Assembly: GCA_017512465.1 (NCBI GenBank)
Contig: JAFWGH010000156.1
Location: 1-48,889 of the forward strand
Length of the DNA stretch: 48,889 nt
From: Clostridia bacterium
GTDB taxonomy: Bacteria > Bacillota > Clostridia > Oscillospirales > Acutalibacteraceae
Reading direction: 5' to 3'
The notes under the pieces are model-generated. The model did not search any database. It was given only the letters and a program-made list of their open reading frames with translations, and was not told the origin of the DNA. Shown here piece by piece: positions 1 to 48,889 of the stretch. A program made the translations under genes and the position numbers. Positions within the stretch are counted from its first letter, which is position 1, and the number at the start of each line of letters is the position of its first letter.

Positions 1-65
1 GATGAATGTATTGCCGCGGCAAGTAAATCTTGGTTTTAAGCATAGGAAAGAGGGGTGTAAAAGAA

Positions 66-242
66 ATGGCAAACAAGCAGGCTAAGGAAGCTCTTAACAG
101 CTTAAAGATGGAAGCTGCAAGCGAGGTTGGTGTAAACCTTAAGAATGGTTACAATGGTGACCTTACTTCCAGACAGGCCGGTAGCATCGGCGGTCAAATG
201 GTTAAAAATATGATCGCGAAGTATACAGGTTCTAACAAATAA
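66..242 (+). CDS. Alpha/beta-type small acid-soluble spore protein (SASP)
   Basis: 58-residue protein with the hallmarks of alpha/beta-type SASPs, which coat and protect DNA in the dormant spore core and are degraded by the GPR protease at germination. Visible are the GPR-site region (KMEAASEVGV, near residues 14-23) and the conserved C-terminal block GDLTSRQAGSIGGQMV. The reading frame opens further upstream at 30, but the ATG at 66 is preceded by AGAGGGGTG at good distance and gives the usual SASP length, so I chose it. In this family expression is under the forespore sigma factor G; I could not assign a convincing sigma-G promoter in the 65 bases available. A strong terminator follows directly. 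Identification is secure. Confidence 0.95.
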   Translation: MANKQAKEALNSLKMEAASEVGVNLKNGYNGDLTSRQAGSIGGQMVKNMIAKYTGSNK

Positions 243-260
243 TAAGAATTTCTTAAAAAC

Positions 261-292
261 GCTGTCGGGCAAGCGCCCGACAGCTTGTTTTT
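261..292. terminator. Bidirectional rho-independent terminator between SASP and comEA
   Basis: Perfect 10-bp stem GCTGTCGGGC/GCCCGACAGC (261-270 and 275-284) with a 4-nt loop, followed on the plus strand by TTGTTTTT. On the minus strand it is followed by GTTTTTAAG, so it can also stop the leftward comEA transcript. It separates the SASP gene from the decayed SASP-like copy. Confidence 0.9.
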
Positions 293-296
293 ACAT

Positions 297-404
297 ATTG
301 AGGTTGGTAAAGCAAAACCACTTTACGCTTATAAATGGCACAACAGTGACCTCAATTCGAGACAGGCTGCTCTGCTCAGCGGTCTGATGGTAAGGATGAT
401 TTGT
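297..404 (+). pseudogene. Decayed SASP-like copy
   Basis: Translation of this frame gives EVG ... NSDLNSRQAALLSGLMVRMI, which lines up with EVG ... NGDLTSRQAGSIGGQMVKNMI of the intact SASP just upstream, with four extra residues between the EVG and SDLNSRQ blocks. Nucleotide similarity is also visible (GAGGTTGG, GTGACCT, AGACAGGC). There is no N-terminal half, no start codon with a ribosome site, and the frame runs on into the 3' end of comEA on the other strand; the only upstream start candidate is a TTG inside the terminator tail. I read it as the remnant of a tandem SASP duplication. A divergent expressed paralogue is possible but unlikely. Confidence 0.6.
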
Positions 405-414
405 TGTTTTCTTT

Positions 415-777
415 TCACTCCACGCAAACATACTCCTTTATACTCTCCAATGTTTTTTCGCCGATGCCGCTGACTTGGAGCAGCTCATCCACGGTGGCGA
501 AAGCGCCATGTGCTTCGCGGTAGTCCACAATCGCTTGCGCGGTTTTCTCACCGATACCGGGAATGGTTTGCAGCTGCGCTTGTGTGGCGGTATTCACATT
601 GACCGGAAAGAGCTGCACGCTCTCCGGCGCCGTGGTACTCACGGCGGTATCGACGCTTTTGTTTTCAAAGCTCTTTTGACCGATTTTGGGTGTGAAAGCC
701 GCTGTAAGCAAGACGGCAGCGATAAGACAAATGCCTATCGCCGCCAATATTTTTATTTGTTTATAATAGCTACGCAT
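415..777 (-). CDS. comEA: ComEA-type helix-hairpin-helix DNA-binding protein
   Basis: 120-residue membrane-anchored protein. A short basic N-terminus is followed by one membrane segment (about residues 9-29), an extracytoplasmic linker, and a C-terminal pair of helix-hairpin-helix motifs (VNVNTATQAQLQTIPGIG and LLQVSGIGEKTL). ComEA proteins bind double-stranded DNA at the cell surface during competence uptake. It lacks the SLBB region of longer Bacillus ComEA, so a general ComEA-like label is safest; no other competence gene is in the window. The frame opens earlier (858) inside the transketolase gene, but the ATG at 777 lies two bases after the upstream stop codon, suggesting translational coupling. 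It ends the ileS operon. Confidence 0.85.
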   Translation of the reverse strand: MRSYYKQIKILAAIGICLIAAVLLTAAFTPKIGQKSFENKSVDTAVSTTAPESVQLFPVNVNTATQAQLQTIPGIGEKTAQAIVDYREAHGAFATVDELLQVSGIGEKTLESIKEYVCVE

Positions 778-779
778 GA

Positions 780-1727
780 TTACTTCTTTGCAATGGCAAT
801 TGCCGCATTTTTGGCAATATTTTCTGCGGAAAGACCATATTTTTTGAGCAGCTCCCAAGCGGGGCCGGATTCACCGAAGGTATCATCCACACCGACACGC
901 ACCAGCGGAGTCGGGTACTCTTCGCTCAACACCTCTGCCACGGCGGAGCCGAGACCGCCAATCACGGAATGCTCCTCGGCTGTAACAATGCAGCCGGTCT
1001 TTTTCGCGCTCTCGATAACCAAGCTCTTATCAATCGGCTTAATGGTTGCCATATTGACAATGCGCGCGCTGATACCCTGCTTTGCCAAAATATCCTTTGC
1101 CTGCAGTGCTTCATCCACCATTAAGCCGGTGGCGATAATGGTAACATCATCACCCTCGGCAAGTACTTGACCTTTACCGATTCTAAAGCGATAGCTTTCA
1201 TTAAACACGGTGGGGATTGCCAATCTGCCGAGCCTTACATACACGGGACCCTCATGGTGCGCCGCTTCCAGCACTGCCGCTTTTGCCTCGACCACATCGG
1301 CAGGATTAATCACAACCATATTCGGGATAGAGCGCATTAAGGAAATATCCTCTATGCACTGGTGGCTCGCACCATCCTCACCCACGGAAATACCGGCATG
1401 AGAGGCACAAATTTTTACATTTAAATTCGGATATGCAATGCTGTTTCTGATTTGCTCATAAGCTCTGCCGGTGGCAAACATGGCAAAGGAAGAAACAAAC
1501 ACGGTTTTGCCGCAGGTGGCAAGACCTGCCGCCACACCCATCATATTGGCTTCGGCAATGCCGGCATCAAAAAATCTTTCGGGTGCAAATTTCTTAAAGG
1601 TGAGGGATTTGGTTGCCGCACCGAGGTCGGCATCCATCACAATAACATCGGGACTCTGCGCAAGCTCTTTGAGCGCTTCGGCATAGCCTTCTCTGGTTGC
1701 TTTTTTCACTACTTTCTTCTCTTCCAT
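780..1727 (-). CDS. Transketolase, C-terminal subunit
   Basis: 315-residue second half of a split transketolase. It carries the pyrimidine-binding domain (about residues 10-175: DADLGAATKS, the FDAGIAEANMMGVAAGLA block with the catalytic-type Glu, SHAGISVGEDGASHQ) and the C-terminal transketolase domain (about 190-305). With the N-terminal subunit encoded immediately upstream it should form the thiamine-diphosphate enzyme that moves two-carbon units between sugar phosphates in the non-oxidative pentose phosphate pathway. Three bases separate the two genes. Family relatives include DXP synthase, but the split layout and motifs favour transketolase. No feature suggests inactivation. Confidence 0.93.
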   Translation of the reverse strand: MEEKKVVKKATREGYAEALKELAQSPDVIVMDADLGAATKSLTFKKFAPERFFDAGIAEANMMGVAAGLATCGKTVFVSSFAMFATGRAYEQIRNSIAYPNLNVKICASHAGISVGEDGASHQCIEDISLMRSIPNMVVINPADVVEAKAAVLEAAHHEGPVYVRLGRLAIPTVFNESYRFRIGKGQVLAEGDDVTIIATGLMVDEALQAKDILAKQGISARIVNMATIKPIDKSLVIESAKKTGCIVTAEEHSVIGGLGSAVAEVLSEEYPTPLVRVGVDDTFGESGPAWELLKKYGLSAENIAKNAAIAIAKK

Positions 1728-1730
1728 GCC

Positions 1731-2570
1731 TTACGCCTCCAATTCCGCTAAGCGAAGTCTTAACTCGCCGATTGCCGTGATATACTGTTCCGCATCGGGA
1801 GCCTTGCCGTGCCAACCGCACACATCTTCCATAAAGGAAACTCCCTTGCCCTTGATTGTTTTCATAATAATTGCGGTGGGTTTGCCCTTAACGGTGCGCG
1901 CCTTGGCAAACGCCTGTTCCATTTGTTCAAAGTCGTGGCCATCAATATTAATCACTTCAAAGCCGAACGCCTGAAACTTTTCATCTATAGGATATGGAGA
2001 ATTGACTTCTTCGACAGTACCATCAATTTGCAAATTGTTATTATCCACAATAACCACAAGGTTGTCCAGCTTTTTGGAAGAGGCAAACATAGCAGCTTCC
2101 CACACTTCGCCCTCTTCAATCTCGCCATCGCCAAGCAAGGTGTATACCCTGTAATCTCTCTTATCCAGCTTACCTGCCAGCGCCATACCGCATGCAGCGG
2201 AAATGCCCTGACCGAGAGAGCCGGTAGACATATCCACACCGGGGGTCTTGATATTCGGATGTCCCTGCAGGGTGGAACCGACCTTTCTGAGAGTTTTAAT
2301 TTCCTCTTGGGAAATAAAGCCTTTTAAGGCAAGCACACCATAGAGTGCCGGTGCAGCATGCCCTTTGGATAACACAAAACGGTCACGGTTTTCGCTCTTT
2401 TCATTAGACGGAAATACGCGCATTTCATTAAAATACAAATATGCCAACACATCTGCCGCCGAGAGAGAGCCGCCCGGATGACCGCAGCCGGCATTGAAAG
2501 TACCCTCAATGACCGACAGGCGCACCTGACACGCCATTTTTTCCAATTCGCTCAATACTGTCTTCTCCAT
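1731..2570 (-). CDS. Transketolase, N-terminal (thiamine diphosphate-binding) subunit
   Basis: 279 residues covering the ThDP-binding half of transketolase. Visible are the substrate loop GHPGGSLSAADVLAYLYF near residue 31, KGHAAPALYG, the cofactor motif GDGEIEEGEVWEA and VDNNNLQIDGTVEEV. The frame opens at 2597, but the ATG at 2570 is preceded by AGGAGGAG at ideal distance, so I chose it. It pairs with the C-terminal subunit directly downstream and lies in the ileS-lspA-rluD-tkt-comEA operon. Split transketolases are common in Clostridia and archaea. Confidence 0.93.
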   Translation of the reverse strand: MEKTVLSELEKMACQVRLSVIEGTFNAGCGHPGGSLSAADVLAYLYFNEMRVFPSNEKSENRDRFVLSKGHAAPALYGVLALKGFISQEEIKTLRKVGSTLQGHPNIKTPGVDMSTGSLGQGISAACGMALAGKLDKRDYRVYTLLGDGEIEEGEVWEAAMFASSKKLDNLVVIVDNNNLQIDGTVEEVNSPYPIDEKFQAFGFEVINIDGHDFEQMEQAFAKARTVKGKPTAIIMKTIKGKGVSFMEDVCGWHGKAPDAEQYITAIGELRLRLAELEA

Positions 2571-2615
2571 TGAATCTCCTCCTGTGTTATTAAACACGGT
2601 TTATTTCATAAAGTA

Positions 2616-3536
2616 TTATACTTTTTTTAATTTTTTTAAAAACATTTCAAAATATTCCGGAAGCTCGCTTTCCACTTCCACATACCTGCCCGAACGGGGG
2701 TGGTCGAAGCCGAGCAAGCGCGCATGCAGGCATTGCCCGCCCAAAGCGGTAATGACTTTTTTCGGACCATAGACCGCATCACCGGCAACCGGATGCCCGA
2801 TATGTGCCATATGCACTCTGATTTGGTGGGTACGCCCGGTTTCGAGGTGCAAGCGCACATGGGTAAATCCCTCGAAGCGCGCAATCACTTCATAGTGCGT
2901 GACAGCGTGGCGTGAATGCATATCGGTTACCGCCTGCTTCTTGCGCTGTGTAGGATGCCTGCCGATAGGCGCATCTATCGTGCCCTCATCATTTTTTAAA
3001 TTACCGTAGACCACGGCTTCATATTCCCTTGTAAAGGAATGGTTTTTAATTTGCCGCGCCAGCGAGTTATGCGCAAAATCATTTTTTGCCACCACCAGCA
3101 AGCCGCTTGTATCTTTATCGATACGGTGGACTATACCGGGGCGCAGCTCGCCGTTTATACCCGAAAGGGATTTGCCGCAATGATATAACAGCGCATTGAC
3201 CAGTGTACCGCTCTCATGCCCCGCCGCGGGATGCACGACCATCCCCTTCGGCTTATTGACAACGAGTAAATCCTCATCCTCATAGCGGATATCAAGCGGG
3301 ATATCCTCCGGCTCGGTTTCCACCGGCTTCGGCTCGGGAGTATTCACACTGATGCGGTCGCCCGCCTTGACTTTATAATTTTTGGTTTGCGCCTTACCGT
3401 TTACACTCACATCGCCCGCAGCTATAAGCTGTTGCGCACGCGAGCGCGTGACATCACTGAAATATGATGCTACCACTACATCCAGCCGGTGCTCCGCTCT
3501 GTTTTCATCGGCGGTAAAAAGAAATGTTTTACTCAT
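2616..3536 (-). CDS. rluD: RluA/RluD-family pseudouridine synthase
   Basis: 306 residues. An N-terminal S4 RNA-binding domain (about residues 12-75: SRAQQLIAAGDVSVNGK) is followed by the RluA-family catalytic domain with HRIDKDTSGLLVVAKN, which contains the catalytic Asp, and the C-terminal RTHQIRVHMAHIGHPVAGD block. The enzyme isomerises uridines in 23S rRNA. The gene overlaps lspA by four bases (ATGA). This lspA-rluD pair corresponds to the Bacillus lspA-ylyB arrangement. The exact target uridines cannot be read from sequence, so RluD rather than RluC is inferred from context. Confidence 0.92.
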   Translation of the reverse strand: MSKTFLFTADENRAEHRLDVVVASYFSDVTRSRAQQLIAAGDVSVNGKAQTKNYKVKAGDRISVNTPEPKPVETEPEDIPLDIRYEDEDLLVVNKPKGMVVHPAAGHESGTLVNALLYHCGKSLSGINGELRPGIVHRIDKDTSGLLVVAKNDFAHNSLARQIKNHSFTREYEAVVYGNLKNDEGTIDAPIGRHPTQRKKQAVTDMHSRHAVTHYEVIARFEGFTHVRLHLETGRTHQIRVHMAHIGHPVAGDAVYGPKKVITALGGQCLHARLLGFDHPRSGRYVEVESELPEYFEMFLKKLKKV

Positions 3537-4051
3537 CTTCTTCTTTTATAATTTCTGATTTCGCGGCGCTTTTGCCCGAAATCAAAAATAATATCCACGA
3601 TTAAATAGATGATGATAATCGCCGCACCGCAGGTAACAAAGATATCGGCAACATTAAACACGGCGAAATTGACAAACGTAGGCTCGATAAAATCGATTAC
3701 CGTTCCCCTGTAAATACGGTCAATCATATTGCCGATACCGCCTGCGCTGATAAGAATAATGGCGGTTTTTAAAAACGGACTGTTTAGGGCGGGATATATA
3801 ATCTTTAAGCGCTTATTAAACAGCGCAACAAAGCACCCGATAACGCACACTGCGGTGACAATAACGAAAAACCACCGCGCATTATTGAGCATGGAAAAAG
3901 CCGCACCTTCATTTTCCACATAGCGAAAGCGCACGAAGCCTCGAATTATCTCCACGCTTTCCTGCGGCTTAAGCCACACGCTCATAAAGTACTTCGTGCC
4001 CTGGTCCGCTGCCACAAGTAAAATAATAATAACAATATAAAGTATACTCAT
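3533..4051 (-). CDS. lspA: Lipoprotein signal peptidase (signal peptidase II)
   Basis: 172-residue aspartic protease of the cytoplasmic membrane that removes the signal peptide from diacylglyceryl-modified prolipoproteins. Four membrane segments are visible (about 2-20, 60-80, 88-105, 128-153), with the catalytic aspartates in NMIDRIYRGTVIDF and FNVADIF. A putative client, the lipoprotein esterase at 46446-47414, is in the same window. The start ATG follows GGAGAATAAC just after the ileS stop. A basic C-terminal tail (NYKRRR) is typical of Gram-positive members. Confidence 0.95.
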   Translation of the reverse strand: MSILYIVIIILLVAADQGTKYFMSVWLKPQESVEIIRGFVRFRYVENEGAAFSMLNNARWFFVIVTAVCVIGCFVALFNKRLKIIYPALNSPFLKTAIILISAGGIGNMIDRIYRGTVIDFIEPTFVNFAVFNVADIFVTCGAAIIIIYLIVDIIFDFGQKRREIRNYKRRR

Positions 4052-4057
4052 ACTTTG

Positions 4058-6835
4058 TTATTCTCCTAAGATACCGACGCATCTGTCACAAATTTCGGGA
4101 TGTGCAGGATTGCTGCCGACACTCTCACTATAGCTCCAGCAGCGCGCACACTTTTGACCATCTGCCTTCTTCACCGTGATGCCGAGACCTTCCACATCGC
4201 CGGTAAATGCGCCGCTTCCCTGCTCAATCTCCACTTGGGAAACGATGAAGGATGCCGGAAGCTTTTGTACATTTTCTTGTAAGAAAGCAAGCAATTCGCC
4301 CTCGGCATGCAGCACAATTTTTGCCTCTAAGCTCTTACCGATAACCTTGGCGTTTCTCGCTTCCTCAAGTGCTTTATTCACATCATCACGAATCGCGTGA
4401 ATGCAATCCCATTTTGCAATAAATTCCGCTTCAATAGCAACCGCTTCGGGAATATCATTTAACAGCGGGCTCGATGCATCACGAGAAGCATCATGCGGCA
4501 TAGCCTTCCAAATTTCATCCGCTGTAAACGCCAAAATCGGAGTGATTAACAGGCAAAGCGCATCCAAAATCTTATAGATGGTGGTTTGTGCCGCTCTTCT
4601 TGTTGCGGAATCCGCTTTTTCAACATAAAGCCTGTCTTTTAACACATCCAAATAGAAATTGGACATATCGAGCACACAGAAGTTATGCACTGCATGGAAA
4701 ATGGTGTGATACTCGTACTTATCATAGCTCGCTCTGACATTCTTGATAAGTGTATTTAAGGACGAAAGTGCCCATTTATCAATCTCTTCCAGCTCTGCTT
4801 CCTCTACCATATCGGTATTCGGGTCAAAATCACTGATATTGCCGAGAATGAAGCACGCGGTATTTCTGATTTTTCTGTAAATCTCGGAAAGCTGCTTTAA
4901 AATGTCGGGTGAAATTCTGACATCAGCATGATAATCGGACGATGCCACCCACAATCTCAAAATATCGGCGCCGTATTGCTTAATGACCTCTTCGGGTGCA
5001 ATACCATTGCCGAGAGATTTATGCATTTGTCTGCCGTTTCCATCGACCACCCAACCGTGGGTAATGACCTCTTTATACGGAGCCTGACCGGTGGTGGCAA
5101 CACTTGTTAACATAGAGGATTGGAACCAGCCTCTGTACTGGTCGGCACCCTCCAGGTACACATCACACGGCCATTTTAAATACTCTCTGTTTTTGCACAC
5201 AGCGCGGTGAGAGGAACCGGAATCAAACCATACATCCATAATATCCTTCTCTTTAGAGAAGCCGCCGGATGCACCGCAGTGCGGGCACTGATAATCTGCC
5301 GGCATGAAGTAATCCGCCTCATGGGAATACCATGCATCGGAGCCTTCTTTACCGAAGATGGCAGATACATTTGCCATTAAATCCTTATCGATAATCTCTT
5401 TGCCGCACTCATCGCAATAGAATACCGGAATCGGCACGCCCCATTTGCGCTGGCGGGAAATACACCAGTCTTTTCTCTCGCGAATCATGTTTTTGATGCG
5501 CTCAAGTCCCCAACCGGGATACCATTTTACAGTATCTGCCGCCGCACAAGCCGCCTCTTTAAAATCATCTACCGAGCAAAACCACTGGCTGGTCGCTCTG
5601 AAGAGAATCGGCTCTTTACATCTCCAACAGTGCGGATACTGGTGGACAATCTTTTTAAGAGCAAACAGATTACCCTGCTCTTCTAAATACGCCGCAATCG
5701 CCTTGTTGGCTTCATCGGTGGTAAGGCCTGCAAACTGCCCTGCCTCACTTGTTAATACACCCTTATCGTTCACCGGTACCACGATACCGATTTCGGGATA
5801 ATTCTTGCACACTTCGAAGTCTTCCACACCAAAGCCGGGCGCAGTATGTACACAACCGGTACCGCTTTCAAGTGTGACATGCTCACCCACGATAACCGGA
5901 CTCTCTCTATCTAAGAACGGATGCTGACAGCTGATATATTCGAGCTCGCTACCCTTAACGGTAGCGATAATCTCATATTCCTTGCCATACTCCGCCATAG
6001 CCTGCTCGCAAAGCTCGCTTGCCATGACAAAATATTCATCCTCACACTTAATTAAAGCATACTCAAAGCGCGGGCCGACACAGATTGCCAGGTTACCGGG
6101 CAAGGTCCATGTAGTGGTTGTCCAAATCACAAACGAGGTTTTGGCAACATCGGCACCCAATGCCGCAAGCACGCCTTTATCATCCTTAACATTAAACTTG
6201 ACATAAATGGAATAGCAGGGGTCATCCTGATACTCAATTTCCGCCTCGGCAAGCGCTGTGTTACAATCAGAACACCAGTAAACCGGCTTCAAACCCTTGT
6301 AGATATAGCCCTTTTGTGCCATTTCGGAAAAGACCTTAATCTGCTCTTCCTCGAAATCGGGAGTCAGGGTAATATAGGGATTCTCCCACTCGCCCAATAC
6401 GCCTAAGCGCTTAAACTGGTTGCGCTGCTCATCAATATACCGGTGCGCAAAATCACGGCAGATTTTGCGCAACTCCACATCGGAAATGGTGGAATCGGCG
6501 CTGATACCTGCCTTTTTGCGCGCTTTCAGCTCGGTGGGAAGTCCGTGAGTATCCCAACCGGGAACATAGGGACTCTTAAAACCGGTCATGTTTTTATATT
6601 TGACAATGAAATCCTTCAAGACCTTGTTCATTGCCGTGCCGAGATGAATACCGCCGTTGGCATACGGAGGACCGTCATGCAAAACAAAGAGGGGTTTGCC
6701 CTCATTTTTCTCCATCATCTTTTCATATATTTTTTCGGCATACCACTGCTCCAAAAAACCGGGCTCTCTTTGCGGCAATCCCGCTCTCATGGGAAAATCG
6801 GTTTTGAGCATATTTAAGGTACTTTTATAATCCAT
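4058..6835 (-). CDS. ileS: Isoleucyl-tRNA synthetase
   Basis: About 925 residues, class Ia synthetase charging tRNA-Ile. The HIGH-type signature is DGPPYANGGIHLGTAMNK (near residue 55), the editing domain includes TWTLPGNLAICVGP and GTGCVHTAPGFGVED, the tryptophan-rich WFCS/WFDSG blocks follow, and the KMSKS position reads QMHKSLGN. The C-terminus has a zinc-finger type CARCW ... CDRC pair, which marks the bacterial type 1 form. The frame opens at 6916, but the ATG at 6835 has GGAGG upstream and begins at the usual place (MDYKSTLNML). Only about 100 bases separate it from divIVA, too short for a T-box leader, which is common before ileS in Firmicutes. Confidence 0.96.
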   Translation of the reverse strand: MDYKSTLNMLKTDFPMRAGLPQREPGFLEQWYAEKIYEKMMEKNEGKPLFVLHDGPPYANGGIHLGTAMNKVLKDFIVKYKNMTGFKSPYVPGWDTHGLPTELKARKKAGISADSTISDVELRKICRDFAHRYIDEQRNQFKRLGVLGEWENPYITLTPDFEEEQIKVFSEMAQKGYIYKGLKPVYWCSDCNTALAEAEIEYQDDPCYSIYVKFNVKDDKGVLAALGADVAKTSFVIWTTTTWTLPGNLAICVGPRFEYALIKCEDEYFVMASELCEQAMAEYGKEYEIIATVKGSELEYISCQHPFLDRESPVIVGEHVTLESGTGCVHTAPGFGVEDFEVCKNYPEIGIVVPVNDKGVLTSEAGQFAGLTTDEANKAIAAYLEEQGNLFALKKIVHQYPHCWRCKEPILFRATSQWFCSVDDFKEAACAAADTVKWYPGWGLERIKNMIRERKDWCISRQRKWGVPIPVFYCDECGKEIIDKDLMANVSAIFGKEGSDAWYSHEADYFMPADYQCPHCGASGGFSKEKDIMDVWFDSGSSHRAVCKNREYLKWPCDVYLEGADQYRGWFQSSMLTSVATTGQAPYKEVITHGWVVDGNGRQMHKSLGNGIAPEEVIKQYGADILRLWVASSDYHADVRISPDILKQLSEIYRKIRNTACFILGNISDFDPNTDMVEEAELEEIDKWALSSLNTLIKNVRASYDKYEYHTIFHAVHNFCVLDMSNFYLDVLKDRLYVEKADSATRRAAQTTIYKILDALCLLITPILAFTADEIWKAMPHDASRDASSPLLNDIPEAVAIEAEFIAKWDCIHAIRDDVNKALEEARNAKVIGKSLEAKIVLHAEGELLAFLQENVQKLPASFIVSQVEIEQGSGAFTGDVEGLGITVKKADGQKCARCWSYSESVGSNPAHPEICDRCVGILGE

Positions 6836-6874
6836 TCTTTTTATCCTCCGTTTTGGGTAGTCATACTCTTTGCA

Positions 6875-6901
6875 ATATAAAAGGCGGACGCTGTCCGCCT
6901 T
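6875..6901 (-). terminator. Terminator after divIVA
   Basis: Perfect 9-bp stem AAGGCGGAC/GTCCGCCTT (6881-6889 and 6893-6901) with a 3-nt loop. Read on the minus strand it comes 38 bases after the divIVA stop codon and is followed by TTATATTGC, a weak U-tract. It separates the division cluster from ileS, although read-through is possible since no clear ileS promoter is visible. Confidence 0.7.
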
Positions 6902-6938
6902 ATTTGCAAAAATCAAGGCTGCTTATGCTGCGGTGCGA

Positions 6939-8468
6939 TTATTTTCTTCTGAAAAGTCTGCCAAACCCTTTATGGGAATCATCCTCTTCTTCATCAGCAT
7001 CATCATCTGCACCGAACATATCAAAATCATCTTCATCAAAGTCATCGCCGAGGTCAAAATCATCATCCTCTAAATCATCCAAATCGGAAAAATCATCTTC
7101 ATCGGCATCATCATCATTAAAGAAAGCGGCAAACGCCTCTTCAAAAGATTGTCTTCTGGCGACTTTGGCATTTGATTCTTCTGCCTTTGCAGTGCCTTGT
7201 TCCTCCGCTTCCTCTTGTTCCGGCTGTGTTTCTTCAGGCGCGGACACAGAGTCCTCGGTATCTATTGTTTCATCGCTCTCGGCGGTGGGTTTATCTAACT
7301 CTACAGCCGGTGCTGTCGGGGCAATCTCTTCGGGAACATACGGCGCAGCAGTTTCCTGCTCCGGCTCCTCGGTTTGCTCCATAACATCATCAAAGCTAAA
7401 CTGGTTTTCATCGATTTCTTCTTCCGGCTCGAGCTCCTCATCGGAAACATCAAACGCCTCATCATCAAAATCGAAATCGCTTTCGCTTACACTTATATCT
7501 TCTTCCGCTGCTTCTTCTGCGGCAGGCTGCTCATAGGCGAGCTCCTGCTCAGGTGCATCATAGGAAAAATCGGCTTCTTCGCTCTCTTCTTCCTCGCTCT
7601 CTTCCTCGACAGCTTCCGGCACTTCTTCGCTCTCTTGCTCATCGCTCACATATGCCTGCTCGGAGGGAAGCACAATATCTTCAAGCTCCTGCACTTCTTC
7701 GGGTGCACCGATTTGCGCTTCGGGCTCTTCCGCTTCCTCAGCGGGTTCTTCTGCTGCCGGTGCTTCCTCAGCGGATTCCACTGCTTCTTCAGGCGCATCC
7801 TCAAAATCGGATTCATCCACTTCAATCAAGGCGGGAATTTCATTGATTAAAGAAATATGCGCTCTGTAAATTTCCAACAAATCGCTCTTAAACTTTGCAG
7901 TCTCTTTTTTGATTGCCTCAAGAGCTACTTCTTCGATTTTCTTATTGCGCTCATAATCGGCACGAATGCGCGCCGCTTCCTCGCTCGCTTCCGCCACGAG
8001 AGCCTCAGCTTTGAATTTTGCCTCGGCAAGAATGGCATTGGCGCTGTTGTTTGCCTGTGAAAGTGTGCTCTCGGCTTTTTGGTCAGCCTCGGCAACTGCC
8101 TTGGTGCTGTAAGCATCGGCATCTGCCACGGTCTGCTCCGCTTCCTTCTTTGCGGCGCCCAAAAGTGCATCGGCATTTTCTTTGGCTTCACTCAAAGTGT
8201 TTTCCGCCTCGGTTTTCGCCTCTTTGGTCAACTGGCTGCCCGCTTTTTGCGCTGCTAAAAGCGCAATGCGGATATTATCCTCATCCGCACGGTATTCTTC
8301 CACTTTATCGGCAAGGATGCCCAATTTTTTTACCAGCTCGCCGTTCCCACGGAAGGTCTGGTCATAAGAAGCCGCGATTTCCTGCAAAAACTCATCGACT
8401 TCACTGGCTTTATACATCCCTTTTTGGTAAGTAAACTCATGATTTGTAATTTGATTTGGCAATATCAT
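6939..8468 (-). CDS. divIVA: DivIVA-domain protein with a very long acidic tail
   Basis: 509 residues, about three times a typical DivIVA. Residues 1-65 form the DivIVA domain (YQKGMYKASEVDEFLQEIAASYD), which senses curved membrane at poles and septa. Residues 70-215 form a long Ala/Glu-rich coiled coil. From about 220 onward the protein is extremely acidic and low in complexity (long runs rich in E, A and D). The end switches to an aspartate-only style around FSDLDDLEDDDFDLGDD and closes with a basic tail (KGFGRLFRRK). The position after sepF and before ileS is the classic Firmicute division cluster. The acidic region is presumably disordered; its role is unknown. Confidence 0.9.
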   Translation of the reverse strand: MILPNQITNHEFTYQKGMYKASEVDEFLQEIAASYDQTFRGNGELVKKLGILADKVEEYRADEDNIRIALLAAQKAGSQLTKEAKTEAENTLSEAKENADALLGAAKKEAEQTVADADAYSTKAVAEADQKAESTLSQANNSANAILAEAKFKAEALVAEASEEAARIRADYERNKKIEEVALEAIKKETAKFKSDLLEIYRAHISLINEIPALIEVDESDFEDAPEEAVESAEEAPAAEEPAEEAEEPEAQIGAPEEVQELEDIVLPSEQAYVSDEQESEEVPEAVEEESEEEESEEADFSYDAPEQELAYEQPAAEEAAEEDISVSESDFDFDDEAFDVSDEELEPEEEIDENQFSFDDVMEQTEEPEQETAAPYVPEEIAPTAPAVELDKPTAESDETIDTEDSVSAPEETQPEQEEAEEQGTAKAEESNAKVARRQSFEEAFAAFFNDDDADEDDFSDLDDLEDDDFDLGDDFDEDDFDMFGADDDADEEEDDSHKGFGRLFRRK

Positions 8469-8499
8469 TTTTTCATTCTCCCGCTATATGTAATAATTT

Positions 8500-9054
8500 T
8501 TATTCACTGAAAAATACACCGTTGTTTTCAAGCTCATCAATCAAGTCACCCACAATGTTAACATTGTGCGGAATGATGATAAAGGTGCTTGCGGCAACTC
8601 TGCGAATTTCGCCGCCGTTGGCATATGCCGCGCCATAAAGGAAATCCACAATTCTTCTGGCGGTATCGCGCTGGGTTGCTTCCAAATTCAACACCACGGT
8701 TCTCTTATTATTGAGATGGTCTGCAATCTTGGTGACACCTTCAAACTTTTCGGGGTGCGCCAAAACAACCTGCACTTGTGTGGTGGTGTGAATATTGACT
8801 ACCTTATTTTGCTTATCATTACGCTCCGGCTCCGGTCTGGAAGCACGGGTCGGCTCTGCATAGGATTCACTGAATCGGCTGTAATCCGAAGCAGTGGTTT
8901 TTCTTTCCCTTTCCGGTTGGGCACGGAAGCTTGCCTTTTCCTGTTTCGGCTTTTTAACTTCTTCTACCTCGTATTCCTCTTCCATGTAATCGTCTTCTTC
9001 ATAATCATCATCCGGAACATTTACAAGATCTTTAATTTTGTCTATAAAACTCAT
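8500..9054 (-). CDS. sepF: SepF, FtsZ-associated cell-division protein
   Basis: 184 residues. An amphipathic N-terminal membrane-targeting stretch (MSFIDKIKDLVN) is followed by an acidic, then basic linker, and then the SepF domain (about residues 95-180: VVLAHPEKFEGVTKIADHL, VVLNLEATQRDTARRIVDFL, ASTFIIIPHNV). SepF polymerises into rings and tethers FtsZ to the membrane during septation. It is followed by divIVA and preceded by yggS, as in Bacillus (ylmE-ylmF ... divIVA), but the ylmG and ylmH genes normally between sepF and divIVA are absent here. Confidence 0.95.
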   Translation of the reverse strand: MSFIDKIKDLVNVPDDDYEEDDYMEEEYEVEEVKKPKQEKASFRAQPERERKTTASDYSRFSESYAEPTRASRPEPERNDKQNKVVNIHTTTQVQVVLAHPEKFEGVTKIADHLNNKRTVVLNLEATQRDTARRIVDFLYGAAYANGGEIRRVAASTFIIIPHNVNIVGDLIDELENNGVFFSE

Positions 9055-9091
9055 TCTATACCTCCATGCTCAAACGCAGTATTTTATTCAC

Positions 9092-9820
9092 TTATCTGTA
9101 AATTCTCTCACCAAACAGGGCGGAGCCGACACGCACAAGATTGGAGCCTTCCAATATTGCCTCATAATAATCCGCGCTCATGCCCATTGAGAGAACATTC
9201 ATATTTATATTATTAAATATTTTAGAGCTAAAGTCAATGTATAATTTATTCATTTGCGAAAAAAATTGCCTGTTTTGCTCTTTTGTTTCACAAATCGGCG
9301 GTATACACATCATTCCGCGCACCCGCACGGCAGGTAAGAGTGCAATTTCCGCCAAACTTTCTTCGAGTGTTTCCTGTGCAAAGCCGAATTTGGAGGCTTC
9401 CTCACCGATATTGACCTCAATGAGCACATCGGTGGTAATGCCCTGCATTTCGGAACGCTTGGATATCTCTTTTGCAATCTCCACACTGTCAACCGATTCA
9501 ATCATATCGACCTTTCCGACAATTTGGCGCACTTTATTCTTTTGCAAATGCCCGATCAAGTGCTTTTCCACACCCTCCAGGTGCAAATCGGGTTCCTTGC
9601 CCAAAAACTCCTGCACACGGTTTTCGCCGATAAGGGTAATCCCCTGCTCGATTGCCGTATTAATTAACACGGGCTCCACGGTTTTGGTCACCGCCATAAA
9701 GCGCACATCCTCGGGGTTTCTGCCGCTTTTTACCGCCGCTTCGGCAATCCGCTCACTGATGATTTTATAGTTTTCCTTAACTATCTCAATTCGCCGGTTT
9801 GTACTTAACAATTTTTCCAT
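9092..9820 (-). CDS. yggS: YggS/PLPBP-family pyridoxal phosphate homeostasis protein
   Basis: 242-residue single-domain TIM-barrel PLP protein related to the N-terminal domain of alanine racemase. The PLP lysine is in FMAVTKTVEP (near residue 45), with GENRVQEF, HLIGHLQKNK and the C-terminal phosphate-binding GMSADYYEAI and VRVGSALFG blocks. Members balance vitamin B6 and amino-acid pools and show no known catalysis. The start overlaps the upstream HlyD-like gene by 35 bases, and the ribosome site (GAGAG) is weak, suggesting coupling. Location directly before sepF is conserved in Firmicutes (ylmE). Confidence 0.94.
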   Translation of the reverse strand: MEKLLSTNRRIEIVKENYKIISERIAEAAVKSGRNPEDVRFMAVTKTVEPVLINTAIEQGITLIGENRVQEFLGKEPDLHLEGVEKHLIGHLQKNKVRQIVGKVDMIESVDSVEIAKEISKRSEMQGITTDVLIEVNIGEEASKFGFAQETLEESLAEIALLPAVRVRGMMCIPPICETKEQNRQFFSQMNKLYIDFSSKIFNNINMNVLSMGMSADYYEAILEGSNLVRVGSALFGERIYR

Positions 9821-11054
9821 CTCTCAGGTCATCCCCTTTTATAATTATCCTGTCATACAGGCGCACATAGCCTGTTTGTGTGGTGTTGGATTTTGCAATC
9901 ACAAAATCTTCACCGTTATAAATTATATCAACAAATTTTAACTTAACCACATTACCCGAAAGCACATATACACACTTAACGGTTCTCTCCTCGCCCGTTT
10001 CCTCATCCTGCACGGCAACGGCGCGAATGGCTTCATTCGGAATTCTGATGCCCTCATATTTATCAAATCGGATTTCCACCTTGCCCGCATGCAATCTTGC
10101 AATGTTTTCATCCATATTGCCGAGCTTTAAAACAAGCGCTACCATATCGACATTCTCGGCATCGGCATTAATAGCAGCAATAGAGGCGGTTAATTCGCTC
10201 ACATCGGACTGCGGAAAACCGATATTGACCTTATCGTTGATTTCCAAGCCCGAAATGGCATTGCGCTCCACCGCGCAGGCAATATACCAATCGAAGCTCT
10301 TAATGATTTTTCCCACGGAATTTTTGTTGCCTTCGCTTTGCTGCTGTTCCAAAATGCTGTTAATGTTGGAAACGGAAAGCTCTGTTGCCTTCTCATAATC
10401 CACCGGTGTTCCGGAAAACTCCGTGTTACTCACAAAATAGCCCGCTTCCTCGGATACCACCGCATCCTGCTTGGTAATATTTGCCTGTAAATTCTTTCTC
10501 GTGGCATACAGCTCATTGAGAATGGAGTTTACATCAATACTCTCACCAATCGTGATTTTGCGGTTATTGATATGGTCAATCATGACCGCACTCTGCTCGC
10601 GCGCGGTATTCAAATCGCCTGCGGCAAGTGTGCGGATATAGGCATTAATGCTGCTTTCAATATTCGAATCTATCACTTCGAGGTTGGAATTGCCCGCTGT
10701 GTTTTGCAAAATGATGTTTTCATAGTAGGCAATCTGCTTTTCGGTATCACTCAACTGTGCATAGGAATTTGCCTCCGCATCCGAAGAAAAGACCGTGGCA
10801 ATTACGCCGCCCTTTTCCACACGCGAACCATCCTCCACATTATAGACCATGGTACCGCCTTTTTTGGAAATAATATCGGCTTCATCACGAATAAAAATCG
10901 CATCCTGCGTGATGCTTTCATACACAACATCCTTATCGGCCGTCACGGTTTTTATCGGGTTATAGGTGATTTGAAACACCTGAAAGCCGATATAAAAAAG
11001 CACTAAAATAATGACAACGGCACCGATATATTTTGTTTTCACACCTTTTTTCAT
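9786..11054 (-). CDS. HlyD-like membrane-anchored protein of the division cluster
   Basis: 422 residues. A basic N-terminus and one membrane segment (about residues 8-27) lead into an extracytoplasmic part. It has a barrel-sandwich/lipoyl-like segment (GGTMVYNVEDGSRVEKGGVIATVF), a long helical region (about 95-200), and a second beta-rich half ending in RLYDRIIIKGDDL. This is the membrane-fusion adaptor (HlyD) plan, yet no ABC or RND transporter gene is nearby. The frame opens at 11138, but the ATG at 11054 overlaps the miaA stop as ATGA. Its place between miaA and yggS-sepF-divIVA suggests an envelope or division role; that is inference. Confidence 0.75.
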   Translation of the reverse strand: MKKGVKTKYIGAVVIILVLFYIGFQVFQITYNPIKTVTADKDVVYESITQDAIFIRDEADIISKKGGTMVYNVEDGSRVEKGGVIATVFSSDAEANSYAQLSDTEKQIAYYENIILQNTAGNSNLEVIDSNIESSINAYIRTLAAGDLNTAREQSAVMIDHINNRKITIGESIDVNSILNELYATRKNLQANITKQDAVVSEEAGYFVSNTEFSGTPVDYEKATELSVSNINSILEQQQSEGNKNSVGKIIKSFDWYIACAVERNAISGLEINDKVNIGFPQSDVSELTASIAAINADAENVDMVALVLKLGNMDENIARLHAGKVEIRFDKYEGIRIPNEAIRAVAVQDEETGEERTVKCVYVLSGNVVKLKFVDIIYNGEDFVIAKSNTTQTGYVRLYDRIIIKGDDLRDGKIVKYKPAN

Positions 11055-12010
11055 ACCAAAAACTCTCTTTTTTGAATTTCCTGCGCTGCCTGTTCGGCGA
11101 GCGAGTGCACATCCTGTCCATCGGCATAAAGCCAACAAATATCTTCTTCCCGCTTAAACCATGTTAACTGCCGCTTGGCATAATGGCGCGTTTCTTTTTT
11201 TAAGCTGTCGAGCGCTGTCGGCAAATCACAAGCGCCTTCAAAATACGGCTGTAATTCCTTATAGCCGATGGCGGCGGAAGCGGTGGCAAAATTCTCTTGT
11301 GCAAAGTACCACTTTGCTTCCTCGATTAATCCCGCCTTGCACATCACATCCACACGGCGGTTGATGCGCTCATACAGCGCCTGCCGGTCGGCAAAGGTGA
11401 TGCCGAAAACCAGCGCATCATAGCGCGCGGGCAAGCGGCGACTGCGCTCATTTTGCTCGGTAATGGTTTGACCGGTTAATTTATAATGCTCCATAGCGCG
11501 GATAATGCGCTTGAGATTATTGGGGTGCAGTTTTTCGGCGCTGAGCGGGTCATACTCCCGCAGCTCATCCAGTAACGCCTGTGCGCCCTCGGTAGCGGCG
11601 CGCGCCTCCAATTCCCGACGGTATGCCGCATCACTGCCCGCCGGTGAAAAAGTGATATTATGCAACAGGCTCGAAAAATACAACCCTGTACCGCCGCACA
11701 CAATCGGCAGTTTGCCGCGCGCGGCAATATCCTCTATCACTTCACCCGCAAGGCGTACATATTCCGCCACGCTAAAGGCTTCTGTCGGCTCCAAAAAATC
11801 GATAAGGTGATGCGGTATTCCCTGCATTTCCTGCGCGGTAGGCTTGGCAGTGGCAATGCACAGATGCTTATAAATCTGCATACTGTCACACGACACGACT
11901 TCACCGCCATAGCGCTTTGCAAGCTCCACCGCAAGCGCACTTTTACCGCTCGCAGTAGGACCTACCACCGCTAAAATCTTTATTTTATTTTTACTCGTTT
12001 CCTGTTCCAT
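11051..12010 (-). CDS. miaA: tRNA dimethylallyltransferase
   Basis: 319 residues. The P-loop GPTASGKSALAVEL is at residues 16-29, followed by SCDSMQIYKHL, YKLTGQTITEQ and the late GYKELQPYFEG and TRHYAKRQLTWF blocks. MiaA adds the dimethylallyl group to A37 of tRNAs reading UNN codons; MiaB, encoded at 17515-18921, then methylthiolates it, so both steps of ms2i6A37 synthesis sit in this cluster. The position after mutS-mutL is conserved in Firmicutes (hfq is absent here). No strong ribosome site is visible before the ATG. It overlaps the next gene by four bases. Confidence 0.95.
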   Translation of the reverse strand: MEQETSKNKIKILAVVGPTASGKSALAVELAKRYGGEVVSCDSMQIYKHLCIATAKPTAQEMQGIPHHLIDFLEPTEAFSVAEYVRLAGEVIEDIAARGKLPIVCGGTGLYFSSLLHNITFSPAGSDAAYRRELEARAATEGAQALLDELREYDPLSAEKLHPNNLKRIIRAMEHYKLTGQTITEQNERSRRLPARYDALVFGITFADRQALYERINRRVDVMCKAGLIEEAKWYFAQENFATASAAIGYKELQPYFEGACDLPTALDSLKKETRHYAKRQLTWFKREEDICWLYADGQDVHSLAEQAAQEIQKREFLV

Positions 12011-12220
12011 GTAGCATTACTCAGTCTATTAGCTGTTAGCAAATCAGCAGTTAAGAACCCGACCAACTGACCAAATCAAAGAATTGGAGTTGGTAGCCCG
12101 ACGGGAGTCGGGCTAGCCGGAACCTTGGCGTTCGCAGCACTTTGTGCTGCTCGGCTAATGCGAATGGTTGTGATGCAAAGCGGCACATAATACTGCTTTG
12201 TCGCCTCAAATTCCGAAATG
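12011..12220. repeat. Hairpin-rich mutL-miaA spacer
   Basis: 210-base spacer inside an otherwise tight operon. It contains a perfect 8-bp hairpin AGCCCGAC/GTCGGGCT with a 4-nt loop (12095-12114), a perfect 7-bp hairpin GCAGCAC-TTT-GTGCTGC (12134-12150), and a flanking CTAGCCG...CGGCTA pair that could enclose the second one. No U-tract follows either strand, so these are not ordinary terminators. The style (short perfect stems, 2-4 nt loops) matches the hairpin modules in other spacers of this window. Confidence 0.6.
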
Positions 12221-14179
12221 TTATACTCTTCCGAACTGCTTTTCAAACTCATAGCGGCTCATCACTATCATCACCGGTCTGCCATGCGGGCAATAACGAA
12301 TATCGGGCATTGAAAGCAATTTCGCCGTGAACTGTTCAAGCTCAAAGCGTGAGTTGACATTCCCGCCTTTAATTGCCGCGCGGCACGCCACGTTGTGATA
12401 CAGCCAATCGAGCGCTTCACTGGTGAAATCGCGCTTGTTTTGCCGCAAATAGCCTGCGGTTTCTTCTAATATATCTTTTATATCCGTATGCTCCAGTACC
12501 ATAGGATATGCTCTGACAAGTACGGTACCCATACCGAAATCTTCCAAAATAAAGCCGCTTTCCTCGAGCGCTTCGGCATGGACAATCAGGGCATCATAAT
12601 CCTCTTTAGAAAGCACCACACTGAGCGGTTCCATTAACATCTGCGGGTCTTTATGCGCTTCGGCTTTGAGGCTCTCATAAATCATGCGCTCATGCGCGGC
12701 ATGCTTATCAATAAACAAAACCTCATTCCCCTGCTCGACAACGATATACGTTTTAAACAGCTCGCCGACAAGGCGAAATTCCGGGGCTTGCGGGGCAGCG
12801 CTTTCCTCTGCTTCTGCCTGACTGTTATCCTCTGTTTCGGCAGGCGCTGCCGGTGCCGACTGCGCTTGCACGCTCTCCTCAGGCGCTGCTGCAGGCGCGG
12901 TTTGCTCCGGCTCATCATCAAATTCAATATCAATATTCACGCGGCGGCTTTGATACTCCGCTTTCGGGGAAGCTGCCTGCACCCGGTGCGCAATAACGCT
13001 TTCCGCTTCGGATTCGGGTGCTGTTTGTACCGGCGGTTTTTGTGCTTGTTTAAAATCATCCGCGCTTAAAGAAGTCCAAAAATCCCCCTTCGGAGCACTT
13101 TTTACATGCGCACTCTCTTGCAGCGGCTGCTGCTCGGGAACAGGGTCTTTTTTGGCAAATATCTTTTTATCAATGTGCATTTGCTTCGGTGTATCTTTTT
13201 CCATCAGCGCATTTTTACATGCATAATACACCGCATCAAACACCGCTTTTTCATTGGCAAAGCGCACTTCTGTTTTGGCGGGGTGAACATTTACATCCAC
13301 CAGCTCCGGCGGCATATCAATATGCAACACACAAGCCGGAACTTTTCCGACCATAATAGAATTTTTATAAGCGTTTTCGAGTGCACTCATCGCCGTAACG
13401 CTCTTAACCTGCCTGCCGCTGATGAAGAAATACTGCATGCTGCGATTGGCTCTGCACGCAAGCGGCTTGGAAATATACCCGCTGACGGCAACCGCACCGA
13501 GGCGGTAATCGACCGGCACAAGTGTTTTTGCAAAATCGCCGCCGAATACGGCATAGATAGCGTTATATAAATTTCCGTCTCCCGTGGTGGAAAAGACCTG
13601 CTTTCCCTCCCGCAAAAAGCGAATGGCAATTTCGGGGTGCGAGAGCGCAATTTTATCGACAACAGAGGCAACATAGTTGCCTTCGGTTACATCCTTTTTT
13701 AAAAATTTCATGCGGGCGGGTGTGTTGTAAAACAAATCTCGCACAATGACCGTTGTCCCCTTCGGGCAGCCGGCACTCTCGAGCAGGATTTCCTCCCCGC
13801 CGCTGATATGATACGCTGTACCGATTTGCTCACCTTCGGCAAGCGTTAACACCTCCACTTTGCTGACAGCGCAAATGGACGCGAGCGCTTCACCGCGAAA
13901 GCCGAGCGTACCGATGCTTTCCAAATCGGCTTCGGTACTGATTTTACTGGTTGCATGCGTGGTGAAAGCAAGCGGCAAATCCTCTTTGAGAATCCCGCAG
14001 CCGTTATCGCTCACGCGCATATAGGCACTGCCGCCGCCTTGAATTTCAATTGTCAAAGCGGTTGCACCGGCATCTATGGAATTTTCGGCGAGCTCTTTAA
14101 TGACACTCGCGGGGCGCTCCACCACCTCACCGGCAGCGATAAGCTCCGCCATATGCTTTGGCATTACCTTAATATTCAT
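12221..14179 (-). CDS. mutL: DNA mismatch repair protein MutL
   Basis: 652 residues. The GHKL ATPase domain occupies about 1-330 (IAAGEVVERPASVIKEL, DNGCGI, TLGFRGEALASI, GTTVIVRDLFYNTPAR). A long Ala/Glu/Pro-rich linker (about 340-465) joins it to the dimerisation domain. The C-terminal domain keeps the endonuclease signature DKHAAHERMIYE plus ACRAAIKGG and CPHGRP, so this should be a nicking-competent MutL, as expected where MutH is absent. It works with MutS, encoded eight bases upstream. The ATG is preceded by AGGA overlapping the mutS end. Confidence 0.96.
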   Translation of the reverse strand: MNIKVMPKHMAELIAAGEVVERPASVIKELAENSIDAGATALTIEIQGGGSAYMRVSDNGCGILKEDLPLAFTTHATSKISTEADLESIGTLGFRGEALASICAVSKVEVLTLAEGEQIGTAYHISGGEEILLESAGCPKGTTVIVRDLFYNTPARMKFLKKDVTEGNYVASVVDKIALSHPEIAIRFLREGKQVFSTTGDGNLYNAIYAVFGGDFAKTLVPVDYRLGAVAVSGYISKPLACRANRSMQYFFISGRQVKSVTAMSALENAYKNSIMVGKVPACVLHIDMPPELVDVNVHPAKTEVRFANEKAVFDAVYYACKNALMEKDTPKQMHIDKKIFAKKDPVPEQQPLQESAHVKSAPKGDFWTSLSADDFKQAQKPPVQTAPESEAESVIAHRVQAASPKAEYQSRRVNIDIEFDDEPEQTAPAAAPEESVQAQSAPAAPAETEDNSQAEAEESAAPQAPEFRLVGELFKTYIVVEQGNEVLFIDKHAAHERMIYESLKAEAHKDPQMLMEPLSVVLSKEDYDALIVHAEALEESGFILEDFGMGTVLVRAYPMVLEHTDIKDILEETAGYLRQNKRDFTSEALDWLYHNVACRAAIKGGNVNSRFELEQFTAKLLSMPDIRYCPHGRPVMIVMSRYEFEKQFGRV

Positions 14180-14187
14180 CAGTGTTC

Positions 14188-16797
14188 CTACATTTCTTCC
14201 TTCGCTCTGTTACTGAGCGCATATAATTTTTCCATTGCTTCAATCGGCGTAAGGGTGTTGACATCGAGCGCTTTCAACTGCTCCACAATCTCATTGGAGC
14301 CTGCCAGCGCAAAAGACATTTGGTCTGTCTCATCACGCTGCACCTCTTTGATAATCACGCGCTCCGAACCCTCGTTTTCGAGTGCATGCAGCACTTCGCT
14401 TGCGCGCTCGATAACCGCCTTGGGTACGCCCGCAAGCTTGGCAACATCAATACCGTAAGAATCATCGGTGCCGCCCGGCACGATACGGCGCAGGAAAATA
14501 ATATCCCCATCGCGTTTCTTTACGGCAATATTGTAATTCTTAATACCCTCGATTTCATTTTCAATTGCGGTTAATTCATGGTAGTGTGTCGCAAAGAGGG
14601 TTTTCGCGCCCAAGCGCTTCTTATCGGCAGTATATTCGAGCACGGCTCTTGCGATACTCATACCATCAAAGGTCGAGGTGCCTCTGCCGATTTCATCATA
14701 AATAATTAAGCTTTTTTTCGTGGCATTCTTTAAAATGGTGGCAACCTCGCTCATTTCCACCATAAAGGTGGATTGACCGGAGGTTAAATCATCCGATGCA
14801 CCTACGCGGGTGAAAATTGCATCGGTCACACCGATTTCCGCTCGGCCTGCCGGCACGAAAGAGCCGACTTGCGCCATGAGTGTGATGACCGCCACTTGAC
14901 GCATAAAGGTGGATTTACCCGCCATGTTGGGACCGGTGATGATAATCATACGATTTTCACCGCAATCGAGCAGTGTATCATTCGGCACAAAAGGTGTTTG
15001 CTTCATCATTTTTTCCACAACAGGATGTCTGCCGTCTTTAATGATAATCTTTTCGCCATCATTGACCTCGGGTCGGTGGAAATCAGACTCCACCGCAGCC
15101 GTGGCAAGCGACTGAATACAGTCACTCACGGCGATGCTCTGCGCTGTGTTTTGGATGCGCTCAAGCTGTGAGGCAATCTTATCGCGCACGCGTGCAAAAA
15201 TTTCACCTTCTGACTGAATAGAGCGTTCCTTTGCGCCTAAAATGCGGTTTTCCAACTCTTTTAATTCCTCGGTGATATAGCGCTCGGCATTGGTCAAGGT
15301 CTGTTTACGAATATAATCCTGCGGTACCAAATCTTTATAGAGATTGGTTACCTCCAAATAGTAGCCGTAAACCTTGTTATATTTAATTTTTAGGGATTTG
15401 ATACCGGTTCTCTCTTTTTCGGCAGCTTCAATTTTGCTTAAATACTGCTGCCCGTTTTCCATGATATCGCGCAAATTATCCAGCTCGGCATTAAAGCCGG
15501 CTTTAATCATGCCTCCCTCACGGATGCTGACCGGCGGTTCCTCTGCAATCGCCGCGTCAATGAGTGCATAAATATCATCGAGCGGGTCGATTTGCGCGGC
15601 ACAGGCACATAACATCTCACTGCGGCACTGCGCCAACAGCTCTTTCACCTTCGGGAGCGTGCATATTGCCTGCCCCATGGCTCTAAGCTCTCTTGCACCG
15701 GCGGTTTTGTAAACAATGCGGGTAATAATACGCTCAATATCGAGCACACCGTGAAGCAATTCGCGCAGCTGCTCGCGCACGGCAATATTGCTGTACAATT
15801 CCTCCACCGCATTCAAGCGCTTATTGATATCAACACTGCGCAACAGCGGTCTTTCCACCCAACTGCGCAGCTTACGCTTGCCCATGGAGGTTTTGGTTTT
15901 ATCCATCACCCACAGCAGGCTGCCTTTACTCTCTTTGGTGCGCATGGTTTCGGTTAATTCCAAATTGCGCATGGTCCCTGCATCCAGGTGCATAAACTGT
16001 GCAGAGGAATACACCTCCAAGCGGGTAATGCCCGCAAGGTCGGTTTTTTGCATTTGCTCTAAATAGATAAGCGCTTTGCCCACGGCACGCACCGCAAGCA
16101 TTTTCTCACCCAGCTCCAGCGCATCGAGCGCAGGCGCATTGAAATGAGAAAGCACCTTTTTCATCATGATATCGGGTGCAAACGCTTCATTCGGCACTTC
16201 ATCCGCCAAACAGTCTAACCGCTCGGAAATGAGCACCTTGATTTTTTTATACTCCAAACATTTCGCATTGAGCAATATCTCTTTAGGTTGATATTTTGCC
16301 AGCTCATTTATCACTTCATTTTCGGCATTTTTGGAAAACTCGCTCGCCAGCATAGTACCGGTGGAAACATCGCAAAAGCAAATGCCGATTTTTCTGCCTT
16401 CGGCAAACATGCAGCAAAGATAATTGTTTTCTCCCTCTTTGAGCACCGCACTGTCGCAGGTGGTGCCGGGGGTAACAACGCGAATGACTTCACGCTTCAC
16501 AATTCCCTTTGCGCTCGCCGGGTCCTCCGCCTGCTCGCATACGGCAACCTTATAGCCGCGCGCCACTAAGCGCGCAATATAATTGTCTGCCGCATGAAAA
16601 GGCACGCCGCACATGGGTGCGCGCTCTGCCTGCCCGCAGTCCTTACCGGTCAAGACCAGTTCCAATTCTTTTGAAACAAGCTTGGCATCATCAAAAAACA
16701 TCTCATAAAAATCGCCCACGCGAAACATGAGTATGGTATCTTGATAATCCGCTTTTATCTCAAAATATTGACGCATCATCGGTGATAAATCTGCCAA
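14188..16797 (-). CDS. mutS: DNA mismatch repair protein MutS
   Basis: About 869 residues. It has the N-terminal mismatch-recognition domain (FRVGDFYEMFFDDA, with the Phe-x-Glu motif), connector, lever and clamp domains, and the ABC-type ATPase (Walker A GPNMAGKSTFMRQ, Walker B IIYDEIGRGTSTFDG, then FATHYHEL). The frame begins with a TTG at 16812, but GGAGG lies within those first codons. I prefer the TTG at 16797, eight bases after GGAGG, which gives a start (LADLSPMMRQYFEIK) matching the usual MutS N-terminus. It lies between ylbF and mutL. Confidence 0.96.
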   Translation of the reverse strand: MADLSPMMRQYFEIKADYQDTILMFRVGDFYEMFFDDAKLVSKELELVLTGKDCGQAERAPMCGVPFHAADNYIARLVARGYKVAVCEQAEDPASAKGIVKREVIRVVTPGTTCDSAVLKEGENNYLCCMFAEGRKIGICFCDVSTGTMLASEFSKNAENEVINELAKYQPKEILLNAKCLEYKKIKVLISERLDCLADEVPNEAFAPDIMMKKVLSHFNAPALDALELGEKMLAVRAVGKALIYLEQMQKTDLAGITRLEVYSSAQFMHLDAGTMRNLELTETMRTKESKGSLLWVMDKTKTSMGKRKLRSWVERPLLRSVDINKRLNAVEELYSNIAVREQLRELLHGVLDIERIITRIVYKTAGARELRAMGQAICTLPKVKELLAQCRSEMLCACAAQIDPLDDIYALIDAAIAEEPPVSIREGGMIKAGFNAELDNLRDIMENGQQYLSKIEAAEKERTGIKSLKIKYNKVYGYYLEVTNLYKDLVPQDYIRKQTLTNAERYITEELKELENRILGAKERSIQSEGEIFARVRDKIASQLERIQNTAQSIAVSDCIQSLATAAVESDFHRPEVNDGEKIIIKDGRHPVVEKMMKQTPFVPNDTLLDCGENRMIIITGPNMAGKSTFMRQVAVITLMAQVGSFVPAGRAEIGVTDAIFTRVGASDDLTSGQSTFMVEMSEVATILKNATKKSLIIYDEIGRGTSTFDGMSIARAVLEYTADKKRLGAKTLFATHYHELTAIENEIEGIKNYNIAVKKRDGDIIFLRRIVPGGTDDSYGIDVAKLAGVPKAVIERASEVLHALENEGSERVIIKEVQRDETDQMSFALAGSNEIVEQLKALDVNTLTPIEAMEKLYALSNRAKEEM

Positions 16798-16831
16798 CTT
16801 TTCTTCCTCCAAATAACAAATTTCACACTGC

Positions 16832-16860
16832 CACTAAGCGTGGCGCTGCCACGCTTAGTG
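16832..16860. repeat. Perfect 13-bp hairpin over the ylbF stop codon
   Basis: CACTAAGCGTGGC (16832-16844), loop GCT, and GCCACGCTTAGTG (16848-16860). The ylbF stop codon (16855-16857) lies inside the right arm. There is no U-tract on the minus strand, so it is not a typical terminator. It may be an attenuator, a processing or stability hairpin, or a repeat insertion between ylbF and mutS. Confidence 0.7.
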
Positions 16861-17265
16861 ACAACCGCCGCAGCTGCTGCAATCATGGGTGCAGTTTTGT
16901 GCATCCGGGTCACAGGTCATGGGGTCTTCACCGTTTAAGCTCATGGCGATAATGCCGTTTACGGTGTTGACAACGCTTTCAAGCTCGGTTTGTGCCGCCT
17001 GGTAAGCGCGCATGTTCTCATTTTCCATGATTTTTTGGTAGGCATCCATGTACTGCTGATTATACACTTGCATTTTGGCTTCATCTTTATCTTCTTTTTC
17101 CGCCTCCTGCTGTGCTTTGAGCATAATCATATTAAACTCGCCGATAAGGTTTTGCAATGCTTCATCCTCATCATTGACTTTTCTTGCCTGCATTAATGCT
17201 TTGTAGCGCTCGTCCTCTTGCAAGGCTGCGCCCAACTCTCTTGCAATTTTAATTACATCTGCCAT
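16855..17265 (-). CDS. YlbF/YmcA-family protein with C-terminal cysteine cluster
   Basis: 136 residues. The helical YlbF/YmcA domain (about residues 1-105) is followed by a Cys-rich tail with CDPDAQNCTHDCSSCGGC, six cysteines near the end. In Bacillus, YlbF, YmcA and YaaT (RicF, RicA, RicT) form a complex carrying iron-sulfur clusters that promotes mRNA processing by RNase Y and supports sporulation and competence. YmcA is encoded beside the MiaB homologue there, as here. The cysteine tail would suit cluster binding. Whether it is RicA- or RicF-like cannot be settled from sequence alone, so I give no symbol. Confidence 0.85.
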   Translation of the reverse strand: MADVIKIARELGAALQEDERYKALMQARKVNDEDEALQNLIGEFNMIMLKAQQEAEKEDKDEAKMQVYNQQYMDAYQKIMENENMRAYQAAQTELESVVNTVNGIIAMSLNGEDPMTCDPDAQNCTHDCSSCGGCH

Positions 17266-17300
17266 TTTTTATTTCTCCTTTTTGTTTTATTTTGTTATAT

Positions 17301-17529
17301 GAGGATTTGTCGCGCTGTTCTATGAACAGCAATTATGAATTAAGAATGTTGAATGTTGAATTAAGGAAGGGCTCCGCCCTTACCCATTAGAAGCCGCAAG
17401 CGGCGTAGTTATAATATTATCGGGTGCGGGTGTCCCGCCCACAATTCAAAATTCATAATTCAAAATTCAAAATTTCAAATAAGGATTTGCGAGGTCGTAG
17501 ACCTCGACAAATCCTTATTTGTCGAGGTC
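17301..17529. repeat. Palindromic intergenic element, copy A
   Basis: Fills the ylbF-miaB spacer. A decayed left tip (GAGGATTTGTCGCGCTG) is followed by tandem GAAT-rich motifs and a GGGCTCCGCCC core. A GCCGCAAGCGGC mini-hairpin (17393-17404), a GGGTGCGGGTGTCCCGCCC core and inverted ATTC-rich motifs follow. It ends in a closed tip hairpin: AAATAAGGATTTG (17477-17489), CGAGGTC-GTA-GACCTCG, CAAATCCTTATTT (17508-17520). A further perfect palindrome, GACCTCGACAAAT-CCTT-ATTTGTCGAGGTC (17500-17529), extends into miaB and supplies its stop codon. No transposase is present. Confidence 0.8.
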
Positions 17530-18921
17530 TCCTTTTACAATCCATGTCAGGCTCTCCGTCACCTTCACATCGGCATACTGCCCGATAAGGCTTTCATCAC
17601 CCTCAAAATCGATGATGACATTTGCATCGGTCCTGCCGCACAAATGCCCGGCTTCTTTGCCCGGCTCCTCCACGAGCACGCGGTAGGTATTGCCTTTCAT
17701 GGCGGCGGTGCGCTTAGAGGCTATTTCTGATTGCACATCCAGCAGCTCTCGAAACCACTTTCCCTTTTCTTCTGCCGAAACAGGGTCGTCCATTTTAGCC
17801 GCGGGTGTGCCGCCGCGCGGGGAAAAGATAAAAGTAAACAGTGAAGTGAACTCCACCTCTCTTATCAATGAAAGGGTGTCCGAAAACTGCTCGTAGGTTT
17901 CACCCGGGAAGCCGACAATGACATCGGAAGTCAGAGACAAATCGCTGATGGTTTGTTTGGCATACGCGATTAATTCCAAATACTTTTCACGCGTGTATTT
18001 GCGGTTCATCGCTTTTAATATTTCATCGTTGCCCGATTGGAAGGGCAAGTGCAGGTGATGCGAAACATGCTTTGAGTGCGCGATGGTATCAATTAATTCC
18101 CTTGTGCAATCCTTCGGGTGCGAGGTCATAAAGCGAATTTTAAAATCGCCCTCGAGCGCATCTAACTTTTGAAGCAGTGCCGCAAAGGAAGTATCCTCAC
18201 CGGTATCATTGCCATAAGAATTTACATTTTGCCCAAGCAGTGTGATTTCTTTATAACCGGCGGCAATAATCTCCTTTGCCTCGGCAAGGATATCGCACTC
18301 CTTGCGGCTTCTCTCCCTGCCCTTGACATAAGGCACAATACAGTACGAACAGAAATTATTGCACCCGTACATAATCGGAAGCCAAGCTTTAAACGCTCCG
18401 TCACGGTGAATGGGAAGCCCCTCGGCAATCACACCGTCACTCTCATCGGTACAGCACACCTTTTTTCCGGTGAGCACGGTATAGAGAAATTCGGGTAAAC
18501 GGTGATTGACATGTGTGCCGAAAATCAAATCCACAAACGGATAGCTCTTTTGAAACTTTTCACTCACGGCGCTTTGCTGCACCATGCAGCCGCACAAAGC
18601 GATTATCATGCCTTTTTTGCGCGCCTTGTAGTGCTTAAGCGCGCCCACATTGCCGAACACACGATGCTCGGCATGTTCACGAATGGCACAGGTATTATAC
18701 AGCACCAAATCGGCTTCTGCCAAATCATCACACAGGACATAGCCCATCTCCTCGAGCATGCCCTCTATGTGCTCGCTCTCTGCCACATTACCCTGACAGC
18801 CGTAGGTATGCACATAGGCTTTCGGAGGTTGCGCATAGCGGCTTTCAAGCAGATGCGAAACGAGCGCCGCAAATTCTCTTTGCCGCTCTAATTCGGTTGT
18901 TGATACCATAGCACCCTTCAC
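17515..18921 (-). CDS. miaB: tRNA-2-methylthio-N6-dimethylallyladenosine synthase
   Basis: About 468 residues, a radical-SAM methylthiotransferase completing ms2i6A37 in tRNA. The UPF0004 domain has three cluster cysteines (TYGCQGN, NTCAIREHA, CGCMVQQ), the radical-SAM core has CNNFCSYCIVPYVKGRERSR, and a TRAM RNA-binding domain lies at about 400-465. The frame opens at 18945, but that codon sits almost on the predicted transcript start. The GTG at 18921 has GGAGGAG (18928-18934) six bases upstream, so I chose it. The last codons (D-L-D-K-stop) lie within repeat element A. It heads the mutS-mutL-division transcript. Confidence 0.94.
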   Translation of the reverse strand: MKGAMVSTTELERQREFAALVSHLLESRYAQPPKAYVHTYGCQGNVAESEHIEGMLEEMGYVLCDDLAEADLVLYNTCAIREHAEHRVFGNVGALKHYKARKKGMIIALCGCMVQQSAVSEKFQKSYPFVDLIFGTHVNHRLPEFLYTVLTGKKVCCTDESDGVIAEGLPIHRDGAFKAWLPIMYGCNNFCSYCIVPYVKGRERSRKECDILAEAKEIIAAGYKEITLLGQNVNSYGNDTGEDTSFAALLQKLDALEGDFKIRFMTSHPKDCTRELIDTIAHSKHVSHHLHLPFQSGNDEILKAMNRKYTREKYLELIAYAKQTISDLSLTSDVIVGFPGETYEQFSDTLSLIREVEFTSLFTFIFSPRGGTPAAKMDDPVSAEEKGKWFRELLDVQSEIASKRTAAMKGNTYRVLVEEPGKEAGHLCGRTDANVIIDFEGDESLIGQYADVKVTESLTWIVKGDLDK

Positions 18922-18955
18922 GCCATACTCCTCCATTATACACATTATTTTTTAT

Positions 18956-18984
18956 ATTATAATATATATATTAATTTTTCGCAA
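18956..18984 (-). promoter_or_regulatory. Sigma-A-type promoter of miaB
   Basis: On the minus strand: TTGCGA (18979-18984), 17-base spacer, perfect TATAAT (18956-18961). The predicted transcript start near 18949 leaves about 28 nt before the GTG start of miaB and its GGAGGAG site. Confidence 0.75.
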
Positions 18985-18985
18985 C

Positions 18986-19016
18986 AAAAAAAGGATACAA
19001 AAAGTATCCCTTTTTT
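18986..19016 (-). terminator. Terminator between spo0A and miaB
   Basis: A-tract, GGATAC (18993-18998), loop of five A, GTATCC (19004-19009), C, T-tract. Read on the minus strand the stem GGATAC/GTATCC is followed by seven T. It lies right before the miaB promoter. The spo0A transcript would reach it only after crossing repeat element B. Confidence 0.8.
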
Positions 19017-19050
19017 GCACAATAATAAGTAATATTCGACAACAGGCATA

Positions 19051-19342
19051 CAAATAAGGATTTGTCGGGCAGAGCAAAACGCGTTTTGCTCTGCAGTTTG
19101 GAGAGTGGAGAGTTGAGAGTGGAGTTAAGGGAGGGCTTCGCCCTCACCCGATTGTAAGTGCGGCAAATGCCGCACTAAAAGTTTGAAGTGTGGAGAGTGG
19201 AGAGTGGAGTTTTGGTGGCAACGCACAGCGTTGCAATTTAAAATGCGAAACGCAGTTTCGCCACCACTCTTCACTCTTCACTATTCACTCTTCCCTCAAA
19301 TAAGGATTTGGGAGCCGCAAGGGCTCCGCAAATCCTTATTTG
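19051..19342. repeat. Palindromic intergenic element, copy B
   Basis: 292 bases bounded by CAAATAAGGATTTG (19051-19064) and CAAATCCTTATTTG (19329-19342). The left tip carries a 12-bp hairpin GCAGAGCAAAAC/GTTTTGCTCTGC (19069-19094). Inside are tandem GAGAGTGGAG motifs, a GGGAGGGCTTCGCCCTCACCCG core, the mini-hairpin AGTGCGGC...GCCGCACT (19157-19176), and inverted ACTCTTCACT motifs. The right tip is a closed hairpin with inner stem GGAGCC/GGCTCC. It ends one base before the spo0A stop codon. Confidence 0.85.
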
Positions 19343-19343
19343 T

Positions 19344-20105
19344 CTACGCCGTCACCTTCATTTCCAAGCGCAGTTTATCCGATATCATGGCAATAAATTC
19401 GGAGTTGGTCGGCTTGCCTCTGTCGGATTGAATGGTGTAGCCGAAATAGGACATGAGCACATCCACATCTCCCCTATCCCATGCCACTTCGATGGCGTGG
19501 CGAATCGCTCTTTCCACCCGCGAAGGCGTGGTGTGGAATTTCTTGGCAACCGTGGGATAGAGTATTTTGGTAATGGAGCCGAGCATGGAGTTGTCGGTTG
19601 TACACAAAATGATGGAATAGCGCAAATATGCATAACCCTTGATATGTGCCGGCACACCGATTTGGTGCAGTACTTCACTGATCATAACCTCTAAATCGCG
19701 CCCTTGTGCGCCGCCGGGCGCATCCGCATGCCACGCAACAAGCTGTGAAATGCGCTGGGACAGAACCGCATAATCAATGGGTTTGATAAAATAATAATCG
19801 GCACCGGCAGCCAAAATTTGCGCGCTGAGCTTATCGCTGTGCGCACTCGAAAGCACAATCACGGTTGGCTGCTTGAATTCCTTCTCACTTTTCAACTTTT
19901 TCAACACGCCGATGGCATCCATGCCCGCCATAAATGCATCCATAATTAACACATCGGGCGCATACTCGAGCACCCGCGAAGGCAGCGCACTTCCCTCTTT
20001 TTCCACGCTGATAACATCCAAGCCGAAGCCGCGCAATGCCGTGGCGCAGGGCATGCCGAAATCTTCGGTATTATCCGCTAACAAAACCTTTATTTTAGTA
20101 TTCAT
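19344..20105 (-). CDS. spo0A: Sporulation transcription factor Spo0A
   Basis: 253 residues. The receiver domain (1-120) has the phosphorylated Asp at residue 56 (VLIMDAFM) and the conserved Lys in FIKPID. The DNA-binding domain (about 140-250) is nearly canonical: [58 protein letters not shown]. Spo0A is the master switch for sporulation. The receiver is unusual: the acidic pair before the loop reads D-N rather than D-D, and the MP motif after the phospho-site is lost. The ATG at 20105 rather than 20111 is chosen because AGGAG is seven bases upstream. A 0A box suggests autoregulation. Confidence 0.96.
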
Positions 20106-20136
20106 AAACATACTCCTCTCGAATCAATTTTCCCAG

Positions 20137-20165
20137 ATTTTACCATATTTGGGAAATTTTGGCAA
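20137..20165 (-). promoter_or_regulatory. Sigma-A-type promoter of spo0A
   Basis: On the minus strand: TTGCCA (20160-20165), 17-base spacer, TAAAAT (20137-20142), each five of six to consensus. Three TTTGGGAA-type repeats surround it: 20126-20140 (inverted), 20147-20160 and 20193-20206. The first and second form an inverted repeat spanning the -10. Confidence 0.7.
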
Positions 20166-20173
20166 TAGTTTTT

Positions 20174-20180
20174 TGTCGAA
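20174..20180 (+). promoter_or_regulatory. 0A box (Spo0A binding site)
   Basis: Perfect TGTCGAA, the consensus Spo0A target, nine bases upstream of the spo0A -35 hexamer. Its position suits activation or autoregulation by phosphorylated Spo0A. A seven-base match could be chance, but the location supports function. Confidence 0.65.
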
Positions 20181-20237
20181 AAAATTTACAAATTTTGGGA
20201 ATTTTTATTTTTTGTGCGTATTTTTCTGTTTTTTGTT

Positions 20238-20270
20238 CAAAAAAGAATGCAGTGGCAGAACTGCCACTGC
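20238..20270 (-). terminator. Terminator after spoIVB
   Basis: Perfect 10-bp stem GCAGTGGCAG/CTGCCACTGC (20249-20258 and 20261-20270). On the minus strand it lies 24 bases after the spoIVB stop and is followed by ATTCTTTTTTG. Confidence 0.85.
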
Positions 20271-20293
20271 TTCAATAGTTACTGCTTCATAAT

Positions 20294-21316
20294 TTACTGC
20301 TTTGCCAGGTTTAACATTTTATAGCCAAACACGGCATAACCCGTATCGGGTTTATTTAAAAATACATGTGTCAGAGCACCGACAAACATGCCGTTTTGCA
20401 GGATGGGACTGCCGCTCATTCCCTGCACAATACCGCCGGTGCGCTCAAGCAAAGCTTCATCCGTAATCTTCACAATTATATCCTTATAGGATGTGCCTAA
20501 GCGCGAAACAAAGACTATTTCCGCTTCAAATTCCTGCGGTCCCTTATCATCAATGGTGGTAATAATGCTTGCTTTTCCGCGCTTAATCTCTTTAGGTTGC
20601 GCTACGGGAAAAGACTTGCCGCTAATCGCAGCGGAGCGTGCTTTACCGTATATCCCGCCATCCGTATTTTTGGTAATTTTACCGATGGTATCGCTACCCA
20701 ACACGCCGTAAAGCTCTCCTGCTTTACCATTTTGTGCCTGCGAAAAACCGATAATATCACTACTGACCGCTTCGCCGTTTTTCAGCGGCAGAAGCGTGCC
20801 GGTATCTACATCCGTTACACCGTGTCCCAATGCGGCAAAATTGCCTTGTTTATCAAAAAAAGTTACTGTGCCTATACCGGCGGTGGAATCGCGAATCCAT
20901 AGCCCCGCCTTGTAGGTTCCGCTCGAAGAACACAACGCAGGCGTAAGCGCAACCGATTTTTCTTTTTCGCCTCTTTTTATACCAATAATAATTTCTTTCC
21001 CGCCGCTTTTTTCAATCAACTGCGAAACCTGCGCGCAATTATCAATGCGTTTACCGTTGATTGCCGTAATGATATCTCCGGCACGAAAGCCTGCTTGCTC
21101 TGCCGGCGTGCAAATTCCCTTCTCGGTTTGCACCTCGGCAGTCGATATCACCAAAACACCCTGTGTATGCATTTTGATGCCGAAACTCTCGCCGCTGATA
21201 GTCACCGTATCCACACTCAAATCGGCAGCCGCTTGCGTACTTTCCTCATAATTGCTCACATAAACCGCAAACAGAATTACCAAAAACAACGACAGGAAAT
21301 TTCTGATATTTTTCAA
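20294..21316 (-). CDS. spoIVB: SpoIVB sporulation signalling serine protease
   Basis: 340 residues. An N-terminal membrane anchor or signal (about 5-22) is followed by a PDZ domain (about 85-155: CTPAEQAGFRAGDIITAINGK) and an S55 peptidase domain. The catalytic His is in GHGVTDVDTG and the Ser in QGMSGSPIL. In Bacillus, SpoIVB is made in the forespore and cleaves SpoIVFA to release SpoIVFB, which activates sigma-K in the mother cell. The start is TTG with GAGGGTG upstream. The nrdR terminator isolates it from the gene before, so a forespore promoter is expected in the 60-base gap, but I could not identify one. It lies next to spo0A, as in Bacillus. Confidence 0.94.
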   Translation of the reverse strand: MKNIRNFLSLFLVILFAVYVSNYEESTQAAADLSVDTVTISGESFGIKMHTQGVLVISTAEVQTEKGICTPAEQAGFRAGDIITAINGKRIDNCAQVSQLIEKSGGKEIIIGIKRGEKEKSVALTPALCSSSGTYKAGLWIRDSTAGIGTVTFFDKQGNFAALGHGVTDVDTGTLLPLKNGEAVSSDIIGFSQAQNGKAGELYGVLGSDTIGKITKNTDGGIYGKARSAAISGKSFPVAQPKEIKRGKASIITTIDDKGPQEFEAEIVFVSRLGTSYKDIIVKITDEALLERTGGIVQGMSGSPILQNGMFVGALTHVFLNKPDTGYAVFGYKMLNLAKQ

Positions 21317-21370
21317 ATATTTTCACCCTCTATTTATTTTTGACATCCGGGGGAAAAATATATTTGGTAA

Positions 21371-21407
21371 AAAAAGAAACAGTATTCAATCAAAATTGAA
21401 TACTGTT
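21371..21407. terminator. Terminator after nrdR
   Basis: Perfect 13-bp stem AACAGTATTCAAT/ATTGAATACTGTT (21378-21390 and 21395-21407) with loop CAAA. On the minus strand it follows the nrdR stop by about 18 bases and is followed by TCTTTTTTT. Confidence 0.88.
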
Positions 21408-21424
21408 TTAAAATGAAAAAGAAA

Positions 21425-21880
21425 TTATTGTTTATTTAATAACTTATTTACCTCTGCAATGAAGGTGCTGACATCTGTAAACTGTCTGTAAACGGAAGCG
21501 AAGCGCACATAAGCGACTTCATCGATGTTTTTAAGCTTATCCATGGCAAGCTCACCGATTTTTTCGCTGGTAACTTCGCGCTCAAACGAATTTTGAATGG
21601 TCGCTTCAATTTCATTTACGGCTTTTTCAAGGGTGGCATATTCCACCGGTCTCTTTTCACATGCGCGCAGCATACCGTTTAAAAGCTTTTGTGCATCAAA
21701 CGCCTCTCTGGATTTGTCGCGCTTAACAACCAAAACGGGAACGGATTCAATCACTTCATAAGTGGTAAAACGCTTGCCGCATTGCAGGCACTCTCTGCGG
21801 CGTCTGATCTTTTCGCCTTCTTCAGTCGGTCTGGAATCGATAACCTTGCTCTCGTCATGAGCACAATACGGACATTTCAT
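21425..21880 (-). CDS. nrdR: Transcriptional repressor NrdR
   Basis: 151 residues. The N-terminal zinc ribbon has CPYC and CLQC pairs with RRRREC between them (residues 3-34), and the rest is an ATP-cone domain ([20 protein letters not shown]). NrdR senses ATP/dATP and represses ribonucleotide reductase genes. No nrd gene is in the window. It has its own strong promoter and terminator, so it is monocistronic. GGGGGATAATGTAAA precedes the ATG. Confidence 0.97.
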
Positions 21881-21915
21881 TTTACATTATCCCCCATACT
21901 ATAAATAGTATTAGT

Positions 21916-21945
21916 ATTATACCATATATCTATGGGTTGTGTCAA
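21916..21945 (-). promoter_or_regulatory. Sigma-A promoter of nrdR
   Basis: Perfect TTGACA (21940-21945) and perfect TATAAT (21916-21921) with an 18-base spacer, minus strand. Repeat element C begins within two bases upstream of the -35. Confidence 0.88.
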
Positions 21946-21946
21946 C

Positions 21947-22253
21947 CAAATAAGGATTTGTCGGGCTCTTTTGAGCCCGCAAATCCTTATTTGAGTGAAT
22001 AGTGAATAATGAATAGTGAATAATTGAGGGAGGGACACCCTCACCCGATTGATAAAGAATTGTGTTATTCTTATATTTGATGATTTTTGCTGAAATTAAG
22101 CCATTTCTCCCCTTTGGGGAGATGTCGACATAGTCGACAGAGGGGGATATAATCAAGTGCGAATGTGTCGCCCTTAACTATTCATTATTCATTATTAATT
22201 ATTCATTTAATAAGGAATTTGCGAGGTCATAGACCTCGACAAATCCTTATTTG
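21947..22253. repeat. Palindromic intergenic element, copy C
   Basis: About 307 bases filling the gap between the DUF6056-like gene and the nrdR promoter. Left tip: AAATAAGGATTTG (21948-21960), CGGGCTC-TTTT-GAGCCCG, CAAATCCTTATTTG (21980-21993). Then come tandem AGTGAATA motifs, a GGGAGGGACACCCTCACCCG core and two adjacent perfect 7-bp hairpins (TCTCCCC-TTT-GGGGAGA 22106-22122; TGTCGAC-ATA-GTCGACA 22123-22139). Inverted ATTCATT motifs follow. Right tip: slightly decayed AATAAGGAATTTG, CGAGGTC-ATA-GACCTCG, CAAATCCTTATTTG (22240-22253). It touches the stop codon of the gene at 22254. Confidence 0.85.
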
Positions 22254-23636
22254 TCATCCCATTAACGGATGCTCAATAAGGATAAATGCGATACATTCTA
22301 CGAGGGCAAAAACCCCTGCATAAGCCTTTGCAAGTTTTAATAAGCCCCCGCGCATTTTTCCTGTCGGCAGTGCCGCAAACAACAGTGCTGCCGCAAAGCT
22401 TATCAACATATTGCCGATGAAAAATACGCGCTGTCCCGATGCAAATATAGACGATGAAAAGCCCATCGCCAGTGCACAGCCTGCTGCCGCACACAACAAA
22501 ACAAGCACACACATACCAAGGCGCACATTGGTTTTTAAGTACATCACCACCAAAGCCGCCGCATAAATAACCGCCGCGATGCCGCCCGCAGCCAAAATGA
22601 TGAAAGATGCGGAAAACTCCTGATTCAAATAGGCGCTGCGCACAATTTGATGTGCCAAGCCTTTTTCCAGAATAATTGCCGCAAGATGGCAAAAAAGTAT
22701 CACGCCGAGAAAGACAAAGAAAGAGTATTTAATCCATTTTGAGCGCTGCTCACTGCGGTAATAAAGATGTAAGCACAGCAAAGCGACAACAAATGCAAAC
22801 AAAAAGACCGATAAATACACGGTATGAGCTATACCGACCGTGGTACCGCAAAAGAGTTTTTGCAGTACATTCATCTCGGAAAAAGCGGGAAACTCTTCGC
22901 CCTCAAATGCTATACGGCTGCGCACACCCGGCGCATGCAATAAATAGTAAGAAAAGAATGCACCGATGATAAAATCGATGAATAAAAACACCTTACACTT
23001 CTTTTTTGCAACGCAGTACACGATGCACACCGCTTCTATAAACAAAAACACTGCCAGCGCCTGCTCTTGTGAAACCGCCAGCACTGCCGCCGGAACGGAG
23101 CAAAGCCAAGTGCTTAGGCGCACCTCTTCCCCTAAACAGTGAAATACTGCCGGTGCGAGCGCGCAAACCACGCCGAACAGCGGCACAAGGTAAGTAAACG
23201 AAGCGCTAAACCAAAATGCCGATGAATTGATGCACGAAACAATCATAAAAAACAGCGCACAACAGCAAAATACAAAGCTGCCGCGGGTGTCCTCGCTGCG
23301 GCTAAACAGCTTGCTCAAACGGCATAAAAATGCCGCAAGGTATGTATAAATCGCCGCACACATCAGCTTCCACCAAAAGATGTTTCTGCGCACAAAAAAC
23401 ATAGTTAAAAACTCGATAATGGTTCTGCCGGAAAGCTCTTCATAGCGCTGTGTTAAAAACGCCTTGTAGGAAAAGCCTTCCTCAAAAGCGGCAGCTAAAA
23501 AATTGCCATCATCCGTTTTTGGCAAAAGCCTTGTAAACAGAAGATAAAACAATGTGATACATACCGCAAAAACAACCACCGGCGCATAGGGGTATTCGGC
23601 AAATTTATGAAATTTTTGTTTAATCGAATGTAACAT
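22254..23636 (-). CDS. Polytopic membrane protein, DUF6056-like
   Basis: About 460 residues with roughly ten to twelve membrane segments. An early outside loop holds TDDGNFLAAAFEEG, followed by YEELSGRTIIEFLTMFF, acidic and SGR-type motifs reminiscent of DUF6056 and other GT-C-like envelope proteins. The start is uncertain: the frame opens at a GTG (23666), while the ATG at 23636 gives a natural cytoplasmic N-terminus (MLHSIKQKFHKF); neither has a convincing ribosome site. It overlaps the DUF6273-like gene, so the two are probably co-expressed with rfbACD. A role in building or decorating a rhamnose-containing surface polymer is plausible but inferred. Confidence 0.6.
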   Translation of the reverse strand: MLHSIKQKFHKFAEYPYAPVVVFAVCITLFYLLFTRLLPKTDDGNFLAAAFEEGFSYKAFLTQRYEELSGRTIIEFLTMFFVRRNIFWWKLMCAAIYTYLAAFLCRLSKLFSRSEDTRGSFVFCCCALFFMIVSCINSSAFWFSASFTYLVPLFGVVCALAPAVFHCLGEEVRLSTWLCSVPAAVLAVSQEQALAVFLFIEAVCIVYCVAKKKCKVFLFIDFIIGAFFSYYLLHAPGVRSRIAFEGEEFPAFSEMNVLQKLFCGTTVGIAHTVYLSVFLFAFVVALLCLHLYYRSEQRSKWIKYSFFVFLGVILFCHLAAIILEKGLAHQIVRSAYLNQEFSASFIILAAGGIAAVIYAAALVVMYLKTNVRLGMCVLVLLCAAAGCALAMGFSSSIFASGQRVFFIGNMLISFAAALLFAALPTGKMRGGLLKLAKAYAGVFALVECIAFILIEHPLMG

Positions 23637-24423
23637 AATAGGGTGAATCTTTTGTCCCTTCTCCACCTGTGCAAGGCAAAGCGGTTTGTTTTAATTTCAT
23701 TGCGGGTGCAATGCCGCAGGTGCCGTCATTCGCCGGGGTTTTATAAAACCCGCCCGAGGAGGTCACCGCCACCACGCTCATGGAAGAATACTCATTTTTG
23801 CTTGCGGTAAAATACCATACGCCTTGCGATGCCGGTCTGACAAACGGCGCCTCATCCTGCTTTACTGCGCCGGCGCTCGGGTATTTTATGCGTTCCTCTT
23901 CACTCAAATACTGTTTTAAAAGCGCTTCTTCCGGTAGAAAAACGCCCTCTTGCGCAATCACGGCGCGCGCCGCGGCACTAAAATGATTATCACTTAAAAA
24001 GCCCGATTCCTCCGCATACGCATTATAGGATAGATAGACATTTTCCTTACTCGGAACAGCCCGCGTATATTCCACGGTGCCGGTGCTGTTAAGCCACTGT
24101 TTTATGGTGGAGCTTTCATAATCACTGCTGCCGTAGCGGTGGTGTGCATCCGCCGCATTCATGGCTTTAAAGGTGATAACATTTTCGCTAAGAAGTAGGG
24201 TTTTACCGCCTTTTACTTCCAAAACACGCCATAAAATCGGCTCATCATTATATGCGCCGAAGAAAAGATACTGATTGTTTTTAATTGTTACACTGTGTGC
24301 GGTTTCCTGCTCTGCAGCATAGGCTGTCGGCTTAACCAACATCCCTTTTATTTCGGGGGCAAAGATTTTCACCCCTAAAACTAAGAGCAGCGCACAGCAA
24401 ATTAGAATGACTCTTTTTTTCAT
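23620..24423 (-). CDS. Exported DUF6273-like protein
   Basis: 267 residues. An N-terminal signal or anchor (about 4-22) is followed by an extracytoplasmic domain with QYLFFGAYNDEPILWRVLEV, TLLLSENVITFKAMN, SSTIKQWLNS and later GIAPAMKLK. This W-R-V-L ... L-L-L-S ... W-L-N pattern is that of DUF6273, found in surface and carbohydrate-related proteins of Clostridia, with no known activity. There is no cell-wall anchor motif. It lies between rfbD and the DUF6056-like membrane gene, overlapping the latter by 17 bases with the ATG start considered there. Substrate or partner unknown. Confidence 0.65.
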   Translation of the reverse strand: MKKRVILICCALLLVLGVKIFAPEIKGMLVKPTAYAAEQETAHSVTIKNNQYLFFGAYNDEPILWRVLEVKGGKTLLLSENVITFKAMNAADAHHRYGSSDYESSTIKQWLNSTGTVEYTRAVPSKENVYLSYNAYAEESGFLSDNHFSAAARAVIAQEGVFLPEEALLKQYLSEEERIKYPSAGAVKQDEAPFVRPASQGVWYFTASKNEYSSMSVVAVTSSGGFYKTPANDGTCGIAPAMKLKQTALPCTGGEGTKDSPYYVTFD

Positions 24424-24480
24424 TTCTATGCCTTTATCAGGTTATTTTGTCCGCCGATTTGCATGCGGCAGGCAATAAAT

Positions 24481-24538
24481 AAGGATATTTGAACCTTTTT
24501 GTCATAATCAGATGATGAAAAGATGTTCAAATATCCTT
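24481..24538 (-). terminator. Long hairpin after rfbD
   Basis: Outer 14-bp arms AAGGATATTTGAAC (24481-24494) and GTTCAAATATCCTT (24525-24538). The interior (CTTTTTGTCAT ... ATGATGAAAAG) pairs imperfectly, giving a stem of about 25 bp. It follows the rfbD stop by six bases; on the minus strand it is followed by ATTTATTGCC, a weak tail. It may be a partial terminator in the rfb operon. AAGGATATTTG resembles the AAGGATTTG tip of the dispersed elements. Confidence 0.6.
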
Positions 24539-24544
24539 TGCTTT

Positions 24545-25402
24545 TTATAATTGGTTATTTTCACGCAATTCCAATATATATCTTGAAAGTGCATTTTTCC
24601 AGTTCGGTAAACGGTTTAAGGATGCAAAATCCAAGCTGATTTTGGAAAGCCTTGAATTGAGCGGTCTTTTTACCGGCGAGGGATACGCCGAAGAACCCAC
24701 CGGCACAATGCGGCAAGCGAGCTCTGCCTCTTTCATAATCGCCGCGGCAAATTCCGCCCACGAGCAAAAGCCCTCATTGGTCGCATGATAGGTGCCGTAT
24801 TTCGTGGTCAGAACCATATCGACGAGCAGCTTCGCCAAATCCTTAGTGTAGGTCGGTGACCCGATTTGATCGGCAACCACATTCAGCTCTGTTTTCTGCT
24901 TACCCAGTGCTATCATGGTTTTAACAAAGTTATTGCCATTGAGCCCGTATACCCAAGAAGTGCGCACCACAAAGGTTTGCGGATTGATACGCGCCGCTGC
25001 CTCACCGTCTGCTTTTGAGCTGCCATACACATTAATGGGACAGATTTCATCCTCCACATTCCACGGTGTATCGCCGCTGCCGTCAAAAACATAATCGGAG
25101 CTGATGTAAATAAGCTTGCACTGCAAATATTTGCACGCTTCGGCAACATGTGCGGTGCCCTCTACATTGACCTTACGGCATATATCCTCATTCTCTTCCG
25201 CCGCATTCACATTGGTATATGCCGCACAGTGAATCACGGCAGTGGGTTGAAAAGTTCTGATATAGCGGTCGGTTTGCGCCTTGTCGGTTAAATCAAAATC
25301 ACCGACATCTACCCCCTTGCAGGGAATGGCGCGGCTGTTGAGTTCATCAACAACATCTTTACCGAGTTGACCGGCAACGCCGGTAACAAGTATTTTTTCC
25401 AT
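24545..25402 (-). CDS. rfbD: dTDP-4-dehydrorhamnose reductase
   Basis: 285-residue short-chain dehydrogenase fold. The NAD(P)-binding motif is TGVAGQLGKDV at the N-terminus, then CAAYTNVNAAEE, SSDYVFDG, and the catalytic YGSSKADGE (Tyr-x-x-x-Lys). It performs the last step of dTDP-L-rhamnose synthesis, reducing the keto group made by RfbC. rfbA, rfbC and rfbD are contiguous, with three bases between rfbC and rfbD. The dehydratase gene rfbB needed for the second step is not in the window. Confidence 0.95.
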   Translation of the reverse strand: MEKILVTGVAGQLGKDVVDELNSRAIPCKGVDVGDFDLTDKAQTDRYIRTFQPTAVIHCAAYTNVNAAEENEDICRKVNVEGTAHVAEACKYLQCKLIYISSDYVFDGSGDTPWNVEDEICPINVYGSSKADGEAAARINPQTFVVRTSWVYGLNGNNFVKTMIALGKQKTELNVVADQIGSPTYTKDLAKLLVDMVLTTKYGTYHATNEGFCSWAEFAAAIMKEAELACRIVPVGSSAYPSPVKRPLNSRLSKISLDFASLNRLPNWKNALSRYILELRENNQL

Positions 25403-25405
25403 AAA

Positions 25406-25969
25406 CTAACAGTTTTCTCCAAAAACATAGTTAACATCGCTCTCTTTTAACAGCGGTGCCTTTAAATCCTTTTCGGACAGAATCGGGTTTTCGATACCCC
25501 AGTCGATACCGATATCCGGATCATTAAACAAAATCGAGCGGTCATGCTCCGGACTGTAGAGATGATCGACTTTATACTGTACTTCCACATCTTCACTCAA
25601 GGTTAAAAACCCATGTGCAAAGCCTTTGGGAATATAAATCATTTTTTTATTTTCGGCGGAAAGCTCCACACTCAGCCACTTACCGTATTGCGGACTGCCT
25701 TTGCGGATATCTACCACCACATCCAATATTTTACCGCGCGTGCAGCGCAATAATTTTACCTGCGCCGCCGGCTGATTTTGGAAATGTAAGCCTCTGATGG
25801 TATTTTTTCCTTTGGAATAGGATTGATTATCTTGTACAAAAACCGTGTCTATTCCTATTTGATGAAACTTTTCAACTGTGTAGGTTTCGCAAAACCAACC
25901 TCTGTTATCGCCGAATACCTGCGGCGTGATAATATATACACCTTCTAATGTTGTTGCTTGTTTTTGCAT
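25406..25969 (-). CDS. rfbC: dTDP-4-dehydrorhamnose 3,5-epimerase
   Basis: 187-residue cupin-fold epimerase converting dTDP-4-keto-6-deoxyglucose to the rhamnose configuration. Visible are FCETYTVEKFHQIGI, IRGLHFQNQPAAQVKLLRCTRG with the catalytic His, LDVVVDIRKGSPQYGKW and YIPKGFAHGFLTLSE. Length is normal for the family. It lies between rfbA and rfbD in the rhamnose operon. Confidence 0.96.
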   Translation of the reverse strand: MQKQATTLEGVYIITPQVFGDNRGWFCETYTVEKFHQIGIDTVFVQDNQSYSKGKNTIRGLHFQNQPAAQVKLLRCTRGKILDVVVDIRKGSPQYGKWLSVELSAENKKMIYIPKGFAHGFLTLSEDVEVQYKVDHLYSPEHDRSILFNDPDIGIDWGIENPILSEKDLKAPLLKESDVNYVFGENC

Positions 25970-26036
25970 GCTTTTTATATCTCCTTGTGCGCTGAAAACG
26001 AAAAGCGGAACACTGAGAACAATACCGCGTTTCGGC

Positions 26037-26975
26037 TTATTGTTCTTTGCCCCAAATCGGTCTTTTTACCTGTGCCTTGCCGTTGGGATTCGGGTTATTA
26101 TAAAGAATCTCCCCGCGCGCCACTTTGAGCAGATGTCTGCCGTAGATGGACTTGCCGTATGCCTCCGCGCTCTTGAGCAGCTGCGCTTTGGTAATCCAGC
26201 GGTTATTATAGGCAATCTCCTCCGGTGCGGAAATTTGGATACCCTGTAAGGATTCGATGGTTTTAATAAAGTTTGCCGCATCCAAAAGCGCATCGACTGT
26301 ACCGGTATCGAGCCATGCATAACCTCTGCCGAGCTGCTTCACATCCAACTTGCCGGCTTTTAAATAAGCGGCATTGACATCGGTAATCTCGTATTCACCG
26401 CGCGCGCTTTTTTCTAAGTTTTTTGCAATTTTAACCACATCGTTATTGTAAAAATACAAACCGGTGACCGCATAATTGGACTTCGGATGTTTCGGCTTTT
26501 CCTCAATGGAAATTGCTTTGCCCTTTTCATCAAACTCCACCACGCCGAAGGCGGTCGGGTTTTCCAAATAATAGGCAAAAATCGTTGCGGGGCTCTTCAT
26601 TGCTGCCGCTTCACGCAGCATGTGACCGAGACCGGAGCCGTAAAAGATATTGTCACCGAGTATCATGGCAACATCATCCTCACCGACAAAATCCTCACCA
26701 ATCACAAACGCCTGTGCCAAGCCATCCGGCGATTCTTGCACAGCATACTGCAAATTCAAACCGAATTGAGAGCCATCCTGCAGCAAATCCATAAACTTCG
26801 GTGTGTCCTCGGGGGTGGAAATGATTAAAATATCTCTGATACCCGCCAACATCAAAGTGGAAAGCGGATAATAAATCATCGGTTTATCATAAATGGGTAA
26901 AAGTTGTTTTGAAGTAACCGTAGTAAGCGGATAGAGCCTTGTGCCGCTGCCGCCTGCCAGAATAATTCCTTTCAT
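26037..26975 (-). CDS. rfbA: Glucose-1-phosphate thymidylyltransferase
   Basis: 312-residue nucleotidyltransferase making dTDP-glucose from dTTP and glucose-1-phosphate, the first step of dTDP-rhamnose synthesis. The signature [13 protein letters not shown] ... [16 protein letters not shown] is at the N-terminus, with [26 protein letters not shown] and [14 protein letters not shown] further on. It is the first gene of the operon, with AGGAG upstream of the ATG and a good promoter about 60 bases before. The C-terminus carries a short Asn/Pro-rich extension. Confidence 0.96.
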
Positions 26976-27030
26976 GCAACAAACTCCTATCTATTAAAAT
27001 GGTAATAATTAGTCATATTTATATAAATAT

Positions 27031-27059
27031 AATATATACCAATTTATGGAATTAGTCAA
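27031..27059 (-). promoter_or_regulatory. Sigma-A-type promoter of rfbA
   Basis: Minus strand TTGACT (27054-27059), 17-base spacer, TATATT (27031-27036). Repeat element D begins six bases upstream of the -35, the same arrangement as at nrdR. Confidence 0.8.
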
Positions 27060-27065
27060 GAGTGA

Positions 27066-27299
27066 CAAATAAGGATTTGTCGAGGTCTTACGACCTCGAA
27101 GAGAAAAGAGAAAAGAGAAGAGAGAAGAGTGGTGGGAGGGCTCTGCCCTCACCCGAATTGAAAGTGCCGCAAGCGGCACAGATATAAGCTTTATAATCGG
27201 GTGCGGGTGTCCCGCCCTTCACTATTCACTATTCTCTCTTATCTCTTCACTCAAATAAGGATTTGGGAGCCCGCAAGGAGCTCCGCAAATCCTTATTTG
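27066..27299. repeat. Palindromic intergenic element, copy D
   Basis: 234 bases bounded by CAAATAAGGATTTG (27066-27079) and CAAATCCTTATTTG (27286-27299). Left tip inner hairpin: CGAGGTC-TTAC-GACCTCG (27081-27098). Then follow tandem AGAGAAAAGAG motifs, a GGGAGGGCTCTGCCCTCACCCG core, mini-hairpin GTGCCGC-AA-GCGGCAC (27164-27179), a GGGTGCGGGTGTCCCGCCC core and inverted CTATTCTCTC motifs. The right tip is closed (CAAATAAGGATTTG 27252-27265, inner GGAGC/GCTCC). It fits exactly between the nifJ terminator and the rfbA promoter. Confidence 0.85.
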
Positions 27300-27303
27300 T
27301 AGA

Positions 27304-27333
27304 ATAGCCCCGCATCTTTCGATGCGGGGCTAT
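27304..27333 (-). terminator. Terminator after nifJ
   Basis: Perfect 13-bp stem ATAGCCCCGCATC/GATGCGGGGCTAT (27304-27316 and 27321-27333) with loop TTTC, four bases beyond the nifJ stop. The U-tract is poor (TCTACAAAT on the minus strand), possibly because element D is inserted directly behind the stem. Confidence 0.75.
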
Positions 27334-27337
27334 GGTC

Positions 27338-30300
27338 TTATTCACCCTTCGGTGCGTAATAATCTACAAGTCTTTGCAATCTTTCATATTTTGCAATAGA
27401 ATTGTCTGCAGCCTGCTGGAAGAGCTTCGCAGCCTTTTCGGGGAACATTGCTTTGAGGGAAGCATATCTGACTTCGCCCTCGATAAAGTCAATGTAAGAG
27501 GTCTTCGGTGCCTTGGAATCCAAGGAGAACGGATTCTTGCCTTCTGCCTTGAGAGCCGGGTTAAATCTGAACAGGTTCCAGTAACCGGCATCCACAGCCT
27601 TTTGCATTTCGAGCTGGCAGTTCTGCATACCGCCCTTCTTAATTCTGTGCATCTCACAGGGAGAATAACCGATGATGAGAGACGGACCCTTGTAAGCCTC
27701 AGCCTCTTTGAGTGCCTTGAGCAGTTGGTTCTTGTCGGCGCCCATAGCCACCTGTGCGACATACACATAGCCGTAGCTCATGGCAATTTCGGAAAGGCTC
27801 TTCTTGCCGATTTGCTTACCGGCTGCCGCGAACTGTGCCACCTGACCTAACTGAGAAGCCTTGGAAGCCTGTCCGCCGGTGTTGGAGTAAACTTCGGTAT
27901 CGAATACGAACACATTGACATCCTCACCCGAAGCGAGTACATGGTCAAGACCGCCGTAACCGATATCGTAAGCCCAACCGTCACCACCAAAGATCCATAC
28001 GCTCTTCTTAGCGAGGTAATCTTTATACTTGAGAATCTCTTTGCTCTGCTCACAGCCGTTTGCCGCTGCTTTTTCAAGCATAGCAATAAGTGCTGCTGCC
28101 GGAGCCGCATTTTCAGTAGAAGAATCCTTGGTTGCCAAGAATTTTTCAACAATCTCTTTATCCTCTGCCGGAACATCGAGAGCCTCAATCTTCGCAATCA
28201 TTCTGTTGCGCAAGGTTCTCTGACCGAGATACATACCCAAACCGTGCTCGGCGTTATCCTCAAACAAGGAGTTACCCCATGCCGGACCCTTGCCGCTCTC
28301 GCGGTTTACGGTGTACGGTGTGGAGGGAGCGGAGCCGCCCCAAATAGAGGAACAACCGGTTGCATTGGAGATGTACATTTGCTCACCGAACAGCTGTGTT
28401 ACAAGGCGTGCATAAGAAGTCTCTGCACAACCTGCGCAAGAGCCGGAGAACTCAAGCAAGGGCTGCTTGAACTGGCTGCCTTTTACAGTTGCATTGACAA
28501 GCTCGCTCTTTTCGGCAACATTATCAACACAGTAATCAAATACCGGCTGCTGCTCGAGCTGAGTGGATTGTAATTTCATGGTAAGCGGTGCTGCTTTACC
28601 GGTTTGTGCACTGCGTGCGGATACCGGGCAAGCCTTCACGCAAAGGGTACAACCCATGCAGTCCATCGGGCTGATTGCCATGGTGAATTTGTAATCGGTC
28701 TTAAGAACCGGTTTTTCGGTATACTTGGTTTGTGCCGGAGCCTTAGCGGCTTCATCTGCTGTCATGGCATACGGTCTGATGGTCGCATGCGGGCAAACAA
28801 ACGCACAAGTGTTACACTGGATACAGTTGGTCGGATCCCACTCGGGAACATAAACTGCAACGCCTCTCTTTTCGTAAGCCGCTGCGCCCTGCGGGAAAGT
28901 ACCGTCTGCCATATCTGCAAATGCGGATACGGGAAGGCTGTCACCATCCATATTGTTAACCGGAGTCACGATTTCATTGACAAACTTCACAAGGTCTGCT
29001 CTCTCGCCGGTAGCGGAAGCTGCCGGTGCTTCATCGGCAAGGTCTGCCCATGCAGCGGGAACATCGATTGCTGTCACAGCATCGGCACCTGCATCAATCG
29101 CGTTGTAGTTGAGCTGAACAATTTCCTCACCCTTCTTGGAGTAGGATTTGTAGGCCATCTTCTTCATGTACTCAATCGCTTCATCCTTCGGCAGGATGTT
29201 TGCAAGAGCGAAGAATGCGGATTGCAAAATGGTGTTCTTAACCTTAGCGTTACCAATCTTAACCGTAGCAAGGGTGGTAGCATCAATGGTATAGAACTTA
29301 ATATTATTCTTAGCAATATACTTCTTCACGGAAGCGGGAAGGTGCTCTTCGAGCTCCTCGGCATTCCACTGGCAGTCAAGCAAGAAGGTGCCGCCGGGCT
29401 TGACATCCTGCACAATCTTGAAGCCTTTCAAGATGTAGGATACATTGTGGCAAGCAACAAAGTCTGCCTTGGTGATGTAGTAGGGGCTCTTAATCGGGGT
29501 ATCACCGAATCTTAAGTGAGATACGGTTACGCCGCCGGTTTTCTTAGAGTCATACTGGAAGTATGCTTGAATGTATTTGTCGGTATGGTCACCGATGATT
29601 TTGATGGAGTTTTTGTTGGCACCGACCGTACCGTCGCCACCCAGACCCCAGAACTTACAAGCGATAGTGCCTGCGGGAGCTGTATCGGGAGATACCTTCT
29701 CTTCAAGAGAGTGACCGGTAACATCATCCACAATACCGATGGTAAAGGAGTTTTTCGGCTCATCGAGCTTCAAATTATCATAAACCGCGATAACGGAAGC
29801 CGGTGTGGTATCCTTAGAACCTAAGCCGTAACGGCCGCCGACAACCTTGATATCACTTCTGCCGGTGTTATTGAGTGCCGTAACAACATCCAAATACAGC
29901 GGCTCACCGAGAGCGCCGGGCTCCTTGGTTCTGTCAAGCACGGCAATCTTCTTAACGGATGCCGGAATGGCAGCTGCCAATTTTTCCTGTACAAAGGGTC
30001 TGTAGAGTCTGACTTTCACAAGACCGACTTTTTCACCTGCTGCGCGCAGATAATCGATAACTTCTTCGGTTACATCGCAGATGGAGCCCATTGCAACGAT
30101 AACGGTCTCTGCATCCGGATCACCATAGTAATTAAACAACTGATAATCGGTACCGAGCTTGTCATTAACCTTGCCCATGTACTCTTCCACGATAGCGGGA
30201 AGTGCTTCATAGTACTTGTTGCAAGCTTCTCTGTGCTGGAAGAAAATGTCGCCGTTTTCCGCAGAACCGCGCAATACGGGATGCTCCGGATTGAGTGCAC

Positions 30301-30940
30301 GGTCTCTGAACGCCTGAACAGCATCCATATCAACCATCTCTTTGAGATCATCATAATCCCAAACCTCAATTTTCTGCACTTCGTGAGAAGTACGGAAACC
30401 ATCAAAGAAGTTGATAAAGGGAACTCTGCCTTTAATAGTGGAAAGGTGTGCTACTGCGCCGAGGTCCATAATTTCCTGCTGGTTGGATTCGCAAAGCATT
30501 GCATAACCGGTTTGGCGGCAAGCATACACATCGGAATGGTCACCGAAAATGTTAAGCGCGTGGCTGGCTACGCAACGAGCGGATACATGGATAACGGACG
30601 GAAGCAATTCACCTGCGATTTTATACATATTCGGGATCATGAGAAGAAGACCCTGAGAATCGGTATAAGTGATGGTGAGTGCGCCTTCTGCCAAAGAGCC
30701 GTGAACAGCACCTGCAGCACCTGCTTCGGATTGCATTTCGGTGATTTTAACGGTATCGCCGAAAATGTTTCTTGCCGGACCGTCACCGAAAATGTTCTTA
30801 TCGGTTGCAGCCCAAGTGTCGGTCACCTCAGCCATGGGGCTGGAGGGAGTGATGGGGTAAATTGCTGCTACTTCTGTAAATGCATAGCTGACATGAGCGG
30901 CAGCGGTGTTACCATCCATAGAAAGTTTTCTTCTGGACAT
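27338..30940 (-). CDS. nifJ: Pyruvate:ferredoxin (flavodoxin) oxidoreductase
   Basis: 1200 residues, the single-chain homodimeric enzyme that oxidises pyruvate to acetyl-CoA and CO2 while reducing ferredoxin. Domains in order: pyrimidine-binding (AIYPITPSSPMAE near 28), transketolase-C-like, gamma, a two-cluster ferredoxin domain (CIQCNTCAFVCPHA and CMGCTLCVKACPV, about 680-750), and the ThDP domain with SGSCAGCAETSYARL, ATGCSSIWGGSAPSTPY and GGDGWAYDIGYGGLDHV. All cluster cysteines are present. Codon use looks highly expressed. It is monocistronic with its own promoter, GGAGG site and terminator; the gene implies an anaerobic fermentative metabolism. Confidence 0.98.
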   Translation of the reverse strand: MSRRKLSMDGNTAAAHVSYAFTEVAAIYPITPSSPMAEVTDTWAATDKNIFGDGPARNIFGDTVKITEMQSEAGAAGAVHGSLAEGALTITYTDSQGLLLMIPNMYKIAGELLPSVIHVSARCVASHALNIFGDHSDVYACRQTGYAMLCESNQQEIMDLGAVAHLSTIKGRVPFINFFDGFRTSHEVQKIEVWDYDDLKEMVDMDAVQAFRDRALNPEHPVLRGSAENGDIFFQHREACNKYYEALPAIVEEYMGKVNDKLGTDYQLFNYYGDPDAETVIVAMGSICDVTEEVIDYLRAAGEKVGLVKVRLYRPFVQEKLAAAIPASVKKIAVLDRTKEPGALGEPLYLDVVTALNNTGRSDIKVVGGRYGLGSKDTTPASVIAVYDNLKLDEPKNSFTIGIVDDVTGHSLEEKVSPDTAPAGTIACKFWGLGGDGTVGANKNSIKIIGDHTDKYIQAYFQYDSKKTGGVTVSHLRFGDTPIKSPYYITKADFVACHNVSYILKGFKIVQDVKPGGTFLLDCQWNAEELEEHLPASVKKYIAKNNIKFYTIDATTLATVKIGNAKVKNTILQSAFFALANILPKDEAIEYMKKMAYKSYSKKGEEIVQLNYNAIDAGADAVTAIDVPAAWADLADEAPAASATGERADLVKFVNEIVTPVNNMDGDSLPVSAFADMADGTFPQGAAAYEKRGVAVYVPEWDPTNCIQCNTCAFVCPHATIRPYAMTADEAAKAPAQTKYTEKPVLKTDYKFTMAISPMDCMGCTLCVKACPVSARSAQTGKAAPLTMKLQSTQLEQQPVFDYCVDNVAEKSELVNATVKGSQFKQPLLEFSGSCAGCAETSYARLVTQLFGEQMYISNATGCSSIWGGSAPSTPYTVNRESGKGPAWGNSLFEDNAEHGLGMYLGQRTLRNRMIAKIEALDVPAEDKEIVEKFLATKDSSTENAAPAAALIAMLEKAAANGCEQSKEILKYKDYLAKKSVWIFGGDGWAYDIGYGGLDHVLASGEDVNVFVFDTEVYSNTGGQASKASQLGQVAQFAAAGKQIGKKSLSEIAMSYGYVYVAQVAMGADKNQLLKALKEAEAYKGPSLIIGYSPCEMHRIKKGGMQNCQLEMQKAVDAGYWNLFRFNPALKAEGKNPFSLDSKAPKTSYIDFIEGEVRYASLKAMFPEKAAKLFQQAADNSIAKYERLQRLVDYYAPKGE

Positions 30941-30970
30941 TCTTTTTCCTCCTAAGTAATGTATCTTGAA

Positions 30971-31010
30971 GTTTTATTTTCAACAAAATTTATTTTTGAA
31001 ATATAAAAAC
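30971..31010. promoter_or_regulatory. Inverted repeat in the nifJ leader
   Basis: GTTTTATTTTCAA (30971-30983) and TTGAAATATAAAAAC (30996-31010) form an imperfect inverted repeat just downstream of the predicted nifJ start point. It could be a repressor site or a leader hairpin. AT-richness makes chance similarity possible. Confidence 0.35.
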
Positions 31011-31023
31011 CTGATCAAAAAAG

Positions 31024-31052
31024 ATTATACCATTTTTCTAATATAATGTAAA
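31024..31052 (-). promoter_or_regulatory. Sigma-A promoter of nifJ
   Basis: Minus strand TTTACA (31047-31052), 17-base spacer, perfect TATAAT (31024-31029). Predicted leader of about 77 nt before the nifJ ATG. Confidence 0.8.
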
Positions 31053-31081
31053 TAATAAAATAAAAGTATTTTTCGGCAATT

Positions 31082-31110
31082 TTGACAAAATAATACAATT
31101 GATATATAAT
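31082..31110 (+). promoter_or_regulatory. Sigma-A promoter of the CBS-domain protein gene
   Basis: Plus strand perfect TTGACA (31082-31087), 17-base spacer, perfect TATAAT (31105-31110). It is divergent from the nifJ promoter, with the two -35 hexamers 29 bases apart. The leader to the ATG at 31347 is about 230 nt and contains element E. Confidence 0.88.
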
Positions 31111-31114
31111 ACAC

Positions 31115-31325
31115 TTTGTAATACAAAGCAGGGCTTTGCATTACAAATGAAGAATTAAGAATGAATAATGAAGAATTGCCGGCGGGACACCCGCACCCGT
31201 TCCGCTGCGCTCAATATAATGCAACGCTTCGCGTTGCCACCTTAATTCATCACTCTGCATTCAAAATTCAACATTAATATTGCGCCACGGCGCGCTAAAA
31301 TTCAATCTTCACACTTCAAATTCCA
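31115..31325. repeat. Degenerate intergenic element, copy E
   Basis: Starts with an imperfect 15-bp hairpin TTTGTAATACAAAGC/GCTTTGCATTACAAA (31115-31147, one mismatch). Then come GAATTAAGAATGAATAATGAAG motifs, a GGCGGGACACCCGCACCCG core, a CAACGC-TTC-GCGTTG hairpin, and inverted ATTCAAAATTCAACATT motifs. The AAATAAGGATTTG tips are missing, so it is a relative or a decayed copy. It forms most of the 5' leader of the CBS-domain gene. Confidence 0.65.
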
Positions 31326-31346
31326 CATTAACAGAAAGGAAAAAAC

Positions 31347-32684
31347 ATGGACGAACTGCCCTCTGCGGGAACGATTATTTTAAGAGTGCTTCTCGTTTTT
31401 ATCCTCATTTTTATCAATGGATTCTTTTCCATGAGTGAAATTGCACTCATTACCTTAAATGACAATAAAATTGACAAGCTTGCCGGCGAGGGCAACAAAA
31501 AGGCAAAAAAGATTGCAGATTTCACCGCCAATTCCGGCAAGTTTTTATCCACCATTCAAATCGGTGTTACCCTGGCGGGATTTTTGGCAAGCGCCTTTGC
31601 GGCGGACAGCTTTGTGGGCTATATTCTTATCGGACTGAAGATAACCGATACACACCCGCATTACCGCTTAATCAGCAATCTGATTTTGATTGCCATCACG
31701 ATTTTAATGAGTTACTTCACCCTGGTTTTGGGAGAACTTGTACCCAAAAAAATCGGCATGCAAAAGGCGGAAAAGGTTTCCTTTGCGGTGATTGATGTGC
31801 TGCGCTTTTTCGGCGCTCTTTTCTCCCCGCTTGTCAAGATACTTTCGGTATCGGCAAATGCGGTTGTGCGCTTACTTGGCATGAATCCGAATGCGGATGA
31901 AGAAACCGTGACCGAAGAAGAAATCTTAATGATGGTTGATGTCGGCGAAGAAAAGGGTGTCATTGAAGAAGCCCAGAGCGAAATGGTGAGCAACATCTTT
32001 GAGTTTGATGATGTCACTGCCGGCGAACTGATGGTGCACCGCACCGAAATTGTAGCGGTGGAGATGGAAGACAGCATTGAAGAAGTGCTTACCCTCGCCT
32101 GCGAAAGCGGTAGGTCAAGAATCGCGGTGTATGAAGAAGATATTGACTCTATAAAAGGCGTTATATATGTAAAAGACCTCATCCCTTATGTAGGCAAAAA
32201 TGTGCCGAAGAGTGTAACCGTGAAAAGCCTTATTCGTCCGGCGCTCTTTGTGCCCGAAAGCAAAAAGGCGGATGACCTTTTTGAAGATATGTGCAAAAGC
32301 CGCATTCAAATTGCCGTGGTGGTGGATGAATACGGCGGCACGGCAGGCATCATCACGCTGGAAGATTTGGTGGAAAGCATTGTCGGCGATATTCAAGATG
32401 AATACGACGATGAAGAAGCCGACTTTGAAAAGGTGGATGAAGGCATCTACAACTTTGAAGGCGACTGTGATATTGAGGATGCGGAGGACAGCTTAAATAT
32501 CTCACTGCCCATAGATGACTATGATACTCTGGCGGGATTTGTGCTCGAGCAGTTGGGCGATATCCCCGATGAAGGCGACAGCTTTGAATACAAAAACCTT
32601 ACCTTCACGGTAACGGAAATGGATGAAAACAAAATCGAAAAAATCAGAGTGAAAGTGAATGAAAAAGAAAAGGAAGAGGAATAA
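31347..32684 (+). CDS. DUF21/CBS/CorC-HlyC membrane protein (hemolysin C family)
   Basis: 445 residues. A DUF21 transmembrane domain (about 8-190: FINGFFSMSEIALITLN, STIQIGVTLAGFLASAF, LVLGELVPKKIGMQKAE) is followed by a tandem CBS pair (about 215-335: VHRTEIVAVEMEDS, VVVDEYGGTAGIITLEDLVE) and a CorC_HlyC domain (about 355-438: GDCDIEDAEDSLNISLP). Such proteins are linked to magnesium/cobalt efflux or membrane stress; the hemolysin label is historical. It is the only large plus-strand gene in the window. AGAAAGGA precedes the ATG. Transcription starts at a perfect promoter and ends at the terminator shared with the convergent neighbour. Confidence 0.92.
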   Translation: MDELPSAGTIILRVLLVFILIFINGFFSMSEIALITLNDNKIDKLAGEGNKKAKKIADFTANSGKFLSTIQIGVTLAGFLASAFAADSFVGYILIGLKITDTHPHYRLISNLILIAITILMSYFTLVLGELVPKKIGMQKAEKVSFAVIDVLRFFGALFSPLVKILSVSANAVVRLLGMNPNADEETVTEEEILMMVDVGEEKGVIEEAQSEMVSNIFEFDDVTAGELMVHRTEIVAVEMEDSIEEVLTLACESGRSRIAVYEEDIDSIKGVIYVKDLIPYVGKNVPKSVTVKSLIRPALFVPESKKADDLFEDMCKSRIQIAVVVDEYGGTAGIITLEDLVESIVGDIQDEYDDEEADFEKVDEGIYNFEGDCDIEDAEDSLNISLPIDDYDTLAGFVLEQLGDIPDEGDSFEYKNLTFTVTEMDENKIEKIRVKVNEKEKEEE

Positions 32685-32715
32685 TTCCTCTTCTGTTTCG
32701 TTTACCGTGTTTTGT

Positions 32716-32745
32716 CGGGGCGGATAGTATCCGTCCCCGCTTTTT
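32716..32745 (+). terminator. Terminator of the CBS-domain gene
   Basis: Stem CGGGGCGGAT/ATCCGTCCCCG (32716-32725 and 32729-32739, one bulge) followed on the plus strand by CTTTTTATC. It lies between the convergent genes ending at 32684 and 32744. Confidence 0.85.
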
Positions 32746-34618
32746 ATCTTCTTTTTTCCAAATGCATGATTTTATCCTCTCGAGGGTAACCTGCGAAGTC
32801 TAAAACAGAATACATACACTCTCCATTTTCATTAATAGAATAAATGTTAGCGTAAACGCGCTGATTGCAGCGCGTTTTCATGCGTCGCGCTTTTCCAGAG
32901 TAATTAAACTCATCAAGAGAATCTTGTTCCCACTGTTGTTCCAACAGTTGGTAGCCCTCTGTGCAGAACCTGGCTTCGATAGAAGGTTTGTAAAAATCGC
33001 CATCGTCCGGGCGCCAAATTTCCAAAATAATTGCTTTACCTTTTTCTATTTTATAGCTCACACTGATAATGTGTACTGCAGAAGGCTTAATGGTAAATAG
33101 TTTCCCGTCAATAAAAGTCCAATAATCGGTTTCTACCTGCATATCTGCCTGAAATTGCCCGAGCGATTTATCGTAGCTTACGGCGTAAATCTTTTGGTGC
33201 AAATCATAGTTGCAATCAAAGTATTCTTCGTATTCATGCACATCGCAAAGCTTTTCTTTCAAGGCGCTGCGCAGCATTTCTTCATGGGTAGTATCATAAT
33301 CATACAATTTACCGCTCATGCGGAACACACAATTTATATATTCCCAATCACCGCCTGCCGCCAGCCGGTAAAGCACCTTATCGCTTATTGTATCCTCACT
33401 ATCATTTGCAATTTCAGAAGTATTGCTGTAAAACACATCCAATATGATGCCTTCCTCACCTGCACCGTAGCTGCTTTCACTGATAGCCAGAGCATAAGGC
33501 TTAGGCAGATTTTGCGGATTTGTTTTATCGCACAGCTTTGCTTTCTTCAAATCCTGCGGCGCAATCAATTCCCCGCCGATATCTTGCAGCTCGGAAAAAA
33601 GCCTGAAGTAGGTATTTTCGTTTATGGTATAGGTATAAAAGCAGATACCATCGGCTTTGCAGCGCAAATCCTCCGAGACTTCATCCGTTTTCAATAATGC
33701 TTTGAGTTGCTCTCGCGCTGCGCTTTTATCCTCCGCTAAGATTTCTTCCATATGCTCAAGCACAAAATCATCCATCAGCGCAAGGGTGTGCGCACCGCGC
33801 TCACGTACCACCTGCTTTTGGGTAAGGGCAGCGGTACTCACGGCAGCGAAAAACACAGTAGATACAATTGCAATGCTAAGCACTGCAACGCGTATAATAT
33901 GTTGTAATGTATTATCGGTTCTGTTAAATGTTAAGCGTCGTTTTTTTATCGCCAGCACAGCAGCAGTCAGTGCCGTTATGCCCGCCACGAGTGCAAGAAC
34001 ACTCCAGCCGAAACGCAACCCCGTGACACTTGCCTGATAGCCGCCAAATTCGCAATAGTAAAATAGTTTTCCCGCATTTTCAAAAGCAAACAGCGCTTTG
34101 AAAATGGCAATAACATATATCATCACCGTGCCGGAAAGCATCACACCGCTCGGGATACTCAAAAATAATCCAGCAACTGTCTTGTATCGGATACAAAGCA
34201 ACAAAAGCCATAGCCAGACACACCAAGCAGACATTATCGCAAGAAAGTCCGCAAAACTTCCGGGCGCAGGATCCGGTTCCGCCACAAAAAAGATATAATA
34301 ATACGCACCACTACAATGCACCAAAAAACAATACACCGACATCAGCAGTAGCGGTACTTCTGCAAGAGCAAGCAAAACGCGCGGCAGGCGCTTATTCTTT
34401 TTTACGGCGCCCAACTGCTCACCGACAATCTCTGCCTGTTCCAAATCACCCAAAGCCTGTTCCGCTTTTTCGGCGGCAGTCTCTTTTTCATAGCCGATAT
34501 CTTCAAAATAGGCAGTCTTTTCCTGCAAGTGGTCACCCAATTCCGCGAGCACTTCTGCCTTGCGCGTGGTATCGCTAATATGAGAAATGACTGTTTTAAT
34601 AAAGTTCTCTTTTTTCAT
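32744..34618 (-). CDS. Membrane protein with N-terminal HAAS/DUF1700-type domain
   Basis: 624 residues. The N-terminus (about 1-70) looks like the HAAS/permease-prefix domain typical of PadR partners (VLAELGDHLQEKTAYFEDIGYEKETAAEKAEQALGDLEQA). About five membrane segments follow (roughly 78-100, 125-145, 150-176, 203-228, 243-270). The last 350 residues form a soluble, probably external domain I do not recognise, rich in Tyr and Asp/Glu (YSNTSEIANDSED, YKIEKGKAIILEIWRPDDGDFY). It overlaps padR by four bases. PadR-HAAS pairs often control an envelope or transport response; what this one does is unknown. Confidence 0.7.
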   Translation of the reverse strand: MKKENFIKTVISHISDTTRKAEVLAELGDHLQEKTAYFEDIGYEKETAAEKAEQALGDLEQAEIVGEQLGAVKKNKRLPRVLLALAEVPLLLMSVYCFLVHCSGAYYYIFFVAEPDPAPGSFADFLAIMSAWCVWLWLLLLCIRYKTVAGLFLSIPSGVMLSGTVMIYVIAIFKALFAFENAGKLFYYCEFGGYQASVTGLRFGWSVLALVAGITALTAAVLAIKKRRLTFNRTDNTLQHIIRVAVLSIAIVSTVFFAAVSTAALTQKQVVRERGAHTLALMDDFVLEHMEEILAEDKSAAREQLKALLKTDEVSEDLRCKADGICFYTYTINENTYFRLFSELQDIGGELIAPQDLKKAKLCDKTNPQNLPKPYALAISESSYGAGEEGIILDVFYSNTSEIANDSEDTISDKVLYRLAAGGDWEYINCVFRMSGKLYDYDTTHEEMLRSALKEKLCDVHEYEEYFDCNYDLHQKIYAVSYDKSLGQFQADMQVETDYWTFIDGKLFTIKPSAVHIISVSYKIEKGKAIILEIWRPDDGDFYKPSIEARFCTEGYQLLEQQWEQDSLDEFNYSGKARRMKTRCNQRVYANIYSINENGECMYSVLDFAGYPREDKIMHLEKRR

Positions 34619-34947
34619 ACCGTAGCAATTCCCAACACTTTGTTGACCGCAGTGCTGTAAACTTTAAATTCTTCCTTTTTCTCTTTAAGCGAAGCTTTTC
34701 CTTTGCGGGTGATGTGGTAATACTTGCGCTTGCGTACAGCAGTATCCACCCAATACGCTTCAACCATACCTCCCTCCTCGAGAGCGTGCAAAATCGGGTA
34801 TAATGTGCCCTCCTTAAGATTGAACACATTTTCACTGCGCCGTGAGAGTTCTTTGACAATTTGGTAGCCGTACATATCCTCTTCGGCTAATACCGATAAA
34901 ATTAATGCGGCATGGCTGCCCTTTGCCAATTCTTTACTAAGCTTCAT
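34615..34947 (-). CDS. PadR-family transcriptional regulator
   Basis: 110 residues, a short PadR (subfamily 2) winged helix: LILSVLAEEDMYGYQIVKEL, LKEGTLYPILHALEEGGMVEAYW, RKRKYYHITRKGKASLKEKKEEF. Such repressors usually control their own operon and respond to a small molecule. The gene is co-transcribed with the HAAS-type membrane gene (ATGA overlap). A 23-base palindrome of PadR type lies between promoter and start codon, so autorepression is likely. AGGAG precedes the ATG. Confidence 0.93.
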   Translation of the reverse strand: MKLSKELAKGSHAALILSVLAEEDMYGYQIVKELSRRSENVFNLKEGTLYPILHALEEGGMVEAYWVDTAVRKRKYYHITRKGKASLKEKKEEFKVYSTAVNKVLGIATV

Positions 34948-34959
34948 AGCCTTTTCTCC

Positions 34960-34982
34960 TATACATAGATTATCTATGTATA
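34960..34982. promoter_or_regulatory. Probable PadR operator
   Basis: Perfect palindrome TATACATAGAT-T-ATCTATGTATA (11+1+11), containing the ATAC...GTAT pattern of PadR sites. It begins one base downstream of the -10 region and ends just before the AGGAG site, so bound protein would cover the transcript start. Confidence 0.8.
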
Positions 34983-34983
34983 T

Positions 34984-35012
34984 AGGTTACCATGGTATTA
35001 TTGTTTTGTCAA
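34984..35012 (-). promoter_or_regulatory. Promoter of padR operon
   Basis: Minus strand perfect TTGACA (35007-35012), 17-base spacer, weak -10 TAACCT (34984-34989). A palindrome TACCATGGTA (34988-34997) overlaps the -10 and spacer. Confidence 0.55.
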
Positions 35013-35017
35013 GAAAA

Positions 35018-35047
35018 AACAGCCAAGCAAAAATGCTTTGGCTGTTT
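35018..35047 (-). terminator. Second terminator behind queT
   Basis: AACAGCCAAGC paired with GCTTTGGCTGTT (one bulge) and followed on the minus strand by TTTTTTCTTG. Its U-tract runs straight into the -35 of the padR promoter. Confidence 0.75.
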
Positions 35048-35094
35048 TGTGAAAACAGTATTCAGTTTTCCGTGTTGAGCAGTAAGCAATAAAA

Positions 35095-35137
35095 GCGAAA
35101 AAGCTTCGGAAAGGCAATCCTTCCGAAGCTTTTTCGC
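35095..35137 (-). terminator. First terminator behind queT
   Basis: Perfect 17-bp stem GCGAAAAAGCTTCGGAA/TTCCGAAGCTTTTTCGC (35095-35111 and 35121-35137), followed on the minus strand by TTTTATTG, ten bases after the queT stop codon. Confidence 0.85.
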
Positions 35138-35146
35138 AAATTTTAC

Positions 35147-35662
35147 TTATTGTAATTTCATCTTTTCCAAATAGCCTTTTTTCTCGATGAGCATGGCAAG
35201 CGGGGTACCTGCAATCAGTACCACTACAACTTCGCCGGCGGCAACGCAAAGGCATAAAAGCCATAAGGGTGATTCATCTCCCAAATAAAATTTGAGTTCC
35301 AGACCAACGATGATGGCATTAAAAATCGCCGGCATAGACAAGGAAAGAAGCGGCATGCCTTTGAGGCGAATGTTGCGCAACTTCCAGATGCAAATGGCAG
35401 CCAGCAGTGTGGCAAGCGAGCCGAAAAGCACATCTAAGGGCAATTGCCCGATATTGCCGATATTGGCGAGCACACAGCCCAGGGTTAATCCCCAAATTGC
35501 AGCCGGTGTCCACAGTGCAAATATGCAAAGTAATTCTGCAACGCGAAATTGCACCATCATGGATGTCGTGCCGGGCAAGAGCATATTTTGTGCATAAACA
35601 AGCGCAGCATACAGCGCCGCTATCATCGCACCCTGCACGAGAGAAAGTGTCCTTTTGTTCAT
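35147..35662 (-). CDS. queT: QueT-type transporter (ECF substrate-binding subunit)
   Basis: 171 residues with five to six membrane segments. The pattern GAMIAALYAALVY ... VQFRVAELLCIFALWTPAAIWGLTLGCVLANI ... LDVLFGSLATLLAA ... PAIFNAIIVGLEL is that of the QueT family (DUF988), predicted S components of energy-coupling-factor transporters for queuosine precursors. The ECF ATPase module is not in the window and is usually shared. GGAGG lies upstream of the ATG. The 5' leader has alternative structures, consistent with the riboswitch control often found for this family. It is monocistronic with two tandem terminators. Confidence 0.85.
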   Translation of the reverse strand: MNKRTLSLVQGAMIAALYAALVYAQNMLLPGTTSMMVQFRVAELLCIFALWTPAAIWGLTLGCVLANIGNIGQLPLDVLFGSLATLLAAICIWKLRNIRLKGMPLLSLSMPAIFNAIIVGLELKFYLGDESPLWLLCLCVAAGEVVVVLIAGTPLAMLIEKKGYLEKMKLQ

Positions 35663-35686
35663 ATTTAATTTACCTCCGTAGTTTTG

Positions 35687-35750
35687 TTTTGATGTAAAAG
35701 TGCATCAAAAAATTTACACTTTTACACAGGCAGGATGGTTTCGAACTGCC
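35687..35750 (-). promoter_or_regulatory. Structured queT leader, candidate riboswitch
   Basis: In transcript order: a hairpin GGCAG/CTGCC with a 12-nt loop (35750-35729), then TGTAAAAGTG (35726-35717), then a perfect 8-bp hairpin TTTTGATG/CATCAAAA (35710-35687) whose loop and 3' arm contain CACTTTTACA. That segment is fully complementary to TGTAAAAGTG, so the second hairpin and the long-range helix exclude each other. The architecture recalls small preQ1 riboswitches, but the conserved preQ1-I bases are not obvious. There is no U-tract after the hairpin. Confidence 0.45.
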
Positions 35751-35754
35751 TTAT

Positions 35755-35951
35755 GCAGTGCTTTGCACTGCTTGATATGCATTTCTACGAAATTCTCGAT
35801 ATGTTTATTTCATAAACTCGATATAAATTTCTTCGAAATTTTCGATATGCCGCAAGCGGCAAGAAATTTATATCATATCGAATGCAATTCATTGCATATA
35901 TCGAATTTTGTATTGACAAAATATATCGAATTGCCGTAGGCAATATATCGA
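35755..35951. repeat. Array of about eight unlike mini-hairpins with a constant linker
   Basis: Hairpins with 5-7 bp stems and 2-4 nt loops at 35755-35771, 35781-35793, 35803-35817, 35825-35841, 35848-35861, 35882-35897, 35905-35922 and 35930-35944. Each has its own sequence. In the left half they are separated by TCGATATR (35796-35803, 35818-35825, 35842-35849; the first linker is the variant TTGATATG). In the right half they are separated by the reverse, ATATCGA (876-882 region, 35898-35904, 35923-35929, 35945-35951). The array spans the gap from the queT leader to the acyltransferase stop codon. No reading frame or spacer-repeat pattern of a CRISPR is present. Confidence 0.85.
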
Positions 35952-35953
35952 CA

Positions 35954-36820
35954 TTAAAGCTTGCCGCATGCAAGCGCAATCACGGCAGTGATGGCGACCA
36001 GCACAGGTTGGTGGATAAGATATACCCAAATGGTGTTACGCCCGATGGCATTGATAAAGCCGACTCCGAAGGAGTTGGTTTTTTCTCTGAATTTGCTGTC
36101 TTTAATTAAATTCCAAAAATAATAGCCGGAAAGAAAGAGGAATATCCACGGAATGATGGGAAAATAATCCGAAGAAGAAAACGCGGGACTATCAAAGCCG
36201 AGCCATTCCATGCCGAGATGTGTGTAGAGTGCATGCGGCAACTGAATAAGGCGAATGCGCTCCGCTTCATGCGCGCCGAAAGTAAGGCCGATATAGCCTG
36301 CCGGTATCTTTTCGGTGAGGATATACACTCCTCTTGTTAACAAATACAATAACAAGCCGAGCGGCGCACCGATAGCAGAGGGCACTTTATCAAATGCCTT
36401 TTGGCACAACCCCATGAGTAAACATGCGCAGCCGATAAAATGCAAAATGCCAAACCAGATGAACACACCGCTAAAGCCGACTTTGTTCATCACCAATTCC
36501 GCAATAAAGGTCACTATCGTGATGATGATGCCGAAGCCGAGTACCCTTGCGCCGTTTTTGAGATTGTTTCTGGAAAAGTGACAGCACACCCCCGAAAGGA
36601 AAATAAATGTGCCGCAGCTGATTTGCTGCCAATACCAGGCGATATTGGTGCCGAGAAAGTTCTCTACCGCTTTAAAGCCCGCAATATCCGCTAAATCCCA
36701 TGCAAAATGATACAGCAAGACACTGATAATCATAATGCCCTTGATAAAGTCAATCAGCTCATATCTGCCGCGCTGCAGTTTGCCCGCATCTGAAGTTTTG
36801 AAAAGTTTTGTCAGTTTCAT
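35954..36820 (-). CDS. DUF1624 (HGSNAT-like) membrane acyltransferase-type protein
   Basis: 288 residues with about eight membrane segments. The N-terminal signature RYELIDFIKGIMIISVLLYHFAWDL with its membrane His, followed by FIFLSGVCCHFSR, matches DUF1624/heparan-alpha-glucosaminide N-acetyltransferase-like proteins, which may acylate envelope glycans; the substrate here is unknown. The frame opens at 36904 inside repeat F, but the ATG at 36820 gives a natural start (MKLTKLFKTSD). Its ribosome site is weak. The stop codon lies two bases from the hairpin array. Confidence 0.82.
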   Translation of the reverse strand: MKLTKLFKTSDAGKLQRGRYELIDFIKGIMIISVLLYHFAWDLADIAGFKAVENFLGTNIAWYWQQISCGTFIFLSGVCCHFSRNNLKNGARVLGFGIIITIVTFIAELVMNKVGFSGVFIWFGILHFIGCACLLMGLCQKAFDKVPSAIGAPLGLLLYLLTRGVYILTEKIPAGYIGLTFGAHEAERIRLIQLPHALYTHLGMEWLGFDSPAFSSSDYFPIIPWIFLFLSGYYFWNLIKDSKFREKTNSFGVGFINAIGRNTIWVYLIHQPVLVAITAVIALACGKL

Positions 36821-36865
36821 ACTAATTGCTATAATTACGAAATAAAATGTAAAAAGTAAAAACAC

Positions 36866-36936
36866 ATTAGAGCGTAGCGGAACGGGTGAGGGTGTCCCTC
36901 CCACAACTCTTCACTATTCACTCTTCACTATTCACT
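36866..36936. repeat. Partial intergenic element, copy F
   Basis: Short relative of the dispersed elements: TTAGAGCGTAGCGGAACGGGTGAGGGTGTCCCTCCC, the core seen in copies A-E, then inverted CTCTTCACTATTCACT motifs. The AAATAAGGATTTG tips and the other arm are missing. It lies between the pfkA terminator and the acyltransferase gene. Confidence 0.6.
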
Positions 36937-36939
36937 AAA

Positions 36940-36964
36940 ACAAAAGACCCCGAGGGTCTTTTGT
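36940..36964 (-). terminator. Terminator after pfkA
   Basis: Perfect 11-bp stem ACAAAAGACCC/GGGTCTTTTGT (36940-36950 and 36954-36964) with loop CGA. The tail on the minus strand is TTTAGTG. It begins at the base after the downstream TAA stop (36965-36967), which supports that stop, not the internal TGA, as the natural end of pfkA. Confidence 0.8.
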
Positions 36965-37930
36965 TTATATGGAAATATCGTATGCGACCTGATACTCTTG
37001 GCGGTCGATGGTCTTTTTCATGGAAAGTGCTTCGAAAATATCGAAATCCACTATCTTTCCATCCTTTTGTGCAACCACACGGTTGCCGATATCCTGAGCA
37101 AGCAACTCCACTGCTTTATAGCCCATTTTAGAGCCGAGCACTCTATCACATGCCGTGGGAGAGCCGCCGCGCTGTACATGTCACAAGTTGGTATAGCGCG
37201 TTTCCACACCGGTAGCTTCTTCAATCGTTTTCGCCATCGGCTCAATCGGGTCTTTAATCCCCTCTGCCGCAACAATGATAAAGTTCTTTTTACCGGTGCG
37301 TCTGGTTCTTCTCATTCTGTCTATAACATCTTTTTCAAAGTCATACTCAAATTCCGGAATCAGTACCGTGATAGCACCTACGGCAATACCGCCGTTAAGC
37401 GCCAAATAACCGGCATGTCTGCCCATAACTTCAATCACGGAGCAGCGGTCATGGCTTTCGGAGGTATCACGCAATCTGTCCACCATTTCCACGATGGTAT
37501 TCATCGCCGTATCATAACCGATGGTGCGATCACAACAGGCAATATCATTATCAATCGTGCCGGGCACACCGACAGTCGGCAAGCCTTTTTCGGAAAGCTC
37601 CTTTGCGCCTCTGAAAGAGCCGTCGCCCCCAATGACCACCAAACCTTCTATACCCAAATACTTACAGGTGTTAAGCGCTTTTTGCACGCCCTCCTCTGTG
37701 CGAAATTCGGGACAGCGAGCGGTGTACAAAATAGTACCGCCGCGCTCAATGATATTGGATACGGAACGCAGAGTCATTTCAAAAATATCGCCGTGCATTA
37801 AGCCGTTAAAACCACGGCGCACGCCCATAACTCTCATTCCCTTTTCGATTGCGGAACGCACAACCGCTCTGATGGCTGCGTTCATGCCCGGAGCATCGCC
37901 GCCGGATGTCAATACTGCTATTGTGTTCAT
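36965..37930 (-). CDS. pfkA: ATP-dependent 6-phosphofructokinase interrupted by an in-frame TGA
   Basis: The frame is 321 codons, the normal PfkA length, with one internal TGA at 37181-37183 (codon 250). Before it: TSGGDAPGMNAAIRAV, GGDGSFRGA (the ATP-type motif), PGTIDNDIACCD, and EVMGRHAGYLA with the substrate-binding residues. After it, in the same frame: HVQRGGSPTACDRVLGSKMG and a normal C-terminus to TAA at 36965. The TGA takes the place of Gly in the invariant LGHxQRGG motif; GGA to TGA is one base change. TGA ends several other genes here (comEA, lspA, miaA), so the code is standard. This may be a sequencing error, a real nonsense allele or readthrough. Confidence 0.9.
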
Positions 37931-37976
37931 AACTACCTCTTGCTATTTAAAAACTTAGTTAATTAATACTGAATAT

Positions 37977-38004
37977 ATTTTAATATATTTTTTTCATTTG
38001 TCAA
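37977..38004 (-). promoter_or_regulatory. Promoter of pfkA
   Basis: Minus strand perfect TTGACA (37999-38004), 16-base spacer, TAAAAT (37977-37982). It allows pfkA to be expressed apart from dnaE. AAGAGG precedes the ATG at 37930. Confidence 0.7.
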
Positions 38005-38039
38005 GACTTTTGTGGATTTTGCCAGCTAAAGCTGTGCAA

Positions 38040-38165
38040 AATCGCAATTAGCCGTTAGCGGGTAGCAGGTAGTGAGCGGTCGTGCCGCTTGCGGCACATT
38101 AAAATCGGGCGAGGGCAGAGTCCTCCCTTTAATTCCGAATTCCGCATTCCGCATTCCGAATTGTA
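38040..38165. repeat. Degenerate intergenic element, copy G
   Basis: Between dnaE and the pfkA promoter: TTAGCCGTTAGCGGG and GTAGCAGGTAGTGAGC motifs, the mini-hairpin GTGCCGC-TT-GCGGCAC (38082-38097), a core related to CGGGCGAGGGCAGAGTCCTCCC, and tandem ATTCCGCATTCCG motifs at the right. It lacks AAATAAGGATTTG tips. Otherwise the spacer holds nothing recognisable. Confidence 0.6.
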
Positions 38166-38177
38166 TCATAGTGCTCG

Positions 38178-41100
38178 CTATTTTCGATACACCGCATTTT
38201 CACTGCCGAGTAATTGTTCGAGCTTATCGGCTTCGGGCGAATCAAAGCGCACATATCCCTGCGGCTGTTTTAAGTTTTCATACGTCGCCGTATCGGTGTA
38301 ATAATAGTACACGGCGCAGTTGCCGGTGCTGCCGGCAAGAATATCCTCCGCCTGTGTGCGCTGTGGGCTCTGTGCCGAGGGAAGGCGCAAATACAGCTTC
38401 GCTTGCATATCCCGATACTGCTCTTGTTCAAACGGCATGAGTGTATTCAACAAAATTTTCGGTTCTTCATCCTCCCGCAGGCTGATTTTACCTTGCACGA
38501 TGATGATTTTCCCTTCCTGCAAAAACGCTTTGTACCTTTCATACAACGCTGCAAAAACAATGATTTCCGCACTGCCGTAAGAATCCTCTACGGTGAGGAA
38601 TGCCATGTCGGTGCCGTTTTTTAAATGCTTTCGCGTCACCTTTGAAATAATGACCATCACTTTTACTTCGCTGCCGTCATGGAAAAGTGCGCTTTCGCTC
38701 TCATCTGCCGTGAGTACATCCGATATGCGCACACAGCCGAGCAGCTTGGCAATTTTTTGCAGGCGCAAGAGCGGATGCCCCGAAATGTATAATCCCGTAA
38801 CCTCTTTTTCATGCTCGAGCATCTGTTCGGTGGAAAACTCATGCAGCTGCGGCATCACAAACGCTTCCATCGTTTCCTCACCCATGTAGTCAAAGAAACC
38901 GACCTGCCCTTCAATATTGCGTTTATGCTCATCGCTCAGGCGATTCATAATCAAATCCGCCGCCTGCAGCATTTCCCGGCGGTTTGCGCCGAGTCCGTCA
39001 AGCGCACCGCTTAAAATAAGACTCTCTACCGCCCTGCGGTTATACACCTCGTAAATGCGCTCCAAAAAATCATAAAAGGAAGTATATTTGCCGCCCTTTT
39101 GCCGCTCGGCAATGATTTTTCCGATAATGCCCAATCCTAAATTTTTAATAGCAAGCAAGCCGAAGCGAATTTCTTTTTCTCCCGCCGTAAAATACTCTGC
39201 GCTTTCATTCACGCTCGGCGGCAAAATGCGAATGCCCAAGCGATTGCACTCGGAAATATAAATCGAAATCTTATTAAAATCATCGAGCACGCTTGTGAGC
39301 AGTGCCGCCATAAATTCACACGGATAATGCACTTTTAAATATGCAGTCTGGTACGCCACATAGGCATAACACGCCGCATGTGATTTGTTAAAGGCATATT
39401 GCGAAAAGGCAGACATATCATCAAATATTTCATTGGCGATTGTTTCCGGCACACCGCGTTTTACCGCACCGTCTATCCCCTCATCGGGTTTACCGTACAC
39501 AAAATACTGCCGCTCCTTTGCCATGACATCCGCCTTTTTCTTACTCATGGCGCGGCGCACCAAATCCGCCCTGCCGAAGGAATATCCGGCAAGCTCACGA
39601 AATACCTCCATAACCTGCTCTTGATAGACCATACAACCATAGGTGACGGATAAAATCGGCTTTAATGCCGGCGTTTGGTAACGCACCAAAGCCGGATTAT
39701 GTCTGTTTTGTGTATAAGTGGGAATGCTCTTGGCAGGACCGGGACGATACAAAGAAATGGAAGCGATTATATCCTCCAAGCTTTCCGGCTGCAAGCCGAT
39801 AAGCATCTGCTTCATACCGGCGGATTCAAATTGGAATACCCCATCTGTCTTGCCTTCGGAAAAGAGCCGGTATACCTGCTTATCATCAAGCGGGATAGCA
39901 TCGGCTTTGAAATCAGGCTCACGCTGTTGTATCATTTTCTCGGCATCGCTAATTACTGTGAGTGTACGCAAGCCTAAAAAGTCCATTTTTAAAAGCCCTA
40001 AGCGCTCGAGCGCTGTCATGGTATATTGGGTGACAATCGCATCATCATTTTTCGACAGCGGCACATAGGTATCTACCGGATTTTTGGTAATCACCACGCC
40101 TGCCGCATGGGTGGAACAGTTGCGCGGCATGCCTTCAATTTTTAAAGCAGTATCAATTACTTTGCCGACTGTTTCATCACTCTCATACGCCGCCTTTAAT
40201 TCCTTACCGACCGTAAGTGCTTGCGAAAGCGTGATATGAAAAGCACGCGGAATGAGTTTGGCAATTTTATCCACCTGCGCATACGGCAGTCCCATTACCC
40301 TGCCGACATCGCGCACCGAACCTCTTGCCGCCATGGTACCGAAGGTGACAATTTGCGCCACAAAATCCACACCGTATTTATCAATGACATAATCAATCAC
40401 TTCCTGGCGGCGCACATAACAAAAGTCCACATCAAAATCGGGCATACTGATGCGCTCCGGATTTAAAAAGCGCTCAAAAATCAATCCGTATTTCATCGGG
40501 TCAAGCTGTGTGATACCGATAACATACGCACAAATACTGCCGGCACCGGACCCTCTTCCGGGGCCGACGGCAATTCCCTTGCTCCTGGCAAAGCGAATAT
40601 AATCCCACACAATGAGGTAATAATCCACATAGCCCATTTTGCGGATAACGCCGAGCTCATACTCCATGCGCTCGCGGTACGCCGCGGGCGGGTTTTCTCC
40701 ATAGCGCTTTTCAAGCCCTTTTTCACACAAATAGCGGAAATAATCATAATGGGTTTCAAAGCGCGCGGGTACTTCAAAATTCGGCAAAACGGTATTGCCG
40801 AACTCAAACGAAAAATTACATGCATCCGCAATTTTTTCGGTATTTTCAATCGCTTCGGGCGGGAACAGTTCGCGCATTTGCGCTTCGCTTTTTAAATAGA
40901 ATTCCTCGGTTTCAAAGCCGATACCCGTATCCTCTCCGAGCACATGGTTGGTTTGAATACAAAGCAGCACATTTTGCACAAAGGCATCTTCTTTTTGGAT
41001 ATAATGCACATCATTGGTGGCAACGAGCGGAATACCGGTTTGCTCACTCAAGCGCAATAAAAGCGGGTTGATCCTGCGCTGCTCTTCTAATGCATGGTCT

Positions 41101-41621
41101 TGCAATTCCAAATAATAATTACCCTTGCCGAAAACGCGCTCATACCATAGCGCGCTCTCTTTCGCAGCCGCAAAATCCCCTGCCGCCAGCAGGCGCGGAA
41201 TTTCTCCCGCAAGGCAGGCGGAAAGTGCAATTAATCCCTCGTGATACTCTTCAAGCAGCTGCTTGTCCGCTCTCGGTTTGGTATAAAATCCCTGTGTCCA
41301 GGCACGGGAAACAATTTTAATTAAATTTTTATATCCCTGTTCATTTTTGCATAACAAAACAAGGTGATGGCGCTGCTCATCCATCCCCTTGACTTTATCG
41401 AAGCGGGTACGCTTTGCTACATAGATTTCACAGCCGATAATCGGCTTAATGCCTGCTTCTTGACATGCGCCGAAAAAATCAACCGCGCCGTACATCACGC
41501 CGTGGTCGGTTATTGCAAGCGCTTTTTGCCCTAAGTGCTTCGCCTGCTGCACCAGCTCTTTGATGCGGCATGCACCGTCAAGCAAGCTGTATTCGGTATG
41601 CACATGAAGGTGGGTAAACAT
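38178..41621 (-). CDS. dnaE: DNA polymerase III alpha subunit
   Basis: 1147 residues, DnaE1-type replicative polymerase. N-terminal PHP domain (about 1-230: FTHLHVHTEYSLLDG, ALAITDHGVMYGAV), polymerase core with catalytic aspartates in PDFDVDFCY and GPGRGSGAGS, then the helix-hairpin-helix region and an OB fold (about 990-1060: VMVIISKVTRKHLKNGTDMAFLTVEDS). Clostridia also carry PolC, not seen here. The start codon shares its first base with the whiA stop (TAATG), indicating tight coupling. Confidence 0.97.
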   Translation of the reverse strand: MFTHLHVHTEYSLLDGACRIKELVQQAKHLGQKALAITDHGVMYGAVDFFGACQEAGIKPIIGCEIYVAKRTRFDKVKGMDEQRHHLVLLCKNEQGYKNLIKIVSRAWTQGFYTKPRADKQLLEEYHEGLIALSACLAGEIPRLLAAGDFAAAKESALWYERVFGKGNYYLELQDHALEEQRRINPLLLRLSEQTGIPLVATNDVHYIQKEDAFVQNVLLCIQTNHVLGEDTGIGFETEEFYLKSEAQMRELFPPEAIENTEKIADACNFSFEFGNTVLPNFEVPARFETHYDYFRYLCEKGLEKRYGENPPAAYRERMEYELGVIRKMGYVDYYLIVWDYIRFARSKGIAVGPGRGSGAGSICAYVIGITQLDPMKYGLIFERFLNPERISMPDFDVDFCYVRRQEVIDYVIDKYGVDFVAQIVTFGTMAARGSVRDVGRVMGLPYAQVDKIAKLIPRAFHITLSQALTVGKELKAAYESDETVGKVIDTALKIEGMPRNCSTHAAGVVITKNPVDTYVPLSKNDDAIVTQYTMTALERLGLLKMDFLGLRTLTVISDAEKMIQQREPDFKADAIPLDDKQVYRLFSEGKTDGVFQFESAGMKQMLIGLQPESLEDIIASISLYRPGPAKSIPTYTQNRHNPALVRYQTPALKPILSVTYGCMVYQEQVMEVFRELAGYSFGRADLVRRAMSKKKADVMAKERQYFVYGKPDEGIDGAVKRGVPETIANEIFDDMSAFSQYAFNKSHAACYAYVAYQTAYLKVHYPCEFMAALLTSVLDDFNKISIYISECNRLGIRILPPSVNESAEYFTAGEKEIRFGLLAIKNLGLGIIGKIIAERQKGGKYTSFYDFLERIYEVYNRRAVESLILSGALDGLGANRREMLQAADLIMNRLSDEHKRNIEGQVGFFDYMGEETMEAFVMPQLHEFSTEQMLEHEKEVTGLYISGHPLLRLQKIAKLLGCVRISDVLTADESESALFHDGSEVKVMVIISKVTRKHLKNGTDMAFLTVEDSYGSAEIIVFAALYERYKAFLQEGKIIIVQGKISLREDEEPKILLNTLMPFEQEQYRDMQAKLYLRLPSAQSPQRTQAEDILAGSTGNCAVYYYYTDTATYENLKQPQGYVRFDSPEADKLEQLLGSENAVYRK

Positions 41622-42529
41622 TACAGTTCCTCCGCAATGTGTTCTAACTTTTTAAGCCGGTGATTCACACCGGAGCGGGATATCGGTTCCGAGAGGTTCT
41701 GCGCAATTTCGGAAAGCGACATGTCGGGGTTATTCATGCGCAGCTCGGCAATCTCTCTAAGCTCCTCCGGCAAGGACTCAAAACCCCTTTTATTTTTAAT
41801 GCGCCGTATCGCCTTTGCCTGCTTTACACCGCTTTTAATCACCTTATCCAAATTGGCACTGTCGCAGTTTTTGAGCCGATTGGCGCGGTTGCGAATATCC
41901 TTCTCAACCTTGACATTAACCACATCAAACGCGTGATTTTGCGCGCCCATGAAAAAGAGCAAATCCTCTATCGACTCGCTGCCTTTAAAATAGATAACCA
42001 TTTCATATTTGCGCACAACCTTTTTGGGATTGAGCGGCTCCTCGGGCTCAATTTCGCTAATGAGCTTCATCAAGTCCTTACATAATTGGTAATAGGAAAC
42101 GGAAAACTCCAAATGATAATCCTTTTGCGGATTTGCCACTGTACCGCAGGCGCAAAACGCACCGGCGAGAAAATCGGGATAACAGCTTTCCGTATCAATA
42201 TTGGTACGGTTAATGCGCAGTGTCAGCTCACTGCCGGAAAGAGAAAAAGCAGCAAGGATTTTTAAACGCTCCTCTTTACTCTCCACCGCACACGTGTAGG
42301 TTCCTCCCTGCGTGGCATGCATCACGGGTTTTACACCCGCCAAGCGCTTGGCGCACTGTGCGTACATCTCCGCAAGCAGCTTATTTTCGGTTTTGATATA
42401 CATGCCGTTTAAAGAAAACGCCGAAGCAAATAAGAATAAGCCGTAAGCAAAAGCAAGGAAGGCACCCGGTGCTTCCCTGTCTTGCGTAAGTAATTCTTTT
42501 TTCACTTCATAGGTAAATGATTTTTTCAT
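41621..42529 (-). CDS. whiA: DNA-binding protein WhiA
   Basis: 302 residues. An N-terminal degenerate LAGLIDADG homing-endonuclease fold (about 10-200: FAYGLFLFASAFSLNG, FLAGAFCACGTVANPQKDYHLEF) and a C-terminal helix-turn-helix (MSLSEIAQNL, ISRSGVNHRLKKLEHIAEEL). WhiA controls sporulation septation in actinobacteria and division or chromosome segregation in Firmicutes. The rapZ-whiA neighbourhood is conserved across Gram-positives. Confidence 0.96.
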   Translation of the reverse strand: MKKSFTYEVKKELLTQDREAPGAFLAFAYGLFLFASAFSLNGMYIKTENKLLAEMYAQCAKRLAGVKPVMHATQGGTYTCAVESKEERLKILAAFSLSGSELTLRINRTNIDTESCYPDFLAGAFCACGTVANPQKDYHLEFSVSYYQLCKDLMKLISEIEPEEPLNPKKVVRKYEMVIYFKGSESIEDLLFFMGAQNHAFDVVNVKVEKDIRNRANRLKNCDSANLDKVIKSGVKQAKAIRRIKNKRGFESLPEELREIAELRMNNPDMSLSEIAQNLSEPISRSGVNHRLKKLEHIAEEL

Positions 42530-42586
42530 ATTTTCGGCACTCTGCTGTTCGTGAAGGTTATTGCCGCCTTTTATTACACATTCAAA

Positions 42587-43441
42587 TTATTTTTTCTCAA
42601 TATCTCTGTGTGAAATGCGCGGCGCATAGCCTTTTGTTTTTAAATACTGCGCCAGGTTTTCGGCAAAGGTAACAGAGCGGTGATGCCCGCCTGTGCAGCC
42701 GAAGGCAATGACCAGCTGGCTTTTGCCCTCCGCTTCATACAGCGGAATCAAAAACGCAGTCATATCCTCAATTTTCCGCAACAGTTCTTTGGACTTCTCG
42801 TTGTCCATAACATAGCGGTTAACAGCTTCATCCAAGCCGGTTTTTTCTTTAAGCTCCGCAACATAATACGGATTGGGTAAGCAGCGCACATCAAACATCA
42901 AATCCGCTTCGGAGGGAATCCCGAATTTAAAGCCGAAGGACATGGTATAAATGCGCATACCCTCATTGCGGGACTCATTGAGAATATCCAACAATCTGTT
43001 TTTCAACTGCGCGGCAGTTAAAAAACTGGTATCAATCACATAATCGGCTCTTTCGCGCATCGGTATGAGCATGGTGCGCTCACGCTCGATGGCATGCTGA
43101 ATATTTTTATCCTTTTGCTCCATCAGCGGATGGCGGCGGCGTGTCAGCTTATAACGCTTGAGCAGCTCTGCATCACCGCACTCCATAAAGATGATTTTAT
43201 GCGCCACCCGGTTTGCATCGAGCATTTCACCGATATTCGCATATTCCTGCGGCGCATTAATACCGCGCACATCCGTAGCAATCGCTACCTTTTTGTAGCC
43301 TGCATTCTCAATAAGCTGTAAAAAAGTCGGAACGAGCTGCAACGGCAAATTATCCACACAATAGTAATCTAAATCCTCGAGTACATCCATTGTCGTTGAT
43401 TTGCCGGCACCCGATACGCCGCTGATAAATAATACTTCCAT
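42587..43441 (-). CDS. rapZ: RapZ/YvcJ-family nucleotide-binding protein
   Basis: 284 residues. The Walker A motif GVSGAGKSTTMDVLEDLDYYCVDN is at the N-terminus and the conserved FGCTGGHHRSV lies in the C-terminal domain (about 243-253). In E. coli RapZ regulates glmS through small RNAs; in Bacillus YvcJ binds and hydrolyses nucleotides and affects competence. The role in Clostridia is unclear. It is part of the hprK-glk-murB-rapZ-whiA-dnaE run. Confidence 0.95.
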   Translation of the reverse strand: MEVLFISGVSGAGKSTTMDVLEDLDYYCVDNLPLQLVPTFLQLIENAGYKKVAIATDVRGINAPQEYANIGEMLDANRVAHKIIFMECGDAELLKRYKLTRRRHPLMEQKDKNIQHAIERERTMLIPMRERADYVIDTSFLTAAQLKNRLLDILNESRNEGMRIYTMSFGFKFGIPSEADLMFDVRCLPNPYYVAELKEKTGLDEAVNRYVMDNEKSKELLRKIEDMTAFLIPLYEAEGKSQLVIAFGCTGGHHRSVTFAENLAQYLKTKGYAPRISHRDIEKK

Positions 43442-43499
43442 TTGATTCTCCGCAATAACCTCTCGGTGTATTCGCCAAAACCGGCAAACACACTTTTTG

Positions 43500-43528
43500 A
43501 TAAATGCCGACGAAATGTCGGCATTTAT
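43500..43528. repeat. Hairpin between murB and rapZ
   Basis: Perfect 12-bp stem ATAAATGCCGAC/GTCGGCATTTAT (43500-43511 and 43517-43528) with loop GAAAT, ten bases after the murB stop. The minus-strand tail is CAAAAAG, not a U-tract, so it is at best a weak attenuator within the operon. Confidence 0.6.
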
Positions 43529-43538
43529 TGTGTAAAAA

Positions 43539-44441
43539 TTACTTTAAAATTTTTATTTCTCTTTCGAGTGTAACACCAAAGCGACGCTGCACTGCATCGC
43601 TGATTTTTGCGCACAACTTAAGCACATCATCACAAGTTGCACCGCCTGTATTAATCACAAAGCCCGCATGCTTTTCGCTCACCTGCGCACCGCCGACCGA
43701 AGCGCCTTTTAAGCCGCAGTCCTCAATCAGCTTACCGGCAAAATAACCCTCCGGCCGCTTAAAGGTACTGCCCGCTGAGGGGTATTCCAGCGGCTGTTTG
43801 TCTTTACGCCTTCCGTAAAGCTCGTGCATTTTTTCTTTAATTTGTGCGCTGTCGCCTTTTTGCAAGCGCAGATATAAGCCGGTGATAACAGCACCGTTTT
43901 CGGCATATGCCGAATGGCGGTAGGAAAGCCGCAGTGCCTCCCCCTCGAGTGTACCGACACTGAAGTCGGGATTGATGTGCGTGCATTTATACAGCACATC
44001 CTTCATCTCGCCGCCGTAGGCGCCGGCATTCATAAACGCCGCACCGCCGGCAGTACCGGGAATGCCGTAAGCAAATTCCAAACCGGTTAAACTGTTTTCA
44101 AGCGCAAAGGAGCATACACGCATCAGGCTCGCGCCCGCTGCAGCAAAAATCTCGGTATCGGAAATTAATTTGATTGTAGAGAAATCATTGCCTAAATGGA
44201 TCACAGCGCCGTCAAAGCCGCTATCCTCCACCAGCAGATTGCTGCCGTTTCCAATCAGCGCATAATGCACGCCGCTCCCGGCGCACTTCTGTAAAATTTT
44301 AATTAAGTTTTCTTCACTGTTCGGCTCAATAAAAGCCTTGGCTTCACCGCCGAGGCGAAAGGTGATGTGCTTATACATAGCCTCATCCGTTACCGCCTTA
44401 CAGCCAAGCGAGCGTGCGTATTCACAAAGAGCTTTATACAT
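43539..44441 (-). CDS. murB: UDP-N-acetylenolpyruvoylglucosamine reductase
   Basis: 300 residues, the short (type II) MurB that reduces the enolpyruvyl group to form UDP-MurNAc in peptidoglycan synthesis. FAD-binding motifs are visible: ITFRLGGEAKAFI, YALIGNGSNLLVEDSGFDGAVI, EFAYGIPGTAGGAAFMNAGAYGGEM. The catalytic-type PSAGSTFKRPEG block and the late KHAGFVINTGGAT block follow. All expected residues are present. Five bases separate it from glk. Confidence 0.97.
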   Translation of the reverse strand: MYKALCEYARSLGCKAVTDEAMYKHITFRLGGEAKAFIEPNSEENLIKILQKCAGSGVHYALIGNGSNLLVEDSGFDGAVIHLGNDFSTIKLISDTEIFAAAGASLMRVCSFALENSLTGLEFAYGIPGTAGGAAFMNAGAYGGEMKDVLYKCTHINPDFSVGTLEGEALRLSYRHSAYAENGAVITGLYLRLQKGDSAQIKEKMHELYGRRKDKQPLEYPSAGSTFKRPEGYFAGKLIEDCGLKGASVGGAQVSEKHAGFVINTGGATCDDVLKLCAKISDAVQRRFGVTLEREIKILK

Positions 44442-44446
44442 AAATC

Positions 44447-45403
44447 TTATCCGTTCTTATAGAGTAATGCCGCACCGATAATACCGGCATCATTACCCAG
44501 CTCCGCGAGCTTGATAGAGGTCTGTAAATCCTCGGCATTATCTCTGGTATAGCTTTCTTTCTTAACATATTCCAAAATGGGGTTCAGCAGTGCTTCGCCT
44601 TCGTGGCTGACACCGCCGCCGATACAAATCACTTCCGGCTGCAGCATATTGATGAGATTGAGCACACCGGTAGCGATATATTTAGCATATGTTTCGCACA
44701 GCTCGGCACACGCCTTGGAGCCTTCTCTTGCTGCCTGATAGGGAACTTTTGCATTGATTTCCCCTTCCGCTTCAATCACCTTTTTCAAAATCGGGTCATT
44801 GGTTTTTTCTGCCAGTTCTTTTGTCATGCGGTTAAGCGCCGTGGCACTCGCATAGGTTTCCCAACAGCCTTTTCTGCCGCAGTTGCACTGCTCGCCATCC
44901 ACATGAATAACCATATGTCCGATTTCACCTGCCGCACCGTTAAAGCCTGTGAGCAGCTGTTTATTTAAAATAATGCCGCCGCCGACACCGGTACCGAGTG
45001 TTACGGCTATCATATCGCGTGCATATTTACCCGCACCGGCAATGTATTCACCAAATGCGGCACAGTTGGCATCATTACCGACAAACGCCATTTTGCCGAA
45101 TAATTCTTCGAGCATCTGCTTTGCCGGCACATTGTGGAAAAACAGATTTGCGGAATAGGTAATCACGCCGCTCTCCGGCTCCACGGCACCGGGTGTGCCC
45201 AAACCGACATATTCAATATCCTTCAAGCTCATGCCCGCCTGGTCGAGCGCATCTAAAGCAGCGGCATACATATCCGCAAAAATATTTTCGGCGGGACGCG
45301 GTAAATTGGTTTTTCTTTCCGCCTTACCGATGATATTATTTTCTCCATCAACCACACCGACAACTATGTTGGTGCCGCCTAAATCAATTCCTATTTTATA
45401 CAT
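44447..45403 (-). CDS. glk: ROK-family glucokinase
   Basis: 318 residues. ATP-binding GIDLGGTNIVVGVVD at the N-terminus, then VGNDANCAAFGEY with the catalytic Asp, TLGTGVGGGI, the ROK substrate motif EIGHM and the zinc motif CNCGRKGCWETYAS. It phosphorylates glucose at entry to glycolysis. It overlaps hprK by eight bases. Next to HPr kinase and in the same strand run as pfkA, it suggests a carbon-metabolism theme. Exact sugar specificity is inferred from family and context. Confidence 0.93.
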   Translation of the reverse strand: MYKIGIDLGGTNIVVGVVDGENNIIGKAERKTNLPRPAENIFADMYAAALDALDQAGMSLKDIEYVGLGTPGAVEPESGVITYSANLFFHNVPAKQMLEELFGKMAFVGNDANCAAFGEYIAGAGKYARDMIAVTLGTGVGGGIILNKQLLTGFNGAAGEIGHMVIHVDGEQCNCGRKGCWETYASATALNRMTKELAEKTNDPILKKVIEAEGEINAKVPYQAAREGSKACAELCETYAKYIATGVLNLINMLQPEVICIGGGVSHEGEALLNPILEYVKKESYTRDNAEDLQTSIKLAELGNDAGIIGAALLYKNG

Positions 45404-46334
45404 TTCCGAGTGCCTCTCCTTCCAATTTCTTTATCAGCGCTTCTGCTGCATTATAGCCGTATTTCTTAAGTCTGTTATTTCTCGCGGCAACCTCAACAAT
45501 CATTGCCACATTACGCCCCGGCTTTACGGGAACGGTCAAAAACGGGATTTTTACCCCTAAGAAATCCATTTTTTCTTCATCAAGTCCCAAAATATTATAA
45601 GCTTTATCGGGGTCCCAATTTTCCAGTTTAATCACCATATGTATTTTTTGGCGAATCTTAACCGCGCCGATGCCGAATAAGGTTTTCGCATCGATAATGC
45701 CTATGCCGCGCACTTCGATAAAATGACGAATGTTTGCGGGACTCATGCCGGAAATGGTTTTCTTATTAATCTTTCTGATTTCCACCAAATCATCCGCAAT
45801 GAGTCTGTGACCGCGGCTGAGCAGTTCGAGAGCAACCTCACTCTTACCCACGCCGCTGTCGCCGATAATCAGAACACCTTCGCCATACACCTCTACAAGC
45901 TCGCCGTGTTGCACAAAAATCGGTGCAAGCTGCTCCGCCAAAAAGTAGGAAGCGGAGGAAACCGCCAAGGATGTGGTATCATTGGTTCTCAATATTGCCA
46001 CCTGATACTTTTCGGCAAGCTCCATTAAATCCGGAAAAGTCTCTTGACTTCTGGTTAAAATCACTGCCGGAGGCTGCGCGCTAAAAAGGGTTTCGACTGC
46101 TTTTTTTCTTCCCTCTTCGCCCATGGAATCAATATAACTGCGCTCCATGTGACCGATAAACTGCAGGCGCTGATTATCAAAAAACTCGGTATATCCCGTA
46201 AACATCAGGCTCGGACGGTTGACATTCGGGGAAACAATCAATATTTCTTCTGCCGGCTTTGGAAGATACAGCACTTCATAATGCTCTTGCTTTATCACAC
46301 GCGCAAGCGTGATGGACTTTTGTTCTTCTTTCAT
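45396..46334 (-). CDS. hprK: HPr kinase/phosphorylase
   Basis: 312 residues. The N-terminal HprK_N domain (1-130) is followed by the kinase domain with P-loop GDSGVGKSEVALELLSRGH and the family signature VEVRGIGIIDAKTLFGIGAV. It phosphorylates HPr on Ser46, and reverses this, to drive carbon catabolite control through CcpA. The frame opens at 46373, but the ATG at 46334 has AGAGG upstream and a normal start (MKEEQKSITLARV). It heads the hprK-glk-murB-rapZ-whiA-dnaE operon from a perfect promoter. Confidence 0.97.
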   Translation of the reverse strand: MKEEQKSITLARVIKQEHYEVLYLPKPAEEILIVSPNVNRPSLMFTGYTEFFDNQRLQFIGHMERSYIDSMGEEGRKKAVETLFSAQPPAVILTRSQETFPDLMELAEKYQVAILRTNDTTSLAVSSASYFLAEQLAPIFVQHGELVEVYGEGVLIIGDSGVGKSEVALELLSRGHRLIADDLVEIRKINKKTISGMSPANIRHFIEVRGIGIIDAKTLFGIGAVKIRQKIHMVIKLENWDPDKAYNILGLDEEKMDFLGVKIPFLTVPVKPGRNVAMIVEVAARNNRLKKYGYNAAEALIKKLEGEALGNV

Positions 46335-46378
46335 AAAATACCTCTTTATAAAGAATGTTGCAAAGTTATTCAAAGTTT

Positions 46379-46407
46379 ATTATATAATAAAAAGCAATGT
46401 TTGTCAA
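46379..46407 (-). promoter_or_regulatory. Sigma-A promoter of hprK operon
   Basis: Perfect TTGACA (46402-46407), 17-base spacer and perfect TATAAT (46379-46384) on the minus strand. The predicted start near 46372 leaves a leader of about 38 nt. Confidence 0.9.
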
Positions 46408-46445
46408 AGGTGAGTTAGTGCAAATACATGTCGATTTAAAGGCGT

Positions 46446-47414
46446 TTAGCGGCAGGTAAATACTTTTGTCAAAAAGTTGTAAAAGCACTGTCCCCAAAAA
46501 GCGGAATCGTGTCCGTAACCTTCCACATAATCTGTTTGATTTTTTACTCCCATGTCATTGAGTACATCGCGGTAATACAGTGTGCAATCAATATTCCACG
46601 GATCCTCGCTGCCTACCGCCATATACAGATAATACGGTGTATTTTTTTCGTTTGGCTGCGGAAATCCTTTCATAATAGGCTTGCTCCAAAAGCTGTCTTC
46701 GGAAGACTCTGTGGGAATTACACCGGCATCCGGCGCAAAGCCCGCAATATAGCCGATTTTATCCAAGTGCATAAAGCCGGTGCAAAGACTTTTTGCACCG
46801 CCCTCGGAGAGTCCCGCAACGGCAGTATTCTCCCTACCGGTTTTGACCGGATAGTTTTTTTCGATAAAGGGCATTAAATCCGTTTTTACATCATCCATGA
46901 CCTTATCATAACTGTAGCGCAGCTGCTCATCCGTTTTGCTCTTTTTTTCTTCGAGCGAGTCGGTAAACATATCCACACCGACAATAATCAGCGGCACGGT
47001 AAGGTTTTGATGCAGCATGTTACCGTAAAGTATGGTCAAATAAGAATTTTTATTTAAATGCGTGGTGTGGTCGCTCCAAAATCCGTGAAACATATACATC
47101 ACCGGATAAGTTTTGCTCTCATCATATCCGGCAGGCAGCAAAATATTGCAGTATTTATCCGCTTTTGCGGTTTTTGAATAATACTTGACATCTTCCACAA
47201 GTGTGCCGTAATCCACACCGCTTTGCTTTTTAAACATACTTTCGGCTACATCATATTTATTCTCGGTAGCATAAGGGGCGGAGCCGCTCTCGGCTTCGGC
47301 GGCAGGTGCTGCCGTGGTCTGCTGTGTGGTTTTTTCGGATGTCCTGCATGCGCTAAAAAGCAGTGCACATAAGAGTATGAGCGCGCTTAAGCTTACAAAA
47401 TGTCTTTTCATCAT
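46446..47414 (-). CDS. Putative lipoprotein esterase (esterase D / feruloyl esterase type)
   Basis: 322 residues. A lipoprotein signal peptide ends in LFSAC (Cys near residue 23), followed by a Thr/Ala/Glu-rich linker. The rest is an alpha/beta-hydrolase of the esterase-D type: YPVMYMFHGFWSDH, the nucleophile elbow GLSEGGAKS, and a late catalytic His in YGHDSAFW. Relatives include xylanase-linked acetyl or feruloyl esterases that strip acyl groups from plant polysaccharides; the substrate here is not known. It would be processed by LspA. A terminator precedes it and the hprK promoter follows, so it stands alone. Confidence 0.85.
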   Translation of the reverse strand: MMKRHFVSLSALILLCALLFSACRTSEKTTQQTTAAPAAEAESGSAPYATENKYDVAESMFKKQSGVDYGTLVEDVKYYSKTAKADKYCNILLPAGYDESKTYPVMYMFHGFWSDHTTHLNKNSYLTILYGNMLHQNLTVPLIIVGVDMFTDSLEEKKSKTDEQLRYSYDKVMDDVKTDLMPFIEKNYPVKTGRENTAVAGLSEGGAKSLCTGFMHLDKIGYIAGFAPDAGVIPTESSEDSFWSKPIMKGFPQPNEKNTPYYLYMAVGSEDPWNIDCTLYYRDVLNDMGVKNQTDYVEGYGHDSAFWGQCFYNFLTKVFTCR

Positions 47415-47433
47415 ACAAATACCTCTTGTTAGT

Positions 47434-47470
47434 AAAAAAACGCCTGTAATGCAAAACTACTTTACAGGCG
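47434..47470 (-). terminator. Terminator after the aminotransferase gene
   Basis: 9-bp stem CGCCTGTAA/TTACAGGCG (47441-47449 and 47462-47470) with a 12-nt loop, followed on the minus strand by seven T. It separates the aminotransferase from the esterase. Confidence 0.88.
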
Positions 47471-47489
47471 GTAAAACAAAAAACTTTTC

Positions 47490-48686
47490 TTATTTTCGAT
47501 TCGGATACTCGGTGTTCACAAATTCCTCAAGTGCCGCTAAAGAGCGCTGCACTTTTTCGGTGTCGATACAGTATGCCATGCGGAAATATCCCTTAACGCC
47601 AAAGGTGTCGGAAGGCACCAAAATCAAGTGATACTTGGTCGCTTTATCGCAAAAAGCATTGGCATCCTCTTCAAGCGCTTTCGGGAAAATATAGAAAGTT
47701 CCTCCCGGTCGAATCACCTCAAAGCCGAGTTCTTTTAACTTATCATAAATCAAATTCATATTGGTTTCATACACCCGAATATCACTTGTAATATCCAGGC
47801 ACTCCGCCGCCGCCATCTGCACGCTCGAGGAAGGGCAGTTGTGACCGATACCGCGGCTGATTTGACCGCACATAATCGCCAAAATATCGGCATCCACCGC
47901 TTTGGGATTCACGGCGACATAACCGATTCTTTCACCGGGAATGGAAAGACTTTTGGAAAAAGAATAGCATGTTAAGGTGTTATCATAATAGCGGGCTACA
48001 TAGGGAATTTTTCTGCCGTCAAACGCGATTTCTCGATACGGCTCATCCGAAATAATGAAAATCTCATGCCCATACTCTTTCTGCTTTTGTGCAAGATATG
48101 CGGCAAGGCGCTCGATAGTCTGCTCCGAGTAGGCAATGCCGGAGGGATTATTGGGCGTGTTTATCAGTACCGCCTGCACATTCTCATTCATCATTTCATC
48201 GAAGGCATCAAAGTTGATTTCAAAATTTGCAGTGTTTGCCGGTACCACCTTTAAATTGGCTCCGGTTCTGCCGATATACTGCATGTATTCGGGGAAAAAC
48301 GGCGCAAAGGTAATCACATCATCCCCCGGTTTTGTGACACATCTTGCCGCGTGGGCGATGGCACTTGCCGCCCCGTTTGTCATAAAAATATGCTTTGTCT
48401 CATACGGCACACCGAAGCGCTTGCTTAAGCTTGCGGCAACTTTGCCGCGCACAGCGGTATTACCGAGAGAGGGACTGTAACCGTGAAGGGGCATGGATGC
48501 CAACTGCTTATGTAAACGAATAATCGTTTCATTATATAAATCCGGCACCGGAACACTCGGGTTGCCGAGTGAATAATCGAATACATTTTCATAGCCGATT
48601 TTTTCACCGAGCGCCGTGGCAAACTCGCTTAATTCCCTGATTTTGGATTTGCCAGAAAGCATGGCCTTAAAATCTTGATTAATCAT
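47490..48686 (-). CDS. Class I/II pyridoxal-phosphate aminotransferase
   Basis: 398 residues, fold type I. Visible are FDYSLGNPSVPVP, the GYSPSLGNTAVR substrate loop, TNGAASAIAHAARC, LINTPNNPSGIAYS with the cofactor-contacting Asn, SDEPYREIAF, the PLP lysine in SFSKSLSIPGERIGY, and PGGTFYIFPK. This is the aspartate-aminotransferase-like group common in Clostridia. Substrate cannot be assigned. GGAGG lies seven bases before the ATG. It has its own promoter and terminator. Confidence 0.93.
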   Translation of the reverse strand: MINQDFKAMLSGKSKIRELSEFATALGEKIGYENVFDYSLGNPSVPVPDLYNETIIRLHKQLASMPLHGYSPSLGNTAVRGKVAASLSKRFGVPYETKHIFMTNGAASAIAHAARCVTKPGDDVITFAPFFPEYMQYIGRTGANLKVVPANTANFEINFDAFDEMMNENVQAVLINTPNNPSGIAYSEQTIERLAAYLAQKQKEYGHEIFIISDEPYREIAFDGRKIPYVARYYDNTLTCYSFSKSLSIPGERIGYVAVNPKAVDADILAIMCGQISRGIGHNCPSSSVQMAAAECLDITSDIRVYETNMNLIYDKLKELGFEVIRPGGTFYIFPKALEEDANAFCDKATKYHLILVPSDTFGVKGYFRMAYCIDTEKVQRSLAALEEFVNTEYPNRK

Positions 48687-48732
48687 ATATTACCTCCAAA
48701 TAAAGCGCTGTTAAAAACATAAATGCCCAATT

Positions 48733-48761
48733 ATCATAACACTAATTTTTTTATAAATCAA
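48733..48761 (-). promoter_or_regulatory. Promoter of the aminotransferase gene
   Basis: Minus strand TTGATT (48756-48761), 17-base spacer, TATGAT (48733-48738). From 48762 to the end of the window I see no gene or clear site, only a weak ACATTCT...AGAATGT pairing. Confidence 0.7.
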
Positions 48762-48889
48762 GCGCAAGCCGCTAAATCAAAACGGCTGAAAGAATCACCA
48801 AAAGCGGCAAACATTCTATTCAACCTCACAAAAAAAGAATGTGCAAATGCGGCAAGATTCATAAAATGGTTAATTAACTGAGTTTTTTA

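What the first reader, a model, noticed from the sequence alone, without database searches (positions are those of the whole stretch)
35755..35951. Array of unlike mini-hairpins joined by a constant TCGATAT/ATATCGA linker
About eight perfect or near-perfect hairpins, each with a different stem, are spaced by the same 7-8 nt linker, which flips orientation in the middle so the array is globally symmetric. Stems such as AAATTTC-TTC-GAAATTT, GCCGC-AA-GCGGC and ATTTTGT-ATTG-ACAAAAT share shape but not sequence. That indicates selection or a copying mechanism acting on structure, with linkers serving as joining sites. It could be an assembling repeat, a protein-binding scaffold, or RNA with a string of hairpins. 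I know of no named family with this design.
Basis: seen in the sequence. Interest (0 to 1): 0.72.

Follow-up and report, generated by a model that had tools for sequence, protein, structure and literature searches.

The report
Dispersed hairpin-ladder element with partner gene
The array is one copy of a widespread family of DNA elements in gut Clostridia, built from seven unlike hairpins joined by one repeated linker, whose fullest copies sit directly before a small four-helix-bundle protein gene of unknown function that evolves together with the linker; this gives both the protein family and the orphan 'Gut-1 RNA' motif a testable role.

Summary
Window 35755-35951 holds a resident hairpin, then four hairpins spaced by TCGATAT, a 14-nt apex strand, and three hairpins spaced by ATATCGA. 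The same plan recurs in the host genome, its genus, and many herbivore-gut Clostridia, always with different stems. The first linker plus the 5' arm of the first hairpin is also complementary to the apex strand, in lineages with unrelated sequence. The element is absent at this locus in four of six informative species.

The same architecture, with at least seven other linkers, lies directly upstream of PF05635 (23S_rRNA_IVP, four-helix-bundle) genes: about 31 of 76 such genes in the host family, against 1 of 336 random windows. Array-bearing proteins form one clade, and linkers follow the protein tree. Rfam's orphan Gut-1 RNA is a half-array of another-linker subfamily; the window copy does not match it.

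Best explanation: a mobile DNA element. IVP-linked arrays are the complete form and orphan arrays such as the window's are non-autonomous copies. Loop preferences (C-GNA-G, C-GNNA-G) and promoter positions favour folded DNA over RNA. That IVP binds the linkers, and that arrays move, is inferred.

The parts
35755..35771 (+). L0 hairpin GCAGTGC-TTT-GCACTGC. Probably the resident hairpin next to which the element sits, not part of the element.
   Evidence: a different hairpin sits at the corresponding place in G002, G003 and G004, which lack the array.
35772..35778 (+). Linker 0, degenerate (TTGATAT; TCGATAT in the G001 orthologue)
35779..35795 (+). L1 hairpin GCATTTC-TAC-GAAATTC; linker 0 plus its 5' arm is the X strand
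   Evidence: X complementary to X'' in up to 40 of 45 IVP-linked arrays, in the window with mismatches
35796..35802 (+). Linker TCGATAT
35803..35817 (+). L2 hairpin GTTTATTTCATAAAC (GTTCATTTCATGAAC in G001: compensatory pair change)
35818..35824 (+). Linker TCGATAT
35825..35841 (+). L3 hairpin AAATTTC-TTC-GAAATTT
35842..35848 (+). Linker TCGATAT
35849..35860 (+). L4 hairpin GCCGC-AA-GCGGC (apex)
35861..35874 (+). Apex strand X'' AAGAAATTTATATC; starts with the AAGA/GAGA motif that ends most left halves
   Evidence: (I10)
35875..35881 (+). Linker ATATCGA
35882..35897 (+). R1 hairpin ATGCAATTCATTGCAT
35898..35904 (+). Linker ATATCGA
35905..35922 (+). R2 hairpin ATTTTGT-ATTG-ACAAAAT (loop GTTA in G001)
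35923..35929 (+). Linker ATATCGA
35930..35944 (+). R3 hairpin ATTGCCGTAGGCAAT
35945..35951 (+). Terminal linker ATATCGA = right end of the element
35954..36904 (-). Flanking gene (HGSNAT_cat / acyltransferase-like); its stop codon lies 2 bp from the right end. Host gene, not part of the element.
35147..35662 (-). Flanking queT gene (QueT transporter). Host gene, not part of the element.

Best explanation
It is an orphan (non-autonomous) copy of a mobile DNA element of gut Clostridia whose complete form is [hairpin-linker array]-[IVP gene]. Each array has a left half (four linker-hairpin units ending in AAGA/GAGA), an apex strand X'', and a right half of three hairpins with the reverse-complement linker. 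Shown here: the fixed architecture with free sequence; complementarity of left and right linkers in every linker subfamily; the X / X' / X'' triple; the location directly upstream of PF05635 four-helix-bundle genes; linker sequence following IVP phylogeny; presence or absence of the array at one locus between species; and a strong tendency to start right after a host inverted repeat, often a terminator. Inferred: when strands separate, the array folds as DNA into a ladder of four-way junctions, with linkers forming the rails and hairpins the rungs; IVP oligomers recognise oriented linker-hairpin units; IVP plus host replication or repair enzymes copy or move the array to sites next to hairpins; L1 may switch between its local hairpin and the X:X'' helix during that step. 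Arrays without IVP, like the window's, would be served in trans.
For: FAMILY AND ARCHITECTURE: other copies in the genome and genus and in many herbivore-gut Clostridia MAGs. Fourteen full TCGATAT elements from many genera carry 8-13 different 5' arms per position and mostly perfect stems. L156 folds, as DNA or RNA, into the ladder with linkers paired across the halves (z -6.3 and -5.2). IVP LINK: arrays with score >=2 upstream of 40/112 IVP genes, against 3/112 downstream, 0/112 shuffled and 1/336 random windows; most of these genes (104; 76 in the host family) were picked by protein alone. Array-bearing IVPs fall in one clade (97/88), TCGATAT IVPs in one subclade (99/89), and linker labels need 18 changes against 42 when shuffled. 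X:X'' HELIX: runs of 10-16 nt in up to 40 of 45 arrays, rare in shuffles. DNA RATHER THAN RNA: relative to the linker, triloops are TNC (reverse complement C-GNA-G) and tetraloops are GNNA on the other strand, with position 3 a pyrimidine in 75%, unlike RNA GNRA; the same polarity holds with other linkers. Several IVP promoter-like sequences (TTGAAA...TATAAT) lie between array and gene (read by eye). MOBILITY: present in G000 and G001, absent in G002, G003, G004 and G006 at the window locus. An inverted repeat directly precedes 14/20 elements, against 2/100 controls.
Against: No transposition event with a clean target-site duplication was seen. The flanks at the window locus have diverged too far to define an exact empty site. 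PF05635 has no known nuclease or transposase motif, so the enzyme that would cut or join DNA is missing from the model. No IVP gene with a TCGATAT array was found in the window's own genome (draft, 193 contigs; nearest is G001). In the TCGATAT subfamily the array abuts the IVP ribosome-binding site, so there it could be part of the mRNA leader. G-T against A-C mismatch counts (2 against 7) are too few to settle strand or molecule. The neutral alternative, that template switching keeps hairpins perfect, is not excluded for the stems alone.
Confidence: 0.58

Rival explanations
1. A structured noncoding RNA or RNA antitoxin/leader: the array is transcribed, folds as RNA and regulates or binds IVP, as tandem-repeat RNA does in type III toxin-antitoxin loci or as a 5'-UTR regulator. 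Orphan arrays would be stand-alone sRNAs.
For: Rfam lists the half-array of the TGAAAT subfamily as Gut-1 sRNA, which Weinberg et al. 2010 (PMC2864571) judged most likely a noncoding RNA. The array sits 5' of a small protein gene and in the TCGATAT subfamily abuts its ribosome-binding site. RNA folding is also good. IVP resembles Avd of diversity-generating retroelements (PMC10053308).
Against: Loop types match hyperstable DNA rather than RNA loops, and only relative to linker orientation, so half of the hairpins would carry the poor loop in any one transcript. In several subfamilies a promoter-like sequence separates array and gene. Left halves occur alone in either orientation and in many genomic contexts. 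No transcript data were available.
Confidence: 0.22
2. A passive product of replication: template switching at hairpins (quasi-palindrome correction and fold-back synthesis) makes and keeps perfect hairpins and inverted copies. No function, no partner.
For: Inverted copies of tRNA 3' ends and of gene ends lie beside elements and also at tRNA loci without arrays, so fold-back events are common in this genus.
Against: It does not predict identical linkers, the fixed four-plus-three count, the X'' strand, loop polarity relative to the linker, the IVP neighbour, or linker sequence following the IVP tree.
Confidence: 0.1
3. Non-autonomous relatives of REP/RAYT or IS200/IS605 elements, mobilised by a Y1 transposase acting on single-stranded DNA hairpins.
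For: Y1/RAYT genes are present in most of the genomes with arrays, and hairpin targets fit single-strand transposition.
Against: The RAYT-like genes examined are bracketed by their own GGGGACGGTTCT repeats and never by these arrays. G005 has RAYT genes but no TCGATAT arrays and G114 has arrays but no detected Y1 gene. No REP-type GTAG motif was seen by eye.
Confidence: 0.07

Closest known systems
Gut-1 RNA (Rfam RF01706; Weinberg et al. 2010, PMC2864571)
   Same: Its consensus is three hairpins joined by UGAAAU linkers, i.e. one half of an array; matches fall exactly on half-arrays upstream of IVP genes with TGAAAT-type and related linkers, on both strands of one locus (L424).
   Different: The model covers 77 nt of one half only: no second half, no X'' strand, no IVP gene, no other linkers. 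The window array and the other TCGATAT loci tested do not match it. It was classed as an RNA found only in human-gut sequences.
PF05635 / TIGR02436 23S rRNA intervening-sequence protein (four-helix bundle), which resembles Avd of diversity-generating retroelements
   Same: The partner gene is a clear member; nearest solved chain 2rld. Other members are flanked by short tandem repeats in inverted orientation, so association with repeats looks general in the family.
   Different: Not inside 23S rRNA, and no neighbouring reverse transcriptase was noticed; the hairpin-linker array appears confined to one IVP clade of the host family.
REP/RAYT, MITE, BOX and ERIC-type dispersed palindromic repeats (own knowledge)
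   Same: Short, dispersed, intergenic, hairpin-forming, many copies without a protein gene, partner protein in trans.
   Different: Those families keep stem sequence and vary little; here the stems are free and only linker and architecture are kept. The partner is not a known transposase.
Type III toxin-antitoxin loci (own knowledge)
   Same: A tandem structured repeat directly 5' of a small protein gene.
   Different: Dyad-symmetric, dispersed orphan arrays, loops suited to DNA, unrelated protein family.

Membership tests
Gut-1 RNA (RF01706) | Match to the covariance model at the gathering score (50 bits) | tested here: not met
   Window region: no match even at E<=1. Relatives with other linkers match at 50-60 bits.
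Gut-1 RNA (RF01706) | Three consecutive hairpins joined by a constant short linker | tested here: met
   same plan, with linker TCGATAT instead of UGAAAU.
Gut-1 RNA (RF01706) | Expressed as noncoding RNA | not testable with these tools
   No transcriptome data available here.
Hairpin-linker array element (family defined here) | Left-half linkers are the reverse complement of right-half linkers, with hairpins filling the spacers | tested here: met
Hairpin-linker array element (family defined here) | Apex strand X'' complementary to linker 0 plus 5' arm of L1 | tested here: met
   In the window with mismatches (X'' GAAATTTATATC against GATATGCATTTC; one fewer in G001, GATATGAATTTC); up to 40 of 45 IVP-linked arrays.
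Hairpin-linker array element (family defined here) | IVP gene directly downstream (complete form) | tested here: not met
   The window copy has no IVP gene beside it: it is an orphan copy.
REP/RAYT element | Y1 transposase gene associated with the repeats | tested here: not met
Insertion sequence or MITE | Terminal inverted repeats with target-site duplication | tested here: inconclusive
   Dyad symmetry present; no target-site duplication could be defined.

The most novel reading that the evidence does not exclude
A new class of mobile DNA element in which a small four-helix-bundle protein (IVP/Avd superfamily) recognises a tree of DNA four-way junctions through a linker 'password' that co-evolves with the protein, and places copies next to host hairpins. 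Gut-1 'RNA' would then be not an RNA but half of this DNA structure, and the unknown role of many IVP proteins would be to serve repeated DNA.
Probability: 0.35. Interest if true: 0.9.

Novelty: new variant of a known kind. Interest (0 to 1): 0.74.

Why it matters
PF05635 four-helix-bundle proteins are common in bacteria and, as far as I could find, have no established function; a co-evolving nucleic-acid partner, with the exact sequence to test for each protein, makes their function directly testable. It also re-explains an orphan Rfam family (Gut-1), shows how an element can keep its shape while nearly every base changes (and so escape sequence-based repeat finders), and offers a natural example of designed-looking DNA junction architecture.

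Tried and rejected
Rfam scan of the window region: no meaningful hit. Y1/RAYT as mobiliser: tested and rejected. G-T against A-C mismatch asymmetry was too sparse to use. Viral contigs: few true arrays; one phage-collection contig carries IVP with an AGTGATATT array. Plasmid IVPs read here have short tandem repeats instead. Fold-back inverted copies looked at first like a product of insertion, but tRNA loci without arrays also have them, so cause and effect are open.

Full report
WHAT IS THERE. The window element reads, on the + strand: L0 hairpin (35755-35771), TTGATAT, L1, TCGATAT, L2, TCGATAT, L3, TCGATAT, L4, AAGAAATTTATATC, ATATCGA, R1, ATATCGA, R2, ATATCGA, R3, ATATCGA (ending at 35951). 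It lies between two minus-strand genes: an acyltransferase-like gene whose stop codon is 2 bp from the right end, and queT. Single-strand folding is far outside the shuffle range (z -9.05 as DNA; about -5 as RNA).

IT IS A FAMILY. In the same genome two TCGATAT linkers with an 8-24 nt spacer occur 21 times, against 0 for the reversed control; other arrays lie on contigs C17, C37 (two copies in tandem), C62, C139 and C173. In the genus, G001, G003 and G006 have 32, 31 and 13 hits, most of them hairpin spacers. In the family the element is patchy: clear arrays in G070, G043, G127 and G114. Of 187 distinct half-arrays collected from all loci, including 9 from viral contigs, 96 have exactly four linkers, and the terminal hairpin is followed mostly by AAGA or GAGA. 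Full elements are two convergent halves; halves also occur alone or divergent.

STEMS VARY, PAIRING STAYS. In 14 full TCGATAT elements each hairpin position has 8-13 different 5' arms, most with stems of 4 or more pairs. Of 555 linker-bounded segments, 340 have perfect stems of at least 4; in a slightly different count, 372 of 569 passed against about 12 expected after shuffling (whose script stopped later on an error). At the orthologous locus in G001 the window's L2 shows a compensatory T-A to C-G change, while L1 has a mismatch in both species and L3 has one in G001. L156 folds, as DNA or RNA, into a nested ladder: left linkers pair with right linkers and hairpins stand out on both sides, i.e. 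a chain of four-way junctions.

A THIRD CONSERVED RELATION. Linker 0 plus the 5' arm of L1 (X) pairs with the 3' arm of L1 locally, but also with an apex strand (X'') lying after L4. This holds with different sequences: GATATGAATTC/GAATTCATATC, GATATTGCTCC/GGAGCAATACC, CTAAGTGTGCC/GGCACACTTAA, GTTATATTCGCC/GGCGAATATAAT, AATGAAATAAATCCC/GGGATTTGTTTCATT. Best runs of 8-16 nt were found in 41 of 45 arrays, 40 of them 10 nt or longer; the mean was 11.1 against 0.9 in shuffles. In a number of arrays the best run found is a linker-linker or terminator match rather than X:X'', so the count is an upper bound for X:X'' itself. The window copy keeps this relation imperfectly.

THE PARTNER GENE. Several full elements have their right end flush with the ribosome-binding site of the same ~115-aa protein gene, a PF05635 23S_rRNA_IVP / TIGR02436 four-helix-bundle protein (nearest solved chain 2rld). 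Searching the host family by protein alone and reading upstream of those genes showed the same architecture with other linkers: GTGAAGT, GTGATGT, TGAAAT, ATGAAG, GTTATATT/GTGATATT, ATGATGTT, GTTATG, TGGAAT. A linker-agnostic detector scored 40 of 112 IVP upstream windows, 3 of 112 downstream, 0 of 112 shuffled and 1 of 336 random windows. Eight of the 40 come from loci picked for TCGATAT arrays; leaving those out, 32 of 104 remain, 31 of them in the host family (76 genes) and 1 of 28 in other families. By eye several low-scoring loci (L370, L373, L378, L379, L385, L405, L419) are arrays too. On a tree of 82 IVPs (113 columns, so many forks are weak) the array-bearing genes fall in one supported clade of 48 rows (97/88) with only a few members lacking a detected array; TCGATAT genes form one subclade (99/89); and linker labels need 18 changes against a shuffled mean of 42. 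Linker and protein therefore evolve together, the main reason to call them partners.

DNA OR RNA. In linker orientation, triloops are T-N-C/T and tetraloops T-N-N-C with a closing C-G pair; on the other strand these are C-GNA-G and C-GNNA-G. The same polarity is seen in 25 arrays with other linkers. From established knowledge (Hirao and colleagues; Nakano, Bevilacqua and colleagues; not tested here), d(C-GNA-G) and d(C-GNNA-G) are unusually stable DNA loops; extraordinarily stable mini-hairpins are known for DNA and RNA (PMC10527192). RNA would be expected to favour GNRA, but position 3 is a pyrimidine in 75% of tetraloops. Weinberg et al. used the same kind of loop argument, in the other direction, for the STAXI motif. 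Promoter-like TTGAAA...TATAAT sequences between array and gene in several loci (by eye) would keep the array out of the IVP mRNA there; in the TCGATAT subfamily there is no room for such a promoter. This is suggestive, not proof.

MOBILITY. At the window locus the array is present in G000 and G001 and absent in G002, G003, G004 and G006, where other short sequence and usually a different hairpin lie in its place; G005 has another gene there. One contig (L134) carries two copies 1.7 kb apart with different outer hairpins and a compensatory change in L1, with X'' matching in one copy. Arrays start right after a host inverted repeat: 14 of 20 IVP arrays score 9 or more, against 2 of 100 control positions; among 49 TCGATAT left halves 13 score 7 or more, against 0 of 98. 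Many are bidirectional terminators, often of tRNA genes. In L421 and L437 the repeat is an inverted copy of the last codons and stop of a GMP-synthase-like gene (named from its C-terminal sequence), and in L392 of the 3' end of tRNA-Ser, which lacks it in G001 and G006. tRNA loci without a detected array show similar inverted copies in G000, G002, G004 and G005, so whether insertion makes them or uses them is open.

KNOWN RELATIVE. Rfam Gut-1 RNA (RF01706) matches the TGAAAT-type half-arrays above its gathering score (L424 on both strands, L406, L407, and also L369 and L413), and L378 and L387 below it. It does not match the window or the other TCGATAT loci tested. Weinberg et al. 2010 listed Gut-1 as a probable noncoding RNA seen only in human-gut sequence. 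I found no paper linking it to IVP genes; only open-licence papers could be searched. PF05635 is noted elsewhere as resembling Avd (PMC10053308).

VERDICT. A real, widespread, unexplained element. Best reading: mobile DNA with a four-helix-bundle partner; the window copy is an orphan. Architecture, family, IVP link and co-evolution are shown; DNA folding in vivo, IVP binding and the transposition chemistry are inferred.

Noticed in passing
window 35729-35750 (minus strand) and upstream of queT in G001-G004, G006: The queT leader holds a strongly conserved hairpin GGGCAGTTCGAAACCATCCTGCC followed by a variable stretch (about 50-250 nt) and then CAAAACTACGGAGG. It resembles a preQ1-I riboswitch (stem, UUC loop, distant A-rich tail) but matches no Rfam family at E<=1.
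   Followed up: partly
window 17476-17530, about 19050-19342, 21949-21993, 22207-22260, 27252-27299: Dispersed inverted repeats CAAATAAGGATTTG / CAAATCCTTATTTG around short palindromic or tandem sequence, a second dispersed repeat family in this window.
   Followed up: no
L501, L502, L504, L505, L509: tRNA genes in this genus are often followed by a terminator and then an inverted copy of the tRNA 3' part (12 to about 35 nt), apparently without an array: a fold-back phenomenon.
   Followed up: partly
L400, L421, L437; L124, L128, L427: Different IVP elements sit independently at the 3' ends of a GMP-synthase-like gene and of a 23S rRNA uracil-methyltransferase-like gene (names from C-terminal sequence, not tested): possible insertion hot spots.
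   Followed up: partly
L478 (Treponema plasmid), L479 (Bernardetia plasmid), L364-L371, L388-L398: Other IVP genes are flanked by short tandem repeats (GATGAAAGTGGAAAG, TTAGTGATTAGTGA, GGAATTAGGAATGAGG), often on both sides in inverted orientation, a second kind of IVP-associated repeat seen across phyla.
   Followed up: partly
L316-L323: RAYT-like Y1 transposase genes bracketed by GGGGACGGTTCT / AGAACCGTCCCC repeats.
   Followed up: no
L477: A human-gut contig filed as phage carries an IVP gene with a full AGTGATATT-linker array right after a tRNA and its terminator.
   Followed up: partly
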